Made by a program: the position numbers and the translations under genes. This document shows, piece by piece, positions 1-64,000 of a stretch of DNA of 64,000 nucleotides. A model generated the notes under the pieces. It did no database searches. It had not been told where the DNA came from and worked only from the letters and a program-made list of their open reading frames with translations. Source of the DNA: Phycisphaerales bacterium (GTDB lineage: Bacteria > Planctomycetota > Phycisphaerae > Sedimentisphaerales > Anaerobacaceae); the NCBI GenBank assembly GCA_003141315.1, contig PLLP01000002.1, forward strand, positions 186,001-250,000. Direction: 5' to 3'. Each line of letters opens with the position of its first letter. Position 1 is the stretch's first letter.

Positions 1-2
1 TG

Positions 3-380
3 TGGGAGACGGATGGGTCTGAGGCTATCAGGCACGTGGGGCTGGTTGACTGGGCGGATATTATTGTGGCGGCGCCTGCCACCGCTGACATCATAGCCAA
101 ATTCGCAAACGGCATTTGCGACGACCTTGTAAGCACGGTGCTGTGCGTTTGCTGGTCGAAGCCGATAATTATGGCACCGGCTATGAACGTGGATATGTGG
201 AACAATCCCGCGGTGCAGAAAAACGTAAATGCGCTCAAGGCGATGGGCGTTCATCTGATTGGTCCTGCAAAGGGGCGGCTTGCCTGCGGGGTAATAGCGG
301 AAGGCAGAATGTCTGAGCCGCAGGAGATTCTCGAAGCAATCACAAAACTTGCGGAAAAAGCAGCACGCAAACCTAAATAG
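3..380 (+). CDS. coaC: Phosphopantothenoylcysteine decarboxylase (CoaC), 3' part
   Basis: The reading frame is open from base 3, so the 5' part lies outside the window. CoaC is the flavoprotein that decarboxylates 4'-phospho-N-pantothenoylcysteine to 4'-phosphopantetheine in coenzyme A synthesis. Visible family motifs are the AAPATADIIAKFANGICDD segment, the substrate-binding PAMNVDMW block and a later LACG(V)IAEGRM segment containing the conserved cysteine of the substrate clamp. The protein ends shortly after this domain, so there is no fused CoaB synthetase domain and the other half of the pathway must be elsewhere. coaD, a later step, lies about 36 kb downstream. A terminator-like hairpin follows about 120 bases after the stop. 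Confidence 0.9.
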   Translation, partial: WETDGSEAIRHVGLVDWADIIVAAPATADIIAKFANGICDDLVSTVLCVCWSKPIIMAPAMNVDMWNNPAVQKNVNALKAMGVHLIGPAKGRLACGVIAEGRMSEPQEILEAITKLAEKAARKPK

Positions 381-497
381 CACTAACAAAGAGTTAACCA
401 ACAACCCCCAGTGATCCGCCTTCGTTTCCGTCTCCACTAAAGTTCCGCTAAAGTTCCGCCGGACAAGAACACTACGGCGGACTAAACAAAAAAATAA

Positions 498-530
498 CCC
501 CGCATAGAACGCGGGGCTGAATATTTTTTA
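498..530. terminator. Intrinsic terminator after coaC, probably bidirectional
   Basis: A six-base-pair GC stem (CCCCGC / GCGGGG, 498-503 with 511-516) has a T-rich run downstream on the plus strand (ATATTTTTT). An A-rich run lies upstream, which would be a U tract on the minus strand. It can end coaC and could also act on minus transcription. Confidence 0.65.
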
Positions 531-563
531 AATTTGTATTGTGATGTCTATTGTGAGGGGTTT

Positions 564-761
564 AAAAAAAAAGAACAGGACTGGGTGAGGAGGAGAGAGG
601 AGGGAAGATGATACCCAGTCCTGCCTGCTACGCTAAGTAAATTTTCAAAAAGCAACTTTCGATACCAGACGCAACCCGCCAATCTAAAACAGGGCTGGGT
701 GCGGAGGGAGGAGACAATGAGATTTCCCAGCCCTGTTGACGTCAATCCTCATTTGGTATCT
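564..761 (-). ncRNA. Candidate small RNA with two CU-rich hairpin loops
   Basis: On the minus strand a TATAAT box at 773-768 predicts a start near 761. Bases 760-754 (GATACCA as RNA) can pair with 667-661 (TGGTATC), enclosing a 10-bp hairpin (735-726 with 699-690). A second, 11-bp hairpin (623-613 with 586-576) is followed by nine consecutive T residues (572-564), an intrinsic terminator. Both hairpin loops are about 25 nt, almost all C and U, and contain CCUCC and UCCUCC, the complement of a Shine-Dalgarno sequence. No convincing protein is encoded on either strand. The structure is seen directly; that it is a trans-acting RNA is inference. An accidental pair of paralogous terminators is the main alternative. 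Confidence 0.6.
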
Positions 762-767
762 TTCACT

Positions 768-795
768 ATTATACGGCATACCCATAAAAACCCAA
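768..795 (-). promoter_or_regulatory. Predicted promoter of the small RNA at 564-761
   Basis: A perfect TATAAT lies at 773-768, with TTGGGT at 795-790 and a 16-base spacer. The predicted start falls one base before the 5' strand of the outer stem of the RNA, which supports the assignment. Confidence 0.5.
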
Positions 796-854
796 CTCAG
801 GAATAACCTGATTTTGCTTTCGTAAATACCTGATTTAAAAACAATCCTCTTCTT

Positions 855-892
855 GGGACTGGGAGCAAAGGGGTGTGAATCCTGCCCAACCC
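855..892 (-). other. Third related hairpin between the small RNA and secA
   Basis: On the minus strand GGGTTGGG (892-885) can pair with CCCAGTCCC (863-855) with a small bulge. The loop contains ACACCCCTTT. It resembles the two hairpins of the small RNA next to it. A T5 run follows 13 bases later, so it could be a weak secA terminator. The rest of the gap from 893 to 1094 is AT-rich and shows nothing further. Confidence 0.35.
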
Positions 893-1094
893 TTTATTAT
901 CGAGATGACATTTTAGCAGGAAATACTGGCACTGTCCAGAAAAAATTCAAATTTTTTTTAAAATTTTTCAAATAGCGTTTGAAACAGCGGAAAACATTTT
1001 TTGGCTCAAAACAGCCAAAACGACTGCTGGCATAATTTTATTTATGAGGAAGGGCAAGTCCGGTTTTTGATTTTTGTCGGGGAGGCGTTGAGAA

Positions 1095-4000
1095 TTACGC
1101 ATTTTTTCCGTGACATTTTTTATATTTTTTTCCGCTGCCGCAGGGGCAGGGGTCATTGCGTCCGACTTTTGGTTTTTCGAGAACAATTTGCTTAACCTGT
1201 GTTTCGCCCTGGGGGGCCTGGGCGGCCGCCCGCTGGCGTTCGGCGAGTGCGAACTGGCCGACTTCGTCGTGGGCGGTGCTGCTTACGTTCCAGACGCTTT
1301 TTGTTCTGGCGCCGGCCTCGAGGCGGACCTTGAAGATAATATCGGTGACCCTATCTTCGATAGTCTCGAGCATTTCTTCGAAGAGCTTGAAGCCCTCACG
1401 TTTGTATTCGGTTTTCGGGTCCTGCTCTGCAAGAGCGCGCAGGCCGATACCTTCCTTGAGATGGTCCATTACGTAGAGGTGGTCTTTCCAGGCGCTGTCA
1501 TAGACCTGGAGCAGGACGTATCTTTCGAGGTCGCTGAGCTCTTCCCGCAGGAATTCCCTTGCCGCTTCGAGGATTTTCCGGTTTCGTTCTTCGCCCTGGC
1601 CAATCGTCCGGTCGGTGAAAGAGGCGTTGAATCTTTCGTTGGCCCATTGAATAAGCTGGCTGGTTTCGAGGCTGCCTGCTTTGGAATCGACCATTTCTTT
1701 TAGCCTGTCGTTATTGAGCTTTTCGCTGAGTTCGAGCAGCCTGTTATAGAGGATAGAGGGTTTCAGGCTTTGAATATCTTCGGTTGAGATACCGGCCTCG
1801 AATTTTTTATTTGCCCATTTGGAAAGAGCCTCGATGCCGTATATGTTCGGGCCCTGCGGGCCGAAGACCATATTCATCGCGAATTCGACCGGGTATTCGA
1901 CTTCGCGCCTGCGGTATTTTTCCGCGGTTTTTTCGAGGACGAGTTTTTCCATCTGTTCGCCGTCGAGATTTTTCATCTGGTCGAGGCTGATGCTGATGTC
2001 GAATTTTGCCCTTGCCCATTCGATAAAGGTTTTGAGGGCGAAATCCGGTTTCAGAAAATCGCTTACCGGGGCGCAATCTTTTTTATCCAATTGTTCGGCG
2101 GCGGCTTCTGTGAGCTGTTCCTGAATCTGGTCGGCGGAGAGGCTCTTGAGTTTATTCGGACTCAGGGTCACGCTGTAAGCGCTCATGGCCCACTTGCAGA
2201 GGTCCTGGAGCTGCCAGGAGTCCGGGTTCTCGAAATCTTCGAGGTATTCGCCGAGCGAAACGGAGATGTTGCTGGCGGCGTTATCCTTCGCCTTTTGCTT
2301 GATGATTTCCTCGATTTCGTCGGCTTCGTGCCCTTCGATATCAGAATCCTTAAGTTCGATTCCGAAGTTAGTTTTCGACCATTCGATAATGCATTTTACG
2401 GGGTAGTTTTTATTGAGAATGGTTGCGGTGGCTTTTTTCGCAGCCGATTCAATCATTTCCTCGATGATAGGTTTGAGGCCTTTGCCGGAGAGGATTTGTC
2501 TGCGGCGTGAGTAGAATATTTTTCGCTGATAATCCATCACCTCGTCGTATTCGAGCAGGTGCTTTCTGATTTCGAAGTTTCGCTCTTCGACTTTTTTCTG
2601 TGCGCGTTCGATACCTTTGCTGATTCGCTTGTGGATGATGGGCTGTCCCTCTTCCCAGCCTATCCAGGCGAGGGCTTTAATGGTCCATTCGGGGGCGAAG
2701 GTTCTTATAAGGTCGTCATCGAAGGAGAGGAAGAACTGGCTTGAGCCTGCGTCTCCCTGTCTGCCGGAGCGTCCGCGGAGCTGGTTATCGATTCTGCGGG
2801 CCTCGTGCCTTTCGGTGCCGAGGATATGGAGTCCGCCGATATTAGCGACGCCGGGCCCGAGTTTAATATCAGTTCCGCGGCCTGCCATATTGGTTGCGAT
2901 GGTGACGTTTCCGCAAGGTGCGCCGTCGCGGCCGGGGTGCTGCTGGCCGGCCTTTGCGACGATGAGGGCTTCGCGGGCGTGCTGCTTGGCGTTGAGGACT
3001 TCGTGTTCTACGCCGTATTTTTTCGTAAGGGCCTCGGAGAGCGCCTCGCTTTTTTCTATGCTGATAGTTCCGACGAGGACGGGTCTGCCTTCGGAGCTTA
3101 TCTGGTTTATTTCTTCGGTAATGGCGGCGAATTTTTCCCGCATTGTTTTATAAATCATATCTTCGAGGTCTTCTCTTATGCAGGGCTGGTTTGTGGGGAT
3201 AACGACGACCTCGAGTTTATAGATGCTCATAAATTCTTCGGCTTCGGTGGCGGCGGTTCCGGTCATACCGGAAATCTGTTTGTAGAGTTTGAAGAAGTTC
3301 TGGAGTGTAATGGTGGCGAGGGTCTGTGTTTCTTCTTTGACCTGGACATTTTCCTTTGCCTCGACAGCCTGGTGGAGGCCGTCAGACCATTGTCTTCCGT
3401 GCATAAGCCTGCCGGTAAATTCATCGACGATGATTATCTTGCCGTCCATAACGACGTAATCTTTTTCTTTTTCGAATACGACGTGCGCCCGCAGGGATTG
3501 TTCGAGGAGATGCGGCCATTCCATATTTGAGCCTGTAAAGAACGAGCCGATGCCCGCTGCTTCCTGTGCGGCGCCCATGCCTTCGTGTCCGATGCGGATG
3601 GCCTTTCGGTCGAATTCGACTTCGTAATACTGTGTCATTGTTTCGAGTCTTGCCCTGGCTGATTCGAGTTCCTCTCCGGTTGTATCGATTACCTTTTGCG
3701 CCTTTGCGATGCGGGTATTATCGCTGTCTTTTTTGGAGTCGGCGATTTCGCCTTTGGCGTTTGCGATGATGCGCTCAGCGGCGTCGATTTGTTTTTTTGT
3801 GCGGTCGTAAGAGCTTTGCAGTTCGAGGAGTTTTCTTGCGACGGCGTCGGCTTTTTTGTATCTGCTTACGTCGTCGAGAGCCGGGCCTGAAATAATGAGC
3901 GGGGTTCTTGCCTCGTCAACCAAAATCGAATCGACCTCGTCAACGATGGCATATTGCAATTCGCCCTGAACCATTTGTTCGAGTGATACCTTCATATTAT

Positions 4001-4583
4001 CGCGGAGGTAATCGAAGCCGAACTCGTTGTTTGTGCCGTAGGTGATGTCGCAGGCGTATTGAGCCTTTCGCTCTTCGCCGATGGTATCCATATCCGCCTG
4101 GATGACGCCGACGGAAAGTCCGAGTGCTTTATAGACCGGCCCCATCCATTCGGCGTCGCGTTTGGCGAGGTAATCATTGACGGTGACAAGATGGACGTGC
4201 CTGCCGGTGAGATGCACCATATATGTTGCGAGGGTCGCGACGAGGGTTTTGCCTTCACCTGTGACCATTTCAGCGATTTTGCCTTCGTAGAGGACGAGTC
4301 CGCCGATAAGCTGGACGTCGAAATGTCGTAAGCCGATAGTTCGCCTGGCGGTTTCCCTTACGACGGCGAAGGCTTCTGGTAAAATATCTTCGGGGCGGCT
4401 GCCCGCGTTTAGAGCGGCTTTGAACTGGCCGGTCTTTGCAGAGAGCTGCTCATCGGTTAAACTCCTGAGCTTTTCTTCGAACTGGCCGGCAGATAGTGCG
4501 ACCTGCCAATACTTTTTGAGCAGTCTCTCGTTGCGGGAGCCGAAAATTTTGAGCAGCGTTTTCCCTATGTCGGATATTGCCAT
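1095..4583 (-). CDS. secA: Protein translocase ATPase SecA, enlarged (1162 aa)
   Basis: SecA is the motor that drives unfolded preproteins through SecYEG. Visible motifs are Walker A TGEGKT (residues 108-113), the DEVD box (215-218), [10 protein letters not shown] (564-573), the RGRSGRQGD arginine-finger block (about 603) and a C-terminal [14 protein letters not shown] zinc motif (1145-1159) that contacts SecB or ribosomes. Typical SecA has about 840-950 residues, so about 200 are extra. One insertion, at about 238-320, is Lys/Glu rich and looks coiled-coil. The larger one, at about 720-1010, holds five degenerate repeats of about 35 residues centred on a W-A/S pair (IIEWS, LCKWA, FIEWA, LSKWA, LIQWA). 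The core motifs are intact, so the protein should be functional. Confidence 0.97.
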
Positions 4584-4749
4584 AAAATAACTTTCCTGCC
4601 TTCATTCAATAAAAGGAATGGCAGCCTGCACGACAAATATAAGCCTTTTAATTTGAAGCAGTTTCGCAAAACAACGGTTCTTTGTCAAGTTTATACGCTG
4701 TTAGGGAGGCGGAAAAGCGTTATCGGCGTCCGGGAAAGGCCAGCCGGGG
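4584..4749. other. Gap between secA and the dehydratase operon
   Basis: This is the upstream side of the divergent pair. It is AT-rich near the secA start, with a GGAAAG-type ribosome site just before it. I see no gene and no clear secA promoter here. Confidence 0.5.
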
Positions 4750-4779
4750 TTGACTTATAGGGTGGTTTTAGGATATAAT
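4750..4779 (+). promoter_or_regulatory. Promoter of the glycyl-radical enzyme operon
   Basis: TTGACT (4750-4755), an 18-base spacer and a perfect TATAAT (4774-4779). The leader to the GTG start at 4893 would be about 105 nt. It contains a 9-bp stem, CGCCTGCGG (4838-4846) with CCGCAGGCG (4867-4875). Confidence 0.7.
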
Positions 4780-4892
4780 TATTGGGAATCGAACTATCCC
4801 GACTTCATTGGGATATCGTATGGTGGTTCTTGCTTTGCGCCTGCGGATAGATTCAGGGATGGCGAGCCGCAGGCGAGTCCTGGAGATTCTGA

Positions 4893-5885
4893 GTGAAAGG
4901 ATTACAGTCAAAATCAGATGCAGGGGATTTGCTGTCCGCCAATCCCGGTAAATCGGTAGCGGGCAAAAAGGCAGCATCCGCTGAAGGCGTCATATTCGAC
5001 GTGAAGAGGTATGCCCTGGAAGATGGGCCGGGCATCCGCACGACAATATTTTTTAAGGGGTGTCCGCTTCGCTGTGCGTGGTGTCATAACCCTGAGAGCT
5101 GGCAGGGAGAGAGGGAGATAAGCTTCAGGGCGGAAAAATGTATAGGCTGCGGCAGGTGCGTCGGGGCGTGTCCGAACGGGGCGATTTCGATTGAGAATAA
5201 GACGGCAATAAATCGAAAGACGGGCAGCAGCGGGTGCAGACTTTGCGGAGCGTGCGCGGCACAATGTCCTGCGGGGGCAAGGAAGATGGTTGGCCGGCAG
5301 GTGAGCTGCGAGAGTATTACGGAGCAGATTGAAAAAGACGTGATTTTTTATGAGCAGTCCGGCGGTGGTGTGACTTTTTCCGGCGGCGAGCCTATGATGC
5401 AGCAGCCGTTTTTGTGCGGGATTCTTAGCCGGTGCAAAAGCCTGCGGATTCATACGGCTGTCGATACGAGCTGTTATTGCAAGCCGGAAGCGCTGGAAGA
5501 GGTGAGCGAATTTACAGATTTGTTTTTGTGCGATGTCAAGCATACCGATGCCGAAGAGCACAGGCGTTTAACGAGCGTTGATAATGCAATTATACTTGAA
5601 AATATAAAGCGGCTGTCGGAGTGGGGTAAAAAAATCATAATAAGGCTGCCTGTTATCGCGGGGCTGAACGACGGCGAGAAAAATATCGAAGCGACCGGCA
5701 GATTCGCAGCGGCGCTATCGAGCCTTGTGAGAATAGATATTCTGCCGTACCACAGGGGCGGGCTGGCGAAATCGGAAAGGCTTGCGAAAGGGCAGGCGAA
5801 ATTCGACAGTCCATCCGGTGAACAGGTGAAAAATATAGCCGACAGGATTCGCAAATACGGGATTGAAGTAAAGATTGGCGGATAG
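4893..5885 (+). CDS. Glycyl-radical enzyme activase, HypE-like
   Basis: A radical SAM enzyme (330 aa) that would install the glycyl radical on the dehydratase encoded 5 bases downstream. The [4Fe-4S]/SAM motif is the CxxxCxxC form (CPLRCAWC), followed by the HNPESW stretch. An insert of two ferredoxin-like motifs (CIGCGRCVGACP and CRLCGACAAQCP) is typical of activases outside the PflA group. A GGGVTFSGGEP block binds SAM. The GTG start is chosen because the frame opens there; the first about 30 residues are weakly conserved, so a later start is possible. Pairing with the downstream enzyme is certain from context. The substrate assignment follows from that enzyme. Confidence 0.88.
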   Translation: MKGLQSKSDAGDLLSANPGKSVAGKKAASAEGVIFDVKRYALEDGPGIRTTIFFKGCPLRCAWCHNPESWQGEREISFRAEKCIGCGRCVGACPNGAISIENKTAINRKTGSSGCRLCGACAAQCPAGARKMVGRQVSCESITEQIEKDVIFYEQSGGGVTFSGGEPMMQQPFLCGILSRCKSLRIHTAVDTSCYCKPEALEEVSEFTDLFLCDVKHTDAEEHRRLTSVDNAIILENIKRLSEWGKKIIIRLPVIAGLNDGEKNIEATGRFAAALSSLVRIDILPYHRGGLAKSERLAKGQAKFDSPSGEQVKNIADRIRKYGIEVKIGG

Positions 5886-5890
5886 TTTTT

Positions 5891-8290
5891 ATGAATGAAA
5901 GAGTATCGAAACTTCGGAATCATAGTGTAGAGACGAGGCCTTATATCTCAGCGGAAAGAGCGGAGCTGGTGACGGCTTTTTATCGTGATAACGAGTCGAA
6001 GAAGCTGCCTTTGCCGCTGATGAGGGCATACACGTTCAAATATATTATGGAGAATAAGACGGTTTGCATAAATGACGGCGAGCTGATTGTGGGCGAGCGC
6101 GGCGGCGCGCCGAAGGCTACGCCGACATATCCTGAGCAATGCTGCCATAGTCTTGAGGACCTTGCGATTCTCAACAGGCGAAAGAAAACGCCTTTTGTTG
6201 TTAGCGATGAGGTGGTGCGGGTTTACAAGGAAAGAATAATTCCTTTCTGGGCGGGCAAATCGATACGCGAAAAGGTATTTGCGGCGATGAGTCCTGCGTG
6301 GCTTTCGGCGTTCAAGGCGGGCGTGTTCACCGAGTTTATGGAGCAGCGTTCGCCGGGGCATGCTGTTCTTGATGATAAAATTTATAACCGCGGTATGCTG
6401 GATTTTAAGAAGGATATTGCAAAAAGCATAGAGAAGATAGATTTTAAAAAAGATGCGAAGGCCGAACAGAAAAAGCAAGAGCTTGAAGCGATGGCGATTT
6501 GTGCCGACGCGATAATTGCATTTGCGAATCAATACGCCGATAAGGCGAAAGAATTAGCAGGAAAGGAAACCAATCCTGTGCGTCGGGCGGAGCTGGAACG
6601 GATAGCGGAGATTTGCAGGCATGTGCCGGCGAATCCGCCCCGGAATTTTTATGAGGCTCTGCAGAGCTACTGGTTTATTCATCAGGGCGTTGTGACGGAG
6701 ATGAATTTGTGGGATTCGTTCAACCCCGGCAGGCTCGACCAGCACCTGTACCCGTTTTACAAAAAAGAGATTGAAGCGGGTACGCTTACGGTCGAGGGTG
6801 CGAAAGAGTTGCTCGGCTGTTTTTGGGTCAAGTTCAATAATCATCCTGCGCCGCCAAAAGTCGGAGTGACGGAGGAGCAGAGCAGTACTTACGTGGATTT
6901 TCCGCTGATAAATACGGGGGGCGTGAAGACCGCCGATGGCAGCGATGCGGTGAACGAGATGTCGTATCTGATTTTGGATGTTGTAGAGGATATGCGTTTG
7001 CCTCAGCCAGGAAGCTGCATCCAGCTGAGCAAGAAGAATCCTGACCGGTTTTTGTACCGGGCGTGCGAGGTGATTCGGACGGGGTTCGGGCAGCCTTCGG
7101 TTTTCAATACCGATACGATTATTCAGGAAATGCTTCGCGCGGGCAAAGACCTGTTCGATGCCCGCAGAGGCGGGCCGATAGGATGCGTGGAAACCGTGGC
7201 GTTCGGGAGGGAGCGAAGCACGCTGACGGGTTATTTTAATTTGGCCAAGATGCTGGAGATGGTTTGCTTTAACGGTGTTGACCCGTTAACGGGTGAGCAG
7301 ATTGGGCCGAAGACGGGCGACGTGCAGAAGTTCGGCTCGTTCGAGCAGTTTTTGGAGGCGTACCGCAGGCAGCTGAATTATTTTATGGATTTGAAGATTG
7401 AGGGCAATAATAAGATTGAGCAGCTTTATGCCAAACTGATGCCTGCACCGTTTTTGTCGATACTGATTGACGACTGCATTGAGAACGGCTTGGATTATCA
7501 CGAGGGCGGCGCGCGGTATAATACGACGTATGTGCAGGGGGTCGGGATTGCGACGGTGGCGGATTCGCTGGCGGCGGTGAAACTGCACGTATTCGAGAAA
7601 AAGGATATAAGCTGGGGCGAGCTTCTCGATGCGATGAGGAAAAATTTCGAGGGGTATGAGGCGCTACGCCAAATGCTGGTGAACCAGACGCCGAATTACG
7701 GCAATGACGATGATTATGCCGATGGACTCGCACAGCAGGTATTCGACATTTATTTTGATTCGCTGGACGGCAGGCCAAATACCATAGGCGGTATTTACCA
7801 TTTGAATTTACTGCCGACGACGTCGCATATTTATTTTGGTTCAGTTCTCGGTGCTCTGCCGGACGGCAGGCGTGCACTTACGCCGATTTCGGAAGGCATT
7901 TCGCCGAGCCAGGGCGTTGACGTGAATGGGCCGACGGCGGTTTTGAAATCCGCGTCGAAGATTGACCACGTGCGCACCGGCGGGACGCTCTTGAATATGA
8001 AATTTAATCCGCAGGCTCTTGCCGGCGAGAATTTGAATTTTCTTAGCCAGCTGATAAGGAGTTATTTCAGGCTGGATGGCCACCATATACAGTTTAATGT
8101 AATCGACGGGAAGGTTTTGCGTGCGGCGCAGAAGAACCCGGAGCAGTATCGGGATTTGCTTGTGAGGGTGGCGGGCTACAGCGATTATTTCGTTGACCTT
8201 GCCCGCGATTTGCAGGATGAGATAATCTCCAGAAACGAACAGGCTATTGGCGGCTTCGCCTGCGGCGAACCTGCGGCGGACGGGGGCTAA
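5891..8290 (+). CDS. hypD: Glycyl-radical dehydratase, probable trans-4-hydroxy-L-proline dehydratase
   Basis: A 799-residue glycyl-radical enzyme. The thiyl cysteine is Cys432 (GCVE) and the radical site Gly762 (RVAGYSDYF). HypD dehydrates trans-4-hydroxyproline to pyrroline-5-carboxylate, letting anaerobes use collagen-type hydroxyproline. As I recall the C. difficile HypD active site (F152, H160, D278, S334, F340, C434, E436, Y450, T645, G765), this protein has the matching residue each time at an offset of 2-3: F149, H157, D275, S331, F337, C432, E434, Y448, T643, G762. The usual companion pyrroline-5-carboxylate reductase is not nearby. The last about 14 residues (GGFACGEPAADGG) come from a GC-rich repeat that has replaced the normal end of the gene. 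Confidence 0.8.
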   Translation: MNERVSKLRNHSVETRPYISAERAELVTAFYRDNESKKLPLPLMRAYTFKYIMENKTVCINDGELIVGERGGAPKATPTYPEQCCHSLEDLAILNRRKKTPFVVSDEVVRVYKERIIPFWAGKSIREKVFAAMSPAWLSAFKAGVFTEFMEQRSPGHAVLDDKIYNRGMLDFKKDIAKSIEKIDFKKDAKAEQKKQELEAMAICADAIIAFANQYADKAKELAGKETNPVRRAELERIAEICRHVPANPPRNFYEALQSYWFIHQGVVTEMNLWDSFNPGRLDQHLYPFYKKEIEAGTLTVEGAKELLGCFWVKFNNHPAPPKVGVTEEQSSTYVDFPLINTGGVKTADGSDAVNEMSYLILDVVEDMRLPQPGSCIQLSKKNPDRFLYRACEVIRTGFGQPSVFNTDTIIQEMLRAGKDLFDARRGGPIGCVETVAFGRERSTLTGYFNLAKMLEMVCFNGVDPLTGEQIGPKTGDVQKFGSFEQFLEAYRRQLNYFMDLKIEGNNKIEQLYAKLMPAPFLSILIDDCIENGLDYHEGGARYNTTYVQGVGIATVADSLAAVKLHVFEKKDISWGELLDAMRKNFEGYEALRQMLVNQTPNYGNDDDYADGLAQQVFDIYFDSLDGRPNTIGGIYHLNLLPTTSHIYFGSVLGALPDGRRALTPISEGISPSQGVDVNGPTAVLKSASKIDHVRTGGTLLNMKFNPQALAGENLNFLSQLIRSYFRLDGHHIQFNVIDGKVLRAAQKNPEQYRDLLVRVAGYSDYFVDLARDLQDEIISRNEQAIGGFACGEPAADGG
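8249..8285. repeat. GC palindromic repeat forming the 3' end of the dehydratase gene
   Basis: This sequence has the same CGCCTGCGGCGAACCTGCGG core as the intergenic repeat at 20696-20735. Here it lies in frame and encodes the C-terminal tail. Confidence 0.65.
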
Positions 8291-8305
8291 ATACAAGGCG
8301 GTATC

Positions 8306-8470
8306 AAAAAAAGAATCCCTGCGAAAAAGTCGCAGGGATTCACCGGAAAGAAACTTGTATAGTCCCCCAAAATCAAAACTATTTTTCAGCCTTCGCCAGT
8401 GCGAAGGCGTTGTGTTCATCCTGCCGAGGAAAACATCAACCCCCCATGGCAGGACCCCCGTGAACGGGGT
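8306..8470 (-). ncRNA. Candidate structured RNA of about 165 nt
   Basis: On the minus strand a TATAAT (8479-8474) is followed at once by a compact series of hairpins. They are ACCCCG/CGGGGGT (8470-8454), a perfect 7-bp TCCTGCC/GGCAGGA stem with a 22-nt loop, a 7-bp GCCTTCG/CGAAGGC stem with a 6-nt loop, a small ATAGT/ACTAT stem, and a 12-bp terminator hairpin (8341-8313) followed by seven T residues (8312-8306). The plus strand cannot use this terminator, so the RNA is minus strand and convergent to the dehydratase gene. I checked it against 6S, SRP, RNase P and tmRNA signatures from memory and found no match. The family is unknown. Confidence 0.6.
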
Positions 8471-8473
8471 GGC

Positions 8474-8479
8474 ATTATA
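8474..8479 (-). promoter_or_regulatory. -10 box of the candidate RNA at 8306-8470
   Basis: A perfect TATAAT on the minus strand. The -35 position 17 bases upstream is only TTTTCG, so the promoter is supported mainly by the fit between the predicted start and the first hairpin. Confidence 0.45.
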
Positions 8480-8662
8480 GTAGTTGAGCTGCCGACCGAA
8501 AACCACCTCCTCAGGTTAGCGATGGCCAAGCCCCCTTTATTTACTTTCTTACATTCAAAGTCTAAAATATAAATCGCAGGTAGCCAAATCGAAAAAATAT
8601 TTTTAATTCTTATCTTTTGGGTCTTGAGTTCTGAATCCTGGGTCTGGTGTTTTGGGGGTTTG

Positions 8663-8721
8663 CCCCGTTAGAGAAAGCCGTCGATTTTAATTAGCCCGCC
8701 GCAGGCGGGTCTCTAACGGGG
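8663..8721. repeat. Long inverted repeat upstream of rnr
   Basis: A perfect 12-bp inverted repeat, CCCCGTTAGAGA (8663-8674) and TCTCTAACGGGG (8710-8721), encloses a smaller GCCCGCC/GGCGGGT palindrome. It looks like a nested repeat or an attenuator. A related CTCTAACAGGG occurs near 42330. Confidence 0.5.
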
Positions 8722-8772
8722 TTGACATCTTTTGTCGTGCAATTTTGCGGCGAGATGATATAATAAGTTTTA

Positions 8773-10968
8773 ATGACAGAAGAATTCAAAAAAAGCATAA
8801 TCAGAAGACTCAAATCCACGGATTACAGGCCGACGAAGACTGCGAAACTTTCCAGAGAAATGGAGATAAGCAGTAAGGATTACCCGGTGTTTAAAGAGGC
8901 TCTCGACCAGCTTGTCGAGGCCGGCAAGGTGATTATAGACAGGGGCGGCGTGGTAGAGCTTCGGCCGCTTTCGGGGCGAATCGTCGGCACGTTTCGCTCC
9001 AACCCGCGAGGTTTCGGCTTCGTTTTGCCGCTCGAACCCGACCTGCACGAGGACCTGTTTATACCGCCTGACAATACCGCGGACGCCCTCAACGGCGACA
9101 TGGTGGCGGCGAGTGTGGTTACTATGCAGAGGCGGGGCGGTAAAACTCTTTACAGAGGAAAAATAACGGAAATACTCCAGCGGGCGGACAGCAAATTCGT
9201 CGGGACGCTGCGGCATACGGAAACGGGGTGGCTCGTTGAGCCGGACGGCAAAAGTTTTACCGACCCGATAACGGTCGATGATGTGACGGCCAAGGGCGCC
9301 ACTGACAAAGATAAAGTGGTTGTGGAAATGATTACCCGGCCAACCGATAAACATCGGGCACAGGGCGTTATCATTCAGGTTCTCGGAAGGGCGGGGGCAT
9401 TCGAGACAGAGCTAAATTCGATAATTTATAAATATCATCTGCCGCTGGAATTCGCGGAAGATTGCGTAGAGCAGGCGAGACATGCCGCCGCGATTTTTGA
9501 AAAGGCCGGCAACGATGTTCGGCAGGATTTAACAGGCAAGACAATCATCACAATCGACCCGCCGGACGCGAGGGATTTCGATGATGCGATAAGTCTCGAA
9601 AGAGACGACGATAACAATTTTTGTCTCGGCGTTCATATCGCTGACGTAAGCAGTTTTATCGCACCCGGCACGCCTCTCGATAACGAGGCGCGGCAGCGCG
9701 GCAACAGCGTGTACCTGCCCGGCAAGGTTCTGCCGATGCTGCCCGAAATGTTAAGCAACGGTATATGTTCGCTTCAGCCGAACCAGAGACGCTTTACCAA
9801 AAGCGTATTCATTACTTACGACGAGCTCGGAAGGCCAATCCAGAGACACTTCGCAAATTCCGTAATCTGCTCGACACAGAGGCTTACCTATTTGCAGGCC
9901 GACAAAGCCCTGAAGGGTCATAAAAAAGAGGTGCTGCCTGCCGTCTTCGAGCTTTTGAAAAATATGGAGACGCTCAGCCGTTTAATCGAAAAGCGCCGCA
10001 ACGAAGACGGGATGCTTCATCTGAACCTGCCGGAGACGGAATTGATTTTGGATAATGCAGGTCGGGTAATTGACGCTGAACCGGCGGAAGCGAGTTATCC
10101 GCATACGATAATCGAAATGTTTATGGTCGAGGCCAATGAGGCTGTGGCATCGCTGCTCGACAGGCTTAATGTTCCGTTCATACGAAGGATTCACCCGCAG
10201 CCCGACGCGATGGCGATGAAAGAGCTGGCAATCGTTATGCGGAGCATCGGGTATAATTTGCCGAAAGTTCCCGACCGGTATGACCTGCAGAAGATACTTG
10301 CCTCCGTCGTTGGACAAGACAGCGAGCTTGCCGTCAACTTAGTTGTTTTGCGCAGTCTCGAAAAGGCGAGATATTCTCCGCAGAATGTCGGCCATTTCGC
10401 GCTGGCAAGCCGTCATTACAGCCACTTCACAAGTCCGATTCGCCGGTACGCAGACCTGCTTATTCACCGGCAACTCGATGAGTATCTTCGCACCGGCTCG
10501 CTAAAGGAAGATAAGCAGCTCGATTTGGTTGAGGCGGGAAAGCACATCAGCTTTACGGAAGAGCGGGCGCAGGATGCGGAAGGAGAATTGAAGACGGTTC
10601 TGATTCTCCAGATGCTCAGCAAAAAAATCGGCGAGGTTATGGATTGCGCTATTACGGGCCTTACCAATTTCGGCGTATTTGCCCGCAGCAAAAAATTCGG
10701 TATCGAAGGGCTGATTACAACGGCGGACCTTGGAGATGACCACTGGCAGTATAATCAAAAACATCACTGCATCACAGGGGCGCGCTCGGGCGTGGTGCTG
10801 ACTCTCGGCAAGGCAATAAAGGCAAAGATTATTGCCGTCAACGTCGCCGCACGCCAGCTTAATTTATCACCCGCGGAAGCGCTCGTCAAACTACCCGAAA
10901 AACATAAAAAAGAGCCAAAAAAATTCCACAAAAAGAGACACACAAAAAGGCATTCATTTCGTCGTTAA
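8773..10968 (+). CDS. rnr: Ribonuclease R (RNase II family 3'-5' exonuclease)
   Basis: RNase R degrades structured RNA processively from the 3' end. In this 731-residue protein there is an N-terminal winged-helix region, OB cold-shock folds (GFGFVLP, about residues 80-220), the catalytic RNB domain with the metal-binding DPPDARDFDDA motif (about 260-270), a C-terminal S1 domain (about 630-700) and a very basic tail (KKHKKEPKKFHKKRHTKRH) that helps unwind RNA. The length is normal. A TATAAT at 8759-8764 ends only 8 bases before the ATG and there is no Shine-Dalgarno sequence, so the message may be leaderless. Confidence 0.95.
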   Translation: MTEEFKKSIIRRLKSTDYRPTKTAKLSREMEISSKDYPVFKEALDQLVEAGKVIIDRGGVVELRPLSGRIVGTFRSNPRGFGFVLPLEPDLHEDLFIPPDNTADALNGDMVAASVVTMQRRGGKTLYRGKITEILQRADSKFVGTLRHTETGWLVEPDGKSFTDPITVDDVTAKGATDKDKVVVEMITRPTDKHRAQGVIIQVLGRAGAFETELNSIIYKYHLPLEFAEDCVEQARHAAAIFEKAGNDVRQDLTGKTIITIDPPDARDFDDAISLERDDDNNFCLGVHIADVSSFIAPGTPLDNEARQRGNSVYLPGKVLPMLPEMLSNGICSLQPNQRRFTKSVFITYDELGRPIQRHFANSVICSTQRLTYLQADKALKGHKKEVLPAVFELLKNMETLSRLIEKRRNEDGMLHLNLPETELILDNAGRVIDAEPAEASYPHTIIEMFMVEANEAVASLLDRLNVPFIRRIHPQPDAMAMKELAIVMRSIGYNLPKVPDRYDLQKILASVVGQDSELAVNLVVLRSLEKARYSPQNVGHFALASRHYSHFTSPIRRYADLLIHRQLDEYLRTGSLKEDKQLDLVEAGKHISFTEERAQDAEGELKTVLILQMLSKKIGEVMDCAITGLTNFGVFARSKKFGIEGLITTADLGDDHWQYNQKHHCITGARSGVVLTLGKAIKAKIIAVNVAARQLNLSPAEALVKLPEKHKKEPKKFHKKRHTKRHSFRR

Positions 10969-11039
10969 GGAAACTTCTGAAAAATATGTTTTTGGAAGTG
11001 ACCGCTCACTCATGTTCGCGGCTCTGATTTTCTGAAGAA
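10969..11039 (+). repeat. 85-bp-type inverted-repeat element, copy 1 (diverged)
   Basis: It begins directly after the rnr stop codon. It shares CTGAAAAATATG, the core GACCGCTCACTCATGTTCGC and GGCTCTGATTTTCTGAA with the copies at 26185 and 36697. Its ends are more diverged. Confidence 0.75.
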
Positions 11040-11041
11040 AT

Positions 11042-11851
11042 TCAGTTTTGTTTGTTTTGAGGGGAGGCGGACTTTTTCTTTATCGAAAATACAACAAAGA
11101 CGATTAAGAGAATGGCGCCGTAAGAGCCGATAACGCCGGCAAACTGCGCAAAATCTTTTATCAGCAGGGACAAGGGTATCAATATGAAAGCGGCGATTTT
11201 GGCGATGGAAAAATGTTTCGAGTCAACCCAGGAGGGTAAAGGCAGGAGCGAAAATATTTTCAGGATTATCCAGCCTGCAAGGAGACCTGCTGCTGCGCCG
11301 GCAAGGGTATCCGAAGGATAATGAGCAAAATCGACAACTCGCAATAGCCCGATAAGGCAGCAGGCCGGCAAAAGGAGTATTCCCCAAAGAGTACTTACGA
11401 AAGGCGACAGTGCGACCGCGACCGCAAAGACGCTTGCGGTGTCGCCGGAAGGGAAAGACCAGCTTTTGACGGGCGGGAAGGTTTTCTCCTGGTTTTCGTT
11501 TTCGATTACGCGTTCGATATAGTCGCGAGGCCTTTGCCTGCCGGTGAGATGTTTTAAGGGAAGGACGGTCGGGGCAACGGCGAGGAGCGCTAAAAGGATA
11601 ATGACCATTGTGCGGTTTTTGCCGGTAAGGATTCCGCCGAACAGAATCAGCCATACGAGGAGCCAGGCCTTGCCGAGGTATTTGAAAATAACGGCGGCTT
11701 TGCAGTAATTCCAGTGCGGGTTCAGCTTGTAGAGATAGCGCAAAGTCTGCTGGTCGAAAACAAGGAAGGAAGCGACGGCGGCAATAACGAGAAAGGCTAT
11801 TGCGGCGAATGCAAAAATCGTTGTTCTTTTTGGTATCGTAAATTCTGTCAT
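11042..11851 (-). CDS. PAP2-family membrane phosphatase
   Basis: A 269-residue membrane protein with about six hydrophobic segments. It carries the three-part PAP2 signature: KHLTGRQRP (motif 1), FPSGDT (motif 2) and RVVDFAHYPSDTLAG (motif 3, with the nucleophilic His). Family members dephosphorylate lipid phosphates such as phosphatidic acid, undecaprenyl diphosphate or lipid A phosphates; the substrate cannot be told here. Motif 2 normally ends in His (PSGH), but this protein has Asp. Its start overlaps the stop of the upstream ArnT-like gene by 4 bases, so the two are co-transcribed and probably modify the same envelope lipid. Confidence 0.88.
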   Translation of the reverse strand: MTEFTIPKRTTIFAFAAIAFLVIAAVASFLVFDQQTLRYLYKLNPHWNYCKAAVIFKYLGKAWLLVWLILFGGILTGKNRTMVIILLALLAVAPTVLPLKHLTGRQRPRDYIERVIENENQEKTFPPVKSWSFPSGDTASVFAVAVALSPFVSTLWGILLLPACCLIGLLRVVDFAHYPSDTLAGAAAGLLAGWIILKIFSLLPLPSWVDSKHFSIAKIAAFILIPLSLLIKDFAQFAGVIGSYGAILLIVFVVFSIKKKSASPQNKQN

Positions 11852-13941
11852 TTCAGTTCGATTTTATTTACAATTACTACTGCGACGTCGAGAAGCGTTC
11901 CCTTGGAATAATTTATACCTTTTTTAGAACCAATCATCTCGGTTTGCAGGCCGGGGAATTTTTTACATATTTCGTCGAGCAGATTTTTTGGGATTACAAG
12001 AATGCCGTTTTGGGTTTGCGATGCCCAATCGGCGACATCTTTTTCGCCGGCGAGTTCTTTTGTGGTTCGACTTGGCTCACCACGGGTGGTTCGACTTGGC
12101 TTACCACAGGCGGGTCGGCCGATGTAAAAATTCAGGGACGGCTCGTTAAATTTATAGACACAGACGGGGGTTTCGGGTCCGGTTTTTTCGTTGATGATTT
12201 TTGCGATTGCCGGTGGGATTTTAATCTGCTCGAGGCCTGGCAGGACGCCGAGTAAAAGGGGAATGAGGAAAACGGCCAGACCGGCCAAAAGCGCTGCGGA
12301 GCTTTTCAGGAATTGCTCTTTAAGCTGAAAGTATATTGCAGAGGCGGCCATAATAATCAGAATCAGGCCGCAGAGCGGTCCTGACCAGTTCAGAGGGGGG
12401 ATGTGCAGGCCGGTTTGTGTTTGCAGAATAAAAGGGCCGGCAAAACAGGCAGCAGCGAGGACAAAAGCTACAGGGCCAAAGAACCATACGCCGCCGCGGA
12501 GCCATTTTTTATCGCGTTCTGTGAGTCCGCCCAGGCGGGCCTGCCCAATGTGTTCGACGGGCAGGCTTTGTGCGGCTTCGATGGTGGCGGCGGTGATAAG
12601 CGCCAGTGCGGGCCAGATAAAAAGGATGTAGTGGGGCAGTTTCGTAGCCGCCAGGGACATCAGCAGAAGGATTGAAAGTATCCAGCTGATTAAAAGGAAT
12701 TTAGTTTGTCTGCTGCCGACTCTGCCGCCGAGGCAGGCTGAAATTGCGCCCGGCAGGTGCAAAATGAATGGGAAAAAGCCCGCAATAATTATGGGAATAT
12801 AGTAGGGCAGGAAGAGCAGCCAGTTTCCGCCGTGATGCTCCATAGGGTTGAGTGCGCGGCCGATGACGTGCCTGCCGAGAAAGACGTGCAGGAAGTTTCC
12901 GCCCGCGGCTTTGTTGGCTGGGATTGCCCATAAGAGGAAAATCAGGCAGCCCAAAACAGCAGCCAGACAAACCGAAAGGAACATTCGCAGATTATTGCGG
13001 TTCAGCCATATAACAACGTAAGTAACAAGAGTAACAAGGACGAGCAGCAGGCCGGTTTGGCCTTCTGCGAGCGCCCATAGGCCCAAAATAATTGCTGAAA
13101 GCAGGATGTGTGAGAGTTTGGGCATTGCGTGGAAGATGAGGCAACCCAGCAAGGCTGCGGCTGCCAGGCAAATCAAGGCAAATATTCGCAGATTGTTTTT
13201 GTTTGTTTTGGGGTTTAGCCATGAGACAGTGAGCATAACAAGGACGGGCAGCAGGCCGATAGGGCCTTTCGTAAGCGCACCGAGTCCTAAAGTGATGCCG
13301 AGGAGCAGGATGTGCATAATTTTAAATTTTGACTGCAAGGCGATGATGAAAATGAGCATTGAGGCAAGCATAAACGGCAGGACGATGCCGTCGGCAATCG
13401 CGGCGGTTCCGATAAAGAGGACAAGCAGTGAAGATGCGAGAATGAGCATCGATAACAAACCGGTTTTGTATGAGAACAATTTTTTGCCGATAAAAAAAGT
13501 GAGGACGCAGGCGGCAACGGTTCCGAGGACGGACCAGAGTCGGCAGGCGAGGGCGGTTGGACCGATGAGGCGGACGGGGACGGACATCAGCCAGTACATA
13601 AGCGGGGGCTTGTCGGGCCAGGGTTTGCCATCGAGGGTGGGGATGAGGTAATTGCCGGACTTGACCATTTCCAGCGTGACGGAGGCGTATCTCGGTTCGT
13701 CGCGGTCCCAGAGTGTGCTGCCGGCGGCAACGAGAATGAAAACGCAGAAAATAATGGCGGAAACAATCAGTATGGTTCGACTGGTTCGACTACGCTCACC
13801 ATAAACCTGCTCACCACAAGTGGTTCGACCTGGCTCACCACAAGCGGTTCGACCTGGCTCACCACAAGCGGTTCGACCGCTGGGCTCACCGCTCGCCAGC
13901 CCGTTGAAGGGGCATTTTTTTTGTTCATTTTGCAGGTTCAT
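11848..13941 (-). CDS. ArnT/PMT-like lipid-linked glycosyltransferase
   Basis: A 697-residue GT-C fold integral membrane protein of the dolichyl-phosphate-mannose / 4-amino-arabinose transferase superfamily. The DRDEPRYA motif (about residues 79-86) carries the catalytic acidic pair, followed by PDKPPLMYW, and there are many membrane helices. It would transfer a sugar from a polyprenyl-phosphate donor to an envelope acceptor. Two things are odd. About 62 residues (210-272) are repeated at 278-336 with clear similarity (HILLLGITLGLGAL / HILLSAIILGLWAL), adding two helices. An unrelated nucleotide repeat is also inserted in frame near both ends, giving GEPGRTACGEPGRT-like peptides at about 18-57 and 607-626. 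The protein may start after the first repeat block. Confidence 0.85.
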   Translation of the reverse strand: MNLQNEQKKCPFNGLASGEPSGRTACGEPGRTACGEPGRTTCGEQVYGERSRTSRTILIVSAIIFCVFILVAAGSTLWDRDEPRYASVTLEMVKSGNYLIPTLDGKPWPDKPPLMYWLMSVPVRLIGPTALACRLWSVLGTVAACVLTFFIGKKLFSYKTGLLSMLILASSLLVLFIGTAAIADGIVLPFMLASMLIFIIALQSKFKIMHILLLGITLGLGALTKGPIGLLPVLVMLTVSWLNPKTNKNNLRIFALICLAAAALLGCLIFHAMPKLSHILLSAIILGLWALAEGQTGLLLVLVTLVTYVVIWLNRNNLRMFLSVCLAAVLGCLIFLLWAIPANKAAGGNFLHVFLGRHVIGRALNPMEHHGGNWLLFLPYYIPIIIAGFFPFILHLPGAISACLGGRVGSRQTKFLLISWILSILLLMSLAATKLPHYILFIWPALALITAATIEAAQSLPVEHIGQARLGGLTERDKKWLRGGVWFFGPVAFVLAAACFAGPFILQTQTGLHIPPLNWSGPLCGLILIIMAASAIYFQLKEQFLKSSAALLAGLAVFLIPLLLGVLPGLEQIKIPPAIAKIINEKTGPETPVCVYKFNEPSLNFYIGRPACGKPSRTTRGEPSRTTKELAGEKDVADWASQTQNGILVIPKNLLDEICKKFPGLQTEMIGSKKGINYSKGTLLDVAVVIVNKIELK
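12062..12115. repeat. TTCGAC-type repeat inside the ArnT-like gene, 3' block
   Basis: Two tandem copies of a unit close to GGTTCGACTTGGCTCACCAC. The same unit forms the larger block at 13774-13892 in this gene. It is translated as CGKPSRTTRGEPSRTT. Confidence 0.75.
12526..12540. repeat. Mini-palindrome TCCGCC-GGCGGG inside the ArnT-like gene
   Basis: A TCCGCCCAGGCGGGC palindrome within coding sequence, a member of the GC mini-palindrome family seen throughout the window. Confidence 0.5.
13774..13892. repeat. TTCGAC-type repeat at the 5' end of the ArnT-like gene
   Basis: About four or five tandem degenerate units of GGTTCGACCTGGCTCACCAC lie just inside the coding region. They encode the CGEPGRTA repeats before the first membrane helix. 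Confidence 0.75.
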
Positions 13942-14061
13942 AGAAATCTTTGCCGGAAAAAACCATTGCTAACTGCAGGCGAGATTTAGGCCTCGATGCA
14001 GCCGAGTTAGCAGGGTATCAGAAAAAATTTCAAATTTCAAACTTCAAATCCCAAATTTTCT

Positions 14062-14089
14062 TTGACACACTATATATTGATAATATAAT
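14062..14089 (+). promoter_or_regulatory. nrdR promoter with an NrdR box
   Basis: TTGACA (14062-14067), a 16-base spacer and TATAAT (14084-14089). The spacer contains ACACTATATATTGAT (14067-14081), close to the NrdR-box consensus acaCwAtATaTwGtgt. A weak second site may lie near 14098-14113. This suggests nrdR autoregulation. Confidence 0.6.
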
Positions 14090-14211
14090 TGGTTAGACAG
14101 CAAGTAATAGTGATATAAATGTTTGACGGAATTGCCGAAGCGAAAGAGCGTCCCGGCAAGCGGGGTGCGGGCGAGCTTGGACAAAGGAATTTCTTGGGAG
14201 GCTGGTTTGCT

Positions 14212-14694
14212 GTGAAGTGTCCATTTTGCAGAGCGGATAGCGACAAGGTTGTGGATTCGCGGTCATCTGATGCGGGCAGGGTAATCAGGCGTCGAAGGCA
14301 GTGCCTTGTTTGCAAAAGGCGATTTACCACTTACGAAAAGGTCGGGGAAAGTTTCAAGCTCTACGTAATCAAGAAAGATAATTCGCGAGTTCCCTACGAC
14401 AGGGAAAAAGTGATGGCGGGTCTTCAGAAGGCGTGTTATAAAAGGCCTGTATCGGCAGAAGAGATTCAGCAGATAGTCGAGAGAGTGGAAGAGGATATTT
14501 TCAAGAATTTCGACAAGGAAGTTTCGTCGGCGTTTATCGGCGAGAGCGTAATGAAACATTTGAGCAGCGCCGACAAGGTGGCGTATATCCGATTCGCAAG
14601 CGTGTATCGTGATTTCAAGGACGCGGGCGAATTGATTGACGAGGTGAGCGAGACAATTCGTCGGTCGGAGTCCGCCACAGGCGGACAAGAATAA
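14212..14694 (+). CDS. nrdR: Transcriptional repressor NrdR
   Basis: NrdR is the zinc-ribbon/ATP-cone repressor of ribonucleotide reductase genes. The chosen GTG start gives the standard beginning VKCPFC and follows GGGAGG by 10 bases; an upstream ATG at 14119 would add 31 unconserved residues. The zinc ribbon is CPFC ... CLVC, followed by RRRQC and RFTTYE. The ATP-cone (VIKKDNSRVPYDREKVMAGL onward) covers about residues 50-140. The C-terminus ends in SESATGGQE, where TCCGCCACAGGCGGA, a GC mini-palindrome, has entered the coding sequence. No ribonucleotide reductase gene is in the window. Confidence 0.95.
   Translation: MKCPFCRADSDKVVDSRSSDAGRVIRRRRQCLVCKRRFTTYEKVGESFKLYVIKKDNSRVPYDREKVMAGLQKACYKRPVSAEEIQQIVERVEEDIFKNFDKEVSSAFIGESVMKHLSSADKVAYIRFASVYRDFKDAGELIDEVSETIRRSESATGGQE
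14671..14685. repeat. Mini-palindrome in the 3' end of nrdR
   Basis: A perfect TCCGCC-aca-GGCGGA palindrome, in frame, encoding the SATGG part of the C-terminal tail. Confidence 0.6.
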
Positions 14695-14729
14695 TAAAAC
14701 CAACCTTTTGTTTGGCAGGGAGGCGGGAA

Positions 14730-15326
14730 ATGCAGACAAAGGCAAAAATCAGGGTGGTAAAAGCGGACGGCTCTGTGGAAGATTACCTGCACACGAAGGT
14801 TCTTGCGACGATTAACAACTGTATGACGGTGGCGGGGCATTTCGACATTTTATTTACCGAGGAATTCGCGGAGGTGATAACGTATCATCTTTACAGGCAA
14901 TCCGCAGCGGGCGCGCACACAATCGCAAGCGACCAGATTTTTGCACTCGTCAAGGCGGTGCTTTGCTCGACGGGTTTCGATGATGCAGCCGAGATTCTTA
15001 ACTATCATCAGTGGCAGCGAAATTTGCGGCGCGGGCGGATTGAGGTTTTGCCGGCTTGTAAGGACGGGCTTTGCGGAACTGGAGGCGTGCATAAAGACGA
15101 GCAGAAAGTGAATCCGCCTTCTGCGGAGTGGAATAAATCCAGAATTGCGTCTGATTTGGTTGAGGATGGCTTTGACAGGCAGCTGGCGAGGATTGTTGCA
15201 GGTGCGGTTGAGGAGAAGATTTTGAATTTGCAATTGCGGCGGGTTTCGACGGAGCTTATAAGGCAGATTGTAATAGCCGAGTCGGCAGCTTTTGTTTCCG
15301 CCCACCGACAACTGCAAAGCGTTTGA
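14730..15326 (+). CDS. ATP-cone domain protein downstream of nrdR
   Basis: A 198-residue protein with no zinc ribbon. The first about 100 residues (IRVVKADGSVEDYLHTKVLA onward) match the ATP-cone fold of NrdR and ribonucleotide reductases, which senses ATP and dATP. Residues about 135-190 (DGFDRQLARIVAGAVEEKIL, then VSTELIRQIV) look like a second, partial ATP-cone. The ATG at 14730 follows GGGAGG by 6 bases; a TTG at 14712 is the alternative. It lies 35 bases after nrdR and is surely co-transcribed. A role with NrdR as a nucleotide-sensing partner is inference from domain and position; no known family name fits with certainty. Confidence 0.7.
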   Translation: MQTKAKIRVVKADGSVEDYLHTKVLATINNCMTVAGHFDILFTEEFAEVITYHLYRQSAAGAHTIASDQIFALVKAVLCSTGFDDAAEILNYHQWQRNLRRGRIEVLPACKDGLCGTGGVHKDEQKVNPPSAEWNKSRIASDLVEDGFDRQLARIVAGAVEEKILNLQLRRVSTELIRQIVIAESAAFVSAHRQLQSV

Positions 15327-15388
15327 AATAGGTGAACATCTCTCTTTTTCGATACGTGGACATTTTTTACTTTTAATGAAATATAAAC

Positions 15389-15640
15389 ATGAGGATAAAG
15401 TATAAAAAACAATTATATACTGTTTTTTGGCCAATGTTTTTTCTTATTACATTGTCCGTTTCTATCGTATTTATATTCTTTTCACCGGTTGAAATATGGC
15501 AAGGAAAGTTTGGCGGACAAACCGATTCTATAACATTAAAATGGATTTACAAAATATGTGGAGTAGCTATCTTTTTATATGCTACTATTGTATCTGGAAA
15601 AGAGACTTACAAGATTTTTAGAAGAAAAAAGAAAAAATAA
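15389..15640 (+). CDS. Small two-helix membrane protein, unknown
   Basis: An 83-residue basic protein with two predicted membrane segments (FFLITLSVSIVFIFF and IYKICGVAIFLYATIV) and a Lys/Arg-rich C-terminus (KIFRRKKKK). Its base composition is clearly more AT-rich than the neighbours, suggesting recent arrival. The ribosome site is poor. I do not recognise a family. Confidence 0.5.
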   Translation: MRIKYKKQLYTVFWPMFFLITLSVSIVFIFFSPVEIWQGKFGGQTDSITLKWIYKICGVAIFLYATIVSGKETYKIFRRKKKK

Positions 15641-15786
15641 GGGACGCTACCATTTTAGGGAACCCGGTATATTAACAACAAAATGTCCCGCCCAATTGTC
15701 GTTGGTGGATAACCCGTCGTGAAATGCATTCGTTTCGTCAAACTGCCCCGACCACAGGTGTCGGAGCTAACCGAAACGGCAAAACC

Positions 15787-15859
15787 CCGTCGCCGTTCCG
15801 GCGACGGCTAAACAAAATGAAAACCCCCGCGGCTGTCTTGCGACAGCAAAACGCGGGGG
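15787..15859 (-). terminator. Double hairpin terminator after the AsmA-like gene
   Basis: For minus transcription the first hairpin is CGCGGGGG/CCCCCGCG with an inner GCTGTC/GACAGC stem (15859-15824), followed by TTTTCATTTT. The second is a perfect 9-bp CCGTCGCCG stem (15807-15787) followed by TTTT. It lies 40 bases past the stop of the minus-strand gene at 15902. Confidence 0.65.
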
Positions 15860-15901
15860 CTAAATATAACGACACAGTTAAATACAAATCTTGTATTTGT
15901 T

Positions 15902-16723
15902 CTATTCTTTTTTTGGTTTTACGATTCCCTGGAGAGCGCCGCCGAGGTCTTTAACTTTGTTGCCGACGCCTGTGCCAAGATTTTTACCTTGGTCGAGTAA
16001 TTGGCCACCTACATTGCCGAGACCTTTGAGTGCGCCGTTCAATGGTTTTGTGATGTCATCCGGCAGGATGCCTGCACCTTTTTCAGCGATGCCTTTGCTG
16101 ATGGCGACGATGATTTTGCTGACGAGTGCGGCGGTTGTGGTTTTTCCGTCGTTACCGATGTCCTTCATTATAATCGGCGGCAGCTTCAGCGGGATGGTGT
16201 CGGCCTTTCCCGGCAGGGGCAGCAGTTTTACATCGACGGTAATATCCGTAAGCTCAAGATAATCGATGCGGAGTTTTTTGCCGCTGGCCTGTTTTGTCTT
16301 GTCGGCGGGCTGTTCTTCGCCTGCGGAGATATTTTTAAGTATGTCCTGGATGTTGTTGCTTCTTATATCTTTTTGTTCAAGTACTACTTTTATGCCGTTA
16401 AGTTTAATTTCGGGGATGTGTATGGTGCCGCTGAGGAGCGATGCGGGACTTACCGTGATACTGCCGCTTTTCAATTCGAGGAATTGCTTGTTCTTATATT
16501 CAGGGGGGTTGCCGATAGAGAGGTTCGTCAGACCAAGCGACCCGCCGAGAATGGAGAGGCTTGCCTTGTCGAGAGTAACGGGGACTTTTAGCGCGCTGGA
16601 GCCGGCCTTTTCGATACCCCACTTTACGAGCCTGCCTCCGTAAATTTTGCCGACTATCGAGAGGATAAGGACCAAAAGTAGAACGACTATTGCAACAATG
16701 CGCAGGATTTTTAATAGTTTCAT
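15902..16723 (-). CDS. AsmA-like membrane-anchored protein
   Basis: A 273-residue protein with one N-terminal membrane helix (IVAIVVLLLVLILSIVG), then an extended beta-rich region starting GRLVKWGIEKAGSSALKVPVTLDKASLSILGGSLGL-type, typical of AsmA/TamB-related proteins. The repeated pattern 'V.L.KA.LS...G.L.L.NL.IGNP' is the family hallmark. Such proteins sit in the inner membrane and reach into the periplasm, with roles in outer-membrane lipid transport and homeostasis. The C-terminal third is Gly/Lys rich and looks disordered. Confidence 0.75.
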   Translation of the reverse strand: MKLLKILRIVAIVVLLLVLILSIVGKIYGGRLVKWGIEKAGSSALKVPVTLDKASLSILGGSLGLTNLSIGNPPEYKNKQFLELKSGSITVSPASLLSGTIHIPEIKLNGIKVVLEQKDIRSNNIQDILKNISAGEEQPADKTKQASGKKLRIDYLELTDITVDVKLLPLPGKADTIPLKLPPIIMKDIGNDGKTTTAALVSKIIVAISKGIAEKGAGILPDDITKPLNGALKGLGNVGGQLLDQGKNLGTGVGNKVKDLGGALQGIVKPKKE

Positions 16724-16889
16724 TTTCGGCTCCTTAAATAGTTAAACATTTAAGCAGTAAAGGATAAGCAGGCCAATCCCGATTTTACCAGCCGTTATGA
16801 TGCTCCGGCACGGCGGGTCGGGAATAGCAATTACCCGTTACCAATTATCACAAGGCGCATACAGCCGAAATAAACTTTCGGCATCAGGT

Positions 16890-17267
16890 TTATTTAATTT
16901 CCAGGCCTGTAAGGTTGCCGCCTTTTTGTTTGAGCTGGTCGTAATAGATTTCGAACCGCTCCTTAAGTGCGCTGACGGACCTTTCGATATCTGCCATCTG
17001 CTTTTTCAGGTCAACGGCCTTTGCGCCGAGAAGCTCTGTCGGATTTATGGTTTTGAGCTTGGTGGTAACTTTTTCGAGGTCGGTTTGTTTCGAAAGAATC
17101 GTATCTTTGTAGCTTAAGGCCATATCGTGAAGCTGGGAGACATCCATTTTTGCGACTTCTGCCTTTATCTGGTCGATGGGTTTTGTTGCATCGGCGCCTT
17201 TTTTGCCGCATGAGGGCAAAGTAAGGCAGAGTGCCAAGGCGAGCAGGCTGATAATTGTTTTTTTCAT
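16890..17267 (-). CDS. Small coiled-coil lipoprotein
   Basis: A 125-residue protein with a lipoprotein signal ending in the lipobox LPSC-G (Cys20). The mature part is helical, with heptad-like spacing (LEKVTTKLKTINPTELLG, LKKQMADIERSVSALKERF), so it is probably a coiled coil attached to a membrane. Its function is unknown. It is transcribed in the same direction as murA (109 bases upstream) and the AsmA-like gene (166 bases downstream). Confidence 0.75.
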   Translation of the reverse strand: MKKTIISLLALALCLTLPSCGKKGADATKPIDQIKAEVAKMDVSQLHDMALSYKDTILSKQTDLEKVTTKLKTINPTELLGAKAVDLKKQMADIERSVSALKERFEIYYDQLKQKGGNLTGLEIK

Positions 17268-17376
17268 TTTTTTACCTCCAAATTATAAGTTTTTTAATTA
17301 AACGCTTCCTAATTATAGATGTTTCAGGATTTTGAGCAATATGCAATTTTCAAATTATGCAATTGGTTTTTTTCGG

Positions 17377-18690
17377 TTAATCATTTGCAGCCAGGGCGGG
17401 CAGGAGCGATTTGGAGGTTTCGGAGTCGTTTTCTCTGTAGATTTTCGCGCCGACCTGATTAAGTCTGTGTTCGATTTTTTCGTAGCCGCGGTCGATGTGA
17501 TAAACCCTGTGTACGATAGTCAGGCCTTCAGCGGCAAGTGCTGCGACGACGAGGGCAGCGGATGCCCGCAGGTCACTTGCCATAACGGGAGCGCCCATAA
17601 GTTTTTCTGCGCCGCAAATTAAAATGGTTGAGCCTTCCTTCCGGAGGTTGGCGGCCATACGGTTGAGTTCAGCGACGTGCATATATCTGTCGGGGAAGAC
17701 TTTTTCAACAATGATGCTGTTGCCTTCCGCCAGCGCCAGCAGGGCCATAAACTGGGCCTGGAGGTCTGTCGGGAAACCGGGATATGGCTGGGTGGTTATG
17801 TCGGCTGGTTTCAAGGGGCCTGTTCTGGAGACTACACAGCCGTCATCGGCGGCAGCGACATCAACGCCGATGCTTCGCAGTTTATCGACGACGGCCATCA
17901 TATCTTCGAGCCGGCAGTTGCACAGGTGCAGGGTTCCCGCGGTGATAGCGGCGGCGGTCATAAAAGTGCCGGCCTCGATTCTGTCGGGGATGACGCTGTG
18001 GTTTGCGGGGTGCAGCTGTTTTACGCCTTCGATGACGAGTCGCGGCGAGCCGATGCCGGAAATTTTTGCACCCATTTTATTGAGGAAGTTTGCCAGGTCG
18101 GAAACTTCCGGTTCGCAGGCGGCGGATTCGATAACAGTTTTTCCTTTGGCGAGGGTTGCAGCCATAAGGACGTTTGCGGTGCCGAGGACGGTCGAGCCGA
18201 AAGGCCCGCCGAGAAAGATTTCGGTACCGATAAGGCCTTGCGGGGCTTCAGCGATGATATAGCCATTTTCCAATTTTATTTTTGCGCCGAGCTGCTGGAG
18301 TCCGCGCAAGTGGATATCGACGGGTCGCAGGCCGATAGAGCAGCCGCCTGGCATTGAGACGGCGGCCTTTCTGCATCGAGCGAGCAGGGGCCCGAGGATG
18401 CAGATGCTTGCCCGCATTTTGCGGACGATTTCATAATCGCCGACGGGATTATCGATTACAGAGGCGTCTATCCTGATGGCGTTGTTGTCGGTTCTTTCGA
18501 TTTTGCAGCCGAGTTCGCTGAGTAATTTTATGCAGACGGAGATGTCGGCGAGGTCGGGTGCGTTTGAAATTGTCGAAACGCCTGGAGCGAGGATTGCCGC
18601 CGCCATTATCGGCAGCGTTGCATTTTTCGAACCATTGACGGAGATTGAACCGTTGAGTTTGACAGGTCCTTCTATGCGAAAGATATCCAT
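17377..18690 (-). CDS. murA: UDP-N-acetylglucosamine 1-carboxyvinyltransferase (MurA)
   Basis: MurA makes the first committed step of peptidoglycan synthesis by adding enolpyruvate from PEP to UDP-GlcNAc. This 437-residue protein has the usual NGSKNATLP N-terminus and the active-site loop PGGCSIGLRPVDIHLRGLQ. The catalytic cysteine (E. coli Cys115) is present, so it should be fosfomycin-sensitive. EAGTFM and the YPGFPTDLQAQ block are also conserved. Length is normal. Peptidoglycan synthesis in this lineage is consistent with current views of Planctomycetota. Confidence 0.97.
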   Translation of the reverse strand: MDIFRIEGPVKLNGSISVNGSKNATLPIMAAAILAPGVSTISNAPDLADISVCIKLLSELGCKIERTDNNAIRIDASVIDNPVGDYEIVRKMRASICILGPLLARCRKAAVSMPGGCSIGLRPVDIHLRGLQQLGAKIKLENGYIIAEAPQGLIGTEIFLGGPFGSTVLGTANVLMAATLAKGKTVIESAACEPEVSDLANFLNKMGAKISGIGSPRLVIEGVKQLHPANHSVIPDRIEAGTFMTAAAITAGTLHLCNCRLEDMMAVVDKLRSIGVDVAAADDGCVVSRTGPLKPADITTQPYPGFPTDLQAQFMALLALAEGNSIIVEKVFPDRYMHVAELNRMAANLRKEGSTILICGAEKLMGAPVMASDLRASAALVVAALAAEGLTIVHRVYHIDRGYEKIEHRLNQVGAKIYRENDSETSKSLLPALAAND

Positions 18691-18765
18691 AATCTATTTT
18701 CCTTGAAAATGCACTGATGATTGTATAAAAGATTAGGGCAGTCGTCAAGTGCGAATGGTGAAGAG

Positions 18766-18840
18766 TTAAGGGTTAAGTGTGTCCCTTCGCTCTGTACCCT
18801 TCACACTTAACTGTTCACCCCTTACTTTCTTTGGGGAGTA
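18766..18840. repeat. Hairpin with degenerate short words upstream of the CPBP gene
   Basis: GTTAAGTGTG pairs with CACACTTAAC around a 20-base loop, beside repeated AGTTAAGGG-like words. It belongs to the family of low-complexity intergenic word repeats that recur at 58220, 60785 and 62221. Confidence 0.45.
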
Positions 18841-18856
18841 TTTGGATGGTGTTTGA

Positions 18857-19711
18857 ATGAAAGAGTTTATCGAAAGAGCTGGATGGGTTTTGCCGGAGGC
18901 GGTTTTGCTGATTGGCGGCGTTGTCGTGTTCTGCGCCTGGTTTTTTCGCACATCGTTCGGCAGAAAGGCGCTAATACAGTCTGAGCCGAGGCGAAATAAT
19001 ATGCCCCTGGCTGTACCGTTTGTTGTGTTGGCCGCATATTTTGTGATTTCACCCTGCATTTTTCTCCTGATACGCAAACGTTGGGATATTGCCGAGATGA
19101 GCGGTCAATATTATTTGGTTTATAATATTGTGACCGGCATTATCGCAATTATTTCTGTCATTGTAATCATTGTGCTCATACGGCGAAGTTTTGTACGCGG
19201 TTTGAAGGGTTTTGGTTTTAATCTTAGAACCATTTTTCGCGATTTCGGGTCGGCGCTGCTGAACCTTTGTGCAATCTGGCCGATTATAATGGCCGTGATA
19301 CTGCTGACGGTTGAAATCGGCAAGTTATTTTATGGGCCTGATTACACTATAGGGCAGCATCAGGAACTGAAAAATATCAGCGCATATCCGCAGCAACTGC
19401 CTCTGCTAATCTCTATCTTTTTGGTGACGGTGCTTATCGGGCCGGTTTTGGAAGAGCTGCTGTTTCGAGGTCTTATTCAGAATATGGTGCGGTCGCTGGG
19501 CTATGGGCCGTGGTCATCGATTGCGATATGTTCGGGTTGCTTTGTGTGTTTTCATGCCTCCCCATCGCATTGGCCGGCACTTTTTATCCTGTCGATGGGC
19601 ATTGGCTATTCTTATGAGCGAAGCGGCTCGATATTCAGGCCGATATTTTTCCACGCCCTCTTTAACGCATTTAACGTTATTGCAACCTTTATTATTGTCA
19701 AACCTGCTTAA
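18857..19711 (+). CDS. CPBP-family intramembrane metalloprotease
   Basis: A 284-residue protein with about seven hydrophobic segments. It has the CPBP/Rce1-type (type II CAAX prenyl protease) motifs EELLFRGL (EExxxR), a central CFHASPSHW with the expected His, and C-terminal FFHALFNAF (HxxxN). Bacterial members are involved in bacteriocin immunity, signalling or membrane protein processing; no substrate is suggested by the neighbours. It is a single gene transcribed away from murA. Confidence 0.85.
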   Translation: MKEFIERAGWVLPEAVLLIGGVVVFCAWFFRTSFGRKALIQSEPRRNNMPLAVPFVVLAAYFVISPCIFLLIRKRWDIAEMSGQYYLVYNIVTGIIAIISVIVIIVLIRRSFVRGLKGFGFNLRTIFRDFGSALLNLCAIWPIIMAVILLTVEIGKLFYGPDYTIGQHQELKNISAYPQQLPLLISIFLVTVLIGPVLEELLFRGLIQNMVRSLGYGPWSSIAICSGCFVCFHASPSHWPALFILSMGIGYSYERSGSIFRPIFFHALFNAFNVIATFIIVKPA

Positions 19712-19859
19712 TACAATTTGATGCGAATAAATAACTGGCGTTTTGGCGGGTTTTTGTTAGACTACCTTGTTTTTATAAAAGAAAGGGTCTGCCTCCCGTA
19801 TCCCGTAAGGGATGCCCAACGGCAAGGGATGGCTTACGCCATGCGGCGGATTACAGGTT

Positions 19860-20672
19860 ATGCTTTTTGCGATAATAAGCGACATACATTCAAACCTCGA
19901 AGCCTTGACGGCGGTGCTTGCCGACATCGACAAGCGGGGCATAAAGACCATTTATTGTCTCGGCGACGTGATTGGCTACGGGCCGAACCCGACTGAATGT
20001 CTCGACCTGGTAATAGCGAGGACTGAATGGTGCGTCCTCGGCAATCACGACTACGCCGTTTTTTATGAGCCTACGAATTTCAATTACGCTGCGGAGCAGG
20101 CCAGTTTCTGGACGCGTGAGGTTCTTGAAGCCGGTCCGCCGATTGCTGAGGCAGAGCCAGGTGCAGCCATAGGCGAACAGACGGGTAAGCAATGGTGGAG
20201 TTTTCTCGGCAGCCTTCCGATGCGGCGGAGCGTGAAGGCAAAACTCGGCGGCTATAATGTGGTGATGGATTTTGTCCACGCATCGCCCAGAAGGCCCATC
20301 AACGAATATATTTTTCCTGATGATGTTTATACCAACCCTGTGAAGGTGCGGGTGATGTTTGACCGCATCAGTCATATCTGTTTTGTCGGGCATACTCATG
20401 TGCCGGGCGTTTTCCTTGATGAGCCTGACTTTTATACGCCGGATGAGCTGGGCGGAGTCTATCCGATAGTCGCAAAAGAAAAGGCAATTATCAATATCGG
20501 CTCGGTGGGCCAGCCGAGAGACAGAGATATCAGGGCGAGCTATGCGTTTGTGGATGATAACGAGCTGCACTTTGTGAGGGTGAGCTATGATGTCGATAAA
20601 ACGGTGCAAAAGATAAAGGCGATAGACCAGTTAGATAATTTCCACGCTGACAGGCTCAAAGAAGGAAGATAA
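19860..20672 (+). CDS. Metallophosphoesterase
   Basis: A 270-residue calcineurin-like phosphoesterase. The metal-binding blocks are SDIHSN, GDVIGYG, GNHD and GHTHVPG. The start at 19860 is chosen because MLFAIISDIHSN is where the family begins; the frame is open for another 16 residues to a GATG within a repeat-like leader. The fold matches the YfcE-like or diadenosine-tetraphosphatase-like bacterial branch, but the substrate is uncertain. The ribosome site is weak. Confidence 0.85.
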   Translation: MLFAIISDIHSNLEALTAVLADIDKRGIKTIYCLGDVIGYGPNPTECLDLVIARTEWCVLGNHDYAVFYEPTNFNYAAEQASFWTREVLEAGPPIAEAEPGAAIGEQTGKQWWSFLGSLPMRRSVKAKLGGYNVVMDFVHASPRRPINEYIFPDDVYTNPVKVRVMFDRISHICFVGHTHVPGVFLDEPDFYTPDELGGVYPIVAKEKAIINIGSVGQPRDRDIRASYAFVDDNELHFVRVSYDVDKTVQKIKAIDQLDNFHADRLKEGR

Positions 20673-20695
20673 AAAAAACAGAACCCAGAATAAGG

Positions 20696-20735
20696 TCCGC
20701 CTTCGGCGGATTCGCCTGCGGCGAACCTGCGGCGG
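20696..20735. repeat. GC mini-palindrome plus extension upstream of yidC
   Basis: TCCGCCTTCGGCGGA (20696-20710) is followed by TTCGCCTGCGGCGAA and CCTGCGGCGGA. It is the longest form of the family and matches 8249-8285 and 62252-62299. Confidence 0.7.
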
Positions 20736-20747
20736 AGAAGACAGAAT

Positions 20748-22757
20748 ATGGAACGAGACAAAAGATTTTTAACGGGATTGGCGATTTTTACGGCAGGCTT
20801 TGTGATTCTCTGCGGCGTGATGGTTTTCCAGAGCGGCCTGTTTAAACAGGCGACGCCTGACAGCTTTATACTGCTGCAAAATGCATCGGAAAACGAATCC
20901 GCGACGGCAACCTTGAGCGCAGCTAAAAAGGAGGACGAGCAGCCTAAGCCCGACGCGCAGAACCAGTACTGGGCCACAGGCGGAGATGCTGAAAAAATAA
21001 TTATCGGCGCAGCGGACCCGAATACCGAGGACCCGCAAAAAGGTTTTCGTTTGCAGCTTGGGCTTTCCTGCTACGGGGCTTCGATAGAACATGCGATTTT
21101 CAGCTGCGGGGCCGGCAAAGGTTTTAACGACCGCAATCCAAAAGGGGCAAGGCCTCTTACTTTGCTTTCACCTGTAAGGACAGCCGACGGCAGCAGGACT
21201 TTATCGATGTCCAATCAATCAATTATCCTCGTCGAGCAGGGTGCGCAGCTTGCGCTCGACAGGCTTTCGTGGAAGCCGCTGGGCCTGAGAAAAAACGATG
21301 ACGGCTCGCAATCTTATAGTTTCTCGGCGGAGATAAATTACGCGGAACTAGAGCCGATACTGAAAATCGTAAAAACTTATACGATATATCCGAAGAGCTA
21401 TCTTGTTGACTGCAATGTCGTGATAAATGACGTATCCATAAAAGACCAGAAGGTTTCCTTCAGTCTTACCGGCCCTGTGGGTATCGGGCATGAAGATAAG
21501 AGAACCAACGACAGAAAGGCCATCGCAGGCTTCATCGACTCCAAGGGGCAGGTTAATGCGGTTATAAAGCCGGTCGCCAATATAATGAAGGCCAAGACCG
21601 ATGCGGATAATCGTTTTGACAAGTCAGGCGAAAATTTTATATGGGCGGCGATAGGCAACAAATATTTTACCGCGATAGTTGTGCCGGCAGCGGACGAGGG
21701 GGCTTTGTATTGTAAATTGATAAGCGACAAGTGGGCGGCATATTACAATGCCGGCCTGAAGGATGGCGTCGCTGATGATACAGTTGGGGTTGGTCTTAAG
21801 GTCGGACCGGAAGTTATCAAATCAAACGAAAGCAAGGTATATAAATTTCAGCTTTACCTGGGGCCGAAAGACAGGGCGGTTTTTGATGGCGACAAACGAT
21901 TCAGGGATTTGGGGTTCGTCAATACAATCGATATGGCCTGCTGCTGTTTCTTCTGTCCGATTATGGCTCTCATAAGGCCGTTGTCGTTCGGATTGATAAC
22001 GCTGATGGACCTGATGTATAAGGTGCTGCCGAATTACGGCGTAGTAATCATAATATTAGTCCTTATCGTTCGGCTTCTTATGCACCCGCTCACACGCAAA
22101 GGCCAGGTGGCGATGAGCAAGATGGGCAAATTATCGCCGATGGTTGAGGAGATAAAAAAGAAATACAGCGGCGATAAGGTCGAGATGAATAAGCAAATGA
22201 TGGCGCTCTACAAAACGCATGGGGCGTCGCCGGTTCTCGGTACGCTGCCAATGCTGCTTCAGATGCCGATATGGGTTGCGCTTTATACGGCTATTGATGC
22301 GAGCATTTCTCTTCGCGGAGCGAAGTTCCTGCCAATCTGGATTACGGATTTGTCGGCGCCGGATTCGGTATTCCATTTCACGCCGGTGAATCTGGTCTTT
22401 TTCAGCGTCAGCGCCATAAATCTTCTGCCGATTCTGATGGGTGTGGCGTTCTATGTGCAGCAGAAACTTACGCCCCAGCAGCCGACGGCCGGCAATGCGC
22501 AGCTTGCCCAGCAGCAGAAAATTATGATGGTGATGATGCCTGTGATGTTTCCGATTATGCTTTATTCGGCTCCGTCGGGGCTGAACCTGTATATAATGGC
22601 CAGCACTTTCGGCGGCGCTATCGAGCAGTATGTAATCAAAAAGCATATTGAAGAGCGCGAGCAGACAGAGGGGTCAGGCATGGTTTCGGCAACCAGCAAG
22701 ACTGGCGGCAAAATAAAAAAGAAAAAAGCGAAACCATTTTTCAAAAAATATATGTAA
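20748..22757 (+). CDS. yidC: Membrane protein insertase YidC
   Basis: YidC inserts and folds inner-membrane proteins, alone or with SecYEG. The 669 residues begin with one membrane helix (residues about 8-28). A large periplasmic beta-domain (about 30-370) follows, as in diderm YidC, then the conserved core of five helices (about 390-630) with MHPLTRKGQVAMSKM and the NLYIMAST block. The tail is basic (KKKKAKPFFKKYM), typical of ribosome binding. Position next to mnmE and dnaA is the classic origin-region arrangement, though rpmH and rnpA are absent here. Confidence 0.96.
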   Translation: MERDKRFLTGLAIFTAGFVILCGVMVFQSGLFKQATPDSFILLQNASENESATATLSAAKKEDEQPKPDAQNQYWATGGDAEKIIIGAADPNTEDPQKGFRLQLGLSCYGASIEHAIFSCGAGKGFNDRNPKGARPLTLLSPVRTADGSRTLSMSNQSIILVEQGAQLALDRLSWKPLGLRKNDDGSQSYSFSAEINYAELEPILKIVKTYTIYPKSYLVDCNVVINDVSIKDQKVSFSLTGPVGIGHEDKRTNDRKAIAGFIDSKGQVNAVIKPVANIMKAKTDADNRFDKSGENFIWAAIGNKYFTAIVVPAADEGALYCKLISDKWAAYYNAGLKDGVADDTVGVGLKVGPEVIKSNESKVYKFQLYLGPKDRAVFDGDKRFRDLGFVNTIDMACCCFFCPIMALIRPLSFGLITLMDLMYKVLPNYGVVIIILVLIVRLLMHPLTRKGQVAMSKMGKLSPMVEEIKKKYSGDKVEMNKQMMALYKTHGASPVLGTLPMLLQMPIWVALYTAIDASISLRGAKFLPIWITDLSAPDSVFHFTPVNLVFFSVSAINLLPILMGVAFYVQQKLTPQQPTAGNAQLAQQQKIMMVMMPVMFPIMLYSAPSGLNLYIMASTFGGAIEQYVIKKHIEEREQTEGSGMVSATSKTGGKIKKKKAKPFFKKYM

Positions 22758-22770
22758 AGACAGAACCCAG

Positions 22771-22790
22771 TCCGCCACACGAATGGCGGA
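22771..22790. repeat. Mini-palindrome between yidC and mnmE
   Basis: TCCGCCACACGAATGGCGGA. Degenerate AATTCGG/AATTTGG words follow. Confidence 0.55.
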
Positions 22791-22884
22791 TCTCCGAAAT
22801 TCGGAATTGGAAATTTGGAATTTTTACGGGAAGGTTCGCTTTTGAATTTTTCACACGGGTTATAACCCTTGCGACTTGTGACTT

Positions 22885-24315
22885 ATGTATCAGTCAGGCG
22901 ACACAATTGCGGCGATAAGCTCGCCGGCGGTGGGCGGCAGGGTGATTATACGCATAAGCGGGCCGGAGGCCGTGCCGGCGGCATCTGAATTATTCAAACC
23001 CAAATTAAAAAATCTGCATCGCGGTATCAGTTTTGGCAGGGCTGTGATTGATTCGCAAACTCTCGTCGATGCGAAGATTTATTTTTTCAGGTCGCCGCAT
23101 TCCTATACCGGGGAGGATATTGTTGAGATTCATCTTTATGCCAATCGGCAGGTCTGCGATGCCCTGATGGAGAAATTGTTTTCCCCGATTCACCGGCGGT
23201 GCAGGCAGGCTGGGCCGGGTGAATTTACCGCCAGGAGTTTTTTGAACGGTAAAATCGACCTTTCCCAGGCGGAGGCGGTGAGTCAGATAATTTCCGGCAG
23301 CAATAAATTTCAGATTGATTCCGCTGAGAAGCTGCTTTCGGGCCGGCTGACAGAAATTACGGAGAAAATCTGTCGTGAACTGCTGGATTGCCTTAGCCTG
23401 TTGGAGGCGGGGCTGGATTTCAGCGAAGAGACGATTGAGTTCATTTCGCCGCAGGCGAACAGGCAGGTCGCACAAAGACTGAAAAAAGCGAAAGGGAAGC
23501 TGGATGATTTGCTGGCAGGCGCTATCAGTTATGAGATTACCGCGGAGCTTCCATCCGTCGGGATAGCAGGAGCGCCGAACGCCGGCAAGAGCAGCCTCTT
23601 TAACAGGCTGCTGGGGGAAAAGAGAAGCATTGTGTCGGGGACGCGAAAAACCACACGCGATATTCTTACCGGCACGATGACGATGGGCGAAAACCGGTGC
23701 GTTATTTTCGATTGTGCGGGCCTGCTGGAAAGGCCGCGGGGTATTATCGAGCGGTTGTCCGGCCAGGCGGCAATTGAAGGGCTGAATAACTCTAATGTGG
23801 TTATCTTCTGTGTGGATATTTCCAAAAGTATTGCGGACTTTGCCGCGGACGTGCGGGTGCGGGATTTAATAAAGCCGAAATCTATTTTATGTGTTGCGAC
23901 GAAAGCAGACCTTTTATCCAGTTCACAGCTTTCGAAAAGCAGGGGGTATCTGCGGAAAGTATTTGGCGCAGATTTTCTTTTGGTAAGCTCGAAGACGGGC
24001 TTTGGCATTGAGCGTTTAAAAAAGACAATCGACAGGAAAATTATAGCATCGGTCTTCGGCACAAAGGTTCGCAGCGGGCAATTCGGCGTATTGCAGGATA
24101 TGGCAGCCCTTACAAGCAGGCACAAACAAGCTGTTCGCGATGCTGTAGAGTCAATAAAAGAGGCTGGTTTAGCTCTCGGAGAAAACAACTGCGAGGCAGC
24201 CTCAATGTTTATACGCTCAGCTGTGCAGGAACTCGGCGATATTGGCTCCGCTGCCGGCGGAATCGATGAGCAGGTGCTCGACAGAATATTCAGCACGTTC
24301 TGCGTCGGCAAATAG
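22885..24315 (+). CDS. mnmE: tRNA uridine-5-carboxymethylaminomethyl GTPase MnmE
   Basis: MnmE works with MnmG to modify U34 of certain tRNAs. The 476 residues have the N-terminal tetrahydrofolate-binding domain (DTIAAISSPAVGGRVIIRISGP), a helical domain, and a G domain with the P-loop GAPNAGKSS (residues about 230-238), TTRD switch, DCAGL and TKAD. The protein ends with the catalytic FCVGK motif (FCxGK). A Tyr-containing NSYTG-type segment (PHSYTGEDIVEIH) is also conserved. Length and domains are normal. Confidence 0.96.
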   Translation: MYQSGDTIAAISSPAVGGRVIIRISGPEAVPAASELFKPKLKNLHRGISFGRAVIDSQTLVDAKIYFFRSPHSYTGEDIVEIHLYANRQVCDALMEKLFSPIHRRCRQAGPGEFTARSFLNGKIDLSQAEAVSQIISGSNKFQIDSAEKLLSGRLTEITEKICRELLDCLSLLEAGLDFSEETIEFISPQANRQVAQRLKKAKGKLDDLLAGAISYEITAELPSVGIAGAPNAGKSSLFNRLLGEKRSIVSGTRKTTRDILTGTMTMGENRCVIFDCAGLLERPRGIIERLSGQAAIEGLNNSNVVIFCVDISKSIADFAADVRVRDLIKPKSILCVATKADLLSSSQLSKSRGYLRKVFGADFLLVSSKTGFGIERLKKTIDRKIIASVFGTKVRSGQFGVLQDMAALTSRHKQAVRDAVESIKEAGLALGENNCEAASMFIRSAVQELGDIGSAAGGIDEQVLDRIFSTFCVGK

Positions 24316-24369
24316 TTGCCGACACATCACGGCAAGCTTAAAACTTAAAAATAAAAACTCAAAACCTAA

Positions 24370-24384
24370 TCCGCTTTCGGCGGA
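24370..24384. repeat. Mini-palindrome between mnmE and dnaA
   Basis: TCCGCTTTCGGCGGA, one mismatch from the family core. Related AAGCGGATTGGCG and CCGCCTGCCGGCGG words occur at about 24563 and 24621 in the same gap. Confidence 0.5.
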
Positions 24385-24390
24385 GCGGTT

Positions 24391-24501
24391 GGTTTCCACG
24401 GCTTTTCCACAATCAAAGGTTATGATGTGCAAAACCTGTGAAAAACAAATTATTTTTGGCTGTAAGTTGAATTGCGACATAGACAACTGCGATGTGGAAA
24501 A
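24391..24501. other. Putative replication origin: DnaA-box cluster
   Basis: Just upstream of dnaA there are two 8/9 matches to TTATCCACA in opposite orientations: TTTTCCACA at 24403-24411 and TGTGGAAAA at 24493-24501. Weaker sites lie at 24392-24400 and 24437-24445. The flanking genes are yidC, mnmE and dnaA, as in many bacterial origins. The AT-rich unwinding stretch is short (AAATTATTTTT at about 24446), which keeps this a prediction. Nothing else is visible in the gap from 24316 to 24718 apart from short palindromes. Confidence 0.55.
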
Positions 24502-24718
24502 GAAAAGCTGCAGAATCGTATTGAATAGTTTTTCGCCAAACCAATAATAGCATAAAGTGGTTCGCCGAAAGCGGATTGGCGAGTTGTTTTTTCGCCGGAC
24601 GAATGATTAAAGAAGTCTGCCGCCTGCCGGCGGTTCGATATCGAGGCTTTGGAGAGTGAACAAAATCGAGCCGTAAGTTGGAAGCGGATGAAGTAATAGA
24701 GCAAGGAGGTTTTTGTTT

Positions 24719-26155
24719 ATGCAGGTCGCCGTCAGGGATGATACGAGGTCCGCCGTCGGCGGGCCGGTTTGTTTCGAGGACAGGATAAGCGAAAAAATTG
24801 CCGAGAAGGTCGGGCAGCAGAAGTATAAAATCTGGTTCGAGAATTCTGTCCGGCTGAATCTTTGCGAGGATTTTCTTAAGGTTGCCGTTGCGAACCTGTT
24901 TATTGCGAACTGGATAGAAGGCCGTTTCGCGAAACAGATTTCAGCAGCGGCGAAGGAGGTAACAGGCGAGGAAAAGAAATTAACTTTTGTGATAGATGCT
25001 GCGGTCGCCGGCCATAGAAGAGGAGTTTCGATTGATGGGCATAGTTCTGTTGAGCGTAAGGCCGAAGAACTGGCAGGCCCGGCTGTAAGGAGCAGGCCGC
25101 CAAGGAGCGCGCCGAAATTTACGCTCGATAGTTACGTCGTCGGCAACTCCAATCAGGTCGCATACAACGCCGCACTATCGGTCATAAGAGATGATAAAGT
25201 GTCATTTAATCCGCTGTTTGTTCACGGAGGGTACGGGGTCGGCAAGACTCACCTGCTGCAAGGGATATGTAATGCGGTAAGCCGCAACCGGCCCGGAACT
25301 GTTTGGCTGTATCTGTCAGCGGAAGATTTCGTCAATCAGTTTGTGCTGGCCTTGAAGACAAAAAAGCTGGAGGCTTTTCGCCATCGAATGAGACAAACGG
25401 ATTTGCTGGCAATCGATGACATTCACTTCCTGGCCAGTAAGCCATCAACACAGGAGGAATTCCTGCACACGTTTAATTCAATCGACCTCGCTGGCAGGCA
25501 GGTCGTTCTGGCTTCGGACGCACACCCAAAATTGATAAGGGAGCTTTCGGAGAAGCTCGTGAATCGTTTTATTAGCGGAATGGTGGTGAAGATTGAGTGC
25601 CCCGATTTTCAAACGCGCTGCCAGATTATCAGGCAATTCGCAGTCGCCAAAAGTGTAAGTATTCCTGAGGCGGCGGTGAAATACGTTGCGGAAAATCTGC
25701 GTTCGAGTGTTCGGGAGCTGGAGGGAGCGGTGCTGAAGGTGGCCGCATATTCTGCGGTGCAGGGGAGAAGTATTGAGCTGGGACTTACAAAAGAAATCCT
25801 CGCCGAACATCTGGCGAGGATGGACCCGGTAGTGCACATCACAGATATCGAAGCTGCGGTTGCCGGCTTTTTTAGTCTGACGCCTGCCGACCTGCATTCT
25901 ACACGAAAGGACAGGACGGCTTCGCTCGCGAGGCATTTCAGTATGTACTTAGCCAGAAAGCTTACGAAAATGTCGACGCCGGAAATCGGCAGAAGCTGCG
26001 GAAACAAAAACCACGCAACCGTGATTGTGGCGTGCAGGCAGGTTGAGGCGATGCTCAGTCAGAATCAGCAGATGCACTGGCAGAGCCCGGCGGGCAACCG
26101 CGTGGCAAAGGCGAAGACAATATTAGCCACTCTCGAAAACATCATCGCTGGCTGA
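24719..26155 (+). CDS. dnaA: Chromosomal replication initiator DnaA
   Basis: DnaA binds DnaA boxes and opens the origin. The 478 residues show domain I (KIWFENSVRLNLCEDFLKVAV), an AAA+ domain III with Walker A GGYGVGKTHLL (about residue 175), Walker B LLAIDDIHFLA, and domain IV with the signature KMSTPEIGRSCGNKNHATV. The ATG at 24719 follows AAGGAGG (24703-24709) by 9 bases; the TTG at 24713 would leave only 3. Residues about 9-16 (RSAVGGPV) are encoded by a GC mini-palindrome inserted near the 5' end. Confidence 0.97.
   Translation: MQVAVRDDTRSAVGGPVCFEDRISEKIAEKVGQQKYKIWFENSVRLNLCEDFLKVAVANLFIANWIEGRFAKQISAAAKEVTGEEKKLTFVIDAAVAGHRRGVSIDGHSSVERKAEELAGPAVRSRPPRSAPKFTLDSYVVGNSNQVAYNAALSVIRDDKVSFNPLFVHGGYGVGKTHLLQGICNAVSRNRPGTVWLYLSAEDFVNQFVLALKTKKLEAFRHRMRQTDLLAIDDIHFLASKPSTQEEFLHTFNSIDLAGRQVVLASDAHPKLIRELSEKLVNRFISGMVVKIECPDFQTRCQIIRQFAVAKSVSIPEAAVKYVAENLRSSVRELEGAVLKVAAYSAVQGRSIELGLTKEILAEHLARMDPVVHITDIEAAVAGFFSLTPADLHSTRKDRTASLARHFSMYLARKLTKMSTPEIGRSCGNKNHATVIVACRQVEAMLSQNQQMHWQSPAGNRVAKAKTILATLENIIAG
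24749..24763. repeat. Mini-palindrome inside dnaA
   Basis: TCCGCCGTCGGCGGG within codons about 11-15, before the conserved part of domain I. Confidence 0.55.
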
Positions 26156-26184
26156 GTGAAGCGAGAGACAAGTCTTAATATACA

Positions 26185-26272
26185 GGCAACCTCTAAAAAT
26201 ATGTTTATGAAACCATTATTTTTGACCGCTCCCTTACGGTCGCGGCTCTGATTTCCTGAATTTTAAGAGGTT
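26185..26272 (+). repeat. 85-bp inverted-repeat element, copy 2, with flanking direct repeats
   Basis: The ends are inverted repeats (CAACCTCTAAAAAT left, ATTTTAAGAGGTTG right). The core is GACCGCTCCCTTACGGTCGC then GGCTCTGATTTCCTGAA. The element is flanked by identical 13-bp direct repeats GTCTTAATATACA (26172-26184 and 26273-26285), as expected of a target duplication; the last base of the right end is shared. It lies 30 bases after the dnaA stop. The gap up to 26511 also holds the hairpin at 26305 and no gene. Confidence 0.8.
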
Positions 26273-26304
26273 GTCTTAATATACAATACACATTTAAAAC
26301 GGAA

Positions 26305-26327
26305 GCGGCCTCGACTATCGAGGCCGC
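26305..26327. terminator. Perfect 10-bp hairpin after dnaA
   Basis: GCGGCCTCGA-cta-TCGAGGCCGC. It lacks a strong T tract (CCTAATTTCG follows), so it may be a processing or weak termination structure. Confidence 0.45.
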
Positions 26328-26511
26328 CCTAATTTCGTACCGGAGGAGGATGATGTCTGTTTTATTATCTGCTCAAATTTACGCAGTTTAGGCCGGCTTG
26401 TTCGGCAATATGTGAAAATTTATAACCTGTTTTTGAAAAATAGATTATAATTGCTTTGCCGGACAGACTTTATGTTGGGCAAAAAACGCAAATTTTTTTG
26501 GAGATGCGATT

Positions 26512-26949
26512 ATGGAATACGCGGTTGGAAAAACAGGCAGGATTATTGCGGTTAGGCTGTTCGAGGGTGAGGAGCTTTACGAGTCTATCGAGCGGGTCGC
26601 CAAAAAAGAGCGAATCAAATCGGCGGCGGTGCTGATTACTGGCGGGTTCAGGGCGGCAAGGGTCGTCGTCGGGCCTAAAAAAGAGAAGCCGAAAATTGTC
26701 CCGAATTTCAAGGAGTTCAAGGGGGCGGGCGAGGTGCTGGGCGTCGGGACGATTTACTGCGATGACGAGGGGCCTAAACTGCATATTCACACGGCTATCG
26801 GCAGGGGCAATAAATATATTGTCGGCTGCCCGCGGGGCGGTGCGAAGATTTTTTTGGTGCTGGAGGTGACGATTATCGAGATAACCGGCATCAAGGCCGC
26901 CAGAAAACTTGACAAACAAAGCGGCTTTAAGCTGCTACGATTAGAATAG
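26512..26949 (+). CDS. DUF296 / PPC-domain protein
   Basis: A 145-residue single-domain protein of the plant-and-prokaryote-conserved (PPC) family. The conserved core is GPKLHIHTAIGRGNKYIVGC, containing the paired His that bind a metal or ligand, and the alternating beta pattern (SAAVLITGGFRAARVVVG, KIFLVLEVTIIEI) is that of trimeric PPC proteins. Bacterial members are of unknown function and are often called DNA-binding by analogy with plant AHL proteins, which have an extra AT-hook that is absent here. It is a single gene. Confidence 0.75.
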   Translation: MEYAVGKTGRIIAVRLFEGEELYESIERVAKKERIKSAAVLITGGFRAARVVVGPKKEKPKIVPNFKEFKGAGEVLGVGTIYCDDEGPKLHIHTAIGRGNKYIVGCPRGGAKIFLVLEVTIIEITGIKAARKLDKQSGFKLLRLE

Positions 26950-26979
26950 GAATGCTGCTGGAATTTTTTTACCGTGGAG

Positions 26980-27180
26980 ACCGCAAAGGCCGCAGCCTGC
27001 CCTGAGCGAAGTCGAGGGGAGGGAAAATAGCCGCAAAAAGCCTACTTCGCCCTTCGTAGCGGGCTTCGCAGGCCACGAAGAAGGGGCACAAAAGGAAAAA
27101 AATTAGCCACAAAGGCACTAAGGCACAAAGAAACAAACGGACGGGATAACAGGATAAACAGGATTCATCGCAGAGAAGGG
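26980..27180. repeat. Low-complexity intergenic words (GGCACTAAGGCACAAAG type)
   Basis: After the DUF296 gene come CCGCAAAGGCCGCAG, a CCTGAGCGAAGTCGAGGGG unit, CACGAAGAAGGGGCACAAAAGG, then GCCACAAAGGCACTAAGGCA and GGATAACAGGATAAACAGG. These are degenerate direct repeats without coding potential. The same words recur at 55382 and 60978. No gene lies in the gap from 26950 to 27468. Confidence 0.6.
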
Positions 27181-27224
27181 ACAGGAAAATTAAGCAAAAT
27201 CTAACAATTTATTCCGGATTTATA

Positions 27225-27254
27225 TTGAACATTGAGTTGGGTTTGTGGTATAAT
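27225..27254 (+). promoter_or_regulatory. Promoter of the PEP-CTERM gene leader
   Basis: TTGAAC (27225-27230), an 18-base spacer and a perfect TATAAT (27249-27254). The predicted start near 27261 gives a leader of about 208 nt. Confidence 0.7.
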
Positions 27255-27257
27255 ATA

Positions 27258-27360
27258 TCGAGTCCTCGGAGAGAAGTTCAGTAAGAACAGAGGATGGCGT
27301 ATTGTCAGGCAAGTCAATCCCCGGTAAAACGGGGCCTCGTAGGGTCCCTTTGCAGTGAAA
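27258..27360 (+). promoter_or_regulatory. Structured leader RNA, family unknown
   Basis: Close to the predicted start, TCCTC pairs with GAGGA around an inner GTTC-agtaa-GAAC stem. ATTG/CAAT and a CCCCG-gtaaaa-CGGGG stem follow, then CTCGTAGGGTCCC. The non-paired parts are purine rich. I could not match it to a riboswitch class that I know. A mini-palindrome (27382-27395) separates it from the gene. Confidence 0.4.
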
Positions 27361-27381
27361 TTAAAGATTAAAATGGTTCAA

Positions 27382-27395
27382 TCCGCCCAGGCGGA
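27382..27395. repeat. Mini-palindrome in the PEP-CTERM leader
   Basis: TCCGCCCAGGCGGA, perfect inverted arms with a two-base centre. Confidence 0.6.
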
Positions 27396-27468
27396 CTCAT
27401 CATAAATGGTTTTATATGATAAAAGTTATACAAATTAAAAACACCCAAAATTTGGAAAGGAGAAAATT

Positions 27469-28041
27469 ATGAAAACCAAGATCAAAACTGTAATTATCAT
27501 GCTGATATTGTTCAGCGCTTGTCCAGCCAGAGCTGTTATGTGGACAGAAGGGTATCACCAGATGGTTGCCGGGGAAAATTATGGGGAGTCGGCTATTTTT
27601 AATGATGTAAAACTTGATATTTTTGGAGGTGATATCTCGTATGTGGATGCATTCAATTCAACTATAACCAACTGGTATGACGGAGAAATGTGTTATTTTA
27701 ATGCTCGTGATAACAGCATTGTCAATATCTATGGAGGAGAATTATCATCTTGTTTAGGGGCAGGTGATAATGGTGTGATCAATTTATATCATTCGTCTTT
27801 AATAGAAGGGATTTCTTTACACGACAATGCGATATTAAATTTACATGCGTATGATGTAATTCACCATACAACTGGAGGATTTTACAGCGATGGATGGATT
27901 GAAGGAAGGTACATTTTAGATAATCATCATTTTGTTATAGATATGGTTGGTGACTCATTTTCGCATATAAGTATTGTTCCTGAACCTGCGACACTATTGT
28001 TGTTAGGTCTTGGCACGATGTTTGTCAAAAGACGCAAATGA
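27469..28041 (+). CDS. PEP-CTERM secreted protein
   Basis: A 190-residue exported protein. The N-terminal signal peptide (KTVIIMLILFSACPARA) is followed by a repetitive beta-rich region with Asn/Gly steps (about residues 40-150), suggesting a beta-helix. The C-terminus is a textbook PEP-CTERM sorting signal: VPEPATLLLLGLGTMFVKRRK (motif, hydrophobic helix, basic end), which an exosortase processes during transport through the envelope. GGAAAGGAG sits 8 bases before the ATG. No exosortase gene is in the window. Its function on the cell surface or in extracellular matrix is unknown. Confidence 0.85.
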   Translation: MKTKIKTVIIMLILFSACPARAVMWTEGYHQMVAGENYGESAIFNDVKLDIFGGDISYVDAFNSTITNWYDGEMCYFNARDNSIVNIYGGELSSCLGAGDNGVINLYHSSLIEGISLHDNAILNLHAYDVIHHTTGGFYSDGWIEGRYILDNHHFVIDMVGDSFSHISIVPEPATLLLLGLGTMFVKRRK

Positions 28042-28089
28042 AAAATTTCTAATCGGCAGAATTTTCTATTTATCCAGCAACTGATACGG

Positions 28090-28659
28090 TTAGAGGGTTG
28101 GTTCTGAAGTAAATTTTGTAATGGGGAAGTTTTGCGTGGGTGATTGGCTGAACCTTGGGCCGAAATAGGTAAAGGCGATAAGAATGAGGGCAGAGCCGGC
28201 GATGAATACGGCGAATCTGCGGTTAGAGGCCTTGCATCTTTCGACCCACCGCGGTATAGGCGGCACGCCGGCGGATTCACCCGAAGCGGATTCGGATTCC
28301 TTCGTAAGGGCGCTTCTGGCGACGGCTAATTGTGTAGCGGTTTCGCGAGGATAGACAACATCTTTATTTTCTTTCGGCTCTATGCCGAGTGTGGCGGCGG
28401 CGAGTCGCTCGGCAAACTGCGGGTCGCTGTGAAGCTGACGAAGAAGGGTATCGTAGTCGTCGTTGAGGGCCTTTAGTTTATCGACGTTGCTTTTGGTATT
28501 TGCGAGGAGGTAGCCGTTCCGGTAGTAGCCGTGAAAATCATTGAAGAGCAGCGACATCATCATTACCGCCAGGCCGGCCAGAAAAAAGAAAGAGAACAGG
28601 ATTAGCCGTGTTATTGTTTCACTGTGCAGGGTTTCGATTTTTAATTTTATCGGCAGCAT
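28090..28659 (-). CDS. FtsB/DivIC-like septum protein
   Basis: A 189-residue protein from the ATG at 28659. There is one N-terminal membrane helix (LILFSFFFLAGLAVMMMSLLF), then a short coiled coil and the FtsB/DivIC pattern 'L..L...D..FAERLAAATLGIEPKE..VVYP', a long low-complexity linker and a second membrane helix (FAVFIAGSALILIAFTYF), which is not typical of FtsB. Upstream in-frame extension to 28731 would lie inside the eno terminator and is rejected. The eno-ftsB order is common in bacteria and supports a division role. It is probably expressed from its own promoter beyond the terminator, or by readthrough. Confidence 0.65.
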   Translation of the reverse strand: MLPIKLKIETLHSETITRLILFSFFFLAGLAVMMMSLLFNDFHGYYRNGYLLANTKSNVDKLKALNDDYDTLLRQLHSDPQFAERLAAATLGIEPKENKDVVYPRETATQLAVARSALTKESESASGESAGVPPIPRWVERCKASNRRFAVFIAGSALILIAFTYFGPRFSQSPTQNFPITKFTSEPTL

Positions 28660-28695
28660 TCGCTTTGTAATCACCGGCAAAACCTGAAAAATAAA

Positions 28696-28733
28696 AAGTG
28701 TCCCCTGAGCCTGACGAGCGGCAGGGGACACTT
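28696..28733 (-). terminator. Intrinsic terminator of eno
   Basis: AAGTGTCCCCTG pairs with CAGGGGACACTT (12 bp), followed on the minus strand by TTTTTATTTTT. Confidence 0.85.
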
Positions 28734-28757
28734 ATAATATCGACACCGGACGGCTTT

Positions 28758-30065
<1,308 letters not shown>

Positions 30066-30290
30066 TTAAAAACGGTAAGTTCAGCGTAAAATTGCTTACG
30101 ATTGGCTATTTTTAACCTTTTTTGTTCGTTTCGTCAAGGGTTGATTTTGAAAAGAGGGGTTTTGAAATTTTCAAAAAATTTCGAGAAAAGGACAAAGCCG
30201 TAACAAATCTGTAACAAACTTATTTCAAAATATACCTGTGGTTTAGAATGCTGATTTGTTAAACTTCTGCTTAAAGAAAGGAGCTTATAA

Positions 30291-33200
30291 ATGAAAAAAT
30301 TAACAATGATATTGTTGGCCGGCTGCCTGATGTTTCTATCATCAGGGGTATTGGCAAATGAGGCGAAGCAGGCTGCGGTTCTGCTTCAGGAAGGCCGCTA
30401 TGCCGATGAGATTGACGGCAATCTCGACAAGGCAATCGGTATCTATGAACAGATAATCCAGGATGCCGGCGCCGACGGTTCGATAAAGGCGCAGGCGATG
30501 TATCTGCAGGGTATGTGCTATTCGAAAAAGGGCGACGAGGGCAAGGCACAGGATGTTCTCAGCAAGCTCGTTGCACAGTATCCGCAGCAGACAAAGCTTA
30601 TCGAAAAGGTGCAGGCGACTCTTCAGGAGCTTTCCGATTCTGACCCTGCAGCGCTGATGCCGCCAGAAACGCTTGTTTATGTCGAGCTTGGCTCACCCGG
30701 CAAACAAATCGAAACCATCCTTGATATGCTCAAAGGCACGCCCCTGGAAAATCCGCTTGCCGCTATGTACGACGCGAGCCGTGCATCAGTTCAGGCAGAG
30801 CCACCAGTGCAACTGGGTCCGGGGGGAGAGACGCAGATGCAGGGAGTAAAGGTACAGGTGGGGCAGAATGGACAGACGCAGGTGCAGCAGATGCCGCAAA
30901 TGGGGATGCCGGGCAATATTATCAATTCTATTTTCAATCCGAGTATGATGACGGAATTAAAAAAGATACGCGGTCTGGCGGTCGGTGTCACCGAGATTAA
31001 AAATAATCCGCCTGCTGTGGTTGTGCTGTATCCGGGCAAGAGCGACGCACTTCGCGGGCTTGTGATGGCGGGTCTCGGTATGATAGGCCAGCCGGCAGAG
31101 GATATAGATGGAATGAAGATTTTGAGCATCCAGAACCAGGCGGGTGCTGCATATGATGACAATGTAATTATTGTTGCCGAGCCGATGGACATGCTGAAAA
31201 AAACCATCAGCCTGTACAAGAGAAAAGGCGGGCCGAACCTCGCCGAGAATAACAAGTCCTTTGCTGAGATTGGCAAGGCTGTCCGTAAGCAAAACGTCCT
31301 GACGGTCTGGGCAAAGGTTGACAAGGTCTTTGAGGGAATCAAAAAAACAGTCGGCGAAGACTCCGAAGAGATGAAGATGGTGGAAGTCTTTATGGAACCG
31401 CAGAATATAGACGAATTTGTCGCCTCTATATCACTCAACAGCGATTCGATAAGCTACAATGACAAGATGAGCTTCAAGGCCGGTTATCAGGGTCTGGCTT
31501 ACAATCTTTGCAGGACATCGAATCTCACCAAAGATGGTTTCTCGAATGTCCCATCCGAAGCGGTTGCCCTTATAAGTATTGCGCTTAGCCCGAGCACTGG
31601 TGAGAAACTCCAGAAACCATTACAAAATATTACGGGCATGGATTTTGGCAGGGAGATTTTTAACAATATCGAACAGATAAATATCTATGCAGTTCCCGTG
31701 ACCTTAACGCCGGGCAAGGGGGATTCGCCGGTTGCTATCGCCGAATGCGCAGGCATTGCGATTACGAGCAGGAATCCGGCGCAGACTCAGCAGATTTTGA
31801 GAAAAATCCTCGGCCTGGCAAATGTGGTAAGCCAGCTCTCATCGTGGCAGAATAAGGAAGAGAAGCCCGATTCGCAGGCCGACAAATATATGATAGCAGA
31901 GGTGGACGGCCAAAAGCTCTATTGTTATCTGGGACAAAATGAAAAAACAACAATCGTTACATTTTCTCCGGAACTAATGAAAATATCAATGGCTGCCAAA
32001 GACAATTCGGTTCTAAAATCGGGACCGCTGCAAGGCGCTGTAAGCAGCTTGAATCCAGATACGAGCAAACTGGTTTTAATTAATGCGGGCGGACTGATAA
32101 AAATTGTCGAGGCATTTCTTAAAATGAAAAACGACAATGCCGATAACCCCGGGTATAAACAAGTGGAGCAGATAGCGGCTCTTTGTGATAAGACGAACAT
32201 CTATATACGGTCAGAAGAGAAAGACGACAGCGCGGCTACTCACGCAGGCATCGAGCGGATACCGCAGATGAAAGACATATTTCCTCTTGTGATGCAGATG
32301 TCGAATGTGAACCTGGAACAAAAGACCGAGGCCGCGAATCCGCAGCCTGCCGACAAGTCGGCGGTGGCGGCTTCTGCGAGCATAAAACTTCAATGGACGA
32401 CTGGAGCAGCGGCGGTTTCGCACAAGGTTTATACCGGCAGCAGCCCGGAGAAACTAACGCTTCTTACTGAAACAAAGGAAAATAATTGCGAGCTGAAAAC
32501 TCCCGAACAGGCCGAGAACGCCAATTATTACTGGCGCGTTGACGAGGTGCGGGCAGACGGCAGCGTAAAAACCGGAAGCGTATGGCATTTTTACACCGGC
32601 GGTATGATTGCACACTGGAAATTCGATGAGACCGAAGGCACCGTTGCCAAAGACAGCACAAAGAATCATTTCGACGCCGCGTTAAAAGGCGGTGCGAAGT
32701 GGGAAAGCAGCGGCGAGACCGGCGGCGCGCTGTCGCTGGATGGCGTCGATGGCTACGTTGAATTGCCGGAAGGCATCAATCAGTTCAGCGGCGGTTTGAC
32801 GGTTATGCTTTGGGCAAAGCCGGAAGATAATGCCGAATGGTCAAGATTTTTCGAGTTCGGTAACGGCGAACAGAAAGACAATATCATACTATCCCGGCGC
32901 GGCGACACAAACGACCTGTCGTTTGAAGTTTATCCAGGCATCCAGTGGGTCGGCAGAGTTCAGTCTGCCGGGGCAATCGAGAAGAATACCTGGCAATGTT
33001 TTGCCGCCACTATTGATGTAGAAGGCAATGCGGTTCTTTACAGAAATGGCAAGAAGATACAGCAAGGCCGGACCGGCGGCATTACAGATGTCCCGAGAAA
33101 AATGTTTTACATCGGCAAAAGCCAGTGGCCGAACGACAAGATGTATAAAGGGATGATTGACGATTTCCGCATCTATAATTATGTTCTTGGCGGCCAGGAG

Positions 33201-33899
33201 ATAAAGGGAATTTACAAAAGCACATTAAACCCGGCCTTAAAGAAGAGCACCGCAGGTTCGCTCGCTGCTCACTGGAAGCTGGATGAAAAAGAAGGCAGCG
33301 TCGCCAAAGACACACAAGGCAACCTCGACGGCAAAATTATTGGCCAGCCGCATTGGGTAAGCGGCAAGGTGGATGGTGCGCTGGAATTTGACGGCGTTGA
33401 AAATTATATCGAACTGCCGGCGCGCACAAGCGGCGGCGCATTCACGATTACGCTCTGGGCTTACCCGACAGAAGCCGGCGAGTGGGCAAGGTTTGCTGAG
33501 TTCGGCAACAACAGTGATAAATACGCTGACCGCATATTTTTATCACGAATGGGCACGAGCAATAATCTTATTTTGCATGTCTATGCCGGTATTGGTGCAG
33601 CGAGCTGGACAAGAGGTTCTGTCGAGGCCGAAAATGCGATTGAGCAGAACAAGTGGCAATTTTTTGCTGTAACAGTTGATAATGATGGCACGGCAGCGAT
33701 TTACAAGGACGGCAAGTTGATAAAAGAGGGCGATTCCGGAGTGCCTGGAACTAACCTTAGGAACAAAAACTACATAGGCAAAAGCTTCACGCCGGATGAT
33801 AAACTCTACAAAGGTATGATGGACGATATCCGCATTTACAATAACGCCCTTGATGATGAAGAAATCGAGGCTATATACAAAAGTGCCGTTAAACCTTAA
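30291..33899 (+). CDS. Secreted TPR and double LamG protein
   Basis: A 1202-residue exported protein. A signal peptide (MILLAGCLMFLSSGVLA) is followed by TPR-like helices (about residues 25-110) and a long mixed region of unknown family (about 125-680). Then come a fibronectin-like linker (about 696-770, KLQWTTGAAAVSHKVYTG) and two LamG/concanavalin-like domains (about 771-975 and 989-1195) that share the AHWKFDETEGTVAKD / AHWKLDEKEGSVAKD starts and a conserved Y-I-G-K-S. LamG domains bind glycans or proteins outside the cell. The gene lies 25 bases before the sensor kinase and probably shares its operon. The LamG duplication is internal and clear; the middle part is unidentified. Confidence 0.75.
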   Translation: MKKLTMILLAGCLMFLSSGVLANEAKQAAVLLQEGRYADEIDGNLDKAIGIYEQIIQDAGADGSIKAQAMYLQGMCYSKKGDEGKAQDVLSKLVAQYPQQTKLIEKVQATLQELSDSDPAALMPPETLVYVELGSPGKQIETILDMLKGTPLENPLAAMYDASRASVQAEPPVQLGPGGETQMQGVKVQVGQNGQTQVQQMPQMGMPGNIINSIFNPSMMTELKKIRGLAVGVTEIKNNPPAVVVLYPGKSDALRGLVMAGLGMIGQPAEDIDGMKILSIQNQAGAAYDDNVIIVAEPMDMLKKTISLYKRKGGPNLAENNKSFAEIGKAVRKQNVLTVWAKVDKVFEGIKKTVGEDSEEMKMVEVFMEPQNIDEFVASISLNSDSISYNDKMSFKAGYQGLAYNLCRTSNLTKDGFSNVPSEAVALISIALSPSTGEKLQKPLQNITGMDFGREIFNNIEQINIYAVPVTLTPGKGDSPVAIAECAGIAITSRNPAQTQQILRKILGLANVVSQLSSWQNKEEKPDSQADKYMIAEVDGQKLYCYLGQNEKTTIVTFSPELMKISMAAKDNSVLKSGPLQGAVSSLNPDTSKLVLINAGGLIKIVEAFLKMKNDNADNPGYKQVEQIAALCDKTNIYIRSEEKDDSAATHAGIERIPQMKDIFPLVMQMSNVNLEQKTEAANPQPADKSAVAASASIKLQWTTGAAAVSHKVYTGSSPEKLTLLTETKENNCELKTPEQAENANYYWRVDEVRADGSVKTGSVWHFYTGGMIAHWKFDETEGTVAKDSTKNHFDAALKGGAKWESSGETGGALSLDGVDGYVELPEGINQFSGGLTVMLWAKPEDNAEWSRFFEFGNGEQKDNIILSRRGDTNDLSFEVYPGIQWVGRVQSAGAIEKNTWQCFAATIDVEGNAVLYRNGKKIQQGRTGGITDVPRKMFYIGKSQWPNDKMYKGMIDDFRIYNYVLGGQEIKGIYKSTLNPALKKSTAGSLAAHWKLDEKEGSVAKDTQGNLDGKIIGQPHWVSGKVDGALEFDGVENYIELPARTSGGAFTITLWAYPTEAGEWARFAEFGNNSDKYADRIFLSRMGTSNNLILHVYAGIGAASWTRGSVEAENAIEQNKWQFFAVTVDNDGTAAIYKDGKLIKEGDSGVPGTNLRNKNYIGKSFTPDDKLYKGMMDDIRIYNNALDDEEIEAIYKSAVKP

Positions 33900-33924
33900 A
33901 GCGGGAGATGCCGAAAAATAATAG

Positions 33925-36012
33925 GTGATAAACCTTAAAAACAGACCATTATTAAGCCAAAGCCACACACACTTATATTGGGCAATACTACTGCTGGTTG
34001 TAGCGGTGGTATTGCCCACTGTGTGTCTGGTATGGTTTATGAACCAGGCGATGAAGAACGAACGGCTGGCTATCAGGCAGAAGCTGATAGATACATACAG
34101 CGGCGAGGCAGAGAGCCTTGCGGCAGAACAGTCGGAGAAGTTTCTTGCCGGCGACATAAAAACGATTTTGAATTCCACCGCGCAATCTGCGTCAGAATTA
34201 TTTGAAGCCTTCACAGGCAGGGAAGATTCACTTTGGCAGGGGATGGTAATTTACGGTAAGGACGGCAGACTTAATTTTCCCGTTTTATCTTCGGAAGATG
34301 AGATTGCCGACAGCAATCCTGTTTTGGGCAAGGCGTGGCAGCTGGAATTTGTCGAAAAAGATTTTCTAAGCGCCGCGGATGTTTACGGCCAGTTTGCAGC
34401 AGCGGGCGATGAAGAGGTGCGGGGTGCTGCTATGACGGGCAGGATACGATGCCTTAAAAAAGCGGAAAAATTTGCGGAGGCGCTGGAGGCCTGCGGGCAA
34501 TTAGCCTGGCCTGATGAAAAACAAAACCGGCTGCTTGCCAAACTCATTCCTGTTCAGATTCAGCGGGAAGGCGGCAAGCAGGACAGGTTCATCGCCGAGG
34601 CGAGATTGATGCAGATAGAGCTTTATCAGGATTTATCACATCCTGATTTGCAAAAGGGCTGCGAAAAAATTCTGAAGAACCGGTTTTCGGATTTGTCGAT
34701 AGATTCAGCGACTAAAATTTTCCTGCTCAGGCGGTGCATAAGCGTCGCGGAGCAGGCGGGTCTTGCGGCGAAACCGGAATTGGCGAAGGCAATCGGGGCA
34801 GCGAAGAGGGTGGTATCAGCACAGGAGGTTTCGGCGTTAGCGGCAAAAAATTATTTATACACCTCGTCCTTCGAGGGCTGGCCTGAGGGGACATTCAGGA
34901 GAATCGCGAGTGTAGGGAATATTTACGGCGTGCATTTTGCGGCGGGCAGCCGGTATGTGCTGGGGCTGGTCGGCGGCGAAAGAATAGCTGAATACTGGAC
35001 GAAGGCTGTCGAGGGTATGAATGAGAGAGCGATTTTTTGCAGGGTGATAGATAATACGGGACAGGTTGCGGCGGGAGCGGCGGATGCGAAAACAGGACAG
35101 GCGGTCCCTGCCGGCGAACGATTCATGAGCTGGGATTTAGTCGGGAATTTTGCCGGCTGGAAGATAGAATTGTATTTTGCGGACAGCGTTCTTTCCGAAG
35201 CAGCAGCGGCGAAACGGCAGCAGGCGGTCTATCTGTGGACATTTATCCTCGTCATCGGGTCGATGGTTATCGTGGCAGGTCTGCTTACGCGTTTAATGCT
35301 GCAGCAGGCAAAACTCAACAGGCTGAAGAACGATTTTATAGCGACGGTGACGCACGAGCTGAAGACACCGCTGGCGTCGATGCGTGTGCTGGTGGATACA
35401 CTGCTGGACCGGTCCGCCTCAGGCGAGTCGGATACAAAACAAGCGGAAGAGTATTTGACGCTTATCTCGAGGGAAAACGAGAGACTCAGCCGACTGATAG
35501 ATAACTTTTTGACGTTTTCGAGGATGGAGCGCAACAAGCAGGCTTTCGATTTTACGCGGGTTAATCCCGCCGATATCGCAAAGTCGGCTGTCGAGGCTGT
35601 GCAGACAAAATTCACCAGCGCAGAATGTAAATTTGCTTTTATGATAGACGAGAACCTGCCGTTCGTATCGGCGGACAAGGATGCGATGGTGACCGTGATT
35701 GTAAATTTGCTGGATAACGCATGCAAGTATTCATATAATGATAAGCAGATTGAGATGAGGGTCTTTGTCGAAAGCAGCCAGGTTTGTTTTTCAGTTAAGG
35801 ATAACGGGATAGGAATGAACCGGCGTGTAGTCAAAAAAATATTTGACAAATTTTACCAGGCTGACGATTCGCTTTCACGGCGTGCTGGCGGCTGCGGGCT
35901 GGGATTATCGATAGTGAAATTTATTGTCGATGCCCACAAAGGCAGAATTATTGTGAAAAGCGAACCCGGCAAGGGAAGTGTATTTACCATTAAAGTTCCA
36001 GTGGCTGCGTAG
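33925..36012 (+). CDS. Sensor histidine kinase
   Basis: A 695-residue membrane kinase. The first membrane segment is at about residues 18-40 (WAILLLVVAVVLPTVCLVW); a periplasmic or extracytoplasmic region of about 390 residues follows, with TPR-like helices. A second segment (about 434-456) leads to HisKA with His477 (VTHELKTPL), then N (LDNACKYS), G1 (DNGIGM) and G2 (GGCGLGLS). The start is GTG. It is 25 bases after the LamG gene and 6 bases before its response regulator. The large sensor region and linked secreted protein suggest sensing of an outside polymer or surface state; that is inference. Confidence 0.9.
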   Translation: MINLKNRPLLSQSHTHLYWAILLLVVAVVLPTVCLVWFMNQAMKNERLAIRQKLIDTYSGEAESLAAEQSEKFLAGDIKTILNSTAQSASELFEAFTGREDSLWQGMVIYGKDGRLNFPVLSSEDEIADSNPVLGKAWQLEFVEKDFLSAADVYGQFAAAGDEEVRGAAMTGRIRCLKKAEKFAEALEACGQLAWPDEKQNRLLAKLIPVQIQREGGKQDRFIAEARLMQIELYQDLSHPDLQKGCEKILKNRFSDLSIDSATKIFLLRRCISVAEQAGLAAKPELAKAIGAAKRVVSAQEVSALAAKNYLYTSSFEGWPEGTFRRIASVGNIYGVHFAAGSRYVLGLVGGERIAEYWTKAVEGMNERAIFCRVIDNTGQVAAGAADAKTGQAVPAGERFMSWDLVGNFAGWKIELYFADSVLSEAAAAKRQQAVYLWTFILVIGSMVIVAGLLTRLMLQQAKLNRLKNDFIATVTHELKTPLASMRVLVDTLLDRSASGESDTKQAEEYLTLISRENERLSRLIDNFLTFSRMERNKQAFDFTRVNPADIAKSAVEAVQTKFTSAECKFAFMIDENLPFVSADKDAMVTVIVNLLDNACKYSYNDKQIEMRVFVESSQVCFSVKDNGIGMNRRVVKKIFDKFYQADDSLSRRAGGCGLGLSIVKFIVDAHKGRIIVKSEPGKGSVFTIKVPVAA
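35413..35427. repeat. Mini-palindrome in the kinase gene, imperfect
   Basis: TCCGCCTCAGGCGAG, translated as SASGES in the loop between the HisKA helices. Confidence 0.4.
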
Positions 36013-36018
36013 GGATAT

Positions 36019-36693
36019 ATGGAAACGATATTGATTGTAGAAGATGATTCGACGATGCTGCGGGGCTTGAAGGATAACTTCGAGTACGCGGGCTATAAAG
36101 TCGTAACCGCTGACGACGGCGAAAAGGGATTAAACGCTGCGCTGAATGCAAAGCCGGATTTGATACTGCTCGATATTATGCTGCCGAAGATTAACGGGTA
36201 CGAAATCTGCCGGCTGGTTCGCAAAGAAAAACTCGATATGCCGATTATAATGCTCACAGCCAAGGGCGAGGAGTCGGATATAATTCTGGGGCTTAACCTC
36301 GGGGCCGATGATTACGTCACCAAGCCTTTCAGCGTAAAAGAACTGCTGGCAAGGGCGGCTGCGTTTTTGCGCCGCAGGAAGCAGGGGGAGCAGGATAGTT
36401 TCAAGTTCGGCAAATGCGTTCTCGATATACCTGCCCGGAAGCTTACCAAAAACGGCAAAGAGGTACCATTGTCTCCAAAAGAATTCGGGCTGCTCGAATA
36501 CTTTTGCAGGAGGCAGGGCAGAGCCTTGACGCGGGATGATATATTGAATGCGGTATGGGGCTATGACAGCTTTACTACCGACCGCAGCGTTGACCGGTTT
36601 GTCACTACGCTTAGAAATAAAATTGAGCCCGACCCGCACAACCCGTCTTTTATTTTGACGATTCGTGAAATCGGATACAAATTCGAGACGTAA
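36019..36693 (+). CDS. OmpR-family response regulator
   Basis: A 224-residue two-domain regulator. The receiver has the acidic pair D9/D10, phospho-acceptor D52 (LLDIMLP), T80 and K102 (TKPF); the C-terminal winged helix (about 130-222) contains the SPKEFGLLEYF and DRSVDRFVTTLRNKIE recognition helix. It is the cognate partner of the kinase immediately upstream. No target site could be identified. An 85-bp element begins shortly after its stop. Confidence 0.93.
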   Translation: METILIVEDDSTMLRGLKDNFEYAGYKVVTADDGEKGLNAALNAKPDLILLDIMLPKINGYEICRLVRKEKLDMPIIMLTAKGEESDIILGLNLGADDYVTKPFSVKELLARAAAFLRRRKQGEQDSFKFGKCVLDIPARKLTKNGKEVPLSPKEFGLLEYFCRRQGRALTRDDILNAVWGYDSFTTDRSVDRFVTTLRNKIEPDPHNPSFILTIREIGYKFET

Positions 36694-36696
36694 TAG

Positions 36697-36790
36697 GAAT
36701 CTCTAAAAATATGTTTATGGGCTGCCGCAGGCGGATTTGACCGCTCACTCACGTTCGCGGCTCTGATTTTCTGAATTTTTAGAGGTTGCC
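36697..36790 (+). repeat. 85-bp inverted-repeat element, copy 3, with a nested palindrome
   Basis: The ends are GAATCTCTAAAAATATG and CTGAATTTTTAGAGGTTGCC. The core is GACCGCTCACTCACGTTCGC then GGCTCTGATTTTC. A CTGCCGCAGGCGGA mini-palindrome is nested between the left arm and the core (36723-36736), replacing the spacer seen in copy 2. It starts 4 bases after the response-regulator stop. Confidence 0.78.
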
Positions 36791-36934
36791 AATTATTTAA
36801 AAGCCATTTCGCACCGTTGAAATCGCTCCGGCAAACTTGCCATTTGACTAGGGGCAGAATCAAAGATATAATATTGCTCCGAATAAACGTTTTGCGATAT
36901 ATGAAGGAATCCCAGTTTATCGGGATAAACAGGT

Positions 36935-37438
36935 ATGCAGAAGAAATACGTAAGGGCGATGTTCCCCGGTTCGTTCGACCCGATAACCAACGGCCATCTC
37001 GATGTAATCGGGCGTGGAAGGTTGCTGTTTGATGAGCTGATTATTGCCGTCGGCAAAAGCCCGATTAAAAACGCACTTTTTGCGCCCGAAGAACGCGTCG
37101 AAATGATAAAGGAAATCCTCGCCGATACCCCGCGTGTCCAGGTGGAAACCTTCGACGGCTTGATGGTCGATTTCGCCCGCCGGAAAAAAGCCGACGTTAT
37201 TCTTCGCGGCATCAGGAGCCTTACTGATTTCCAGTACGAATTCAGCCTTGCTATGACAAACCGCGCAGTGGCGGGCATCGACACCGTATTTATTATGGCA
37301 AGCGCAGAATATGGTTTTACAAGCTCAACGCTTATCCGCGAAGTCGCATCGCTTGGCGGCGACGTCTCAAATCTTATTCCGAAGATAGTTTATCACCGGC
37401 TTATGGAACGGTTCGCAAAACTGAAAAAAAATAGTTAG
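36935..37438 (+). CDS. coaD: Phosphopantetheine adenylyltransferase (CoaD)
   Basis: CoaD adenylates 4'-phosphopantetheine to dephospho-CoA. It has 167 residues with FPGSFDPITNGHLDVI (nucleotide binding HxGH-type motif), the GLMVDFARRKKADVILRGIR block and the C-terminal STLIREVA (ISSTxxR-type) motif. Length is typical. It lies close upstream (34 bases) of the PTPS-family gene, and both are on the plus strand, but with no obvious metabolic link. Confidence 0.96.
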   Translation: MQKKYVRAMFPGSFDPITNGHLDVIGRGRLLFDELIIAVGKSPIKNALFAPEERVEMIKEILADTPRVQVETFDGLMVDFARRKKADVILRGIRSLTDFQYEFSLAMTNRAVAGIDTVFIMASAEYGFTSSTLIREVASLGGDVSNLIPKIVYHRLMERFAKLKKNS

Positions 37439-37472
37439 GCAACCGTAATTTTGCGACAGTTGGAGATGTATA

Positions 37473-37844
37473 TTGTTCACTATCAGCGTTCAGACATCGT
37501 TTTGGGCTTCTCATCAGCTAAAGCTGCCCGGCGGCCAAAAAGAAGATATCCACTCTCACAACTGGCTCGTCGAGGCGCGGGTTTCCTCCGAACAGCTCAA
37601 TAAAACGGGCGTTGTCTTCGACTTTAACAAACTAAAAGCCATCCTTGCCGGCATAACAGATTCACTTGCCGGCAGCGGGCTCGAAGATAGCCCAGCCTTC
37701 GGGCAAAATAATCCGTCAGCGGAATTAATCGCACAATATATATACCAAACAATCGAAAAAAAATTGCCCGCCGAAATATTACTCGATTCGGTGACGGTCA
37801 CGGAAGAACCCGGCTGTTGTGCCTGCTTCAAAAAAACGAAGTAA
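37473..37844 (+). CDS. 6-pyruvoyl-tetrahydropterin synthase family protein, possibly PTPS-III
   Basis: A 123-residue T-fold protein (COG0720). The zinc-binding histidines are in FWASHQ and in IHSHNW (usually HGH). Classical QueD/PTPS-II has a catalytic Cys four residues before the first His of HGH. Here that position is Lys and the sequence is EDIHSH, which fits the ExxH(G)H pattern recalled for PTPS-III, a group that replaces the FolB step in folate synthesis. The final VTVTEEPGC holds the expected Glu. The TTG start at 37473 follows GGAG by 7 bases. Confidence 0.75.
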   Translation: MFTISVQTSFWASHQLKLPGGQKEDIHSHNWLVEARVSSEQLNKTGVVFDFNKLKAILAGITDSLAGSGLEDSPAFGQNNPSAELIAQYIYQTIEKKLPAEILLDSVTVTEEPGCCACFKKTK

Positions 37845-37980
37845 TCCTGCGAAAAAACGGCTCTCTATACTCGCCCCTCGTGCAAAAAGGTCGATAAACC
37901 GCAATTCCTGCTCGCCGGCATTGACATTGCGGATTGCTTTACCTTATAATAAACAACAACCGGCATCGCGGGGTCGAAGA

Positions 37981-38000
37981 TCCGCCGTTCTTTTGGCGGA
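37981..38000. repeat. Mini-palindrome upstream of mcsA
   Basis: TCCGCCGTTCTTTTGGCGGA, perfect 6-bp arms around an 8-base loop. Apart from it I see no gene in 37845-38071. Confidence 0.5.
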
Positions 38001-38071
38001 TTGAAACCCTGCACACTGCGGGATAAAAATTATTCTGCATCGCCGGGCTACTTTACGAAAAGGATTTTTTT

Positions 38072-38584
38072 ATGCAGTGCCAAATCTGCAATGATAATGA
38101 GGCTACCATTCACCTTACCGAAATCAGCGGCGGGGTACGCACCGAGATGCACCTTTGCGAATACTGCGCAGCCCAGCAGGGCATCGCCGTCACAAAGAGC
38201 CAGATACCCATCAATGACCTACTAAGCAGCCTGCTCGCATCCGCCCCGCAATCCGAGGCCGACGCTTCCGCGGAAAAAGACCTCAAGTGTCCCAAGTGCG
38301 GCTTTACGCTCGACCAGCTCCGAAATGAAGCGCTCATGGGCTGCCCTTATGATTACCAGCTTTTCGAAAAATCGCTCCTGCCGCTTATCGAAAGCACACA
38401 CGATGGAAAATCGGTTCATTGCGGGAAGGTGCCCTCGAAAATTCCTAAAGACACGAAAACACATATCGAGCTGCTTACTCTCAGAGAGCAGCTTCGGCAG
38501 GCTGTCGGCAGCGAAGATTATGAGCTGGCTGCCAAACTCCGCGATAAAATTACCGAGCGGGAAAAACCCAGTGATAAACCATAA
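38072..38584 (+). CDS. mcsA: McsA-like zinc protein, activator of McsB
   Basis: A 170-residue protein with two CxxC zinc fingers (CQIC...CEYC at residues 3-29; CPKC...CPYD around 73-92) and a C-terminal UVR helical motif (LREQLRQAVGSEDYELAAKLRDKI). This is the domain order of McsA, which activates the arginine kinase McsB. AAAAGGA lies 8 bases before the ATG. mcsB starts 18 bases after the stop. The regulator CtsR and chaperone ClpC, found with these genes in Firmicutes, are absent from the window. Confidence 0.88.
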   Translation: MQCQICNDNEATIHLTEISGGVRTEMHLCEYCAAQQGIAVTKSQIPINDLLSSLLASAPQSEADASAEKDLKCPKCGFTLDQLRNEALMGCPYDYQLFEKSLLPLIESTHDGKSVHCGKVPSKIPKDTKTHIELLTLREQLRQAVGSEDYELAAKLRDKITEREKPSDKP

Positions 38585-38602
38585 ACCCTAACCCCTAAAA
38601 TT

Positions 38603-39718
38603 ATGAAACTAACCGATATCAGCAGCGACATAAACGAATGGTTCAGCGGTAAAGGGCCTCTATCCGACATAGTGATATCCTCGCGCATCAGGCTGGCGAG
38701 GAATCTTGCGGACAGAAAATTCGTGAGCCATTGCTCCGACCAGGAAAAAACCGAAATACTCGATATTCTGAAACCCGTTATTACATCCCTCGACCTCGGC
38801 GACAACCTGTTTTATTTTAGCGTCGCCGATGCCCCCGAAATCGAACGGCATTTTCTTGTCGAGCGGAATCTCATAAGCCGGCATCACGCCTTCGGCAAAG
38901 GCCCGAGAGGCGCCTGCATCGCGAGCAAAGAATCTTTCTCCGCTATGATTAACGAAGAAGACCACCTCCGCATTCAGGTAATCAAAAGCGGCCTGCAGCT
39001 GGCTGACTGTGCAAAACAGATTAACCACATCGACGACCTGATTGAGCAGAAGGTCGATTACGCTTTCAGTTCCCGACTCGGCTATCTCACCGCCTGCCCG
39101 ACAAATCTTGGCACAGGCATACGCGTATCTGTTATGCTGCACCTGCCGGCTCTCAAGATGGCAAATCAGACGGAAAAATTTCTCAACGCCGCACGTGATA
39201 TGAACCTTGCCATCCGCGGGCTTTTCGGCGAAGGCACCGACGCCGCCGGCGATTTTTATCAGCTCTCAAACCAGGTCTCGCTTGGCATATCGGAGGAGCA
39301 AATCGTTTCCACCTTTGAAAATAAAATCATCCCCGAAATTGTCGATTATGAAATTGCGGCAAGAAGATACCTGCTCAGCGAAAACAGCGATAATCTCGAC
39401 GACAGGATTTCCCGTGCAACCGCTGTCCTTAAAAACGCCCGCCTCATCAGTTCGCACGAGGCACTGCATTTATTGAGTCATCTCCGGCTCGGCATAAATA
39501 TGCATGAAACTCTCGGTGCCTCGACGCCTGCGATTGAGCAGCTTTGTAATCTCAAGGATAACACTGCCGCCGCCGAGAAAATTTCCGTCAGAACAATCAA
39601 CCGCCTCTTTATGCTTACCCTGCCCGCCCATTTGCAGCTCAATTACGGCAAACCTCTCGACCCGACTCACCGCGACGCCCTCCGCGCCCAGATTATCCGC
39701 ACCGCCCTAAGCCAGTAG
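38603..39718 (+). CDS. mcsB: Protein arginine kinase McsB
   Basis: McsB phosphorylates arginine residues in proteins, marking them for ClpCP degradation in Firmicutes. The 371 residues show the phosphagen-kinase fold: [15 protein letters not shown] at the start of the catalytic domain, [14 protein letters not shown]-type nucleotide loop, and [20 protein letters not shown] with the conserved catalytic cysteine. Upstream mcsA is its activator. The final 12 bases overlap the 3' end of folD on the other strand. Confidence 0.93.
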
Positions 39719-40597
39719 GCCAGCGCTTCTTTTTGCAGCTTTAACGGTATTACACAAGAGCATCGTTATCGTCATAGGGCCGACGCCGCCCGGCACAGGC
39801 GTAATCAGGCCTGCCTTTTCCTTAACCTGTTCGAAATCCACGTCGCCGACCAACCTGAAGCCCGCCTTTTTGGTTTTATCTTCGATGCGATTAACGCCCA
39901 CGTCAATAACCGCCGCTCCATCTTTAACCATATCAGCCGTTATTGTTTTTGCCCTGCCCGCCGCCACTATGAGAATATCTGCCCTGCGGGTGTGCTTTGC
40001 GAGGTCTTTGGTGTGGGTATGACAAACCGTGACGGTTGCATTACCCAGCTTCGATTTTTGAATCAGCATATTCGCGAGCGGTTTGCCTACTATGTTGCTC
40101 CTGCCGACAATGACGACATCTGCGCCGTCAATTTTGACGCCGCTTCGCAGAAGAAGCTCGATAACGCCGTGCGGCGTGCAGGGCAAAAATGTATCCTCGC
40201 CCGCCACCATTTTGCCGACGCTAACGGGGTGAATTCCATCCACGTCCTTGTCGGGTCTTATCGTAAATAAAATCTCCTGCTCTTTTAAATAAGGCGGCAG
40301 CGGCAGCTGAACAAGTATGCCGTGAATCCGCTTATCATTATTAAATTTCTCAATCAGCCTGAGCAGTTTTTCGCGACCTGTATCGGCAGGCAGCCTGGTA
40401 TCGTCTGAGTATATGCCGGTTTCCTGACAGGCCTTGTGCTTACCCGTCACATACGAAACCGATGCGGGGTCGTTGCCAGCCAGGATAACCGCAAGCCCCG
40501 GCACAATCCCCTTCTGTTTCAATTTTTCCACTTCCGCTTTCAGTTCACTGCGCATCTGTGCGGCAATCTGTTTGCCATCAATAATCACAGCAGCCAT
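39707..40597 (-). CDS. folD: Methylenetetrahydrofolate dehydrogenase/cyclohydrolase (FolD)
   Basis: FolD interconverts 5,10-methylene-, 5,10-methenyl- and 10-formyl-tetrahydrofolate using NADP. Its 296 residues have the YVTGKHKAC catalytic block (YxxxK), the QLPLP motif, GRSNIVGKP (NADP binding), and PGGVGPMTI near the end. Length is normal. Folate metabolism is also served by Fmt downstream and possibly the PTPS-family protein. Confidence 0.96.
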
Positions 40598-40873
40598 TTC
40601 CGTTCCCTTTCACATATTTTTTACCCTTTCTTTCATCATAACAGCCGGTGACTTTTTTGTCAGCAGAAACCTTAAAATTGTCAAGTCCGATATACAAGCG
40701 TCCTGCGTCAGATTTTTAGACCGATAACATTTTTCAAAGCGATGTTTCCTATACTTTAACCGGCCTGCAAGTAAGTCTTAAAGTCGGGTGCATAATATCT
40801 CGACAAACCAGAGGAAAGTCGGCTGTTCCGTATGTCGGGGCGCGTGGAAAGATAAGTGTAAAGGACAACAAAA

Positions 40874-41839
40874 ATTTCAAAGTTAAGATTCAAAATCTCA
40901 AATCTGTTTATACCCGTAATCGCGGTACTGCTTTGCAGCGGCCAGGCCTTCGCTGCGCCGGCGATGCAGGAAAAAATTTCGTCCTGCAAAACTTACAGGA
41001 TTATGGCAAGAGCCTATATGGCTTACGGCGAATACAACAAGGCGTTGCCGCTCGCGGAGAAGGCCATCACAGCCGCTCGCCAGCTCAGGCTTAACGGGGA
41101 TTCTGTTGAGGAATTGACGAATTGCCTCGGCGACCTCGCATACATTTATACCAATCTCGGCAGATTCGCCGACGCAGAGCAGCTCTGCAGGTTGTGTATT
41201 TGTCTCCAGCAGGAAATTTATTACGACAGGCACCCCTACATCGCCTATTCGCTGCGGACTCTCGCTGAAATCCATAAAAGACAGGGCAGGTTTTCGGATG
41301 CACAAGGCGAGCTTTTGCAGGCAATCGATATTATGCTCGAATCGCACCCTGCGGATGATGCGGTGATTGCCCCGTTCCAGGTCGATTTTGCAAGGCTGCT
41401 CGTCGCCGGGGGCAACCTTACAGAGGCTGAACGATACTACGACGGCGCCGTAAAACAAATCAACCAGACCTTTGGCCCGGAACACCTTTATTCGGCAACC
41501 GTTCTCGGCGGCCTTGCCGAACTTTATACTCTGCAGAACCGTTACACTGAGGCCGAGCCGCTGATTAATAAATCGCAGGCTATCCAGGAAAAATTTTACG
41601 GGCACGACAGCTGTCTTATTACAGGCCTCTGGCTTACAAAGGCCAGAATCTGTTTTGCGAAGGGAAGGGCGGGCGAAGCCGACAACCTTATTGAGAAGGC
41701 TCGAAACGCCATCCGGAAAACCGGCAATACGACAGAACTTGCCGGCCTTGAACAGATAGTCTCTATTATCCGCCAGACTAAACCCGAAACTGCCAGCCTT
41801 ACGCCAATCCAGGCACGGCGTGATAACGCCTCAACATAA
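40874..41839 (+). CDS. Secreted TPR protein with a non-canonical ATT start
   Basis: From the ATG at 40964 this is a 291-residue tetratricopeptide protein (four or five repeats, for example LGDLAYIYTNLGRFADAEQL and LAELYTLQNRYTEAEPLINK). The frame continues 5' to a stop at 40859 with no ATG, GTG or TTG, and the added residues form a good signal peptide (SKLRFKISN, then LFIPVIAVLLCSGQAFA-AP). AAGGA at 40861-40865 sits 8 bases before an ATT at 40874, so I place the start there (about 321 aa). Starting at 40964 would lose the signal. The 5' end overlaps TTTCAAAGTTAAGATTCAAAATC-like word repeats, which may have replaced a standard start. Confidence 0.6.
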   Translation: MSKLRFKISNLFIPVIAVLLCSGQAFAAPAMQEKISSCKTYRIMARAYMAYGEYNKALPLAEKAITAARQLRLNGDSVEELTNCLGDLAYIYTNLGRFADAEQLCRLCICLQQEIYYDRHPYIAYSLRTLAEIHKRQGRFSDAQGELLQAIDIMLESHPADDAVIAPFQVDFARLLVAGGNLTEAERYYDGAVKQINQTFGPEHLYSATVLGGLAELYTLQNRYTEAEPLINKSQAIQEKFYGHDSCLITGLWLTKARICFAKGRAGEADNLIEKARNAIRKTGNTTELAGLEQIVSIIRQTKPETASLTPIQARRDNAST

Positions 41840-42235
41840 ACCCCATCAGCTTTAAGCGGTAATCCCAAATTTAACCCTGATTTAATCGGAATAGAAGTCT
41901 GCCGCATTCTCCAGATTTTTTTGGACAATTTCACACCAAAATATTGGTAAATAGCGTTCAATCCCGGCGTAAAAAACTGCAAAAAATCATTTTACTTTAT
42001 CACCTTTTTAGGAGATAATACTGCTGATGGAAAATTAATCGCAAAGGATATGCGTATGGCACGAATTTATCGTTTTGGGCAGGCAGCCACCATTTGTTAT
42101 AGCATTGACCCTTTTAAAAAACTGCCGCAGATTCCTTAAGCACATTTTAAGTCCTAAAATAACCTTATTATCGACCGCAAGAAGTAATACGAGCCTGTTA
42201 AGTTAGTCAAATTTGGCAATCTGGGTAGTTTGTTA
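41840..42235. other. Gap before the two-partner secretion promoter
   Basis: AT-rich, with no long coding frame. A 27-codon frame with a reasonable ribosome site (42056-42139, MARIYRFGQAATIC...) is too short to call. No further structure seen. Confidence 0.4.
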
Positions 42236-42264
42236 TTGACACAAAGGCCTGTTTTTTGATAAAT
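42236..42264 (+). promoter_or_regulatory. Promoter of the two-partner secretion genes
   Basis: A perfect TTGACA (42236-42241) and GATAAAT (42258-42264) at 16-17 bases. The leader to the tpsB start is about 215 nt and holds a CTCTAACAGGG word and GC-rich hairpin sequence (42421-42450). Confidence 0.65.
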
Positions 42265-42486
42265 TATTGATAAACCATTGTTTAGAGGAAGCTACAGATT
42301 TTAATCGGCCCCGATTCATCGGGATTCTCTAACAGGGTGAAACTATTAGGCCAACAATCATGGGCAGATGTTATTAAACATCTTTGCCGGCAGGGGATTT
42401 TGGGGCACTTTCGGAAATGGCTGCTCGCCTGGGCGGAGCCCGGCAGGCGGATAAACATAATTAAAAAGTTCAAGGAGAATTGTGTT

Positions 42487-44442
42487 ATGAATAAAATGGC
42501 AGGGACAATTTGTTCTATCATCGTCTCATTGGTTCTTATATCGGCAGTATGTGCAGTGGCTATCGCTTCGGCGCCCGCAAGTAATGAAGCCGGTCAGACG
42601 CTGATAGAAAAAAAGGCCGGCGAAACTGAGAAGATGAAAGAGATGAAGGATGCGGCGGATGCAGCAAAGAGAAAGGCTATCGAAGACGAAAGGATGCTTG
42701 CCGCTGAAAAGAAAAAGGCAAAGCAGCTTTCCGTTATAAATAAACTCAACCTGCCGGAAGATACGACAGCGAAACTCTCTGTGAAGGAAATCCAAATCAG
42801 CGGCAATACGCTGCTTACAGCTAATGACCTGATTGCGGATATGCCGCTTGTTTTTAACGCATCGAATAGTGCGCTATCCAAGGCATCGCCGCAGGACCTT
42901 TACGACCTGCGGACTATTAACGAGATTCTCACGCTGCCCGGCCAAAGGCGGGAGGTTTCCGTGAGGACAATCCAGGGATTTATTCAATACATACTTTCGG
43001 CATACCAGGACAGGAACTATGGCGGCGTGTATGTGTATGTGCCGAAGCAGGCGCTTCTTAACGGGACGAAACTGGCTGACGAAATTCTTCCGGTTAAGGT
43101 AATCGAGACAACCGTTTCAACGCTGCGTATAACAGCCTACGATGTAAATCAGGCGCAGCGTGAGCAGCCGATACTGAAGAGGAGCGTTATCGAACAGTGG
43201 TCGCCGGTAAAACCCGGAACGACGCTCAATAAAAAGAAGCTCGACCATTTTGTCAACCTGCTCAACCTCAACCCCGATAGATATATCTCGGCAACAATTT
43301 CGAAAGGCACGGAGCCGAATTCATTAGCAGTCGGCTATGATGTTTATGAAACCAGCCCCTGGCATACATATATACAGGTAGATAATTCAGGCACGTCGGA
43401 CAGGCGTTACAAACCGAGGCTCGGACTAATCAACACTGACCTTACAGGCCGCGATGACCGCCTTACGCTTATGGCACAGATTGCACCTGAGAAGGGCTTC
43501 GAAGATAACTACGCTGTCTATGGAAGCTATGATGTGCCGCTGTGGACGCCGCGGCTTCGCCTTACGGCCTTCGGCGGCAGGAGCGAATTCGAGACGCTTG
43601 CGCCGGGCGATATAAGCTTTCTCGGTCACGGCTATTTTTATGGCAGTATGCTTCGGCTGAACGTGTTCGAGCACAGAAACTGGTTCGTTGACCTTACGGG
43701 GTCGCTGAGCAAAGAAGAAAGTAAAATCACATCGTCTATTTTCTCATCCTTCTTCGGCTCGGACATCAGCTGGCTGCTGTGGTCGGCAGGAGTGGAAATT
43801 CATCACAGAGACGATATGTCGCAAAGCAATATTTCATTTAATCAATATTCGAGCATGGGTGAATCCGACAAAGCCGAATTCGATAAGTCGCGCACCGGCG
43901 CAAAGCCCGGGTTCAGGATTTATGATTTCTCCGCTGCTCACAGCCAATTCATTGATTCTTACAAGGTCAACCGCATAAGCGGATCGCTGCGGTGGATTGG
44001 TTCCAACGAGAGGCTTGTGCCTGCAAAGATGACAACCTTCGGTGGGATGTACACTGTAAGGGGATACAAGGAAGATGAGATAGTCGCCGATGGCGGCATG
44101 CTGTTTTCTCTTCAATATGAATACGACCTGGTGAAGCGAAGTGAAAGAGAACAGCGGAAGGTGAGTTTGGATGCTAACGCACCTATTCAACCTGAAAAGG
44201 GAAAGGCGTGGCTGAAGAGACTTGCGCCTTTGTGCTTTATCGATGGCGGACAGGCAAGAATAAAAGACCCGATGGTTGGCGAAAAAGATAACGAGAGCCT
44301 GCTGTCGGTTGGTATCGGTCTTACAGCGGAAGTGACGGACCACTATCAGGCGGCGGTTTACGCGGGCTGGCCTTTGAAGGATGCGGGCCCGACTGAAAAA
44401 GGAAAGCCGAGATTGAATTTCAGCGTTGCCGCAAAATGGTAA
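42487..44442 (+). CDS. Two-partner secretion outer-membrane transporter (TpsB, FhaC/ShlB family)
   Basis: A 651-residue Omp85-superfamily pore that exports the protein encoded next. The start at 42487 is chosen because AAGGAG lies 8 bases upstream and the N-terminus is a signal peptide (MNKMAGTICSIIVSLVLISA); an earlier ATG at 42337 is unlikely. A charged helical linker (about 40-80) precedes two POTRA domains (SVKEIQISGNTLLTANDL, then ITAYDVNQAQREQPIL). The 16-strand barrel contains the GGMYTVRGYKED motif (VRGY at about 524-527), the conserved tip of loop 6. These systems are uncommon outside Proteobacteria. Confidence 0.88.
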   Translation: MNKMAGTICSIIVSLVLISAVCAVAIASAPASNEAGQTLIEKKAGETEKMKEMKDAADAAKRKAIEDERMLAAEKKKAKQLSVINKLNLPEDTTAKLSVKEIQISGNTLLTANDLIADMPLVFNASNSALSKASPQDLYDLRTINEILTLPGQRREVSVRTIQGFIQYILSAYQDRNYGGVYVYVPKQALLNGTKLADEILPVKVIETTVSTLRITAYDVNQAQREQPILKRSVIEQWSPVKPGTTLNKKKLDHFVNLLNLNPDRYISATISKGTEPNSLAVGYDVYETSPWHTYIQVDNSGTSDRRYKPRLGLINTDLTGRDDRLTLMAQIAPEKGFEDNYAVYGSYDVPLWTPRLRLTAFGGRSEFETLAPGDISFLGHGYFYGSMLRLNVFEHRNWFVDLTGSLSKEESKITSSIFSSFFGSDISWLLWSAGVEIHHRDDMSQSNISFNQYSSMGESDKAEFDKSRTGAKPGFRIYDFSAAHSQFIDSYKVNRISGSLRWIGSNERLVPAKMTTFGGMYTVRGYKEDEIVADGGMLFSLQYEYDLVKRSEREQRKVSLDANAPIQPEKGKAWLKRLAPLCFIDGGQARIKDPMVGEKDNESLLSVGIGLTAEVTDHYQAAVYAGWPLKDAGPTEKGKPRLNFSVAAKW

Positions 44443-44446
44443 AGAA

Positions 44447-44480
44447 CCCCTGCGTTTAACAGCGTGAGCTGTCGCAGGGG
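44447..44480. other. Hairpin between tpsB and tpsA
   Basis: CCCCTGCG pairs with CGCAGGGG around an inner ACAGC-gtga-GCTGT stem, with no T tract after it. It may act as a partial terminator or stabiliser setting the ratio of the two proteins. Confidence 0.5.
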
Positions 44481-44547
44481 ATAAAAGATAAAAGGTTCGT
44501 AAGCAATAGGTTTGGTATAGAAGGTATTTGATATAAGGGGAATGATG

Positions 44548-47500
44548 ATGAAAAGAGTAAGAAAATTTTCTAACAAGTATTATATCAGGCAAATTATGGC
44601 CTGCTTTCTGGCGACATGCATGTTCTTTGGCCCGTCAGTCTATGCGGGGCCTGAGGGCGCGAGCGTGGTGCAGGGGCCTGTGACATTCCAGCAGGTGGGT
44701 AATACCTGGAATATCACCCAGAATACCGGCAGTGCTATTGTCAATTACAGCAAATTCAATGTCGGCAGCTCAGAGGTCATCAACTTTTTGCACAATAACC
44801 CGGGCTTTACCGATTTTGCGATACTGAACCGGATTCTATCTTCAAATCCGACCAGCCTGAACGGGACGATAAACTCGCAGGGGCGCGTCTGGTTTGTTAA
44901 TCCTGCCGGTGTTCTTTTTGGGGGCAATGCGAGGATTAACGTTGCACAGCTGGTGGCGAGCGGCCTGAACATCTCCGACAGTGATTTTATCAACAAAAAT
45001 TACAAATTCGAGAGCGGCTGTTTTTCGCACTCTTTGAAAGTTAAAGACAGATGGGGTCACTGGCAATGGGTTGAAGACACGTATAATTTTGGCGGTAACG
45101 TTACAGTCAACAGCGGAGCACAGCTTAATGCTGCCCAAATTATGCTCGTAGGCAAAAGCGTATTTAATGACGGCACTCTTACAGCGAGGGATACGGACAG
45201 CACTTACGTAGTTATGGGCGCCGGGGACACGGTGAAATTCTTCCAGCCGGGCAGCGATGTAATTATCGAGGCAGCCAACCCCGCCAGCCGCAAAATCGTA
45301 AATAATGGAAACATTAATACCGATGGCGATGTTCTGCTTGGTGCAGGCGACATCTACACAAAGGCTATCGATAACCTCGACACACTGACGGCAAAATCAC
45401 TGGGCAATATCACCGTTGACGGGGCAATCGATGCCACCGGCGATGTTATGTTTTATGCGGATTATGACCACCAGAACGGCGGCGATTTTCTTTCTACTGC
45501 GGCTGCACCTATTACAAGCGAACTGGGAAATATCGAAATCAGAGGCAATGACGTCGAGATGGGTGCTGCTGTAAATGCAGGCGAAAATCTGACTATTGTC
45601 GGAAGGGACTGCCAGCCCGCAGAAGGAGCGGACTGGGGCAATGTTCATGCGAAAAGCACACTAACGGCAGGCGGCGACATCTCGATTTCAGATACAGGCG
45701 AAAAAGCAGACTGGGTGCCGGGCTATTGGGAATATGTCGGAGGTTCTTCGGAAGGCAACCCCGGCGGCGGAAACGGCAATGGTAATTGGAATGAAGGCAA
45801 CCAGGGCAACGGCTATGGAAACAATAGTTCAGGCAATCAGGGAAACGGCAACGGAGCAGGAATGGCAGGCTGCGGTGACTGGGAGTGGGTGCCGGGTCAT
45901 TGGGAATATAATTATTACCCCGGCACAATTACGCTCGATGGTGATGTGACCGCTGGCGCAAATTTGAAACTTTATAACGATACATACACAACGAATGTTA
46001 CCGGCAACGGCGTGACGCTGAAGGCCGGCAATAATCTGGAGCTGCTTAACAGCGCTGACCCTTATGAAAAGTGCACAATCTTGTCAGGCGAACATTATCT
46101 TGCACTTGTCGCAGGCAACGAAGTTGTCGTCGGACTTGATACGACCATCGGCGTGACGGGCAGTACGTTGTTATTGCATCAGTACCAGCCAATAGATATC
46201 GGAAATTATTCATTTTTCAATCAGTCAGGCACTAATCTATCGCTGATAAGCGACAATGGCGCAGTTTTAGCGGAAACTTCTGACGGCGTCAATGCCGCCG
46301 ACCAGTGGGCATCCATCGGCGCAAAGGCATTCGGCGACATTACACTTTCAGGAAATGGTTCGATAACTCTCGGCGATAACGGTGCCGGTGAATCCGCCTC
46401 GCTGCACTCGACAAACGGAAATATTTCGGTTACATCAGGCGAAAATATCTTTGCCCAGAAAAATATTATTGCAGATACAGGTGATATCACCGTAAAGGCT
46501 GCGAACAGGCTTCAGCTTAATGCCGGTGCATCTGCGGGCAAGAATATATCTTTACTTGCTGACAGCGATTACAGGCTGGGCGACAATCTCGTTGTTGCAG
46601 GTCCGCTTTATGCAGGCGACACAATGAATCTCGAAGGCGCCAACGTATATCTCCACAGCGCAGCGGAATCTGTTGGCGATATGTCGATTTACGCTCATGG
46701 GCTGTATAACGACACCCTGAAACCCGAAGATTATGTTGAAAATCCCGCGGACCTTTTGGGCGGCGGCGATGTCTATGTATATAATACACTAAAATCAGAC
46801 AACGGTAATATCGACATCAAGGCGCAGGAATTCGATTATGTGAACGGTCCGGCAGATTATCCCGATTATCATCAATACGAATTCAATGGAAAAGATTACG
46901 ACCAGACCGGCGATATTCATCTGCTGTATGGCGATGGTAATCCGGCTACCTCCGAGGTCTATGCGGGGCAGGATGTTCTGCTTCATAATGACACAGAAGC
47001 TGCCGCCGGTCTCAAGATTGAGGCGGGCGACGATATTTACGTCGGCGGAGATGATGCTGCTTTCGCAGCTTCTGATGACCCGAAAAATGCTTATGCCTAT
47101 GAATCGATATTCGACCTCGACGGCGACCTCTTCCTGAAAGCCGGCAGCAACGGCACGAGCGGCGGTAACATCACAATAGGAGGCGGCATCTCAACTACAG
47201 GCGACCTCACTATGATTGCAGGCGGCGGCACAGATGTTTCCGGGACGACAGGCTGGAACGAATCGAACATAAAAGTTGTCGGCCCGGTAATCACTTTTGG
47301 AAATTTATATGCGAAGGCAGGAAATAATATCCGGCTCGACGGTCTTGGCCAGCATGGGCAAACGCTTATGGGGGCTTACGCCGCGGGCAATATGCAATTG
47401 CAGGCTTACGGGCGTATTGACGTATTAAACAATGCCGATTTGGTGACCGTGTTCGGCGATATGAGTATTGCGGCAGGCGATAATGACGCCATAATTGGCC

Positions 47501-49764
47501 CGCAGCCATTCGCAAAAAGCGTTTTGGCAACGGGCAATGTGAATTCCGGCGGAAAACTTTCTGTGACGGCTCAGGACAACATTGACCTTCAGGGAAATGT
47601 TTCTTCGGTTTCGGATATGCTGGTTCAGGCTGGCAAAAACATCACATTAAACGCAATAGCGCCCAGCACTTCCGCAGGCGGCAATATGACCCTGACGGCA
47701 GGCAACGATGTGATTGCCTACAGCACACTGACGGCAGGCGGCAATATCGAAATCTCCTCATCGGACGATACGACATATTTGTATGATAACGTTAATGCCG
47801 GCGGGGACCTGATACTCAACAACAATACGATGGTAATGAACGCCGGTAAGACTTTGTCAGCCGGCGATGACGTGAAGGCGTATGGCTCGCTCAATGGTCA
47901 GTACGATTTGAACATCAATGCAAACGATGATGTGAAACTTAAAGGCGGCGTTAGCTCGCAGGGCAATATGAATATAGTCGCGGACGATGATATCAGTCTC
48001 AATAGTTATTGGGGCGATACCGAGGCCGGCGGCGATATGTTTTTAACTGCGGGCGATGACGTGAAGGCTAACGGCAACCTTTTTGCAAACGGCAATATGG
48101 TAATAGGCGCCAGCGAAGAAACGATATATCTGGGCGGCGATACCTATGCGAGTGGTTATATCTGGCTTAAGGAAAATACCAAGCTTACAGGCAGCGGCGA
48201 CCAGTATATAAATGCGGGCGGAAGTATTTATGCCGATGGTTTTGTAAGAAAAGTCCGGCCGGGCGACCTGTATATGTTCGCCGGTGGAACAGATGAAGGC
48301 GGCAAATCAATCGACCTGCGATACAAGTCCGATGGTCTCAATGACCCGGCCCTTAGCACATTCAAAGGCAATATCTGGCTTGTTGGCTCAGGCGATATAC
48401 AGATTCGCGGCGATGTGACAACATTTGGTCCATCCAAATGCGGATGGCTGCCGACACATGAAATCGGCTGGGAGACAGGCGGCGTGGCAATCGTTTCTAC
48501 AGGCGGCAAAATTTATACTGATGACGGCAGCGATTCCCTTAACGTCTCGATTACAGGCAACTCAGACAGCCAACTTGGGCTCGGCGTCAACAATCCATTT
48601 GTGAGAATCTTCAGTTTAGAAGTTCCCGAAAGTTATGCGGCAATTGAGATTGTGTCGCCGGTGGACCTTAAGATTGGGGCAAATGCCAAGCTGAATGCTT
48701 ACGGCAGATACTACGATGATGATACGGTGAATGACCGCGGGTTTATTAATTTTCTTGGCGAGCCGACTACTATACCGTTCGGCGGACCTTTGAGAGACCC
48801 GGGTCAGCCATTTGATTTGGCAATTTATCTTCAAAGCACAGGCGGCAACGTCGATATGAGCGGTTCTGCTCAGATACTTTCGAGCGAGCCGACAGTGCTT
48901 CCCGGACTGGTCGTGAAAATTACCGAACAGCCCGAATTTCAGTTCGTCCCGAAGGGTGCTATGGTAATAGATGCTTATGACACGGTGACATTTGACGGCG
49001 CCGCCGGCGGGCAGTTCAAGAATTCCCTTGCGGTCGGCCAGGTCGGCAGCAGGCTCGAAGTCTGCTCACGAATAACAGAATGGCTCGACGAAGCAGTCGG
49101 CAGGCTGCCTTTCCCGGCAGACCTTACGCTGCCTGAAAATTATAATTATGTGATGCGCGGCGCAGGCGCCGAAAATCCGCTAATTGGTCCAGGCGCTCCT
49201 GCCTGGGTTCTTGAGTCAAGATTGACTCCTCCGCCTATCAATGCTATGCGATTCCTGGCGCCAGACGTGCGTGTGCCGGAAATAGCAGGCTGCCCGGCGG
49301 TGATTGCCGCTGCGACGGCGGAACTCGGCATATCGCCGGCGAACATCCAGTTCGCAATGGCAGATACAGCGTTATCGGCTACCGATATTCAGCCCTGCGA
49401 TACCTGCGCAAGACTTGTTAGTGCGGCTGCGATTCTGAAAGATGAAGATGGCTCGCGTATGCGTGCGCTGGTTGAGGCGATAAATGCTGCGGCGCCGGCC
49501 AATGTGCCGTTCACGCCGGAAATCGGCACCCAGATTGCTGCTGCATTCGAGAATCACAAGGCAGACGGCACCGCTTATGCTTCTGCCCTCGAATATGTCG
49601 ATGCCTTTGTCGAATATGTAAAGATTCTGGATACGGAAATGAATTCGCCAACAGGCGACCCGGTGGCGTTCGCTATGGCCAAGCACGGCAAGGGTATTAC
49701 CGAGACTGATAATGCGAATGTTGCGGCGTTCATTGCATCGAGGCTCGAACAGGTTACGCGTTAA
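44548..49764 (+). CDS. Two-partner secretion exoprotein (TpsA, filamentous haemagglutinin type)
   Basis: About 1738 residues, exported by the neighbouring TpsB. A long signal peptide (about residues 1-34) is followed by the TPS domain (about 35-150) with the family motifs FNVGSSEVINFLHNN, NRI, NPAGVLFGGNARI. Beyond lies a large right-handed beta-helix of short repeats (A..D..L.AG.N...), and a Gly/Asn-rich block at about 400-450 flanked by two near-identical WVPGYWEY / WVPGHWEY segments. The C-terminal 350 residues (after about 1390) are different and contain CDTC. ATG codons at 44542, 44545 and 44548 are possible; AAGGGG favours the last. It is likely a surface adhesin; no toxin domain was recognised. 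Confidence 0.85.
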   Translation: MKRVRKFSNKYYIRQIMACFLATCMFFGPSVYAGPEGASVVQGPVTFQQVGNTWNITQNTGSAIVNYSKFNVGSSEVINFLHNNPGFTDFAILNRILSSNPTSLNGTINSQGRVWFVNPAGVLFGGNARINVAQLVASGLNISDSDFINKNYKFESGCFSHSLKVKDRWGHWQWVEDTYNFGGNVTVNSGAQLNAAQIMLVGKSVFNDGTLTARDTDSTYVVMGAGDTVKFFQPGSDVIIEAANPASRKIVNNGNINTDGDVLLGAGDIYTKAIDNLDTLTAKSLGNITVDGAIDATGDVMFYADYDHQNGGDFLSTAAAPITSELGNIEIRGNDVEMGAAVNAGENLTIVGRDCQPAEGADWGNVHAKSTLTAGGDISISDTGEKADWVPGYWEYVGGSSEGNPGGGNGNGNWNEGNQGNGYGNNSSGNQGNGNGAGMAGCGDWEWVPGHWEYNYYPGTITLDGDVTAGANLKLYNDTYTTNVTGNGVTLKAGNNLELLNSADPYEKCTILSGEHYLALVAGNEVVVGLDTTIGVTGSTLLLHQYQPIDIGNYSFFNQSGTNLSLISDNGAVLAETSDGVNAADQWASIGAKAFGDITLSGNGSITLGDNGAGESASLHSTNGNISVTSGENIFAQKNIIADTGDITVKAANRLQLNAGASAGKNISLLADSDYRLGDNLVVAGPLYAGDTMNLEGANVYLHSAAESVGDMSIYAHGLYNDTLKPEDYVENPADLLGGGDVYVYNTLKSDNGNIDIKAQEFDYVNGPADYPDYHQYEFNGKDYDQTGDIHLLYGDGNPATSEVYAGQDVLLHNDTEAAAGLKIEAGDDIYVGGDDAAFAASDDPKNAYAYESIFDLDGDLFLKAGSNGTSGGNITIGGGISTTGDLTMIAGGGTDVSGTTGWNESNIKVVGPVITFGNLYAKAGNNIRLDGLGQHGQTLMGAYAAGNMQLQAYGRIDVLNNADLVTVFGDMSIAAGDNDAIIGPQPFAKSVLATGNVNSGGKLSVTAQDNIDLQGNVSSVSDMLVQAGKNITLNAIAPSTSAGGNMTLTAGNDVIAYSTLTAGGNIEISSSDDTTYLYDNVNAGGDLILNNNTMVMNAGKTLSAGDDVKAYGSLNGQYDLNINANDDVKLKGGVSSQGNMNIVADDDISLNSYWGDTEAGGDMFLTAGDDVKANGNLFANGNMVIGASEETIYLGGDTYASGYIWLKENTKLTGSGDQYINAGGSIYADGFVRKVRPGDLYMFAGGTDEGGKSIDLRYKSDGLNDPALSTFKGNIWLVGSGDIQIRGDVTTFGPSKCGWLPTHEIGWETGGVAIVSTGGKIYTDDGSDSLNVSITGNSDSQLGLGVNNPFVRIFSLEVPESYAAIEIVSPVDLKIGANAKLNAYGRYYDDDTVNDRGFINFLGEPTTIPFGGPLRDPGQPFDLAIYLQSTGGNVDMSGSAQILSSEPTVLPGLVVKITEQPEFQFVPKGAMVIDAYDTVTFDGAAGGQFKNSLAVGQVGSRLEVCSRITEWLDEAVGRLPFPADLTLPENYNYVMRGAGAENPLIGPGAPAWVLESRLTPPPINAMRFLAPDVRVPEIAGCPAVIAAATAELGISPANIQFAMADTALSATDIQPCDTCARLVSAAAILKDEDGSRMRALVEAINAAAPANVPFTPEIGTQIAAAFENHKADGTAYASALEYVDAFVEYVKILDTEMNSPTGDPVAFAMAKHGKGITETDNANVAAFIASRLEQVTR

Positions 49765-49785
49765 AAAGTTTTGCAGAAATTCCAG

Positions 49786-49820
49786 AGGCCTGCCGTCCCG
49801 AAAAGACGACAGGCCTTTTT
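49786..49820. terminator. Terminator between tpsA and the convergent gene
   Basis: AGGCCTG-(c)-CGTC pairs with GACG-(a)-CAGGCCT, followed by TTTTTTAT. It ends tpsA and has an A run upstream, so it may serve both directions. Confidence 0.75.
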
Positions 49821-49855
49821 TATTTTAGAAGCTGTTTTTTAATGGCTGCTAATAA

Positions 49856-50857
49856 TTATTTAACTTTATATGTTGTGCCCTTAACTTCATCAGTCACTTC
49901 AGTGCCGGATGGAAGTTCTATTTCAAAAACTTTGTTGTCTCTTTTTTGATTGCATATTATCGGCGATGTCGTCTGAAAGGCATTGATATTGTCCGAGTCG
50001 CTGTTTATTATATCGCCGCTGCTCGGAAACCACAGGTTTTCTCCAATCTTTTCGAGTGTTTGCACTTCAAAGGTAACGTTAGGATTATCTCTTCTTAAAT
50101 ATTCAAATCTTACAGGCGTATAATTATGGTCTATCGAGAAATATATCCTCGCAACCGGTATTTTCGCAGTCTGCTGCAGTAAATCGATATGAATCGTTTT
50201 GAATCCGCCCACGGATTGAACTGTCGTATCCAGATAAATCATCTCAGGATTATTTTTCAGGATATAGGAAAGGGTGTAATAATTCGTCATTTTGCTCAAA
50301 CTCGTATGAAATACCGAAAATCCCATCGGAGTAAGACGTAAAGATACTTCCGGCTCCTGCTTCTGGCCGGATATTTTCGCCCATTTTCTTGGTGTAGGCC
50401 AGCCGCCCATACTCAATTTCCTGCCAACCTTTCCATCGCAGGATTCTTTCGTTGTTTGTTGCCAGGAATTACCATCCTTCATAACAAGAGTTGCTGATTC
50501 CTCTTTTACAAATCCCCAGTTCACCGGCGATAAATTCGGGTCGTATGCATCAGCGGATAACCCTTGTTTTATTGTTTGATTCGAATCGGCAGGAGGTCGC
50601 GACAGATAAAGCTTAAACTTGCGAATACCATCTTTAGGAACTAAAACAGGAGCTCCCATTTTCTTTTCCTCTTCCTCTGCCGTCAGTGGCGGAATATTGT
50701 ACCATTCATAATCAACACAGATATCAGAAACAGCAGATTCCATATCTTTCATAATTGTCGCCAATTGCTCTTTTGATAATTCATTTGAGAAAGATAAGGG
50801 ATTTATAAATAAAATAGAATAAAATAAAATCGAAACACAACAAATTTTATTAAACAT
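49856..50857 (-). CDS. Secreted LolA-like protein, unknown
   Basis: A 333-residue protein with a signal peptide (ISILFYSILFINPLSFS-like, about residues 8-24), rich in beta structure (repeated 'V.FE...' strands) and ending VTDEVKGTTYKVK. The pattern resembles periplasmic lipid carrier proteins of the LolA/LolB kind seen in Planctomycetota, but the match is weak. Gene composition is clearly more AT-rich than upstream genes. It points toward the tpsA gene, with a terminator between. Confidence 0.55.
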   Translation of the reverse strand: MFNKICCVSILFYSILFINPLSFSNELSKEQLATIMKDMESAVSDICVDYEWYNIPPLTAEEEEKKMGAPVLVPKDGIRKFKLYLSRPPADSNQTIKQGLSADAYDPNLSPVNWGFVKEESATLVMKDGNSWQQTTKESCDGKVGRKLSMGGWPTPRKWAKISGQKQEPEVSLRLTPMGFSVFHTSLSKMTNYYTLSYILKNNPEMIYLDTTVQSVGGFKTIHIDLLQQTAKIPVARIYFSIDHNYTPVRFEYLRRDNPNVTFEVQTLEKIGENLWFPSSGDIINSDSDNINAFQTTSPIICNQKRDNKVFEIELPSGTEVTDEVKGTTYKVK

Positions 50858-50946
50858 TTCTTGTCTCCTAAAAAATATTCGAAAACCGGCAGGTAATCAA
50901 TACAAACCAACTTATTAGCTTGTAAAATTACCTACCCCCCAAAATA

Positions 50947-51312
50947 CTAACAATATTGTCTGTAATAATACCCTCCTAAACCGGTCTCATCACAGTCACA
51001 TGCTGTGTCACCATAAGTTCGAGTTCTACACGTATACGTTGTTATTTGGCAACAAACTTCTCTTAAAGTAGTGCAACTACGACCGTTCCATCCGGCACAA
51101 TACCAGTCCGATGCACCTGGCCCACAGGATGGACCACATTCACCCTCGCAACCCATGTTATCCTCGTTCCAACGACATGTTCCCATACTTTTGGCCACCC
51201 CACAATGATTACCTAATGACTGACATGGACCGCATGCCGAAGAATTCTGTGCTTCCAAGAAAATAGATAGTGCAAACAAAACCAAAAATGCCAGCAAAAA
51301 TATCTTTTTCAT
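50947..51312 (-). CDS. Small cysteine-rich secreted protein
   Basis: About 121 residues. A signal peptide (MKKIFLLAFLVLFALSIFLEA) precedes a mature part with 15 cysteines in about 100 residues (CGPC, CC, CDC and evenly spaced singles), so it is probably held by disulfides. AAGGAG lies 9 bases before the ATG at 51312; an ATG two codons earlier is the alternative. I do not recognise a family. It sits between two other AT-rich exported genes on the same strand. Confidence 0.65.
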   Translation of the reverse strand: MKKIFLLAFLVLFALSIFLEAQNSSACGPCQSLGNHCGVAKSMGTCRWNEDNMGCEGECGPSCGPGASDWYCAGWNGRSCTTLREVCCQITTYTCRTRTYGDTACDCDETGLGGYYYRQYC

Positions 51313-51355
51313 AAACATTTACTCCTTAGATTGACATGTGATATTTTATATCCCA

Positions 51356-52675
51356 TTATTTATATTGTTCGATAATGTCACGAATGGTCTTGATAATCAA
51401 TGGATTTGAGGAACTTTTCAGAACGATATTACCGTACTGATTTATCTTTTGAGCCGCAACTTCATGACCAATCTCTCCTGATTTTGACAGCTGGTCATAA
51501 CTTTGTGCAAGATTCAAATTAACCTGCCACATTTTTTCATTGTCATAACCAAGCGAATCATTGGGTATCTTTTCAAGGTATCTAATCGCCTTCTGGTAAC
51601 TACCCTGTTGATAATAACAAAATCCTATGAAACCATAAGCCTTCCAGGTATATACCTTAGAATAAGGTAATTCACTCAAAACTTTATCGTACACATTTAT
51701 GGCCTTGCCCAATATCTCTTTGCCGCCCGCAATATCTTCACTATTTAACCGTGAACGGCCTTTATCAAAATATGCGTCTCCTATTTTGAAGACAGCATCA
51801 TATAAATCCGGATTATCTCTAAACTCGTTGATTAAAAGATTAACAGAAGAAATGACGTTTGAGTCGCTTTCATTATCAATTAAAGAGATAGTATTTATCC
51901 GTAAGATATTTAACCTGGCTGTTCGAGCTTGTGTGCTTTTTGCATAATTATTTGACACATATTCATACACTTGTTTTGCATTCTCAGTTTTTTTATCCCA
52001 ATCATACCTGGAAGCTATATACAGCAAAGCTTCAGGTAATTTTGGATTATCTGAAAAATTATTAATCAGCGTTTTTGTATATACATCTGCCGCTTTATCA
52101 TCGTTTTTTGCGATATTTAAAATAGCAAGTCCCATCTGCGACCAAATAGCAAAATCAGACTTGGGATAATTTGCCAATACGTATTTATATACACCTTCCG
52201 CCTCGTTAAATTTGTTAAACCAGTAATAAGAATCCGCCACATTAAAAACGGCTTCAGCTATGTTTGGGTCGGCAGAGTAATTCTTCTTGAGATTATCAAG
52301 CTCAGCCTGCGCATCCGCCATTTTACCAAGTGCAATATTCGATACAACCACCCCTTTTTGTGCAAACACAGCCTGTCTGCTGGTCGGCCATTTATCAATC
52401 ACATCCTTATAAACCCCTATCGACTCAGAATATTTCCTGCTGTCGCGGTAGAACTCGGCTATATCATAGGCTGCAGACGAAACCGACTTGCTATCTGCAA
52501 AATCAGTAATAAGCTTCTGATATGCATCAGTCGCCTCTGCGTTTTTGCCGGCAGTGACATAAGCCTTGATGACTGTCTTGGCCTGTTCAATATCAGTTAA
52601 TGAATTTGCAAAAACATAACCTGCTGAAAGAATGATATAACAACCAATAACATAAAAGACAATTTTTCTATACAT
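51356..52675 (-). CDS. Secreted TPR protein
   Basis: A 439-residue exported protein. A signal peptide (IVFYVIGCYIILSAGYVFA) is followed by about ten tetratricopeptide repeats with the YbgF/BamD-like pattern (AEGVYKYVLANYPKSDFAIWSQ), from about residue 35 to the end. Such proteins scaffold envelope assemblies. It shares strand and AT-rich composition with the two genes that follow. Confidence 0.75.
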   Translation of the reverse strand: MYRKIVFYVIGCYIILSAGYVFANSLTDIEQAKTVIKAYVTAGKNAEATDAYQKLITDFADSKSVSSAAYDIAEFYRDSRKYSESIGVYKDVIDKWPTSRQAVFAQKGVVVSNIALGKMADAQAELDNLKKNYSADPNIAEAVFNVADSYYWFNKFNEAEGVYKYVLANYPKSDFAIWSQMGLAILNIAKNDDKAADVYTKTLINNFSDNPKLPEALLYIASRYDWDKKTENAKQVYEYVSNNYAKSTQARTARLNILRINTISLIDNESDSNVISSVNLLINEFRDNPDLYDAVFKIGDAYFDKGRSRLNSEDIAGGKEILGKAINVYDKVLSELPYSKVYTWKAYGFIGFCYYQQGSYQKAIRYLEKIPNDSLGYDNEKMWQVNLNLAQSYDQLSKSGEIGHEVAAQKINQYGNIVLKSSSNPLIIKTIRDIIEQYK

Positions 52676-53019
52676 TTATAGGCCTCCTGCTTTTTAAAGT
52701 TGAATGGAACTTACTGAAATGTGGATAAAAAATCTGCGTGAAACCTGACAGCGGCTTTCGGGTGTGAATCCGCATATCTATACCTCCATTTTTTTAAGCT
52801 TATTTTTCCGCTTTTTGCATCTCTATATATAGAATTGTAGTTTACCCCTCCCCTGTAGCTATGTCAATAAAAATTCGTAAAAAATGTGTAGAATTTTCGT
52901 GATTTTCTTTAACCTCTTATTATTTCAAGGGTTAGGAAAGACAAAAGTATTTATTTTCACCTGTATTTTGCGGTTTATTAGAGATATTTTCTCTGAAATT
53001 CGCCGCGACATGGAAAAGA
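52676..53019. other. AT-rich gap upstream of the secreted TPR gene
   Basis: About 340 bases with no coding frame of note. It has runs of T and A and pyrimidine stretches such as CCCCTCCCCTG. It contains the upstream region for the minus-strand TPR gene and the end of rsmB. I see no clear promoter. Confidence 0.4.
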
Positions 53020-54408
53020 TTATCTTTTTATAAGTATAGCGGCGTAGGAGCCGTCGTGGTCGGGGGAGTCTGCTGAGGGAAGAGTAAGCAAATCTTTCTC
53101 GAGGGAAAAATCGGGGCTGGATTCGAGAAATTTTTTTACGAGCAGATTATTTTCTTCCAGCTGGAGGCTGCAGGTGCTGTAGCAGATTTTGCCGCCACTT
53201 TTGACGAGGGCGGCGGCTTTGTGCAGGATGTCGAGTTGTTTCTTTGCGAGGGATTGAATTGCCTGTTTTGTGATTCGCAGGCGGACTTCGGGTCTTTTTG
53301 CGAGGACGGCGGTGTTCGAGCAGGGGACGTCGAGCAGGACGCAATCAAAGAGGCCTTCTTTATCTGTAATTTTTTGCAGTTCGTTGTATTCGAATACGGT
53401 AATGCTTTTTAATTTTAATCTTTCGATATTCTCTTTGATGAGGGAGAGTCTTTTTTCGTCAATGTCTGTTGCGAAGATTTTTGCGCGGTCGGCGGTTTGT
53501 TCAGCGAGTTGTGTGGTTTTGGTGCCGGGAGCTGCGCAGAGGTCGAGGATTGACCAGTCGGGTTTCGGCTGGAGAGTTTTCACGGGGATTGCCGCGGCCA
53601 AATCCTGGATGGTGAAGAGGCCTTCGGCGAAGCCGGGCAGTGATGATATTTGTTTTGGCGAATGGAGCTGAATCAGGGAGTCATCGATAATCTGAAAATC
53701 AATGCCGGCCTGCTGAAGTTTTTTTGTCAAATCCTGCACGGTTGTTCTTAATATGTTTGGCCGCAGATAGACGGATGGTCTGCGGTTGGAGGCGAAGCAG
53801 ATTTGTCTGGTTTGCTCCGGTGTGAATTGTTCGAGCCAGTTGCTGATAAGCCAGGCGGGCAGCGAAAAGGCAGAGCTTAAATAATCGGCATTGGTTTTTT
53901 GATAGTCGGGCAGGAAGTCGGAATCAAAGAGGCAGCCTGTCAAGGTATTTTGCGGAAGCGTTCTTGTTATGGTTTCCTGTGAAAGGGGTGAGTTGCGGTT
54001 TTCGATATGCGACGCGATTTTTCGCAGGATAGCGTTGACGAAGGCGGCTTGTTTTTGGCCGGCAATTTTTTTGGCGGTTTCGACGGCCTCATTGACGATT
54101 GAATAGACGGGGGTTTGCGGGCAAAGACCGAGCTCGAAAGAGCCGATGCGGATAATGTTGAGTATTTTTGCCGAGATTCTTTTGACGGGGAGGTCTGCGA
54201 ATGAGGTTATCACCAAATCGAGTGCGGAGCGGTTTCTGATTGTGCCATAGACCAGGTCGGTGGTGCGTTGTTTCTGGTTAGTCTTTTCGATTAATTCACG
54301 GGGGATGGTTTCGGTGGTTCGCTCGGTGAGGCGATTGAGGGCAATTGCGGCGAGCGTTCTTGCGGAGACTGGTTCGGGACTTTTTTGGCTTGGGTTGTAT
54401 TTTGTCAT
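53020..54408 (-). CDS. rsmB: 16S rRNA m5C967 methyltransferase RsmB
   Basis: RsmB (Sun/Fmu) methylates C967 of 16S rRNA. The 462 residues have an N-terminal NusB-like RNA-binding domain (about 1-150, VNEAVETAKKIAGQKQAAFVNAILRK), the SAM-binding LDLCAAPGTKTTQLAE, the DVPCSNTAVLAKRPE motif and YSTCSLQLEEN; the two cysteines are the catalytic pair. It overlaps fmt by 4 bases and forms part of the lptB-def-fmt-rsmB operon, the standard arrangement for fmt and rsmB. Confidence 0.95.
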   Translation of the reverse strand: MTKYNPSQKSPEPVSARTLAAIALNRLTERTTETIPRELIEKTNQKQRTTDLVYGTIRNRSALDLVITSFADLPVKRISAKILNIIRIGSFELGLCPQTPVYSIVNEAVETAKKIAGQKQAAFVNAILRKIASHIENRNSPLSQETITRTLPQNTLTGCLFDSDFLPDYQKTNADYLSSAFSLPAWLISNWLEQFTPEQTRQICFASNRRPSVYLRPNILRTTVQDLTKKLQQAGIDFQIIDDSLIQLHSPKQISSLPGFAEGLFTIQDLAAAIPVKTLQPKPDWSILDLCAAPGTKTTQLAEQTADRAKIFATDIDEKRLSLIKENIERLKLKSITVFEYNELQKITDKEGLFDCVLLDVPCSNTAVLAKRPEVRLRITKQAIQSLAKKQLDILHKAAALVKSGGKICYSTCSLQLEENNLLVKKFLESSPDFSLEKDLLTLPSADSPDHDGSYAAILIKR

Positions 54409-55358
54409 AGTTGTAATTTGAGGAAGGAATCGCCCGGTTTAGTTTGGCGGCCATTGGTAAAGGCCCTGAAAGACATAATGGAGCTGCCGGCGGGTTTGAT
54501 TTGGGTTATTTTTAATGCGTTTTGTCCGCATATAACGTTCAGATTATTGTCGATTGTGCCTGGAGAGATTTTTTCCGGGTTGGTTGAGGGGATTATTTCA
54601 GCGGCGGCGAAGGTGACGTGTTCAGTTTTGCCGGTTTTTTTCGAGAGATAATTTGCGGATGCGCCGGGCCAGGGGAAGAGGCCGAGAATTTTATTGCGGA
54701 TTGTATCGGCGGGTTCGCCGAAGTCGATGAAGCCGTCAGATTTTTTCAGTTTTGGCGCCTTGGTGGCAAGTGAATCGTCCTGTTTTTGATAAGCGGCTTT
54801 GCCGGTTTCGATTGAATTGATGGTTTCGAGCAGAAGCGGCGCAGCCAAAAGAGCGAGCCTGTCGTGGAGGCTGGCAGAATTTTCATCCGGTTCTATTTTG
54901 GTTTTGGATTGTGCGATTATGTCGCCGGCATCGATTTTTTCTGCGAGGGTTATGATGGAGATGCCGGTTTCTTTTTCGCTGTTGATTATTGCCCAGTTAA
55001 TGGGAGCAGCGCCCCGGTATTTGGGCAGGAGCGATGCGTGGACGTTGACGGCGCCTTTGGGGGGGAGGCCCGTGAGTGTATTTGCGATCTTGTGGCCGAA
55101 AGCGATTACGACGAGCAAATCGGGTTCAGCTTTTTTAATCCGGTCGGCGCTTTTAGGAGAGTGGACATCGTCGGTCTCGATGAGCGGGATGGAATTTTCT
55201 TTGGCCCAGATACTTACAGGAGTCGGGGTGGGAAGCCGGCCCCTGCCCGCGGGGTGAGGCGTTGCGGTGACGACAAGCGATAATTTGTGCGGCGACGCTG
55301 CAATCGCATTTAGGCAATCGATACCGAACTGGCCGCTTCCGAGATATACGATGTTCAT
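54405..55358 (-). CDS. fmt: Methionyl-tRNA formyltransferase
   Basis: Fmt formylates initiator methionyl-tRNA using 10-formyl-tetrahydrofolate. The 317 residues begin with GSGQFGIDCLNAI, and include VIAFGHKI, VNVHASLLPKYRGAAPIN (substrate loop; usual SLLPxxRGxAPI) and DAGDI; the C-terminal beta domain (about 205-310) is present. It overlaps rsmB and follows def, which removes the formyl group after translation. Confidence 0.96.
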   Translation of the reverse strand: MNIVYLGSGQFGIDCLNAIAASPHKLSLVVTATPHPAGRGRLPTPTPVSIWAKENSIPLIETDDVHSPKSADRIKKAEPDLLVVIAFGHKIANTLTGLPPKGAVNVHASLLPKYRGAAPINWAIINSEKETGISIITLAEKIDAGDIIAQSKTKIEPDENSASLHDRLALLAAPLLLETINSIETGKAAYQKQDDSLATKAPKLKKSDGFIDFGEPADTIRNKILGLFPWPGASANYLSKKTGKTEHVTFAAAEIIPSTNPEKISPGTIDNNLNVICGQNALKITQIKPAGSSIMSFRAFTNGRQTKPGDSFLKLQL

Positions 55359-55381
55359 AGCGATTTACCATTCATAAAAAC

Positions 55382-55430
55382 AGAAAAAAGGCACAGAGGC
55401 ACAAAGGGGCAAAGGCACAAAGTGATTAAG
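55382..55430. repeat. Low-complexity words GGCACAAAG between def and fmt
   Basis: Four degenerate copies of GGCACAAAGG / GGCACAGAGG in tandem. The family also occurs at 26980 and 60978. Confidence 0.6.
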
Positions 55431-55440
55431 GAATTTTATT

Positions 55441-55965
55441 TTATTGATTTTCATTTTCCTGACGGTCTTTGAGTTCCTGGAGTTTTTTACGATGGGCGAT
55501 TTTGGCGACGGTGGACATTTTGTCGGCGATAGTTGTTCCGTTGATGTGGTCGAACTCGTGCTGTAAAGCCCTTGCGTAAAGACCCTCGGCTTCTTCGGTG
55601 AAGACTTTGCCGTCGAGGCCGGTAGCGGTGACGGTGCATTTTTTGTATCTGCGAATTCTTGTGAACACGCCCGGCACTGAGAGGCAGCCTTCTTCGTTTG
55701 TGACAGTTTTTCCATCGCATACGACAGTCGGATTAATAAAGGCCCTTACGTTTTCTTTTTGGCCGTCGAGGCTGATGATGAAGATTCGCAGCGGCACGCC
55801 CGCCTGCGGCCCTGCGAGGCCGACGCCCTTGTATTCGACCATAATATCCGCCATTTTATCGACGAGTTTTCGGATTGGTTCGTCGATTTTTTCTACCGGC
55901 TTAGCCGGTTCCGCCAGAACCTTCGCCGGAATATGTGTAATGTGACAATTTTCGATATCAATCAT
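55441..55965 (-). CDS. def: Peptide deformylase
   Basis: Removes the formyl group from nascent N-terminal methionine. All three motifs are present in 174 residues: GVGLAGPQAG, EGCLSVPG and QHEFDHINGT (HExxH), giving the Fe/Zn ligands Cys, His, His. A Lys/Glu-rich tail follows. It starts 25 bases after lptB and precedes fmt, the standard pairing. Confidence 0.96.
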   Translation of the reverse strand: MIDIENCHITHIPAKVLAEPAKPVEKIDEPIRKLVDKMADIMVEYKGVGLAGPQAGVPLRIFIISLDGQKENVRAFINPTVVCDGKTVTNEEGCLSVPGVFTRIRRYKKCTVTATGLDGKVFTEEAEGLYARALQHEFDHINGTTIADKMSTVAKIAHRKKLQELKDRQENENQ

Positions 55966-55990
55966 TTTTAATCGTCATTGCCTTTCGTTA

Positions 55991-56734
55991 TCAGTCGAAT
56001 TCGTGTCCTTCGAAAATATTTCCGAGATAAAGTTTTCGGACGGTCTGGTTCCGGACAATCTGCGATGGCGGGCCTGAAGCACAGACTGTGCCGTGGTCGA
56101 TTATGTAAGCTTTATCGACGACCTCGAGGGTTCGTTCGACGTTATGGTCGGTAATGAGAATGCTTACTCCGCTGGCGACGAGGTGCCTGATTTGGCGCTG
56201 GAGGTCTTCGACGGCGATGGGGTCAACGCCGCTGAAAGGCTCATCGAGAAGAATCAGAAGGGGTTCGGTGACCATAGCGCGTGCGATTTCGAGTTTTCTT
56301 CGTTCGCCGCCCGAAAGGAATCTGCCTTGGCTGGCGGCGACTTCGGTGAGTGCGAAGCGTTCGATAAGCTCATCCGCCTTTTTTTTCCTGTCAGCGGAGG
56401 TGATTGACATTGTTTCGAGGATGGCGAGGAGATTATCCCGGACGGAGAGTTTTTGAAAGATGCTCGGCTCCTGTGAGAGGTAGCCGATGCCGATGCGAGC
56501 CCTTTTGTACATTGGAAGAGCGGTAATATCCTGGCCCTCGAAGGAGACAGCGCCGCTGTTCGGGGTAATCATACCCATAATCATACGGAAGGTGGTGGTT
56601 TTGCCTGCGCCGTTTCTGCCGAGTAGGCCTACGATGGTCTGGCGTTCGATGCTGAGCGATACGCCGCTGACGACGGTTCTGCCTGAATATTTTTTTATAA
56701 GTTCCCGTGTTTCGAGAAGCGCCGAGTTTTGCAT
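55991..56734 (-). CDS. lptB: LPS export ABC transporter ATP-binding protein LptB
   Basis: LptB powers the LptFG transporter that removes lipopolysaccharide from the inner membrane. The 247 residues show Walker A GRNGAGKTT (about residue 38), FLSGGERRKLEIARA signature and Walker B LLILLDEPFSGVDP, with the LptB-specific Q-loop and C-terminal NEIVRN-like helix. It opens the minus-strand operon. With hldD (heptose pathway) nearby, it supports an LPS-containing outer membrane. Confidence 0.93.
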   Translation of the reverse strand: MQNSALLETRELIKKYSGRTVVSGVSLSIERQTIVGLLGRNGAGKTTTFRMIMGMITPNSGAVSFEGQDITALPMYKRARIGIGYLSQEPSIFQKLSVRDNLLAILETMSITSADRKKKADELIERFALTEVAASQGRFLSGGERRKLEIARAMVTEPLLILLDEPFSGVDPIAVEDLQRQIRHLVASGVSILITDHNVERTLEVVDKAYIIDHGTVCASGPPSQIVRNQTVRKLYLGNIFEGHEFD

Positions 56735-56897
56735 TTTTACCTCTGTTTAAGCACAACAAGTATCGCTGCTATTATAACGGTAAGTGGTTTCAAAGCAACC
56801 CAAAGCTGCGGTTTGAAGCCGCAGTGCGGGCTTTCGATTGTGATTTTACTTAACTTGTTATTTTGCAAATGGTTATGATTGATATTGGCAATTTTTC

Positions 56898-56927
56898 TTG
56901 ACTTTAATATGCGTTTTCGGTTATGAT
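56898..56927 (+). promoter_or_regulatory. Promoter in the gap between lptB and hldD
   Basis: TTGACT (56898-56903), an 18-base spacer and TATGAT (56922-56927). It would drive a transcript of about 210 nt ending at the hairpin at 57105. Confidence 0.55.
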
Positions 56928-56971
56928 ATGGTTGTTTGAAGGACGGATTGGGTAAATAAGCTGGCGTGGCG

Positions 56972-57067
56972 ATGAAGAGATTTTATTATACAAACTGGCT
57001 TCCGTTTTTGGTTAGTAAAAGGCGCATTTTGTTTTTGGCCGTCGTAAGTTATATGTCCCTTTGTTGA
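56972..57067 (+). CDS. Possible 31-residue membrane-type microprotein
   Basis: A short frame, MKRFYYTNWLPFLVSKR then RILFLAVVSYMSLC, with a basic half followed by a hydrophobic segment, lies within a transcription unit that has its own promoter (56898) and terminator (57105). The ribosome site is weak (GTGGCG just before the ATG). It could instead be a non-coding RNA. The surrounding gap from 56735 to 57235 holds nothing else. Confidence 0.3.
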   Translation: MKRFYYTNWLPFLVSKRRILFLAVVSYMSLC

Positions 57068-57104
57068 TGAAGGGCAGATGTAATTATCCCCCTCATGGTG
57101 AAAA

Positions 57105-57146
57105 CCCCCGCGCTTTCTTGCGAAAGCAAGAGTGGGGGTTTTTTTT
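57105..57146 (+). terminator. Strong intrinsic terminator upstream of hldD
   Basis: CCCCC (57105-57109) pairs with GGGGG (57134-57138) around an inner GCTTTC-ttgc-GAAAGC stem, followed by eight T residues. It ends the short upstream transcript rather than hldD. Confidence 0.8.
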
Positions 57147-57235
57147 ATGCGCAGCTGCCAGGTTTATCAATTTGACATGGCAGGTTCATTTCTGTAATCT
57201 TATAAAAATTACCTTAAGGATTGAAAGGGCGGCGA

Positions 57236-58219
57236 ATGATAATAGTGACAGGCGGGGCGGGATTCATCGGGTCGGCGATAGTAGCGGCGCTGAATGCACG
57301 GGGAATCGAGGACATTATAATCGTTGACCGGCTGGGCAGTGACCAGAGGTGGAAGAATTTGGTTAACCTGTCTTTCGCTGATTACGTGGACAAAGATGAT
57401 TTTCTGCAATTGGCGGTTGAGAAAAGGATAGCGATGCCGGTGAAGGCGGTTTTTCATTTAGGGGCGTGCGCTGATACGACCGAGACCGATGCGGATTATC
57501 TCATCAAGAATAATTATGAATATACGAAACTGTTGGCGCAGTGGGCGGCGGATTCAAAGATTCGATTTATCTACGCATCGAGCGCCGCGACTTACGGCGA
57601 TGGTTCGCAAGGTTTTCTGGATGACGAAGAGAGAATTGAAAAACTTGAGCCTTTGAATATGTATGGCTACTCGAAGCAGCTTTTTGATTTGTGGGCGAAG
57701 ATGACGGGGCTGCTGGGGAAGATTGCGGGGCTGAAGTATTTCAATGTCTTTGGGCCAAACGAATACCACAAGGGTAATATGCGGTCGTTTGTGTTAAAAG
57801 CTCACGACTCCGCCTTCGGCGGACCTACGGCGGGAAGTGTAAAGCTGTTTAAATCGGGTAATCCGAAATATGCTGACGGCGAATATGTGCGGGATTTTAT
57901 TTATGTGAAGGATGCGGTCGATATGACGCTTTTCTTTTTGGATAATCCGAGGGTTTGCGGGCTTTATAATATCGGGACTGGAAAGGCGAGGAGCTGGAAC
58001 GATTTAGCAAAGGCTGTCTTTGCGGCAATGGGTAAAGAGCCTAAAATTGAGTATGTTGATATGCCTGAAAACCTGCAGAAGCAATACCAGTATTTTACGG
58101 AGGCTGACATAACCAAGTTGAAAAAAGCCGGCTGGAAAAAACCGATAACCAGCCTTGAAGATGCGGTAAAAGATTATATCCAAAACTACCTGGCAGGCGG
58201 CAAATACCTGGAGACGTAG
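57236..58219 (+). CDS. hldD: ADP-L-glycero-D-manno-heptose 6-epimerase
   Basis: HldD makes the ADP-L-glycero-D-manno-heptose used in LPS core. The 327 residues start with the Rossmann motif IIVTGGAGFIGSAI, then LGACADTTETD, YASSAATYG and YGYSK (catalytic Y-K pair), KYFNVFGPNEYHKG. The ATG at 57236 is chosen since AAAGGG lies 6 bases upstream. Residues about 192-197 (SAFGGPT) are encoded by a GC mini-palindrome inserted in a loop. Confidence 0.93.
   Translation: MIIVTGGAGFIGSAIVAALNARGIEDIIIVDRLGSDQRWKNLVNLSFADYVDKDDFLQLAVEKRIAMPVKAVFHLGACADTTETDADYLIKNNYEYTKLLAQWAADSKIRFIYASSAATYGDGSQGFLDDEERIEKLEPLNMYGYSKQLFDLWAKMTGLLGKIAGLKYFNVFGPNEYHKGNMRSFVLKAHDSAFGGPTAGSVKLFKSGNPKYADGEYVRDFIYVKDAVDMTLFFLDNPRVCGLYNIGTGKARSWNDLAKAVFAAMGKEPKIEYVDMPENLQKQYQYFTEADITKLKKAGWKKPITSLEDAVKDYIQNYLAGGKYLET
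57809..57823. repeat. Mini-palindrome inside hldD
   Basis: A perfect TCCGCCTTCGGCGGA followed by CCTACGGCGGG, in frame. Confidence 0.65.
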
Positions 58220-58330
58220 AATCCAGAAGCCAGAATTCAGAAGCCAGTCCGCCACACGAAAGGCGGATAAATTTAGAATTTAGAATTAAGAAGTCAGAAG
58301 TGGGAAGGGTAAGAAGGGTATAAAAGGTGA
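58220..58330. repeat. Degenerate words and mini-palindrome after hldD
   Basis: Tandem AATCCAGAAGCCAGAATTCA-like words, the palindrome TCCGCCACACGAAAGGCGGA (58248-58267), then AATTTAGAATTAAGAAGTC and GGGAAGGGTAAGAAGGG. No gene. Confidence 0.6.
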
Positions 58331-58372
58331 GAAGGATGGGATTGGGCGGGTGGTGATTTTTGGGAGAATAAG

Positions 58373-58855
58373 ATGAAAAATCCAAAACCTGTTTCAGAGA
58401 AAACCATGCAAAAAACCAATGAGTTCCTTGGAGAATACAATCTTACGGCTGAGCAATTAAATGAATCGCAAAAGGATTGCCTGTTCAGCTATATCAATGA
58501 AGAAAGAGGCGTGAAGGGTTATGTGCAGGTTGTCATTGTTTGTATAATATTTTTTATAATAGCATCTTTATATTGTATTCCTGTAATGAAATTCGCTGTT
58601 GGGAATTTAGCGATAAACGCGGTAAAAGTGAATGATGATGGAAAGGAGAGGTGTATTCAACTGGATAAGCAGGCAAAGGAGATTGTTACGAATTATGGCC
58701 TTATATGTGCAGTAATGGGTTTTTTGTGGGGCAGTATAACTTACGCATTACTTGTAAATGGAGCAGTTGAAACGGTTTTTTCCGTAAGGCGTTTGCGTGA
58801 TAAAAAGAAAATTTTTGAGGCTTTTTTGCCGGCTGTAAAAGCAGCCCCGCAATAG
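58373..58855 (+). CDS. Two-helix membrane protein, unknown
   Basis: A 160-residue protein with two predicted membrane segments (VVIVCIIFFIIASLYCIPV at about 53-71; GLICAVMGFLWGSITYALLV at about 107-127) separated by a soluble loop, and a charged C-terminal tail. A GGGAG site is 7 bases before the ATG. No family recognised. Composition is AT-rich compared with hldD. Confidence 0.6.
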   Translation: MKNPKPVSEKTMQKTNEFLGEYNLTAEQLNESQKDCLFSYINEERGVKGYVQVVIVCIIFFIIASLYCIPVMKFAVGNLAINAVKVNDDGKERCIQLDKQAKEIVTNYGLICAVMGFLWGSITYALLVNGAVETVFSVRRLRDKKKIFEAFLPAVKAAPQ

Positions 58856-58870
58856 CTGAAGCCCTGCCCA

Positions 58871-58885
58871 TCCGCCTTCGGCGGA
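58871..58885. repeat. Mini-palindrome, perfect
   Basis: TCCGCCTTCGGCGGA within GCCCTGCCCA...GCAGGGC, which extends the inverted repeat. Confidence 0.6.
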
Positions 58886-58930
58886 GCAGGGCTAAACAAA
58901 CAACAACATTGCGATTTGGAGAGGTGAAGG

Positions 58931-59458
58931 ATGGGGTTTATTAGCCGGCTGTTTCGCAAGGGGCTGACGGAGGAGGAAATGGCCGGTATAACGATGGATA
59001 AGAGGGCCTACTGGGAGGTGCTGGGAATTAAGGCAAAGCAGGCGGGCGAGTTTTTTCTGGCGCTTATCGAGCTGATGCCGGCAGATTCCACTTTTTGCGT
59101 CGAGGGGACAAGTCTTGCCAGGAAGGTAAAATCGTTTTTTAAGAAGAGCAGGACACCGCATACAACGAGGGTTTGGCTTGGGACAAGTTATCCGAGGCCG
59201 GATGTTTTTCATATTGCTTTCAATGAACAGAATATGCGGCAAATAGCGGATTTTACCGGGATTTTCAGCGTGCCTGAAATCTGCGACCACATATACATTT
59301 ATCGGGATGACAATATGCTTCTGGAGTGGACAGATGCGTTTTCGAAATCGCTTTATATTTCCAAAATAATTCCCGAAAAATACGTCAAAGTTTTTTGCGA
59401 GAAATTCGGGTGCATTTATCGCGACGCGAGCAGTCCTTACAGGCCGGCAGACGATTGA
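58931..59458 (+). CDS. Conserved-looking soluble protein, unknown
   Basis: A 175-residue protein beginning MGFISRLFRKGLTEEEMAG, with a GAGAGGTGAAGG ribosome site. It is hydrophilic, with mixed helix and strand and several Phe/Trp/Tyr residues in the middle (TTRVWLGTSYPRPDVFHIAF). No signal or membrane segments. I do not recognise a family. Confidence 0.6.
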   Translation: MGFISRLFRKGLTEEEMAGITMDKRAYWEVLGIKAKQAGEFFLALIELMPADSTFCVEGTSLARKVKSFFKKSRTPHTTRVWLGTSYPRPDVFHIAFNEQNMRQIADFTGIFSVPEICDHIYIYRDDNMLLEWTDAFSKSLYISKIIPEKYVKVFCEKFGCIYRDASSPYRPADD

Positions 59459-59475
59459 TTATGCGCTGATATTAT

Positions 59476-59504
59476 TTGAAAAATTGCCGGTTTTAGGTTA
59501 TAAT
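59476..59504 (+). promoter_or_regulatory. Promoter before the duplicated 5' fragment
   Basis: TTGAAA (59476-59481), a 17-base spacer and a perfect TATAAT (59499-59504), only 5 bases before the ATG of the fragment at 59510. It may be the original promoter of the gene now starting at 60273. Confidence 0.7.
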
Positions 59505-59509
59505 TTGGT

Positions 59510-59593
59510 ATGCCGATTACGCCGTATCATTTTGGGCCTGCGGGTCAAAGGGTGTGGATTTTGAGAAGAGATTCTGGTATGCTGCAGTTATAA
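59510..59593 (+). pseudogene. Truncated copy of the 5' end of the gene at 60273
   Basis: The first 35 bases (59510-59544) match 60273-60307 at 33 of 35 positions and encode MPITPYHFGPAG versus MPFTPYHFGPAG. The frame then diverges and stops after 27 codons. It is best explained by a duplication at an insertion point; the two-gene module at 59630-60239 separates the copies. Confidence 0.7.
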
Positions 59594-59629
59594 GGCTTAA
59601 TTTTTTTTGCTTTAAGGTGAGATGTTTGA

Positions 59630-59812
59630 ATGGGCGTTTTGAAACTGACAAAACACAATGAGAGGAAAGAAATCGAGTTCGAGCTGGATTATCTTGCGAC
59701 TCTTACTACCAAAGAAAGATTTGAAATGATGTTCGAGAAATCCCGCCGGCAGGCTCGGCTGCTGAAAAGAAATGGACGTAGAAAAACTACTGAAGTTATT
59801 AAAAGAAAATAA
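59630..59812 (+). CDS. Small basic protein of the nucleotidyltransferase module
   Basis: A 60-residue Lys/Arg/Glu-rich protein (MGVLKLTKHNERKEIEFELDY...). AAGGTGAG lies 8 bases before the ATG. It overlaps the start of the nucleotidyltransferase by 41 bases, in another frame, so the two are translationally linked. Small paired proteins of this kind are often antitoxins or partner subunits, but no family is recognised. Confidence 0.6.
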   Translation: MGVLKLTKHNERKEIEFELDYLATLTTKERFEMMFEKSRRQARLLKRNGRRKTTEVIKRK

Positions 59813-60239
59813 AGTGCGGTTTGTCATCATAGGTGCGACCGCCTTTCCCGTCTATGGGTATTCACGCGCTACATTGGACATCGATATTTTCATAGAGCCG
59901 ACTTCGAGCAATGCTGAAAGGGCCCGGCGTGCGCTGGCCAAAGTTGGATACGATATGACGGATATTAGTATCGAGGATTTGCTCACAAAGAAGATATTGA
60001 TTCGGCAATATCTTCTGGAGACCGATATTCATCCGTTTGTGGAAGGAGCTGCTTTTGCCAGGGTCTGGTCTCGCAAAGTTAAGGCGAAGCTTGGGAATAG
60101 TTTTGTGTGGTTTGCGTCTTTGGATGACTTGATAAAGATGAAAAAGGCAGCCGGTCGCGCCAAGGATATTGAGGACCTCAAACATCTTCTTCGGCTTAGA
60201 CGTAAAGCAAACATACGTCGCAGAAAGTCGAAATTGTAG
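59772..60239 (+). CDS. MNT/AbiEii-like nucleotidyltransferase
   Basis: A 155-residue nucleotidyltransferase-fold protein. The motif is VIIGATAFPVYGYSRATLDIDIFIEP, with the metal-binding DxD at D36 and D38 and G21-A22 replacing the usual GG/GS. LDDLIKMKKAAGRAKDIEDL near the C-terminus is typical of the DUF6036/AbiEii branch, used in toxin-antitoxin and abortive-infection pairs. The overlap with the small gene upstream and the duplicated flanks support an acquired module. Toxicity is inference. Confidence 0.75.
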   Translation: MDVEKLLKLLKENKVRFVIIGATAFPVYGYSRATLDIDIFIEPTSSNAERARRALAKVGYDMTDISIEDLLTKKILIRQYLLETDIHPFVEGAAFARVWSRKVKAKLGNSFVWFASLDDLIKMKKAAGRAKDIEDLKHLLRLRRKANIRRRKSKL

Positions 60240-60272
60240 ATATTATTTTTTCCTGCCTTGAAACAGGTTTGT

Positions 60273-60812
60273 ATGCCGTTTACGCCGTATCATTTTGGGC
60301 CTGCAGGGTTAATCGGGCTGGTATTCAAGAGGCGAGTTGACCTGCCGGTATTTTTGCTGGCGAATGTGGCGATTGATATAGAGGTGCTAATTATTTACGG
60401 CCTCGGTCTTGGCTGGCCTCACCACAGGTTGTGCCATACTTTTTTGGGCGGTGCGGTTGTCGGTATTGCGGTGGCGGCGGTGTGCTTTCCATTGCGGGGC
60501 GTTTTCAAAAAGGTGATGGAGCTTTTCCATCTCGCATACAACACAACCTTTTTGAAGATGCTTATCTGGTCGATTCTCGGCGTGTGGCTTCACGTGTTTA
60601 TCGATGCTATGGACCACTGGGACGTCAAGCCGTTCTGGCCATACGGCAAAAATCCACTTTGGTCCGCCAATGGCGGACTTAACGACTACCAGATAAAGAT
60701 GGTCTGTCTTATATGCTGGGTGGCAGCACTTGCCTTGCTGGCGATACATCTTGCAAGACACAATATGCAGGACACAAGACACAAGACACAAGACCCCAGA
60801 CGCAAGACGTAA
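60273..60812 (+). CDS. YdjM/DUF4184-like membrane-bound hydrolase family protein
   Basis: A 179-residue membrane protein beginning MPFTPYHFGPAGLIGLVF. The motifs ANVAIDIE, GWPHHRLCHTFLGG and FIDAMDHWD place the conserved His and Asp residues of the metal-dependent hydrolase-like YdjM/DUF457 group, with four or five hydrophobic segments. A mini-palindrome encodes WSANGGL (60663-60677). The last 15 or so residues (NMQDTRHKTQDPRRKT) come from a low-complexity repeat that runs past the stop. Its promoter appears to have been separated from it by the module at 59630-60239. Confidence 0.65.
   Translation: MPFTPYHFGPAGLIGLVFKRRVDLPVFLLANVAIDIEVLIIYGLGLGWPHHRLCHTFLGGAVVGIAVAAVCFPLRGVFKKVMELFHLAYNTTFLKMLIWSILGVWLHVFIDAMDHWDVKPFWPYGKNPLWSANGGLNDYQIKMVCLICWVAALALLAIHLARHNMQDTRHKTQDPRRKT
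60663..60677. repeat. Mini-palindrome inside the YdjM-like gene
   Basis: A perfect TCCGCCAATGGCGGA, in frame. Confidence 0.6.
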
Positions 60813-60875
60813 GTCATAAGTCATAAGTCGCAGGTCGCAAGTCAGAAGTAAGACACAAGACTTAAGACTTGCTGA
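60758..60875. repeat. Degenerate ACACAAGAC / AGTCATAAGTC words
   Basis: Tandem degenerate words such as AAGACACAAGACACAAGAC, then AGTCATAAGTCATAAGTC and CAGGTCGCAAGTC. The 5' part is translated as the C-terminus of the YdjM-like protein. Confidence 0.65.
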
Positions 60876-60974
60876 TGGGGGTATAGTTTAATATAATCAC
60901 GCCCAATAATGCTACTTTTAGACCGGATAAAGAACAGCGTGGAGCGTAGATAGCGGAGCGGATGGAATAGAATG

Positions 60975-61012
60975 GATAGGCACAAAGGCACAGAGGGACA
61001 AAGGCACAGGGC
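60975..61012. repeat. GGCACAAAGGCACAG words before tyrS
   Basis: GGCACAAAGGCACAGAGGG repeats end 2-3 bases before the tyrS ATG and appear to supply its purine-rich ribosome site. Confidence 0.55.
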
Positions 61013-61014
61013 AA

Positions 61015-62220
61015 ATGAAAATTGAAGTGGCGGAACAGATAAAGATACTGCGGCGAGGGGCGGCGGAGATATTCACAGAAGCCGAGCTTGCAGAGCGGAT
61101 TGCACAGAAGCAAAAGGCCGGTGAGGGGCTGCGTGTGAAATTGGGCCTTGACCCGACGAGCCCGGATATACACCTCGGGCATACGGTGGTGCTGCGGAAG
61201 ATGAGGCAGTTTCAGGACCTTGGGCATAAGGCGGTTTTAATAATTGGCGACTACACAGCCCGCATAGGCGACCCGACGGGACAGAATACGACCAGGCCAA
61301 TGCTCTCGCCGGAACAGATTGATAAAAACGCACAGACCTATTTTGAGCAGGCAGGCAAGATACTCGATACTTCAGCGGAAAAACTTGAGGTTCATCATAA
61401 TGGCGAGTGGCTTGAAAAGTTGACCTTGATGGAATTGATTCAGATTGCGGCCAAGAAAACTATTGCGCAAATGCTTCAGCGGGACAGCTTCAAACAAAGG
61501 CTGGAAAATAATATAGATGTTTATGCCCACGAATTTATTTATCCGCTTATGCAGGGCTATGATTCTGTAGCGGTGAAAAGCGACGTGGAGCTTGGCGGGA
61601 CCGACCAGACGTTCAATAATCTTGTGGGCAGAGATGTTCAGAGGCTTTTCGGTCAGCCGCCGCAGATTGTGCTTACGACGCCGATACTGACGGGCCTTGA
61701 CGGCAAAGAAAAGATGAGCAAATCGAAGGGCAACTATATCGGCGTGACGGATGAGCCTAACGATATGTTCGGCAAGGTTATGAGCATCAGCGACGATTTG
61801 ATGGCGAATTATTTTACGCTGCTAACGGATGTGGCAGTTGAGAAAATTGCGGAGCTGACGAATTCAGCAAAGACGCATCCGAAAGAGGCGAAGGTTCTTT
61901 TGGGTAAAACGATAGTTCGCCAGTTTTATGATGAGGCGGCGGCGGAAGCAGCGGCGGGACATTTTGAGAAGGTATTCGCGCAGAAACAGTTGCCGGACGA
62001 AATACAGGAATGCGTTGTTTCGCCGGAAAAGATTTCTGTGAAGGAATTATTGGTTGCCTGCAAACTTGTGGAGACTGGCGGCGAGGCGAAACGCCTGTGC
62101 AGTCAGGGCGGCGTGACAATTGATGGACGCAAGGCAACCGACCCGAATGAACAAATTGTGCCGAAAGGCGGTATTGTTATCCATGTCGGTAAACGAAAGT
62201 TTGCGAGAATAAAGATATAG
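61015..62220 (+). CDS. tyrS: Tyrosyl-tRNA synthetase
   Basis: Class I synthetase charging tRNA-Tyr, 401 residues. The HIGH-like motif is PDIHLGHTVV, YAHEFIYPLMQGYDSVAV carries the tyrosine pocket, and KMSKSKGN the KMSKS loop. A C-terminal S4 RNA-binding domain (about 335-400, ISVKELLVACKLVETGGEAKRL) is present. It is of the TyrRS branch that binds the tRNA through S4. Confidence 0.95.
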   Translation: MKIEVAEQIKILRRGAAEIFTEAELAERIAQKQKAGEGLRVKLGLDPTSPDIHLGHTVVLRKMRQFQDLGHKAVLIIGDYTARIGDPTGQNTTRPMLSPEQIDKNAQTYFEQAGKILDTSAEKLEVHHNGEWLEKLTLMELIQIAAKKTIAQMLQRDSFKQRLENNIDVYAHEFIYPLMQGYDSVAVKSDVELGGTDQTFNNLVGRDVQRLFGQPPQIVLTTPILTGLDGKEKMSKSKGNYIGVTDEPNDMFGKVMSISDDLMANYFTLLTDVAVEKIAELTNSAKTHPKEAKVLLGKTIVRQFYDEAAAEAAAGHFEKVFAQKQLPDEIQECVVSPEKISVKELLVACKLVETGGEAKRLCSQGGVTIDGRKATDPNEQIVPKGGIVIHVGKRKFARIKI

Positions 62221-62251
62221 AAGTCAGAAGACAGAAGACAGAATAGAGGCA

Positions 62252-62299
62252 TCCGCCTTCGTTCCGCCCAGGCGGATTCGCCTGCGGCGAACTACGGCG
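62252..62299. repeat. Composite GC palindrome after tyrS
   Basis: TCCGCCTTCG, TCCGCCCAGGCGGA and TTCGCCTGCGGCGAA in tandem, followed by ACTACGGCGG. It is a composite form of the family, like 20696-20735. Confidence 0.65.
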
Positions 62300-62340
62300 G
62301 GGCAGGCAAAGGCACATAGGAAAAAAATATCAAAAATCAA

Positions 62341-63138
62341 ATGACGAGAAGTACAAAGTGTACATTACTGGTTGTAATTTCATTGTTGACTTTCTTTTTG
62401 GCCAATCTCTTTAACGTATTAGGTGCCAAGTTGTGGATTGGTTTTTCGCCATGGTGTCTTTTATTTGTTTTTGTTGCTGCTGTCGTTGCTCTCATTGCAG
62501 TATTATATATATATTATAGCGGCGAAATACGTAATATTCGAGGAAAGATTCTGATTCTGGTTCAGATCCTGATAGGCTTTTACGTAGGCTGGAATTCCTT
62601 AGATGGGTGCATTCAAAATGTCCATGGTTATGTTGGGTCAACAAGTACTAGCCAAACGAGCATGCAGATAATCGGAAATGCAATGCTTTCATACGAAATT
62701 AAAACGGGGCATTTACCGAGCAGCAATGATTGGTGTGATGTCATTCTTTCACGTGAAGAGAAAGTTTATCGTGAAACTTTTGCGCCGGCTGCAAAACAAG
62801 ATGCTCCGTGTAGCTTTGCATTCAATTATAATCTCGGCGGATTACCAATTGATGGTTTAGACCCTAATACGGTTCTGATTTTTGAGGCGGATGGTCCATG
62901 GAATTTTGCGGCTGGGCCGGAAAAATTCCCGGGAACTCGGTACAGAGACCGATATTTTCCAAATAAAGAAAAGTGTGTTTTTATATTTTTTGTTGATGGA
63001 ACGTTAGTGAAATACCGTTTATATGACGGGGCCATTGCCAAATACGATAAGAACCTGGACAGTTTAAGAGGTTTCGTGTTCACAAAAAATTTTGTTCCTC
63101 AAGGAAAGACGCCATACAGTCCTCTTAGATGGAAATAG
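62341..63138 (+). CDS. Membrane protein with a pseudopilin-like C-terminal half
   Basis: A 265-residue protein. Three membrane segments lie in the first about 90 residues (TLLVVISLLTFFLANLFNVL, CLLFVFVAAVVALIAVLYIYY, ILVQILIGFYVGW). The soluble part resembles the type II secretion/DUF1559-like proteins abundant in Planctomycetota (SMQIIGNAMLSYEIKTGHLPSSNDW; 'VLIFEADGPWNFAAGPEKFPGTRY'; C-terminal FIFFVDGTLVKY). There is no Shine-Dalgarno sequence; the upstream AAAAAAATATCAAAAATC is repeat-like. Function unknown. Confidence 0.65.
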   Translation: MTRSTKCTLLVVISLLTFFLANLFNVLGAKLWIGFSPWCLLFVFVAAVVALIAVLYIYYSGEIRNIRGKILILVQILIGFYVGWNSLDGCIQNVHGYVGSTSTSQTSMQIIGNAMLSYEIKTGHLPSSNDWCDVILSREEKVYRETFAPAAKQDAPCSFAFNYNLGGLPIDGLDPNTVLIFEADGPWNFAAGPEKFPGTRYRDRYFPNKEKCVFIFFVDGTLVKYRLYDGAIAKYDKNLDSLRGFVFTKNFVPQGKTPYSPLRWK

Positions 63139-63168
63139 TTTAGTGTTAGTCCGCTCAGCTGCAAAGCA

Positions 63169-63390
63169 CTAAGATTCAATGTTCTCGTATTGAAACACAT
63201 CTTCTATCGGAACCTTGAAGGCGTTTGCGATTTGAAAGGCAAGGGTCAGGGATGGTGAATATTTTCCAGCCTCAATGGCTAATATTGTCTGGCGGGTGAC
63301 GCCTGTCTTGTCGGCTAATTCCTGCTGTGTCATTTCTCCGTTTTCAAAACGCAGTTTGCGAATCTGGTTTTTAAGTTCTTTATCGGCCAT
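63169..63390 (-). CDS. XRE/Cro-type transcriptional regulator
   Basis: A 73-residue single-domain helix-turn-helix protein (LADKTGVTRQTILAIEAGKYSPSL recognition segment). The ATG at 63390 is used because GGAGGG lies 7 bases upstream; extension to 63417 has no support. It overlaps the end of the membrane gene by 11 bases, so the pair forms an operon, and the promoter carries two palindromes that are its likely operators. Confidence 0.88.
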   Translation of the reverse strand: MADKELKNQIRKLRFENGEMTQQELADKTGVTRQTILAIEAGKYSPSLTLAFQIANAFKVPIEDVFQYENIES

Positions 63391-63817
63391 CCTTGTCCCT
63401 CCAGCCGTACTGAGCAAGAATCATTACCGAGTACACAATGAACGCTGTCAGGCCTGCTCCCCCATAAATCGTCGGGAGCCATATTATCGAGATGGTTGCT
63501 TGAGACCCCCGTATGAAGAATGGCAGCATACATGCAACGCCGGTTACCAGATAAGCCACTGTAAAGCTCGCAAGTGCAGCACGACTGTTGATTAGCTTGT
63601 CGCGTTCGTCACATATGATTTTGCCTTTGTCTTGGCGGAAAATAAGAGGCCCGAAACCAGCAACACCGGCGATACATATAAACCCCAGGCCCCCAAGCGC
63701 ACGATGTATCGGCATTCCAATGATAAGATAACACACCGCGACCGCCGCACCGCTGGCAATCACCCCTGCCAGAATCGAAATCAGTGTCCACCACGCTATT
63801 TTCTGCATTCTATTCAT
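63380..63817 (-). CDS. DUF2178-like membrane protein paired with the regulator
   Basis: A 145-residue protein with four predicted membrane helices (GVIASGAAVAVCYLIIGMP, GGLGFICIAGVAGFGPLIF, AALASFTVAYLVTGVACML, IWLPTIYGGAGLTAFIVYSV). It fits small DUF2178 proteins, usually encoded with an XRE regulator as here. The function of such pairs is not known. The regulator gene overlaps the 3' end. Confidence 0.7.
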   Translation of the reverse strand: MNRMQKIAWWTLISILAGVIASGAAVAVCYLIIGMPIHRALGGLGFICIAGVAGFGPLIFRQDKGKIICDERDKLINSRAALASFTVAYLVTGVACMLPFFIRGSQATISIIWLPTIYGGAGLTAFIVYSVMILAQYGWRDKDGR

Positions 63818-63856
63818 GTTACATTTCCCCTTTCTTATACAATTTCGCCTTAGCTC

Positions 63857-63904
63857 TGTATATTATATCATACATAATGTATATAATACTATACACTATG
63901 TCAA
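63857..63904 (-). promoter_or_regulatory. Promoter with tandem operators for the XRE/DUF2178 pair
   Basis: Minus-strand TTGACA (63904-63899) has a weak -10 TACATT (63881-63876) at 17 bases. Two 18-bp near-palindromes, TGTATATTATATCATACA (63857-63874) and TGTATATAATACTATACA (63878-63895), have ATACA-type arms and lie 21 bases apart, two helical turns. They cover the promoter, as expected for autorepression by the regulator. Confidence 0.65.
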
Positions 63905-64000
63905 GTAAAATTTACATATTTTTTGAGAAATTTTTTTTCCAAAGCTGAAAAATTGACATAATGGCTTTATTTACAGGAACATACAGAGGAAACTTTCAAC

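Follow-up and report, generated by a model that had tools for sequence, protein, structure and literature searches.

A hairpin with a near-invariant pyrimidine-rich loop, carried on stems that differ from copy to copy, recurs across one GTDB family of planctomycetes, and its copies appear from their sequences to form a lineage-specific, multi-copy family of small RNAs (sRNAs) that is apparently undescribed. Two copies lie in the window, as we call the whole 64,000-nt stretch of DNA analysed here. The family, its stem (by covariation), the constraint on the loop, the promoter-like sites, the U tails, the copy number and the viral copies are all computed results. The copies are probably stand-alone trans-acting sRNAs in which the loop of the terminator hairpin pairs with Shine–Dalgarno (SD) regions, the window holding a tandem pair. 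The first-pass annotation had put forward an sRNA candidate with CU-rich, anti-SD loops at this locus; the loops do carry several anti-SD cores and have no Rfam match, and the observation holds and errs, if at all, on the side of understatement.

The two hairpins of the window are minus-strand features, flanked by secA, whose stop is at 1095, and by an oppositely placed gene that ends at 380 (Table 1). By its named secA relatives the lineage falls among planctomycetes of the Phycisphaerae/Sedimentisphaerales type. The TATAAT box, the hairpins and the run of nine T residues were found on that strand where the annotation had placed them, and other details of its model needed correction. A 5′ stem had been drawn at the predicted start, and the GATACC/GGTATC pairing does appear in the predicted fold, but it is not conserved: a lower stem of the GAUACC/GGUAUC type was rejected as a family feature because complementarity in relatives equals that of swapped controls. 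The loops, given as 25 nt long and made almost only of C and U, are indeed CU-rich but are 26 nt long, and the pyrimidine content that reaches 92% in loop 2 is only about 73% in loop 1. The 198-nt fold has an energy of −61 kcal/mol against −50 ± 4 for shuffled sequences (z = −2.75; 0/200 shuffles equal it). Perfect inverted repeats of at least 11 bp with loops of 20–34 nt number only eight in 464 kb of the same genome, hairpin 2 being the only one of them with a loop that is at least 80% one base class. The distance from the end of TATAAT to hairpin 1 (30 nt) is somewhat beyond the 5–25 nt usual in relatives and the promoter is not listed under the stricter promoter rule. As the −35 element is weak and the hairpins are on the same strand as secA, the pair could also belong to the secA 3′ UTR. 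A third hairpin-like stretch (GGGUUGGG...CCCAGUCCC; 855–893, minus strand), possibly a decayed copy, lies upstream of both hairpins and is not matched by the family covariance model.

Table 1. Features of the window locus, with related loci named in the text
Feature	Position	Strand	Basis or remark
−35 element TTGGGT, weak	790..795	(-)	consensus match only; 16-nt spacer to −10
−10 element TATAAT	768..773	(-)	9/12 together with −35; predicted start near 761
5′ arm GATACC of possible enclosing stem	755..760	(-)	predicted fold
3′ arm GGTATC of possible enclosing stem	661..666	(-)	predicted fold
Hairpin 1, 12-bp stem, 26-nt loop AAAUCUCAUUGUCUCCUCCCUCCGCA	688..737	(-)	fold, BLAST, covariance model
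Hairpin 1 arms AACAGGGCUGGG; CCCAGCCCUGUU	737-726; 699-688	(-)	
Loop 1, anti-SD cores CUCCUCCCUCC	700..725	(-)	aligns with the family loop UCUCGCUUUYCCUCUCCCUCCGC
Hairpin 2, 13-bp stem, 26-nt loop AUCAUCUUCCCUCCUCUCUCCUCCUC; terminator hairpin	574..625	(-)	fold, covariance model
Hairpin 2 arms GGCAGGACUGGGU; ACCCAGUCCUGUU	625-613; 586-574	(-)	loop 612-587
T9 tract, intrinsic-terminator tail of hairpin 2	564..572	(-)	one C between hairpin and tract
Gene convergent with hairpin copy	L307:5564-7054; L308:3544-5082; L309:3460-4974		
IMG/VR contigs with pyrimidine-loop hairpin	L324, L327, L325, L326, L342, L347, L352, L365, L372, L377		

In a BLAST search with the region, hairpin 1 had matches in 45 further genomes of its GTDB family (46 of 89 family genomes with homologs in total), the match being confined to the hairpin, and on account of these homologs we regard the window hairpins as real. 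The covariance search of related genomes that the annotation had suggested, carried out with a model built from 21 copies (both window hairpins among them), gave a match in 84 of the 89 family genomes and in all 32 of high quality, with 1–15 copies per genome, a few matches being palindromic stems read on the other strand. The window hairpins score E = 7.5e-13 and 5.6e-10, both as training sequences, and the genome to which they belong has three clear copies, these two and one on contig C15. At E ≤ 1e-4 there was no match in 391 other genomes drawn across the phylum. Weaker matches (E ≤ 0.05) occur in 18 genomes of the class outside the family and were rejected as members, since the eight inspected have model-like stems with much shorter loops and not the family loop; three of these eight, from other families of the class (L316, L319 and L320), combine such stems with short C/U-rich loops and could be remote relatives or resemble the family by chance. 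Rfam 15 gave no match at the gathering threshold in the window or at the loci of five relatives, only sub-threshold ones at E ≤ 10, and the earlier statement that no RNA of such a kind is described for the lineage stands.

What is shared by the paralogs is the loop, UCUCGCUUUYCCUCUCCCUCCGC or a CUCC-rich variant of it, and it is found on unrelated stems (CAGGGCUGGG, AAGCCCCUGYG, GGUGGGCUGGGG, GGGCUGGGGUU and others, some of which appear arm-swapped). In 106 aligned matches 96.5% of pair cells are standard, covariation is 0.645 against 0.162 in shuffled and at most 0.157 in slid alignments, and two-sided stem changes number 273 against 65 in shuffles; as this alignment was fitted to the structure and includes some opposite-strand matches, its figures are fairly judged only against the slid and shuffled controls. 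Structural conservation among relatives had been anticipated together with variation concentrated in the loops. The stems are indeed kept by compensation, but the variation sits in them and the loops are conserved, with 88% mean identity between copies over the best-matching 14-nt loop stretch and 61% over the best-matching 9-nt stem stretch. Because the covariance model itself rewards the loop, a search with a loop-only pattern was made; it matched in 59 of the 89 family genomes (reversed control pattern, 0/89) and in one of 392 genomes across the phylum, that one match having no stem. All 30 distinct family matches of this kind examined have stems of at least 8 bp, with a mean of 12.3 bp as against 4.8 in the shuffled-flank control. 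A reading on the opposite strand, with purine loops, was rejected since the T tracts and promoters belong to the pyrimidine strand. As stems have been replaced while the loop persists, the family amounts to a natural experiment isolating the working part of an sRNA.

The surroundings of the copies bear on whether they are genes in their own right. Sigma70-like sites matching at 10/12 or better stand upstream of 24 of 79 distinct copies (expected 1.2 ± 1.0), and ECF-like sites of the form GAAC-N15–17-CGTA precede 12 of 88 (0.8 expected), counts that come from related sequences and not from independent samples. At most sigma70-like sites of 9/12 or better the −10 element ends 5–25 nt before the stem; 11 of the 12 ECF-like sites stand 13–27 nt before it, mostly in one stem subclass, which suggests from sequence that this subclass consists of separately controlled paralogs. 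Examples of ECF-like upstream regions are L203:1343, L206:1227, L170:3326, L174:1244, L021:1280 and L024:127. No conserved protein gene was found to accompany the copies when neighbours were compared. The tetramer or pentamer TGCG(C) is enriched directly after the U tract (23/88 in the first 16 nt, 3–6 in later windows) and is seen downstream of many CAGGG-type copies, e.g. at L175, L015 and L206. That the hairpins are plain intrinsic terminators or 3′-UTR ends (here of secA) with odd loops and no action in trans would account for the U tracts found after most stems and for the position of secA upstream on the same strand in the window. We consider it very unlikely, because a conserved 21–24-nt loop on paralogs with unrelated stems is not needed for termination, promoter-like sites lie just upstream of many copies, and a regex scan of the loci of 80 secA relatives found no such hairpin; moreover, for 40 of the 67 intergenic copies the neighbouring upstream gene lies on the other strand, so that the copies are not as a rule a neighbour's terminator. 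Taking promoter-like sites, U tails and neighbour strands together, the usual predicted transcript is therefore a single hairpin of about 60–90 nt.

CCUCC is present in 98% of the loops of 88 copies as against 34% of shuffled loops, and in the 40 loops that have lost UCGC the figures are 95% and 38%; CUCC cores average 2.5 per loop against 0.95 in shuffled loops (2.75 against 1.07 in loops without UCGC), and the commonest core, CUCUCCCUCC, is found in 58/88, all of these again being related sequences rather than independent samples. In the genome stretches sampled for start-region statistics SD sequences (AAGGAG, AGGAG, GGAGG) are enriched at start regions with a peak near −9 to −14, and none of 462 start regions from two genomes contains the extended complement GGAGGGA. 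Masking of SD sequences is suggested because the loops keep CCUCC and CUCC above composition and these bacteria use SD sequences. In the pairing comparison, which uses start-region and shuffled-loop energies (a coding-region control was dropped because of an artefact for genome G030, where empty edge sequences gave huge energies), loop 1 reaches −10.7 kcal/mol against −9.42 ± 0.18 for shuffled loops, about 1.3 kcal/mol or 7 sd better, and the loop of hairpin 2 is only marginally above shuffled loops. The C15 loop and three G030 loops do no better than shuffled ones, giving one clear, one marginal and four null results in six. The generic binding to many messages proposed in the first-pass annotation is thus not supported as worded, only loop 1 of the window's own genome clearly beating shuffled loops at start regions. 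Its other suggestion, competition with 16S rRNA, is not supported either: the best energy of pairing with 16S rRNA (−24.1 kcal/mol) is no better than that of shuffled loops (−24.9 ± 1.8). No 16S gene was found in the genome's own MAG, and the tail was supplied by one relative (ACCUCCUUUCU).

As the start-region test is mixed, the loop may have as its partner either some of the mRNAs or a protein. The main rival to SD pairing is that the loop is a protein-binding site, the RNAs serving to titrate or recruit an RNA-binding protein (for example a small RRM, S1-like or cold-shock protein), with the SD complementarity being incidental. A near-invariant loop of 21–24 nt exceeds the length of a pairing seed or of SD pairing, single-stranded pyrimidine tracts are typical protein ligands, most of the tested loops show no start-region preference, and in Bacteroides the RRM protein RbpB binds the FopS sRNAs (PMC11697453). 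Moreover RRM_1 was matched in all ten genomes searched (G000, G010, G016, G024, G028, G030, G031, G061, G075 and G084; 1–5 matches per genome), and the Pfam model of Hfq in none of the nine tested for it. We nevertheless think a protein-only role rather unlikely, as diverged loops retain repeated CUCC and CCUCC beyond their pyrimidine content, which anti-SD pairing predicts, and the copies have no conserved protein gene as a regular neighbour.

Viral contigs also carry the hairpin (Table 1), in about nine distinct loop-bearing forms with differing stems, L372 having only the 3′ half of the loop. Clear phage genes occur on several of these contigs (portal, gpA-type terminase, tail fibre J, integrases); integrase genes lie near three of the viral hairpins, and one viral hairpin is followed directly by a tRNA-Met gene. 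That the viral hairpins are attP copies of the cellular loci compared was rejected because the similarity ends at the hairpin; they may represent regulatory mimicry, a passenger gene or an integration-related sequence. In each of six genomes from different genera, a homologous gene converges on the main cellular copy. This gene was recognised in L307 as a terminase large subunit, and in L307 and L308 genes resembling a terminase small subunit and ParB adjoin the copy; such loci are possibly domesticated or remnant prophages. A multi-copy, scattered element found on viral contigs, in three cases close to integrase genes, and in some cells beside terminase-like genes might be a mobile repeat (REP-like, or related to phage attachment or packaging) that spreads without regulatory function. 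This is highly improbable, since mobile repeats retain their stems or ends, whereas in this family the loop alone persists on differing stems, the similarity between viral and cellular copies stops at the hairpin, and promoters are positioned relative to the stem.

We infer transcription, SD pairing, repression and stress control, and under the preferred reading of trans-acting sRNAs a typical copy would consist of a promoter, a short 5′ leader and one hairpin, giving an RNA of about 60–90 nt in which that hairpin doubles as intrinsic terminator and bearer of an exposed CU-rich loop of 21–34 nt; in the window two hairpins would share a single predicted transcript about 198 nt long. The loop, with its mean of 2.5 CUCC cores, would pair with the AG-rich SD regions of some mRNAs only and prevent these from being translated. 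The role of the stem would be only to display and stabilise the loop, so that stems could drift or be replaced. Different sigma factors appear to serve different paralogs, and various signals could therefore feed the same loop, the promoter types suggesting several signals that converge on one RNA output. More tentatively, and as a possibility that we would not put at even odds, the whole family may form an Hfq-independent regulon of mostly uncultured Planctomycetota, in which many sRNA genes with sigma70-like or ECF-like promoters of their own all supply the same near-invariant CU-rich terminator loop to a common partner. Phages would then bear this loop on their own stems, possibly joining or jamming host regulation; the viral copies suggest the loop as a tool or target in phage–host relations. 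An apparently undescribed, lineage-wide sRNA family would be of interest in a phylum for which almost no sRNA literature was found and in host genomes where no Hfq was detected.

Several known systems resemble the family in part. Cuckoo RNAs, alpha-r14 (NfeR1) and CcsR of Alphaproteobacteria combine an ultraconserved anti-SD loop with highly variable stems and are often in tandem (PMC10746234, PMC3927594). The planctomycete family likewise has variable stems around a conserved loop, but in another phylum, and one hairpin is here usually the whole gene together with its terminator. It is not a member of the cuckoo family because the cuckoo motif CCUCCUCCC is almost absent (1/88 loops); DUF1127, associated with cuckoo RNAs and CcsR at the CIN1 locus, was not among ten neighbour proteins scanned with Pfam. 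LhrC1–5 of Listeria monocytogenes are also multi-copy and direct CU-rich single-stranded regions, including the terminator loop, against AG-rich SD regions (PMC5880928); the planctomycete copies share with them CU-rich loops with anti-SD cores beyond composition, but LhrC has three CU-rich regions per RNA and another sequence, belongs to another phylum, and is not linked to the present family by any Rfam match. RepG of Helicobacter pylori base-pairs through its C/U-rich terminator loop (PMC8295292), and the planctomycete loop similarly sits in a terminator hairpin, but RepG is one sRNA, from another phylum, and the target site described for it, in the tlpB leader, is a homopolymeric G repeat rather than an SD sequence. 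The FopS sRNAs of Bacteroides thetaiotaomicron (about 65–70 nt, 14 paralogs) are associated with RbpB and indicate that pairing and RRM binding can coexist (PMC11697453). They too are small and multi-copy, like the candidates found here in genomes with RRM proteins, but their conserved seed is in the single-stranded 5′ part and not in the terminator loop (PMC11697453), and they are reported as deposited in Rfam, where the planctomycete family has no match. By analogy with these systems the best reading is of a new variant of multi-copy CU-loop sRNAs, one that would work like LhrC, RepG and the cuckoo RNAs and yet form a separate family.
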